Source of the DNA: Pseudomonadota bacterium | Lineage (GTDB): Bacteria > Pseudomonadota > Gammaproteobacteria > SZUA-229 | Direction: 5' to 3' | DNA: 13,819 nt | Assembly: GCA_030673345.1 (NCBI GenBank) | Contig: DAOVJH010000008.1 | Span: 1-13,819 of the forward strand | Shown: piece by piece, positions 1 to 13,819 of the stretch | How the letters are laid out: each line of letters begins with the position of its first letter | Position numbering within the stretch: position 1 is the stretch's first letter | Made by a program: the position numbers and the translations under genes | Notes under the pieces: generated by a model | Told to the model about the DNA's origin: nothing | The model's database searches: none | Seen by the model: the letters and a program-made list of their open reading frames with translations, nothing else

Positions 1-1
1 C

Positions 2-568
2 AACAGGGAAAATCTGCCTGCTACAGAAAACATAGCTCAGCCACAGATACCTGAAATTGACACAGATATAGGCATCGAGGCGGTTAACGATGAAGATGTC
101 GGTACCGTTGCTACTTTTACTTCAGATGACTTAAGCAAGATAAAATACTCTATTCAGGCGGGTGTGTATGGCCGCCTGATCAATGCAGAAAACATGGTGA
201 AGATGTTGCAGATGCAGAAATACGACGCCTATGTAACAGACTACAGGAACAAGAAAAATGAAACGCGTTATAACGTCAGGTTCGGGTATTTTTCGGATAA
301 AAAATCGGCCATTGCTGCATTGGGCAAATTTAAACACAGTAAAAAAGGTGATGGTTACCTGGTCAGGTTCTCGTCAGAGAATATCGTGAACATTGCCGGT
401 GTAGATGAAATCGAGCAGGCTACCGAGGCGCCGGTAAAAGATGCTGAAATGGATAAAGATTTAATGCCTGTGACAACGCCGCCTGGGCTCATGCAGGATA
501 AAGTATCACAAGCAGATGTAATAACGCCGGTCGATCTCTTAAACGACAGTTTCACTAAAACAAATTAG
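2..568 (+). CDS. SPOR-domain protein, 3' part only
   Basis: The reading frame is open from base 2, so the gene begins before the window; the Met at 164 is internal. The visible part has an acidic, low-complexity stretch (residues 1 to about 45 of the fragment), then a segment beginning YSIQAGVYGRLINAENM and running through YNVRFGYFSDKKSAIAALGKF to GYLVRF. This has the beta-alpha-beta pattern of a SPOR domain, with the typical start (xxQxGxF-like, then residues that pair up and space a helix) and the 'VRFGYFSDKKSA' centre. SPOR domains bind denuded septal peptidoglycan and are usually carried by envelope or division proteins. About 55 polar residues follow the domain. The upstream part, which would show any membrane anchor or TPR repeats, is missing, so the protein cannot be named. 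It is followed by a 70-bp gap and the HAD gene on the same strand. Confidence 0.75.
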   Translation, partial: NRENLPATENIAQPQIPEIDTDIGIEAVNDEDVGTVATFTSDDLSKIKYSIQAGVYGRLINAENMVKMLQMQKYDAYVTDYRNKKNETRYNVRFGYFSDKKSAIAALGKFKHSKKGDGYLVRFSSENIVNIAGVDEIEQATEAPVKDAEMDKDLMPVTTPPGLMQDKVSQADVITPVDLLNDSFTKTN

Positions 569-638
569 TCCCGCAATATTTAACCATTCGATAATGCAGT
601 CATTTTCAATCTGATGACGACGCAACGCAGTGAAGTCC

Positions 639-1349
639 ATGTCACAAACGATTAAAGTAATAAGTTTTGATCTTGATGATACGTTATGGCCATGTAAACC
701 CACGATACTTCGAGCAGAAGAGCGGTTATATCAGTGGCTGAATGAACATGTGCCAGCGATAACCGTTAAATACGATATAAATCAGTTGCGTGAGATGCGT
801 CGTTTGCTATTAGATCGTTACCCGGAGCTGGCATATGATTTAACACAGCTGCGTATCAGATCATTTGAAGTGCTGGCTGAGGAATTTGAACTGGCAGATG
901 ACTGGATAGTGCCGGCATTTGAGGTCTTTTATGAAGCACGCCAGCAGGTTACCCTGTTTGATGACGTGCGGCCGGTACTCGATGAACTTGTTAAATCGTT
1001 CAGTCTGGTGAGCTTAACAAATGGCAACGCTGATACCGTTAAAACAGGTGTCGACCACTGGTTTGACCATGCATTAAATTCGGCAACGGTTGGGAAATTG
1101 AAGTCCGAGCCTGATATCTATCGGCAGGTACAGAAGATGACCGATGTTCATGCGCAACAGATGGTGCACATCGGTGATGATCCTTTGAATGACGTCTCAG
1201 GCGCAAAATCAGCGGGCGTATCGGCTATCTGGCTAAACCGGGATCAAAAACCATGGACTCTGGATAGCTGTGAACCTGATGCCGTTATTCACAGCTTGCA
1301 TGAGCTTCCTGACCTGATAAGAGAACTCTCTAGCGAGACAGTGGATTAG
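639..1349 (+). CDS. HAD-superfamily hydrolase, YigB-like
   Basis: A 236-residue haloacid dehalogenase-type phosphatase. Motif I is FDLDDTLW (nucleophile D11 and acid/base D13, counted from the ATG at 639). Motif II is the Thr in SLTNGN, motif III the Lys in VGKLKSEPD, and motif IV the acidic pair in HIGDDPLNDVSGA. A helical cap follows motif I, as in subfamily IA. The opening (DDTLW, then ILRAEERLYQWL) and the 'TNGNAD', 'KSEPDIY' and 'HIGDDPLNDV' blocks resemble E. coli YigB, a phosphatase acting on the riboflavin precursor 5-amino-6-(5-phosphoribitylamino)uracil; the substrate here is inferred only from that likeness. A GTG nine bases upstream (630) is in frame, but the ATG at 639 is better placed behind a GAAG and brings motif I to the usual distance from the N terminus. 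It ends 86 bp before aroG on the same strand. Confidence 0.82.
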   Translation: MSQTIKVISFDLDDTLWPCKPTILRAEERLYQWLNEHVPAITVKYDINQLREMRRLLLDRYPELAYDLTQLRIRSFEVLAEEFELADDWIVPAFEVFYEARQQVTLFDDVRPVLDELVKSFSLVSLTNGNADTVKTGVDHWFDHALNSATVGKLKSEPDIYRQVQKMTDVHAQQMVHIGDDPLNDVSGAKSAGVSAIWLNRDQKPWTLDSCEPDAVIHSLHELPDLIRELSSETVD

Positions 1350-1435
1350 TCGTTTCGCAGAGATAGTTTTATGTTATTCCTATATAATTGATCATTGAAT
1401 GGCGTTTTTGGGCCAATATTTTTACGAGTTAGATA

Positions 1436-2512
1436 ATGATTTTTAAAACCGATGATGTACGTATAACAGGACTGCATGAAGTATTGCCACCAAAGGCGCT
1501 TCATGATGAATTTCCTCTGGATGAGAAGGCATCGGAAACAGTTTTTCATGCCAGAGAATCGATACACAACATCTTGCATGGTGAAGATGATCGTCTGGTC
1601 GTGGTGGTAGGTCCCTGCTCGGTGCATGACCCCGTTGCTGCAAGAGAATATGCATTAAAACTAAAAGTGTTAATGAACGAGCTGTCTGATGATCTATGCA
1701 TCATCATGCGTGTCTATTTCGAAAAACCTAGAACCACCGTTGGCTGGAAAGGTTTAATCAATGACCCTGATCTTGATGAGAGTTTTAACATAAATGAAGG
1801 TCTGCGATTAGCACGTAAGCTGTTACGAGATCTGTCCGATGAGGGCATACCTGTCGGTACAGAATATCTGGATCTGATTAGTCCGCAATATATTGCGGAC
1901 CTGGTCAGCTGGGGTGCTATCGGTGCCAGAACGACGGAGAGTCAGGGGCACCGTGAACTGGCATCTGGTCTGTCTTGTCCGGTTGGATTTAAAAATAGTA
2001 CTGATGGCGGGTTCAAAATTGCTATCGATGCGGTAAATGCTGCCTCGAATCCACATGTCTTTATGTCGCTGAACAAAGAAGGACACTCTGCGATATTCAC
2101 CACCAAAGGCAATGATGACTGTCACATCATATTACGAGGTGGTAAGAAGCCAAACTATGACGCACAGAGCATTCAGCATGCAGCTGAGCAGCTGGAAAAA
2201 TATGGTTTAAAACCTCAGGTGATGGTTGATTGCTCGCATGCAAACAGTATGAAAGATTTTCGTCGGCAGGTTGATGTTTGTAACAACGTTGCTTCACAGA
2301 TTGCCGATGGCGAAAGCCGCATAATGGGCGTGATGATAGAGAGCCATCTGGTTGAAGGTCGGCAGGATGTCATTGCAGGTCAACCGCTGACTTACGGGCA
2401 AAGTATTACAGATGCCTGTATCTCATGGGAGACGACAGAGACATGCCTGGCTAATCTGGCCGCTGCAGTAAGAAAACGCCGTGAGATAAATACTCAGCAG
2501 GCGAGCGCTTAG
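1436..2512 (+). CDS. aroG: 3-deoxy-7-phosphoheptulonate synthase, class I
   Basis: DAHP synthase, the first enzyme of the shikimate pathway, condensing phosphoenolpyruvate with erythrose 4-phosphate in the cytoplasm. The protein is 358 residues and aligns without shifts to E. coli AroG through the catalytic regions: GPCSVHD with metal ligand C61, R92 and K97 in MRVYFEKPRTTVGWKG, R165 in ARTTESQ, K186 in PVGFKNSTD, H268 in DCSHANS, E302 in ESHLVEG and D326 in SITDACISWE. Positions lining the Phe pocket in AroG (D6, D7, S180, F209, S211) are also present, which favours Phe-type rather than Tyr-type feedback; this is inference. The gene has a TATAAT at 1383-1388 but no convincing -35, and only a weak Shine-Dalgarno (ACGAG) before the ATG. 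It is convergent with ispG across an inverted repeat. Confidence 0.95.
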   Translation: MIFKTDDVRITGLHEVLPPKALHDEFPLDEKASETVFHARESIHNILHGEDDRLVVVVGPCSVHDPVAAREYALKLKVLMNELSDDLCIIMRVYFEKPRTTVGWKGLINDPDLDESFNINEGLRLARKLLRDLSDEGIPVGTEYLDLISPQYIADLVSWGAIGARTTESQGHRELASGLSCPVGFKNSTDGGFKIAIDAVNAASNPHVFMSLNKEGHSAIFTTKGNDDCHIILRGGKKPNYDAQSIQHAAEQLEKYGLKPQVMVDCSHANSMKDFRRQVDVCNNVASQIADGESRIMGVMIESHLVEGRQDVIAGQPLTYGQSITDACISWETTETCLANLAAAVRKRREINTQQASA

Positions 2513-2517
2513 CGTTG

Positions 2518-2625
2518 CGCGCAATGAATAATGAAAAGTGAAAGTCAAAAGCAAAATAACGAATGATTTTGTTTTTAGTCGGTTTTAAAATTTTTCATTT
2601 TTCATTTTTCATTTTTCATTGCGCG
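2518..2625. repeat. 20-bp inverted repeat between aroG and ispG
   Basis: The left arm (2518-2537) starts CGCGCAATGAA and the right arm (2606-2625) ends TTCATTGCGCG. The arms are complementary over 20 bp with one T/T mismatch (2529 against 2614), around a 68-bp loop. The element lies between the convergent ends of aroG and ispG and overlaps the last codons of ispG. It could fold in either transcript and act as a bidirectional terminator or 3'-end stabiliser, but it lacks a classical GC stem followed by a U tract, so function is uncertain. Confidence 0.7.
2591..2620. repeat. 7-bp tandem repeat (TTTTTCA)n
   Basis: Four perfect copies of TTTTTCA (2591-2618) plus two further T residues. On the minus strand it reads as repeated TGAAAAA, so it supplies the final Met-Lys-Asn-Glu-Lys codons and the stop of ispG, and it also provides most of the right arm of the surrounding inverted repeat. 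Such short tandem repeats can change copy number by slippage. Confidence 0.85.
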
Positions 2626-3852
2626 TGACTTATACGTCCGCTCGATATAGGCCGAAATAACTGCCTCAAACTCCCCCGCAATATTATCGCCCTTTAGTGT
2701 CACGGTCTTCTCTCCATCCTCATAGACCGGTGCCACTGGGCGTTCGCCGGTTCCAGGCAAGCTGATACCGATATTGGCATGTTTGCTTTCACCAGGGCCA
2801 TTGACCACGCAGCCCATCACTGCAACAGACATGTCCTCAACGCCGTGAAATTTTTCTTTCCATGCGGGCATCTGGGTGCGCAGATAGTTTTGTACCTGTG
2901 ATGCCAGTTCCTGAAAATAGGTGCTGGTCGTGCGACCGCAGCCGGGGCAGGCGGTGACTAATGGCACGAAGGAGCGAAGCCCCATGGTCTGCAGAATTTC
3001 CTGAGCGACGATGACTTCTTTTTCACGGGGTGCGCCAGGCTCGGGTGTTAATGATATCCGTATGGTATCGCCGATACCATCATGCAATAACATACTCAGT
3101 GCGGCAGTTGAGGCGACGATGCCCTTGGAGCCGATACCGGCTTCGGTCAAGCCCAGATGCAGTGCATAATCGTCGCGTTCTGCGAGTGAACGGTAGACGG
3201 TAACCAGGTCCTGTACCACACTCATCTTGCAGGACAGGATGATCTTGTCTTTCCCTAGCCCCAGTGCTTCAGCCTGCCTGGCGCTGTCTAGCGCTGAACG
3301 TATGACCGTTTCCAGCATGACGTTATGTGCATCACTCGGTTCTGCAAGCCCGGCATTTTCATCCATTAATTCTGCCAGCAGGGACTGATCCATGCTGCCC
3401 CAGTTGACGCCGATCCTGACCGCTTTACCGTATTTGCAGGCTAGCTCGATCATGGTGGCGAACTGTGCGTCACGTTTTTTTCCTTTACCGACGTTTCCAG
3501 GGTTGATGCGATATTTTGCCAGGGCCTGAGCGCAGTCCGGGTAATCTGTTAACAGCTTGTGGCCATTAAAATGAAAATCACCGACCAGTGGTACAAAACA
3601 GGAATTTTTATCGAGTGCTTCACGAATTTTTACCACGGCGGCGGCAGCATCATTGTCGTTGACCGTTATTCGCACCAGCTCTGAACCCGTGTTAGCAAGC
3701 TGCATGATCTGTTGTGTGGTGGCAGCTACATCCGCGGTGTGGGTATTGGTCATCGATTGTATGACGACCGGCGCATTACCGCCCACCTGAACATTGCCAA
3801 CAGTAACAGAACAGGTTTGGCGGCGTGGTTTGTAACAATCAGGAAAATTCAT
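2602..3852 (-). CDS. ispG: 4-hydroxy-3-methylbut-2-enyl diphosphate synthase (flavodoxin)
   Basis: IspG (GcpE) converts methylerythritol cyclodiphosphate to HMBPP in the non-mevalonate isoprenoid pathway, using a [4Fe-4S] cluster in the cytoplasm. The 416-residue protein has an N-terminal TIM-barrel-like domain ([21 protein letters not shown] at about 16-36, [24 protein letters not shown]) and a C-terminal cluster domain with C302 and C305 in ACPGCGRT, C348 in [11 protein letters not shown] and E355 in the same motif, the expected cluster ligands. It belongs to the longer form of about 400-430 residues rather than the 372-residue E. coli form. The last six residues are encoded by the 7-bp tandem repeat and look like a recent read-through tail. 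No good Shine-Dalgarno is seen before the ATG. The gene is divergent from the NAD-kinase-like gene across 140 bp in which I see no clear promoter. Confidence 0.96.
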
Positions 3853-3992
3853 ATGTCTATGATGTATCCAGTTCAGCTGGTATTTAGAGCGCTGAATTTT
3901 AACACTCTCTGCGTCCCGTTGTTTAATTACTGGGTGTTAGATTCCACGAAGCTGATAAACTTACCAGATGTTTTAAGTGGTTGTCTGGTGGT

Positions 3993-5111
3993 ATGAAAAT
4001 AGGTTTTGTAATTAATCCGTATGCCGGTATCGGCGGAGCCGTTGCGCTGAAAGGCAGTGATGGCCGGGAGATAGTCGAACAGGCATTATCGAGAGGTGCG
4101 CAGCCGCAAGCGGAGGCCAGGGCCAAGGTCGCCCTGCAGGAAATCGGTGATATTTTGCCTGGCACGGTTATTTTTACGGCTGCAGAGACGATGGGTGAAA
4201 ATGTATTGCGTGCACTGGCGCTTCCCTGTGAGGTACTGCATGCGGCCGAAGGACAATCATCGGCTGATGATACGAAAAATGTTATTCGCCTGTTTGCCGA
4301 GCAGCAGGTCGATCTTATCGTTTTTGCCGGTGGTGATGGAACTGCGCGTGACGTACTGGATGCGCTCAATGGTGAGCAGGGACGATCGATACCCGTGATC
4401 GGTATACCGGCTGGCGTGAAGATTCACTCAGCTGTTTATGCGGTTACTCCATCACATGCTGGAGAGTTGATAAATCTGGTGCTCTCTGGTGAGCCGATGT
4501 CATTACACGAATCCCAGGTGATGGATCTTGATGAAAATGCTTTTCGCGAAGGTCGGGTTAATGCGCGATGTTATGGTTATCTGTCTGTGCCCGTCGATGA
4601 TACCCGTATGCAATTGATCAAACAGGGTGGACTGAACCAAAATAAAATCGCAGTACAGGATATCGCGGCCGATATAATCGAAACCATGGAGCCAGATACT
4701 TTTTACCTGATCGGGTCTGGTTCGACGACTGCAGAGATAATGAACCAGCTAGCGCTGGAGAATACGCTGCTGGGTATCGATATCGTCTACAACCAGGCGT
4801 TGCAGGCAAGCGATGTTGATGAGCAGACTATTTTAAAAACGATTAAAACACAGCCGGCAAAAATCGTGGTAACCGCCATCGGTGGGCAGGGGCATGTCTT
4901 TGGCCGTGGCAACCAGCAGCTGAGTTCAAAAGTTATCCGTCAGGTTGGTCGAGAAAATATTATAATAATCGCAAGCAACGAAAAATTACGTTCACTGGAT
5001 AAACGGCCGATGATTTCAGATACGGGCGACAGTGAGCTGGATAAACAGCTGGCCGGGTTGTATCCCGTGGTCACCGGTTATCAGCAGAAAACGCTGTATA
5101 AATTAAATTGA
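3993..5111 (+). CDS. ATP-NAD kinase family protein (COG3199 type)
   Basis: A 372-residue protein starting MKIGFVINPYAGIGG, the usual opening of the ATP-NAD kinase-like family that is distinct from NadK itself. The diacylglycerol kinase/NAD kinase signature GGDGTARD lies at 113-120 in LIVFAGGDGTARDVLDAL, followed by GIPAGVKIHSAVYAVTP at about 138-154, where NAD kinases have a Gly/Pro-rich nucleotide-binding segment. A C-terminal domain contains FYLIGSGSTTAEIMNQL and VTAIGGQGHVFGRGNQQ. NAD(P)-related kinase activity is likely from family membership, but the physiological substrate of this subfamily is not certain. An in-frame TTG at 3981 would add four residues; the ATG at 3993, behind TGGTGG, fits the family start better. 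It probably forms an operon with apeB, 18 bp downstream. Confidence 0.88.
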   Translation: MKIGFVINPYAGIGGAVALKGSDGREIVEQALSRGAQPQAEARAKVALQEIGDILPGTVIFTAAETMGENVLRALALPCEVLHAAEGQSSADDTKNVIRLFAEQQVDLIVFAGGDGTARDVLDALNGEQGRSIPVIGIPAGVKIHSAVYAVTPSHAGELINLVLSGEPMSLHESQVMDLDENAFREGRVNARCYGYLSVPVDDTRMQLIKQGGLNQNKIAVQDIAADIIETMEPDTFYLIGSGSTTAEIMNQLALENTLLGIDIVYNQALQASDVDEQTILKTIKTQPAKIVVTAIGGQGHVFGRGNQQLSSKVIRQVGRENIIIIASNEKLRSLDKRPMISDTGDSELDKQLAGLYPVVTGYQQKTLYKLN

Positions 5112-5129
5112 AGAAGGCAGGTTAGAGAC

Positions 5130-6446
5130 ATGCAAGATGTAGAATTTGTAAACGGTTTGATCGATTTTATAAAAAGTTCGCCGACACCATTTCATGCGGT
5201 TGAGAGCATGTCTCAGATACTAGAGCAGCATGGTTTCAAACAGTTAGATGAAGCAGATCCCTGGGAGATCAGTAATGGACAGCCAGAAGGGCGTTATTAT
5301 GTCACCCGAAATGATTCGTCTATCATCGCATTTCAGCTCAACAATTCACTGGTCGAAAATGGCATGCGCATGGTGGGCGCGCATACCGACAGTCCCTGCT
5401 TAAAAGTTAAACCCAACCCTGAGATCATCAATAATAATTACCTTCAGCTGGGCGTCGAAGTCTATGGCGGTGCTCTGCTTAACCCGTGGTTTGACCGAGA
5501 CCTGTCTCTGGCCGGTCGGGTGAGTTATCTGAATGAAGATGGCGCGATAGATCATCAGCTGATCAACCTGGAAAAACCGGTGGCGGTCATCCCCAGTCTT
5601 GCTATTCACCTTGACCGAGAGGCAAATGACAAGCGTACGGTTGACAAGCAAAAACATCTGCCGCCAATATTGATGAAGCTGCCTGAAAATGAAGGCGATA
5701 CAATCGCTGATTTTAAAGCCATGTTATTAAAGTTAGTCAATGTTAAAAACGATCTGGCTGAGGTAAAACATGCGAAGGCAGAAAAAGTACTGAGTCATGA
5801 ATTGTACTTTTATGATGTGCAGCCGCCAGCGGTCATCGGTCTGCATGATGATTTTATTGCCAGTGCCCGTCTGGATAACCTGCTGAGCTGCTATACCGGC
5901 CTGATGGCGTTGATCGCAGATGATGGTAAACAGAATGCTTTGCTGGTGTGTAATGACCATGAGGAAGTCGGCAGTATGTCGGCTGCCGGCGCGCAGGGTC
6001 CATTTTTAAAATCTGTGCTCGAACGATTGTGCGGCAATGATGAAAATACTTCTCGTATGATTGCCAACAGTGTGATGATCTCAGCTGATAACGCTCATGG
6101 TGTACACCCTAACTACGCAGACAAGCATGACAGCAACCATGGGCCGATACTTAATAATGGTCCGGTGATAAAAATGAACGCGAACCAGCGTTATGCCAGC
6201 AACAGCCAGACCGGTGCTCTCTTTGAGCATCTATGTGAACTTGCGGATGTGCCGGTACAGTCTTTCGTGGTGCGCTCTGATATGGCTTGCGGCAGCACCA
6301 TCGGACCGATTACGGCGAGTGAGATCGGTGTAAAAACGGTCGATGTCGGGGTACCGACTTTTGCCATGCATTCGATCCGGGAACTGGCAGGGCGCTGGGA
6401 TGCTTTCTACTTGTATCGTGTGCTGAGGCAGTTTTTAACTAATTGA
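5130..6446 (+). CDS. apeB: M18 family aminopeptidase
   Basis: A 438-residue member of the M18 metallopeptidase family (aspartyl aminopeptidase type), cytoplasmic enzymes that remove N-terminal residues, often acidic ones, using two metal ions. The start [19 protein letters not shown] is the family's N-terminal signature. Probable metal ligands and catalytic residues are H85 in [14 protein letters not shown]249 in ARLDNLLSC, the Glu pair E278/E279 in NDHEEVGS, D320 in [13 protein letters not shown] and H414 in [11 protein letters not shown]. The C-terminal [12 protein letters not shown] motif is also present. The length is normal for the family. The gene follows the NAD-kinase-like gene by 18 bp, with an A/G-rich ribosome-binding region (GGCAGGTTAGAGA) before the ATG. 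No functional link between the two is evident from sequence. Confidence 0.93.
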
Positions 6447-6494
6447 TATGTATAGTGAATTTATAATGCCAGGTCAAATTGCAAAGATGTTTTC

Positions 6495-6522
6495 TTGACT
6501 TTATTCGTTAAATGCTTATCGT
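6495..6522 (+). promoter_or_regulatory. possible promoter downstream of apeB
   Basis: TTGACT at 6495-6500 (5 of 6 to the -35 consensus), then 16 bp, then TATCGT at 6517-6522 (4 of 6 to the -10 consensus). It lies 50 bp after the apeB stop and about 120 bp before a strong terminator, with no gene between. The weak -10 makes this tentative. Confidence 0.3.
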
Positions 6523-6528
6523 AGTAAG

Positions 6529-6643
6529 TTCACCCTGTTAAAAAGCTCGAGTCAGGAAGGCGAGAGCAGTGCTGTAGTTATTGGTTGTTTTTTTCATAGC
6601 GCGAGTCCCGTTTAAGCCGACCATTGATGGTTGGCTTTTTTTT
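6529..6643 (+). ncRNA. candidate small RNA ending in an intrinsic terminator
   Basis: A stretch of about 115 nt bounded by the possible promoter at 6495-6522 and the intrinsic terminator at 6615-6643, with no convincing reading frame. It contains a possible short hairpin (GCTCG around 6545 with CGAGAGC around 6562), a U-rich stretch near 6588-6595 and the terminator stem, a layout seen in Hfq-type small RNAs. It matches no RNA family that I recognise. The alternative is that this is only the long 3' untranslated region of apeB. Confidence 0.25.
6615..6643 (+). terminator. intrinsic terminator after apeB
   Basis: AGCCGACCA (6615-6623), loop TTGA, TGGTTGGCT (6628-6636): a 9-bp stem with one G-U pair, followed by eight T residues through 6643. 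It is 170 bp after the apeB stop, so it ends either the apeB transcript or a separate small RNA. The structured repeat begins immediately after its T tract. Confidence 0.85.
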
Positions 6644-6645
6644 AT

Positions 6646-6753
6646 GCCCAGGGATGGGCGGTATTCCGTAAGGAGCCATGGAAGGCGGTGCGGTTATGTG
6701 CAGGAAGTACGGTATTCCGCAAGGAGCGGAAACGCAGTGTGGCGGCCTGTCTC
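6646..6753 (+). repeat. 52-bp structured repeat, locus 1 (about two units)
   Basis: Unit one (6650-6701, with its stem partner GCCC at 6646-6649) closely matches the minus-strand units at 11303-11413, sharing GCCCAGGGATGGGCGGTATT and CGGTTATG. Unit two (from 6702) keeps ACGGTATTCCGCAAGGAGCG and is degraded afterwards. GCCCA-GGGA-TGGGC (6646-6659) is a 5-bp hairpin with a GNRA-type loop, and CCGTA (6666-6670) can pair with TGCGG (6689-6693). The element follows directly on the terminator's T tract. Between it and alaA (6754-6861) I see only AT-rich sequence with no clear promoter. Short frames crossing this region are not credible genes. Confidence 0.85.
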
Positions 6754-6861
6754 TTCGCATTTTTATTCGTATTTTTCTCTCGAGGCAAACAATTCAGTGT
6801 GATATGCATATATACTTCAATAGAAGTTAAAAATTATTGTTAAGTCACTGAAATTAAAAGA

Positions 6862-8076
6862 ATGCGAACATTAAAAAAGTCTCACAAGCTTGATTCTGTA
6901 TGTTATGACATCCGTGGTCCAGTGCATCGTGAAGCGCGCCGTCTTGAGGAAGAAGGTCATAAGATTCTCAAGCTGAACATCGGCAACCCGGCGCCGTTTG
7001 GTTTTGATGCACCGGAAGAGATCGTCCAGGATCTTATCCATAATGTACCCGTGTCGCAGGGCTACAGTGACTCCAGAGGTTTATATTCCGGTCGCAAGGC
7101 CGTTATGCAGTATTGCCAGCAGAAAGGCATAGTCAATGTCGATATCGATGATATCTATCTTGGTAATGGAGCCAGTGAGCTCATCGTGATGTCGATGCAG
7201 GCATTGATCAACAATGGTGACGAAGTACTGATACCCGCACCGGACTATCCTCTGTGGACTGCAGCCGTCAGCCTGTCCGGCGGGAAGGCGGTGCACTACA
7301 TGTGTGATGAAGCGTCTGACTGGTATCCTGATATCGATGATATCAAGTCAAAAATTAATGACTATACCCGTGGCATCGTCATCATCAATCCGAACAATCC
7401 GACCGGTGCGGTCTATCCCAAAGAGATACTGCAGAGCATTATCGATCTTGCCAGAGAGCACGATCTGATCGTATTTTCTGATGAGATCTATGACAAGATT
7501 TTATATGACGAGGCAAAACATATCTCGACCGCATCACTGGCAGATGGTGTTTTATGTCTCACTTATAATGGCCTGTCAAAGGCCTATCGTGTGGCTGGCT
7601 TCCGTGCCGGCTGGATGGTGATCAGTGGTGATAAAGCGCACGCTACTGATTATATCGAAGGTATCGAACTGCTGGCATCGATGCGTCTGTGCTCTAACGT
7701 CCCCGGTCAGCATGCCATTCAGACCGCACTGGGTGGTTACCAGAGTATCAACGAACTCATCGTGCCGGGAGGACGTCTGTATGAACAGCGCAACCTGGCC
7801 TACGAAATGCTCACGGCAATCCCCGGTATAAGCTGTGTCAAACCCATGGGTGCTATGTACCTGTTTGCAAAGATGGATCAGTCCAGGTTCAATATCAGCG
7901 ATGACGAAAAGATGGTGCTCGACCTGCTGACACAGGAGAAGATACTGATCGTTCATGGTTCGGCATTTAACTGGCCAGGTACGGATCACTTCAGGGTCGT
8001 TTTTTTGCCGCATGTTGATGAACTTAAAAAAGCGATGAAAGCCATCACTTATTTTTTCTCACACTACAAACAGTAA
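6862..8076 (+). CDS. alaA: glutamate-pyruvate (alanine) aminotransferase
   Basis: A 404-residue PLP-dependent fold-type I aminotransferase, close to E. coli AlaA (YfbQ), which makes alanine from pyruvate and glutamate. Shared blocks include the start KLDSVCYDIRGPV, LKLNIGNPAPFGFDAPEEI, GYSDSRGLYSGRKA, PAPDYPLWTAAVSLS, GKAVHYMCDE and the C-terminal AFNWPGTDHFRVV. Cofactor residues are visible: N179 in NPNNPTG, D207 in FSDEIYDKILYD, and the Schiff-base lysine K240 in NGLSKAYRVAGFRAGW. The length matches the E. coli enzyme. The ATG at 6862 has only a weak A/G-rich ribosome-binding region. It is followed after 4 bp by yggS, also a PLP protein, so the two are almost certainly co-transcribed. Confidence 0.95.
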   Translation: MRTLKKSHKLDSVCYDIRGPVHREARRLEEEGHKILKLNIGNPAPFGFDAPEEIVQDLIHNVPVSQGYSDSRGLYSGRKAVMQYCQQKGIVNVDIDDIYLGNGASELIVMSMQALINNGDEVLIPAPDYPLWTAAVSLSGGKAVHYMCDEASDWYPDIDDIKSKINDYTRGIVIINPNNPTGAVYPKEILQSIIDLAREHDLIVFSDEIYDKILYDEAKHISTASLADGVLCLTYNGLSKAYRVAGFRAGWMVISGDKAHATDYIEGIELLASMRLCSNVPGQHAIQTALGGYQSINELIVPGGRLYEQRNLAYEMLTAIPGISCVKPMGAMYLFAKMDQSRFNISDDEKMVLDLLTQEKILIVHGSAFNWPGTDHFRVVFLPHVDELKKAMKAITYFFSHYKQ

Positions 8077-8080
8077 ACAG

Positions 8081-8797
8081 ATGCCTGATAGTGTTGGTGA
8101 AAATCCACTCTCTGAAAATTTAACCAGGGTTCAGCAAAAGGTTCAGCGATGTGCTGAAAATGCGGGGCGGAATGCCGACGAGATCTGCCTGATCGCTGTT
8201 TCAAAAACCCGTTCACTCGATGAAGTTAGATCGCTTGTCTCGCTAGGACAAAGTTCTTTTGGTGAAAACACCATTCAGGATGCGATGACCAAGATTCCGC
8301 ATCTAAACGATAAAGCACTGGAATGGCATTTCATCGGCCATCTGCAGTCAAAAAAAGCCGGCAAACTGCCCGGTTATTTCCAGTGGATACACTCAGTCGA
8401 TAGCATCAAGCTCGCACAAAAATTGTCGAACGCGATGCAGAACAATTCAAAAAGCGCCCGGCTTAATTGTTTGATACAGGTAAACGTAAGCGGGGAGGAC
8501 AGTAAATCCGGCCTGAAACCTGCTGAGGTAAAACCTTTCTTACAGGAAGTATTAGATCAGCAGTTCCCTTGCCTGGTATGGCGAGGTCTGATGACTATCG
8601 GTGTTCGTGGTGATGAGCAACAGACACGTCGAGCCTTTGCTCAGTTGAGGGAGCTGCAGCAATCCTGTCGAGAAGAATTTTCTCTAGCTGATTTTGACCA
8701 GTTATCTATGGGGATGAGTGGGGATTATTGTCTGGCTATCGAAGAGGGGGCAACGATGGTCAGGGTTGGTACGTCGATTTTTGGGCAGAGAAATTAG
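8081..8797 (+). CDS. yggS: YggS/PLPBP family pyridoxal phosphate homeostasis protein
   Basis: A 238-residue member of the YggS (PROSC/PLPBP) family, cytoplasmic PLP-binding proteins without known catalysis that buffer vitamin B6 and influence amino-acid and keto-acid pools. The Schiff-base lysine is K42 in LIAVSKTRSLDEVR. Other family blocks are SFGENTIQDA, WHFIGHLQSKKA, IHSVDSIKLAQKL, LIQVNVSGEDSKSGL, WRGLMTIG and the C-terminal LSMGMSGDYCLAIEEGATMVRVGTSIFG, which binds the phosphate. The ATG lies 4 bp after the alaA stop, suggesting translational coupling, and the pairing with a PLP enzyme fits its role. It is convergent with the minus-strand block. I see no plus-strand terminator with a T tract directly after it. 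Confidence 0.95.
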   Translation: MPDSVGENPLSENLTRVQQKVQRCAENAGRNADEICLIAVSKTRSLDEVRSLVSLGQSSFGENTIQDAMTKIPHLNDKALEWHFIGHLQSKKAGKLPGYFQWIHSVDSIKLAQKLSNAMQNNSKSARLNCLIQVNVSGEDSKSGLKPAEVKPFLQEVLDQQFPCLVWRGLMTIGVRGDEQQTRRAFAQLRELQQSCREEFSLADFDQLSMGMSGDYCLAIEEGATMVRVGTSIFGQRN

Positions 8798-8850
8798 TGT
8801 TATCTGAATTCCTGAAACATTTATAGATATACGCTTATTTATAAGTGACC

Positions 8851-8889
8851 CAAAAAAAGGCGGGCACGTAAACCGAAGTCTACGTGCCC
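8851..8889 (-). terminator. intrinsic terminator of the coiled-coil gene at 9030-9563
   Basis: GGGCACGTA (8862-8870) pairs with TACGTGCCC (8881-8889), a perfect 9-bp stem with a 10-nt loop. On the minus strand the stem is followed by CGCC and seven T residues (A run at 8852-8858). It lies about 140 bp beyond the stop at 9030, implying a long 3' untranslated region. There is no T tract on the plus strand, so it would not be a canonical terminator for yggS. Confidence 0.8.
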
Positions 8890-9029
8890 TAGCAGCGCAT
8901 GATTGCCGCTAATTCGTTGCGATGTCTGTTCGGTGAATCGTGTACAGACAGCATGATTTAGCAATCACACTACGTTCAGATTGTTTGATTACGATTGATG
9001 CAACGTAATCACTTTTCATTAATAAAAAT
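8890..9029 (-). other. hairpin-rich 3' untranslated region
   Basis: No gene is seen here. Read on the minus strand it is the segment between the stop at 9030 and the terminator. It contains GATTACG/CGTAATC (8987-8993 with 9004-9010, 7 bp, 10-nt loop), TGTCTGT/ACAGACA (8923-8929 with 8944-8950, 7 bp, 14-nt loop), and complementary TGATTGC (near 8900) and GCAATCA (near 8961). The octamer GCATGATT occurs twice (near 8897 and 8951). It is a possible 3'-derived small RNA or stability element. Confidence 0.4.
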
Positions 9030-9563
9030 TTAAGATGGTTTAGCCTGTTCAGACGGAGTGCTTGTCTGGTGCATTTTCAGCAGCACCGCTTTACGCTTCT
9101 CTTCTGCTGCCTGGCGACTTTCATTCATCATCTTTTTAATCAGTGTGCGGCGCTCATTCATTAACTTGATGTACTCTTCGCGCCGTGTCTGTGCGTCTTC
9201 CGGTAAACCATATCTGCGAGCTTGATGGTCGTTGGCAGCCTGCTGCCTTCTTTCTTGCATATGGCGTTTGTAAGCTTCAAGCTGCGCTTCATGCATCTGC
9301 CGGCGACGTGTTTCCATCTGCTTAAATGTATCGATGTCGCCTGAAGTTTTGTGTTGAGAGTGGGCTGTCGCTTTTGTCTGTGTACTTACAGTTGAAGAAA
9401 AGCCGCCATCAACATGACCAGCAGTGTCAGCATCACTGACAGTATTACCAGCCCCGTTATTTTTATGTTCATTTTTAACAGATTCCTCAGCCAATAATGG
9501 TTGCGATAAAGCTAGTGTAAATAGCAGTATTATCAGCTGTGTATTTTTTTTTATTGTTGTCAT
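9030..9563 (-). CDS. secreted Arg/Gln-rich coiled-coil protein, unknown function
   Basis: I do not recognise a named family. The 177-residue protein starts with a typical signal peptide (KK at 5-6, hydrophobic 9-20, likely cut after A25 in PLLA-EE), so it should act in the periplasm or beyond. Residues 26-75 are a Gly/Thr/Ser/His-rich linker predicted to be disordered. Residues 78-165 are charged and helical (METRRRQMHEAQLEAYKRHM, then MNERRTLIKKMMNE), with one break at RYGLPED (117-123). The spacing of Arg, Gln, Glu and Met resembles the coiled coil of the protein at 9802-10653 (RRQAYEKEMQDRRTQYE), suggesting a shared type. It has its own promoter with the same TTCTAA-TATAAT box as the sulfur globule-type gene at 11481. 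An AAGGA abuts the ATG with no spacer, which is unusual. A role in sulfur globule assembly is inferred only from context. Confidence 0.8.
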   Translation of the reverse strand: MTTIKKNTQLIILLFTLALSQPLLAEESVKNEHKNNGAGNTVSDADTAGHVDGGFSSTVSTQTKATAHSQHKTSGDIDTFKQMETRRRQMHEAQLEAYKRHMQERRQQAANDHQARRYGLPEDAQTRREEYIKLMNERRTLIKKMMNESRQAAEEKRKAVLLKMHQTSTPSEQAKPS

Positions 9564-9582
9564 TCCTTAACTTTATTTTTTG

Positions 9583-9637
9583 GTACTTCTGTAATGTATT
9601 ATTTCGTCATCTGAAAAATTAGATGCGTTAGAAGTAC
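9583..9637 (-). promoter_or_regulatory. hairpin in the 5' leader of the coiled-coil gene
   Basis: GTACTTCT (9583-9590) pairs perfectly with AGAAGTAC (9630-9637), and inside it CATCT (9608-9612) pairs with AGATG (9621-9625). It occupies most of the roughly 87-nt leader between the promoter at 9657-9685 and the ATG at 9563, leaving the A/G-rich ribosome-binding region unpaired. It may affect mRNA stability or translation; it matches no riboswitch that I know. Confidence 0.4.
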
Positions 9638-9656
9638 ATTAAAATATAGTGAAGTA

Positions 9657-9685
9657 ATTATATTAGAAAATAATTATATAGTCAA
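9657..9685 (-). promoter_or_regulatory. sigma-70-type promoter for the gene at 9030-9563
   Basis: On the minus strand: TTGACT (9685-9680), 17-bp spacer, TATAAT (9662-9657), preceded directly by TTCTAA. This is a near-consensus promoter, with transcription expected from about 9650. The TTCTAATATAAT block is identical to that of the promoter at 12269-12298. Confidence 0.75.
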
Positions 9686-9694
9686 ACTCGTTTG

Positions 9695-9717
9695 TGCTGA
9701 CAGGTCTTAAGTCAGCA
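9695..9717. promoter_or_regulatory. palindrome upstream of the -35, possible operator
   Basis: TGCTGAC-N9-GTCAGCA, a perfect 7-bp inverted repeat whose inner edge is 9 bp upstream of the -35 box, centred near -56 relative to the expected transcription start. A second palindrome, TCGCTGA-TCG-TCAGCGA, lies at 9735-9751 and shares the core GCTGA. Such spacing suits an activator site, but a simple hairpin is also possible. Confidence 0.35.
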
Positions 9718-9753
9718 TTCTATTTAATCGTGAATCGCTGATCGTCAGCGAAT

Positions 9754-9782
9754 AAAAAAGGGCGCTTTAAGCGCCCTTTTTT
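9754..9782 (-). terminator. bidirectional intrinsic terminator of the gene at 9802-10653
   Basis: GGGCGCT (9760-9766), loop TTA, AGCGCCC (9770-9776), flanked by AAAAAA and TTTTTT, so it can work on both strands. It lies 20 bp after the minus-strand stop codon at 9802. Confidence 0.92.
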
Positions 9783-9801
9783 ATTCTGCAGGAAGATAGC
9801 A

Positions 9802-10653
9802 TCACATGCTATGCATAGGTACCGGTGCAGCAGGTTTTTTAGACTGCTGCATGAGCTGGTGAATCTCTTCATGCAGTTTAGATATTTTATTATGAATATC
9901 CTGAATCTTCTGGTTGGTTTCTACGCGATCCTGCTGTGCACGCTGAAATACAGCTTTCTGTGCTTCGGCAATATTTTTACGTTTTTCCTGGCGAGCTTGC
10001 ATTGCTGCTTCATATTGTGTGCGTCGGTCTTGCATCTCTTTTTCATAGGCCTGGCGGCGCTGCTGCAACATTTCCATGCGTTGCTTTGCCATGACCTTCG
10101 CCTGATCACGATTGTATGCGTTATATTGATATGGCGCTGCATAAGGTTGTTGTGGGCGAGCATTGTTGTTAACCGGCCGTGCCTGGGCAGCGACGACCGC
10201 TACAACTTCTTCTTTTACAACTGCAGGTGGAGCTGATTTTGCTTCGGTAACACTGTTTTGCTCAGTTGCTTCAATCTGAGCGACGGCTCCTGCTTTTTCT
10301 GTCGTCGTTTCTACATTTAAAGCAGGCCGATCTTGTGTGGCGTTACTGTCATTACCCGCAGTTTCAGCGACAACTTCAGAAGCAGTTTCAGGAATAGCTT
10401 CAGCAGTAACTTCAGTATTAACTTTAGAAACGGCATTGTCCTGTGCTTCTGTTTGAGCCATAAGGTCGCTGTATTCTTCTTCATAGAATGTGGCGATAAT
10501 AACAATGGCTGATACCAGCAGTAATACCAGCGGTATTACGATATTGCTTTTTGCAGATGTCGTATCGTCTTTATTCTGCTTGTCTTTTTTCATGTAAGGT
10601 GCAGTATCGGTTGTTTCTGCAGTTTTTTCAGTTTTGTTTTCTGTATCACTCAT
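9802..10653 (-). CDS. membrane-anchored coiled-coil protein, unknown function
   Basis: A 283-residue protein of no family I can name. A polar Lys-rich N terminus (1-37) precedes one membrane span at about 38-56 (NIVIPLVLLLVSAIVIIATF), followed by EEEYSD. The positive-inside rule puts the N terminus in the cytoplasm and the rest in the periplasm. Residues 60-160 are a Glu/Thr/Ala/Val-rich disordered linker. Residues 162-181 are rich in Asn, Gln, Tyr and Pro (ending QPYAAPYQYNAYN), like the tails of the sulfur globule-type proteins. Residues 182-271 form a strongly charged coiled coil (RRQAYEKEMQDRRTQYEAAM, NKISKLHEEIHQLMQQ), then a Pro tail. The layout matches the protein at 12595-13386. It lies 139 bp after a sulfur globule-type gene behind a terminator, and its own upstream region shows only a weak promoter candidate (TTGATA near 10705). 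A scaffold or anchor role at sulfur globules is inference. Confidence 0.82.
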   Translation of the reverse strand: MSDTENKTEKTAETTDTAPYMKKDKQNKDDTTSAKSNIVIPLVLLLVSAIVIIATFYEEEYSDLMAQTEAQDNAVSKVNTEVTAEAIPETASEVVAETAGNDSNATQDRPALNVETTTEKAGAVAQIEATEQNSVTEAKSAPPAVVKEEVVAVVAAQARPVNNNARPQQPYAAPYQYNAYNRDQAKVMAKQRMEMLQQRRQAYEKEMQDRRTQYEAAMQARQEKRKNIAEAQKAVFQRAQQDRVETNQKIQDIHNKISKLHEEIHQLMQQSKKPAAPVPMHSM

Positions 10654-10736
10654 GGTGTTTTTCCAGTTTGTTCTATTGTGTATAAGTTTTGATCAAGGCT
10701 CTTTATCAACCATGTATACGGCGGTGATGGTTCCAT

Positions 10737-10769
10737 AAAAAAGGCTGAATACCTTAGGGATTCAGCCTT
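10737..10769 (-). terminator. intrinsic terminator after the sulfur globule-type gene at 10793
   Basis: AAGGCTGAAT (10741-10750) pairs with ATTCAGCCTT (10760-10769), a perfect 10-bp stem with a 9-nt loop; on the minus strand a T tract (A run at 10737-10742) follows. It lies 24 bp after the stop codon and 84 bp before the next start, so any read-through would feed the coiled-coil gene. Confidence 0.9.
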
Positions 10770-10792
10770 TTGAAGTCAATACTAAATATTGG

Positions 10793-11170
10793 CTATTGGG
10801 CAGCCGTTTCAGCCGTTGGAATTGCCTGTACTGGTACCTGGCCATGATTTTGCTGGTAGCCGTAGGGTGCATAGCCATTATTGTAAGCATTGTAATTATA
10901 GCCATTGTAGTTGTTATAACCGTTCCAGTAGTTATTACCGTTAGCACGACCTTTTCCTTTTACTTTAAATTTCATTTCCATGTTCATATCCATGTCCATG
11001 TCACCCATCATGTCATTCATTACATCACCAAAAACGTTGTTATCCCAATTACTATTGTTATAACCGTTATTATTGTAATCATTGTCGTTGTCAAAAGGAC
11101 CCCACCAAGCATTTGCACTGGTTGAGGCAACAGCTACAACAATCGCAGCAATTATCATAATTGTTCTCAT
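10793..11170 (-). CDS. sulfur globule family protein, divergent member
   Basis: A 125-residue secreted protein. The signal peptide is about 1-21 (cut after ANA, leaving WWGPFDNDND). The mature part is rich in Asn, Tyr and Gly with few other residues, typical of the small structural proteins that coat periplasmic sulfur globules in Chromatiaceae and relatives. The centre alternates charged and hydrophobic residues (GDMDMDMNMEMKFKVKGKG, about 56-74), passing from acidic to basic, which parallels the acidic-then-basic core of the other two sulfur globule-type proteins. The tail has YNAYNNGYAPYGYQQN and then a short Ala/Thr/Gln end. AGGAG lies 6 nt before the ATG. Codon use mixes AAT and AAC, less biased than the gene at 11481. 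The family assignment rests on composition and signal peptide, so it is good but not certain. Confidence 0.82.
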   Translation of the reverse strand: MRTIMIIAAIVVAVASTSANAWWGPFDNDNDYNNNGYNNSNWDNNVFGDVMNDMMGDMDMDMNMEMKFKVKGKGRANGNNYWNGYNNYNGYNYNAYNNGYAPYGYQQNHGQVPVQAIPTAETAAQ

Positions 11171-11241
11171 TTTAAACTCCTAAAGTTCGTTAGCAGTATG
11201 GTTCTTTATGCGCTTAAGATCCTTTCGAACCCTTACAATTA

Positions 11242-11270
11242 ATAATATTAGAATGTACAAATATTGACCA
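11242..11270 (-). promoter_or_regulatory. promoter for the sulfur globule-type gene at 10793
   Basis: On the minus strand: TGGTCA (11270-11265, 4 of 6 to consensus), 17-bp spacer, TATTAT (11247-11242, 5 of 6), preceded directly by TTCTAA as in the promoters at 9657 and 12269. The expected leader is about 65 nt. The weak -35 suggests dependence on an activator or lower strength. Confidence 0.55.
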
Positions 11271-11302
11271 TATGACAGAGGGGGTAGGTAACAATTACAT
11301 AG

Positions 11303-11413
11303 GGGCATAAGCGCACCGCCATCCCTGTCTTCTTGCGGAATACCGCCCATCTCTGGGCATAACCGCATCGCCATCCCTGGCTCCTTGCGGAATACCGCCC
11401 ATCCCTGGGCATA
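11303..11413 (-). repeat. 52-bp structured repeat, locus 2 (two full units)
   Basis: Two exact-length tandem units (11303-11354 and 11355-11406) plus the start of a third. On the minus strand each reads GGGCGGTATTCCGCAAG in its middle. Hairpin one is GCCCA-GGGA-TGGGC (11397-11410) or GCCCA-GAGA-TGGGC (11345-11358). Hairpin two joins CCGCA to TGCGG around an inner GCCA-GGGA-TGGC (11363-11390), with a weaker version at 11311-11338. Both loops are GNRA type. The array follows directly on the terminator of the gene at 11481 and shares its orientation. With the promoter at 11242-11270 it accounts for the 310-bp gap between the two sulfur globule-type genes. Confidence 0.88.
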
Positions 11414-11444
11414 AAAAAAGCCGTGTCATGTTTAATGACACGGC
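11413..11444 (-). terminator. intrinsic terminator of the sulfur globule-type gene at 11481
   Basis: GCCGTGTCAT (11420-11429), loop GTTTA, ATGACACGGC (11435-11444): a perfect 10-bp stem. On the minus strand it is followed by seven T residues (11419-11413). It lies 36 bp after the stop codon, and the 52-bp repeat starts at the end of the T tract. Confidence 0.92.
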
Positions 11445-11480
11445 CTTCTTGCAGCTTTAAGAAAAGCTTATAACGTCAGC

Positions 11481-12164
11481 TTACTTAGCTTCAGTTTTAG
11501 CGGCAGGCGCTGCTGCAGCAGGAGCTGCTTGAGGCGCTGGAGCATAACCGTTGTAACCGTTATAACCATTGTAGTAACCGTTAGAACCGTTGTAGTAACC
11601 GTTGTTGTCCCAGTTGCTGTTACCGTTACCGTTTCCACGACCTTTACCTTTACCAGATGCTTTCATGCCGAAAGAGAAAGAACCGTCGAACTCGCCGTCG
11701 CCGTCGAAGTCGCCAGAACCGTTTCCGTTTCCGTTGCTGTTATTGTTCCAGTTGTTATCACCATTGTAAGAACCGTTAGAACTGTTAGAACCGTTGCCAG
11801 CTTGTGGGGCAGGCGCAGCTTGTTGAGCTGGAGCATAGTAGCCAGCTGGAGCATATCCGTTATTGTAACCGTTGTTATAACCGTTAGAACCATTGTAGTA
11901 GTTATCACCGTAGTAAGAACCGTTACCGTTACCGCGACCTTTGCCTTTACCTGATGCTTTCATACCGAAAGAGAAAGAACCGTCAAATTCGCCGTCACCG
12001 TCGAAGTCGCCAGCACCGTTACCGTTGCTGTTGTTGTTCCAGTTGTTGTTACCGTTGTAATTAGAGTTGTTGTTATCGCCGAAGAAAGGCATATCCCAAT
12101 CAGCAGAAACAGCAGTAGAAGTAGCTAAGATAGTTGCAGCAGCAATTATGTGTAAAGTTTTCAT
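11481..12164 (-). CDS. sulfur globule family protein with internal duplication
   Basis: A 227-residue secreted protein: signal peptide about 1-21 (cut after AVSA, leaving DWDMPFFGDNNNSN), then two copies of a roughly 99-residue module rich in Asn, Gly, Tyr and Ser. Residues 52-82 and 151-181 are 31 identical residues (beginning GDFDGDGEFDGSFSFG and ending GKGKGRGNGNG). Each copy goes from an acidic Asp/Gly part through FSFGM to a Lys/Gly part and then a Tyr-Asn-Gly repeat tail ending in Ala/Pro. Composition, secretion and small size fit sulfur globule envelope proteins; most known ones are shorter and single-module. Codon use is strongly biased (almost only GGT, mostly AAC), suggesting high expression. 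It has a GAGGG ribosome-binding site 7 nt before the ATG, a near-consensus promoter and a strong terminator, so it is probably transcribed alone. It is nearly identical over its first module to the gene at 13488. Confidence 0.88.
   Translation of the reverse strand: MKTLHIIAAATILATSTAVSADWDMPFFGDNNNSNYNGNNNWNNNSNGNGAGDFDGDGEFDGSFSFGMKASGKGKGRGNGNGSYYGDNYYNGSNGYNNGYNNGYAPAGYYAPAQQAAPAPQAGNGSNSSNGSYNGDNNWNNNSNGNGNGSGDFDGDGEFDGSFSFGMKASGKGKGRGNGNGNSNWDNNGYYNGSNGYYNGYNGYNGYAPAPQAAPAAAAPAAKTEAK
11622..11714 (-). repeat. internal module core, copy 2
   Basis: Encodes residues 151-181, identical in amino acids to copy 1 at 11919-12011, 297 bp away. The nucleotide copies differ mostly at third codon positions (for example AACTCG against AATTCG read on the plus strand), so the duplication is not brand new or has been kept by selection. 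Confidence 0.9.
11919..12011 (-). repeat. internal module core, copy 1
   Basis: Encodes residues 52-82. It matches copy 2 (11622-11714) residue for residue, and matches the gene at 13488 except for a four-residue gap and one Lys to Arg change. Confidence 0.9.
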
Positions 12165-12268
12165 TTTTAAACCCTCATTTAAGTTTAATTAATACAGCTT
12201 GTTAAAAAAAGTTCATGCGCTCGATCCGTCAGAACTGTTCGTCTAGTTCATTAGAACCGCTGAGTGTT

Positions 12269-12298
12269 ATTATATTAGAATTATATAATATAAGTCAA
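12269..12298 (-). promoter_or_regulatory. sigma-70-type promoter for the sulfur globule-type gene at 11481
   Basis: On the minus strand: TTGACT (12298-12293), 18-bp spacer, TATAAT (12274-12269), preceded directly by TTCTAA. This gives a leader of about 97 nt. Just upstream of the -35 lies a small inverted repeat, TTAAC-N8-GTTAA (12301-12318). The rest of the 430-bp gap (12319-12475) is AT-rich, and I see no gene in it. Confidence 0.75.
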
Positions 12299-12478
12299 TG
12301 TTAACTTACCTTTGTTAAAGTGGATTCAAGGATTAGGTTTATTTTTTAATTATAAGTAAATCAGTTAGTTATTTATTATATTTAATGTGAAGTTTGTGGA
12401 ATGGTATTGCTAAGTGGGTACGGAAAAGTACTCGATATATCCTGTAATTTTGTCATTTTGTGTGTGAAATAACCCATA

Positions 12479-12513
12479 AAAAAGGGCCGGTACATACAGT
12501 ACCGGCCCTTTTT
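12479..12513 (-). terminator. bidirectional intrinsic terminator of the gene at 12595
   Basis: GGGCCGGTAC (12484-12493), loop ATACA, GTACCGGCCC (12499-12508), a perfect 10-bp GC-rich stem flanked by AAAAAA and TTTTT. It lies about 85 bp after the minus-strand stop codon. Confidence 0.93.
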
Positions 12514-12594
12514 ATGTTCAGGATTTTGTTTCTATAGCCTGGCTTTTAGTTGCTGAATCCGGCTAAAAAACTGAGATATAAATCAGATAAGCGG

Positions 12595-13386
12595 TTAGAT
12601 GCGGTTAAGTGCTTCTTCCCGTTTACTCTGATTTTTCTGAACATTTGCAGCGCGTAGTTCGAATAAGTCTTTATTGCGTATAACTAAAGCTTCGATCATT
12701 TGCTGCTGCTGTGCTAGCTGCTCACGCAGACGGGTGATCTGAGCATCCTGACCTGCTCTGTAACGATCTAGCTGCTGTGCTTCCAGTGCCTTGATACGAG
12801 CAAACATTTCAGATATGTGCTGCTTCTGTTCCGCTTTGTGAGCATCGATCCGTGCCTGGTTTTCTTTAACCAGTTGTTCGTGGCGTAACTTTGCAGGGCT
12901 TTCAGATGTAGTCATTTCGAACTGTGATGCAACAGCAGTTTCTTCCTGCTCAGCAACAACTGGCGCTGTCGCCGTTTCCTGAGCAACCAGAACTTCAGCT
13001 GCCGGCGTTTCTGTCATTTCAGCAACAGGTGCTTCTGTAATTTCAGCAATAGGTGCTGTTTCAGTTTTTGCCGTTTCGGTAACCACTGCTTCCTTGCTTT
13101 CTGTGTTTGCAACTGAAGTCGGTTCAGCTGGTGCAAGATCTGCTGTCGTTTCAGCAGCAGGTGTATCAGTACCAGCTGCTATGTTCATTTCAGCTACTTC
13201 GTTTTCAATCATTGCAAGATGTTCGTCGACATCGCTTAATTGTTTATTCAGCATAATCGCTGTCGTTACGATGATGCTTACCATGATGACGGCAACGATT
13301 GCGTATTTACCTAATGGAGCAAATACCGCTTTGTTGTCGCTTTCTGCTGGTACAGCTGTGTTCTCTGATTGTTTTTCTGTAGTCAT
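12595..13386 (-). CDS. membrane-anchored coiled-coil protein, unknown function
   Basis: A 263-residue protein of no family I can name. The ATG at 13386 is chosen because GGGGAG lies 6 nt upstream; an in-frame ATG at 13461 would add 25 residues but overlaps a terminator-like hairpin and has no ribosome-binding site. One membrane span at about 28-46 (KYAIVAVIMVSIIVTTAIML) is followed by a short helix (QLSDVDEHLAMIENEVAEM), then a long Ala/Glu/Thr/Pro linker (70-165) with loose repeats such as IAEITEAPVAEMTETPAAE, then a charged Gln-rich coiled coil (166-262: ARIKALEAQQLDRYRAGQDA, LREQLAQQQQMIEAL). The coiled coil should face the periplasm, the compartment of sulfur globules. The layout equals that of the protein at 9802-10653 despite little sequence identity outside composition, and both follow a sulfur globule-type gene. 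Function is inferred only from this context. Confidence 0.82.
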   Translation of the reverse strand: MTTEKQSENTAVPAESDNKAVFAPLGKYAIVAVIMVSIIVTTAIMLNKQLSDVDEHLAMIENEVAEMNIAAGTDTPAAETTADLAPAEPTSVANTESKEAVVTETAKTETAPIAEITEAPVAEMTETPAAEVLVAQETATAPVVAEQEETAVASQFEMTTSESPAKLRHEQLVKENQARIDAHKAEQKQHISEMFARIKALEAQQLDRYRAGQDAQITRLREQLAQQQQMIEALVIRNKDLFELRAANVQKNQSKREEALNRI

Positions 13387-13423
13387 GATGACTCCCCGGA
13401 TAAATTTATGGTGATGTTCGCTG

Positions 13424-13456
13424 AAAAGCCCAACCCCTGTAATACAGAAGTCGGGC
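13424..13456 (-). terminator. terminator-like hairpin before the coiled-coil gene
   Basis: On the minus strand GCCCGAC (13456-13450) pairs with GTTGGGC (13434-13428), including one G-U pair, with an inner CTGT-ATT-ACAG stem. It is followed by only four T residues. It lies between the sulfur globule-type gene (stop at 13488) and the coiled-coil start at 13386. The short T tract suggests a leaky terminator, allowing high expression of the first gene and low expression of the second. Confidence 0.6.
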
Positions 13457-13487
13457 CACACCTAACGAAAGTTATTTAAGCGTTGGC

Positions 13488-13819
13488 CTATTTAGCAGCA
13501 GGCGCTGGTGCAGCTACAGCAGGCGCAGCTTGAGGCGCTGGAGCGTAACCTTGTGGTGCATAACCGTTGTAGTAACCATTGTTATAACCGTTAGAACCAT
13601 TGTAGTAGTTATCACCGTAGTAAGAACCGTTACCGTTACCACGACCGCGGCCTTTACCAGACGCTTTCATACCGAAAGAGAAAGAACCGTCAAACTCGCC
13701 GTCACCAGCACCGTTACCGTTGCTGTTATTGTTCCAGTTGTTGTTACCGTTGTAATTAGAGTTGTTGTTATCGCCGAAGAAAGGCATATCCCAATCAGCA
13801 GAAACAGCAGTAGAAGTAG
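13488..13819 (-). CDS. sulfur globule family protein, 5'-truncated by the window edge
   Basis: The frame is open to the last base; the Met at 13787 is internal. Of the signal peptide only TSTAVSA remains, followed by the mature start DWDMPFFGDNNNSN, the same as in the gene at 11481. Visible are 109 residues forming one module: Asn/Gly-rich start, GAGDGEFDGSFSFGM, GKGRGRGNGNG, a Tyr-Asn-Gly tail and an Ala/Pro end. Compared with the first module of the 11481 protein it lacks four residues (DFDG, 12 bp, between short direct repeats) and has a Lys to Arg change. From 13700 to 13819 the DNA is nearly identical to 12020-12125, apart from a few third-position changes, which points to recent duplication or gene conversion. 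With its single module it is about half the length of its paralogue. It is followed after 101 bp by the coiled-coil gene at 12595 and may be co-transcribed with it. Confidence 0.87.
   Translation of the reverse strand, partial: TSTAVSADWDMPFFGDNNNSNYNGNNNWNNNSNGNGAGDGEFDGSFSFGMKASGKGRGRGNGNGSYYGDNYYNGSNGYNNGYYNGYAPQGYAPAPQAAPAVAAPAPAAK

Follow-up and report, generated by a model that had tools for sequence, protein, structure and literature searches.

A putative sulfur-globule envelope locus in which coat protein genes are paired with genes for membrane-anchored long-helix proteins

The DNA analyzed here is an entire contig of 13,819 bases, referred to below as the window. It carries six minus-strand genes in the order g1 (sulfur globule protein, SGP), g2 (anchored coil, COIL-A), g3 (SGP), g4 (SGP), g5 (anchored coil, COIL-B) and g6 (secreted coil). 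On balance, we favour reading them as a sulfur-globule envelope locus, in which the anchored COIL-A and COIL-B tether or space the SGP coat at the membrane and g6 is a component of that coat. For the anchored proteins, the likeliest role is that of a putative tether or scaffold between the inner membrane and the globule coat. Our literature search returned only secreted coat proteins for sulfur globules, and the question addressed is by what means bacteria keep their stored sulfur in place and gain access to it. The host group consists of uncultured sulfur-oxidizing bacteria, and in these the coat genes are paired with anchored long-helix genes in a fixed order. Membrane-anchored partner families with such a fixed SGP pairing would make a link between globule and membrane testable.

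Table 1. Positions of the genes and expression signals of the locus in the window.
Feature	Positions	Strand	Evidence
g1, sulfur globule protein, truncated at its 5′ end by the contig boundary	13488..13819	-	PF17228, 40.2 bits
g2, COIL-A: predicted cytoplasmic tail, a single membrane helix, a disordered linker and a 99-residue helix ending RI	12595..13386	-	profile matches; AlphaFold
Terminator hairpin after g2	12478..12508	-	-28.8 kcal/mol
g3 promoter, TTGACT-18-TATAAT	12269..12298	-	promoter pattern
g3, sulfur globule protein, two SGP units	11481..12164	-	PF17228, 53.2 bits, 2 stretches
Terminator hairpin after g3	11414..11450	-	hairpin prediction
g4 promoter, weaker, same type, 9 of 12 bases	11242..11270	-	promoter pattern
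g4, sulfur globule protein	10793..11170	-	PF17228, 37.1 bits
Terminator hairpin between g4 and g5	10739..10771	-	-15.4 kcal/mol
g5, COIL-B: predicted cytoplasmic tail, a single membrane helix and a linker, followed by a C-terminal part with 11-residue repeats and then heptads	9802..10653	-	profile and periodicity analysis
Terminator hairpin after g5	9750..9786	-	hairpin prediction
g6 promoter, TTGACT-17-TATAAT, type as for g3	9657..9685	-	promoter pattern
g6, secreted helical protein, possibly SgpD type	9030..9563	-	profile matches; AlphaFold
Terminator after g6	8862..8889	-	terminator prediction
yggS, conserved locus neighbour	8081..8797	+	TIGR00044, 217 bits; synteny

Composition and expression signals of the locus

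The initial annotation had assigned three small secreted proteins to the sulfur globule type, and this is borne out: g1, g3 and g4 all score above the curated cut-off (26.7 bits) of Pfam PF17228 (sulphur globule protein), the family meant by SGP throughout. Since the window is the whole contig, g1 lacks its 5′ end. Over 241 nt, the DNA of g1 is 80% identical to a segment of g3. SgpA, SgpB and SgpC of Allochromatium vinosum belong to the same family and share the richness in Gly, Asn and Tyr, and the N-termini of g3 and g4 are likewise signal-like. However, the A. vinosum locus tags lie far apart (Alvin_1905, Alvin_0358 and Alvin_1325), whereas the SGP genes here are clustered and interleaved with those of anchored helical proteins.

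Topology was judged with a hydropathy window and by inspection. Both g2 and g5 have one strong hydrophobic stretch, from near residue 28 and near residue 38, respectively, and signal-like N-terminal stretches are found in g3, g4 and g6; this agrees with the earlier description of two anchored coils and one secreted coil. AlphaFold predicts helices at residues 19-71 and 164-262 of g2, and at 74-116 and 122-168 of g6 (mean pLDDT 68); for the most part, the models consist of helices standing alone. The three coil proteins had also been said to belong to no recognized family. Indeed, neither g2, g5 nor g6 has a Pfam or NCBIfam match above the curated cut-off, but g6 agrees in part with what has been published on SgpD and so may be of a recognized kind. 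The sequence profiles of COIL-A and COIL-B matched no solved structure, and the window has no Rfam match. Profile comparison aligned only 38 columns between COIL-A and COIL-B, and only 42 between COIL-B and the g6 group, in both cases within the helical tails; hence, common descent of the three is not established.

Terminators are present in 8 of 11 gaps between an SGP gene and COIL-A and in 13 of 18 between an SGP gene and COIL-B, versus 9 of 83 control gaps, while promoters matching at least 10 of 12 bases occur in 0/11 and 1/18 of these gaps, respectively. For SGP genes overall, such a promoter is found in 28 of 74 gaps. Gaps before the secreted coil have a promoter in 8/8 cases, versus 6/190 control gaps. 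The strict form of the promoter was found 18 times in 37 genomes and never outside the loci; as the pattern was derived from these loci, independent weight attaches only to its absence from other places. In seventeen cases, the distance to the SGP, hybrid or secreted-coil gene that follows is 53-106 bases (one of these genes is broken), and the remaining case precedes a secreted-coil relic. Read-through of the intervening terminator would perhaps yield each anchored coil at a lower level than its preceding SGP. Terminators are common across the locus, with 20 of 22 SGP-SGP gaps and 21 of 27 coil-to-next gaps containing one; because they follow most locus genes and not only the SGPs that precede coils, they argue only weakly for read-through control of the coils.

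Helical tails, the secreted coil and the globule coat

In the tails, hydrophobic residues recur with a period of about 3.6 and not 3.5. The best period lies outside 3.45-3.55 in all 12 COIL-A, all 19 COIL-B and 15 of 16 g6-type tails, with Lpp (3.50) and GCN4 (3.46) as controls. Thus, the term coiled-coil used in the initial annotation does not suit most of the tail length, for which a standard heptad coiled coil is rejected; it is retained only toward the C-terminal ends of these two anchored proteins, g2 and g5, where the last 45-55 residues come close to a heptad-like period of 3.53-3.55. Phases of 11 residues are clear in COIL-B (residues 184-227) and in the g6-type proteins (95-148), and weaker in COIL-A. 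Such a repeat pattern fits either a surface-binding helix or a hendecad coiled coil.

Perilipins, which coat lipid droplets, are described as forming long amphipathic helices from 11-residue repeats on a hydrophobic store (PMC5889406). The coils may resemble perilipins in this repeat pattern; no homology was seen. COIL-A and COIL-B differ from perilipins in having a predicted membrane anchor, and the hydrophobic stripe of COIL-B is narrow, consisting mainly of two positions per repeat.

In the envelope reading that we favour, g1, g3 and g4 would be exported to form the globule coat, and COIL-A and COIL-B would reside in the cytoplasmic membrane, their N-termini facing the cytoplasm. Through a flexible linker, the long amphipathic helix of each would extend into the periplasm, where we infer that it docks on the coat, ties the coat to the membrane and sets the spacing. 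The g6 protein would belong to the coat, perhaps as a protein of the SgpD type, and would be expressed from a promoter kind common to some SGPs. A bolder version is that no membrane-anchored globule proteins were known before COIL-A and COIL-B, that the two act on sulfur as perilipin-like tethers, holding the coat at the membrane through a flexible linker and an amphipathic 11-residue-repeat helix, and that terminator read-through keeps each at a low, fixed proportion of its partner SGP; this we offer tentatively and consider rather doubtful, the more so as most locus genes are followed by terminators.

SgpD of A. vinosum has been published as a protein with a signal peptide, two confidently predicted helices and a low-confidence remainder, which is found on globules, is not essential and is almost wholly restricted to Chromatiaceae; its role is described as unclear. 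Set against this published description, g6 is perhaps an SgpD-type protein, as both are secreted (g6 has a signal-like N-terminus) with two confident helices. Similarly to the non-essential SgpD, g6 is broken in two relatives, and given the broken copy in one (G010) and the relic in the other (G012), the secreted coil seems dispensable. The regular proline pattern between the SgpD helices is, on inspection, absent from g6, but it is present in some relatives occupying the g6 position (L083, L111 and L077).

Matches to g6 were found in 7 of 58 genomes, its own included. Iteration of the g6 profile drifted into SGPs, and a model built from six orthologues was used in its stead. In other genera, an SGP/helix hybrid occupies the g6 position, and 8 of the 16 members of the alignment in question match PF17228. 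Evidently, a coat module and a helix module can exist as one protein. A search with a hybrid tail returned no homologue at E 0.001, and a second tail query gave one weak match among 30 SGP-bearing genomes; neither led to SgpD.

The hybrids bear on an alternative role, in which the anchored helices would be membrane-bound periplasmic chaperones or export partners, standing outside the coat, holding the low-complexity SGPs as they come out of the export channel and handing them to the growing globule. This would suit an anchored coil that usually lies directly behind one SGP gene, an anchor predicted to sit in the very membrane from which SGPs emerge, and a long low-confidence linker. However, in the hybrids and in the secreted coil, helical tails are carried by exported coat-type proteins, which suggests that the helices are coat parts; we consider the chaperone role unlikely.

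Pairing of the anchored coils with SGP genes across genomes

The gene order of the initial annotation is confirmed in the window, and the full order, closing with a secreted coil or an SGP/helix protein, is found again on six further contigs (L064, L065, L066, L075, L077 and L111). Because the order repeats, we reject the idea of chance neighbours. The loci also tend to occupy one genomic site: of 23 stretches carrying coil genes, 17 have exonuclease I and/or yggS-aminotransferase genes and 8 have both; six coil loci of other genera sit at different sites.

A scan of the genome contigs with the single g2 sequence confirmed none of 42 candidates; a search with an alignment did reach homologues. 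COIL-A has matches in 12 of 58 genomes, its own included. The annotation had suggested that homologues of the coils would lie beside globule genes. This is true of COIL-A without exception, as all 12 genes in a genome-wide search adjoin an SGP gene, and so do those at 10 of 10 named loci (nine on contigs already counted; L111 is new). In two cases (L070 and L076), the gene preceding COIL-A is that of exonuclease I and not an SGP, and one of these has its own promoter. Separate half-profiles of the anchor and the tail each found the identical 13 genes, with no decoy hits. In family f1, COIL-A occurs in 12 of 27 SGP-bearing genomes versus none of 10 SGP-lacking genomes. The secreted coil likewise lies behind COIL-B in 6 of 7 genes, one of the six being broken, and the remaining one, although a contig edge cuts off its surroundings on one side, also adjoins yggS.

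For COIL-B, the suggestion holds in part. Of 17 genes in the genome-wide search, 11 are immediately behind an SGP gene, four are elsewhere (G000:C128, G004:C69, G007:C251 and G003:C61), one is at a contig edge and one is a weak match (G039). The four displaced copies, one of them in a genome without a detected SGP (G007, 73% complete), would suit anchored coils that are general envelope proteins, for example spacing the inner membrane and the cell wall, and that only happen to be encoded in this locus, perhaps under the same regulation. The unbroken adjacency of COIL-A to SGP genes and its distribution in f1 argue against this, and we regard it as improbable.

With an alignment of the COIL-B proteins of other genera, eight proteins were retrieved, and the family of G051 is represented by one genome only. 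In a sample of 369 gammaproteobacterial genomes, the COIL-B model matched eight, two of them clearly and both within the family of the window. The six weak matches, with no SGP in the short loci examined, were treated as chance, as was the weak G039 match. SGPs are present in 56 of the 369 genomes, and COIL-B was detected in 2 of these 56. Hence, the coil proteins look like lineage-specific additions, and in this sample coats appear to exist without COIL-B-like proteins, as far as these are detectable.

The coils had further been expected in sulfur oxidizers. A soxB match above cut-off is present in 13 of 13 genomes with COIL-A or with SGP-linked or contig-edge COIL-B, and the genome of the window has soxB; in G007 (73% complete), the sole genome with only a displaced COIL-B, no SGP, soxB or dsrA match was found. 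No dsrA above cut-off was found in four coil carriers (G000, G003, G010 and G029). Alternatively, the Asn/Gly/Tyr-rich proteins might not be intracellular globule coats but might capture sulfur outside the cell or build a surface matrix to which the coils are the anchors; we consider this very improbable. It would suit the genome of the window, where no dsrA above cut-off was found, so that use of stored sulfur is only presumed, and no isolate or microscopy was found for this genus. Against it stand the PF17228 matches, the presence of soxB, dsrA above cut-off in 28 of the 58 genomes searched, and the Galathealinum brachiosum symbiont, a relative with paired genes that is listed among sulfur-oxidizing symbionts.

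Genomic distribution and neighbours of the coil genes

The window is a single contig from a 2.18 Mb metagenome-assembled genome (494 contigs, 85.6% complete). The initial annotation's six-gene arrangement was confirmed when gene calls, order, topology and composition were re-examined; g1, g3 and g4 score above the cut-off for the sulfur globule proteins (SGP; PF17228). For COIL-A (g2) and COIL-B (g5), helical proteins with a predicted membrane anchor, and for the secreted coil (g6), no curated Pfam or NCBIfam family lies above cut-off. In a Pfam scan at E 0.01, PF17228 matched 8/16 g6-type proteins; apart from this family, the 12 COIL-A, 19 COIL-B and 16 g6-type proteins scanned had only sporadic matches, each in one or two members.

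The genome set numbered 58: the window's own, 17 from its genus, a further 19 from the family f1 and 21 from the class. SGP is matched in 29, COIL-A in 12, COIL-B in 14, including one weak match taken as unrelated, and the secreted coil in 7. Within f1, COIL-A occurs in 12/27 genomes with SGP versus 0/10 without (our own tally; several genomes are incomplete). All 12 COIL-A genes found genome-wide adjoin an SGP gene, as the initial annotation had proposed for the coil homologues; SGP lies immediately before COIL-A in 10, while two (L070, L076) are preceded by an exonuclease I gene (identified from NCBIfam), with SGP next. For COIL-B the proposal holds in part: of 17 genes, 11 stand behind SGP, one is at a contig start, one is a weak match and 4 lie elsewhere. 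Long Lys/Ala/Pro-rich N-terminal tails are seen in three of the latter. G007, whose only COIL-B copy is away from SGP, has no soxB or dsrA match.

Further COIL-B-like genes lie behind SGP in G020, G021, G023, G026, G032 and G034, a biased sample since these loci were picked for holding SGPs. With half-profiles (anchor, tail) built from genus members only, the tail profile recovers L079, L081 and L091, and L082 at 0.047; neither half-profile matched L080 or L097, which were assigned by iterated profile and position. One stray frame on the opposite strand also matched the COIL-A anchor profile (0.0016). Among 23 stretches with coil genes, exonuclease I is present in 11, yggS and/or the aminotransferase in 14, and both flanks in 8; the six with neither are all from other genera.

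In a class sample of 369 genomes, COIL-B is matched in at least 8, a lower bound because the diverged genes of G021 and G032 escaped that search; six of the 8 matches are weak, and none of those six genomes has an SGP match. SGP is found in 56 of the 369, at least 2 of them with a COIL-B match. A search of 5.8 billion proteins with the COIL-B alignment gave at least 58, among the 7995 scored candidates sharing most words. The ten named loci are all from metagenome-assembled Gammaproteobacteria, one being Thiotrichaceae bacterium NORP24; some isolate names presumably point to vent or marine origin. One COIL-B record derives from a hydrothermal vent metagenome, and a COIL-B-like protein is encoded by the endosymbiont of Galathealinum brachiosum, entered among sulfur-oxidizing symbionts. 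Above cut-off, soxB is found in G000, G003, G004, G006, G008, G010, G011, G012, G017, G018, G025, G029 and G033, and dsrA in 9 of these 13, with none found in G000, G003, G010 and G029.

Locations of individual features
Feature	Stretch	Position
COIL-B copy apart from SGP genes	L084	4800-5564
COIL-B copy apart from SGP genes	L085	5784-6566
COIL-B copy apart from SGP genes	L086	1615-2259
COIL-B copy apart from SGP genes	L087	5732-6559
RND tripartite exporter between SGP genes (G018)	L075	4811-10532
Secreted coil broken by in-frame stops (G010)	L069	from 2449
Secreted-coil relic downstream of intact promoter (G012)	L071	from about 10667
Repeat, core ATGGGCGGTATTCCGC	window	6654
Repeat, core ATGGGCGGTATTCCGC	window	11335
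Repeat, core ATGGGCGGTATTCCGC	window	11387

Promoters and terminators

Gaps were surveyed in the window, 39 of 40 relatives' stretches (L099 left out) and L111, leaving aside unnamed frames below 110 aa and genes whose 5' end is open; L098 is absent owing to the E threshold of 1e-5. A promoter (at least 10/12 bases of TTGACT/TATAAT type) occurs in 0/11 SGP-to-COIL-A gaps (median 123 bases) and 1/18 SGP-to-COIL-B gaps (median 97.5 bases), short gaps leaving less room and thus biasing towards missing one. It is present in 10/12 COIL-A-to-SGP gaps (median 369 bases), 8/8 gaps upstream of secreted coils (one broken gene and one 123-aa relative included), and 1/2 upstream of COIL-A without a preceding SGP. 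Upstream of SGP overall the count is 28/74: besides those behind COIL-A, 4/8 behind COIL-B, 5/22 behind SGP, 7/22 behind other genes and 2/10 at divergent or edge positions. Control gaps gave 6/190 and 2/82.

Terminators are found in 8/11 SGP-to-COIL-A and 13/18 SGP-to-COIL-B gaps. As they also occur in 20/22 SGP-SGP and 21/27 coil-to-next gaps, versus 9/83 control gaps, they are a feature of most genes in these loci, and control of the coils by terminator read-through is just one possible reading of the layout.

In 37 genomes, about 97 Mb in all from rounded sizes, the strict promoter of g3 and g6 (TTGACT-17/18-TATAAT type) has 18 occurrences and its reversed control one. Seventeen lie 53-106 bases upstream of an SGP, hybrid or secreted-coil gene and the remaining one upstream of the secreted-coil relic in G012. 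The pattern was derived from these same loci, so that its absence elsewhere is the sole new information. Of the copies of a short interspersed repeat, two lie between g3 and g4 as a 52-nt tandem; L066 and L095 each hold one looser match.

Predicted helices and hybrid proteins

AlphaFold predicts COIL-A helices at 19-71 and 164-262 (mean pLDDT 65, pTM 0.30), the latter mostly with pLDDT above 90 and the stretch between of low confidence; g6 has predicted helices at 74-116 and 122-168. Taking 0.15 nm per residue, the standard helical rise, the 99-residue helix would span about 15 nm. Published descriptions put the thickness of globule coats at 2-14 nm. By a count of large hydrophobic residues, 12/12 COIL-A, 19/19 COIL-B and 15/16 g6-type tails have their best period at 3.56-3.75, compared with 3.50 and 3.46 for typed heptad controls. 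On a second hydrophobicity scale the figures are 12/12, 16/19 and 10/16, the last making the g6-type period less firm. Conservation is periodic in COIL-A alone (3.60, shuffle p 0.03), with no period found in COIL-B or the g6 group (shuffle p 0.50, 0.52). COIL-B shows 11-residue phases in 184-227 and heptad phases in 228-275, and COIL-A's phases are weaker. The label of coiled coil in the initial annotation therefore suits the helix end best; the remainder of the helix would agree with either a surface helix or a coiled coil of hendecad type.

In other genera, g6's place is taken by a hybrid, an SGP joined to a helical tail. L083, L111 and L077 have regular prolines in addition, as described for SgpD of Allochromatium vinosum in PMC10386293. 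There, SgpD is reported as the most abundant globule protein, co-localising with globules and dispensable for their formation. The sgpD gene is also reported to adjoin an RND tripartite exporter. Within the open literature, the portions covered of PMC10386293, PMC7580541, PMC12481199, PMC5889406, PMC6908572 and PMC10892978 mention no membrane-anchored globule protein.

A second globule locus

Among the stretches surveyed, a second conserved SGP locus is present in L101, L093, L102 and L096 (relatives G001, G002, G012, G015), cut at one end in L093 and L096, the latter with three genes not found. It comprises genes for an RND transporter, two unknown proteins, an SGP, a DUF4412-like protein, a ParA-type ATPase, a TPR protein and DUF302, together with a membrane protein weakly matching the coil type, and a GTPase of the dynamin family. 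The adjoining ParA and dynamin genes suggest a role in positioning or membrane shaping.
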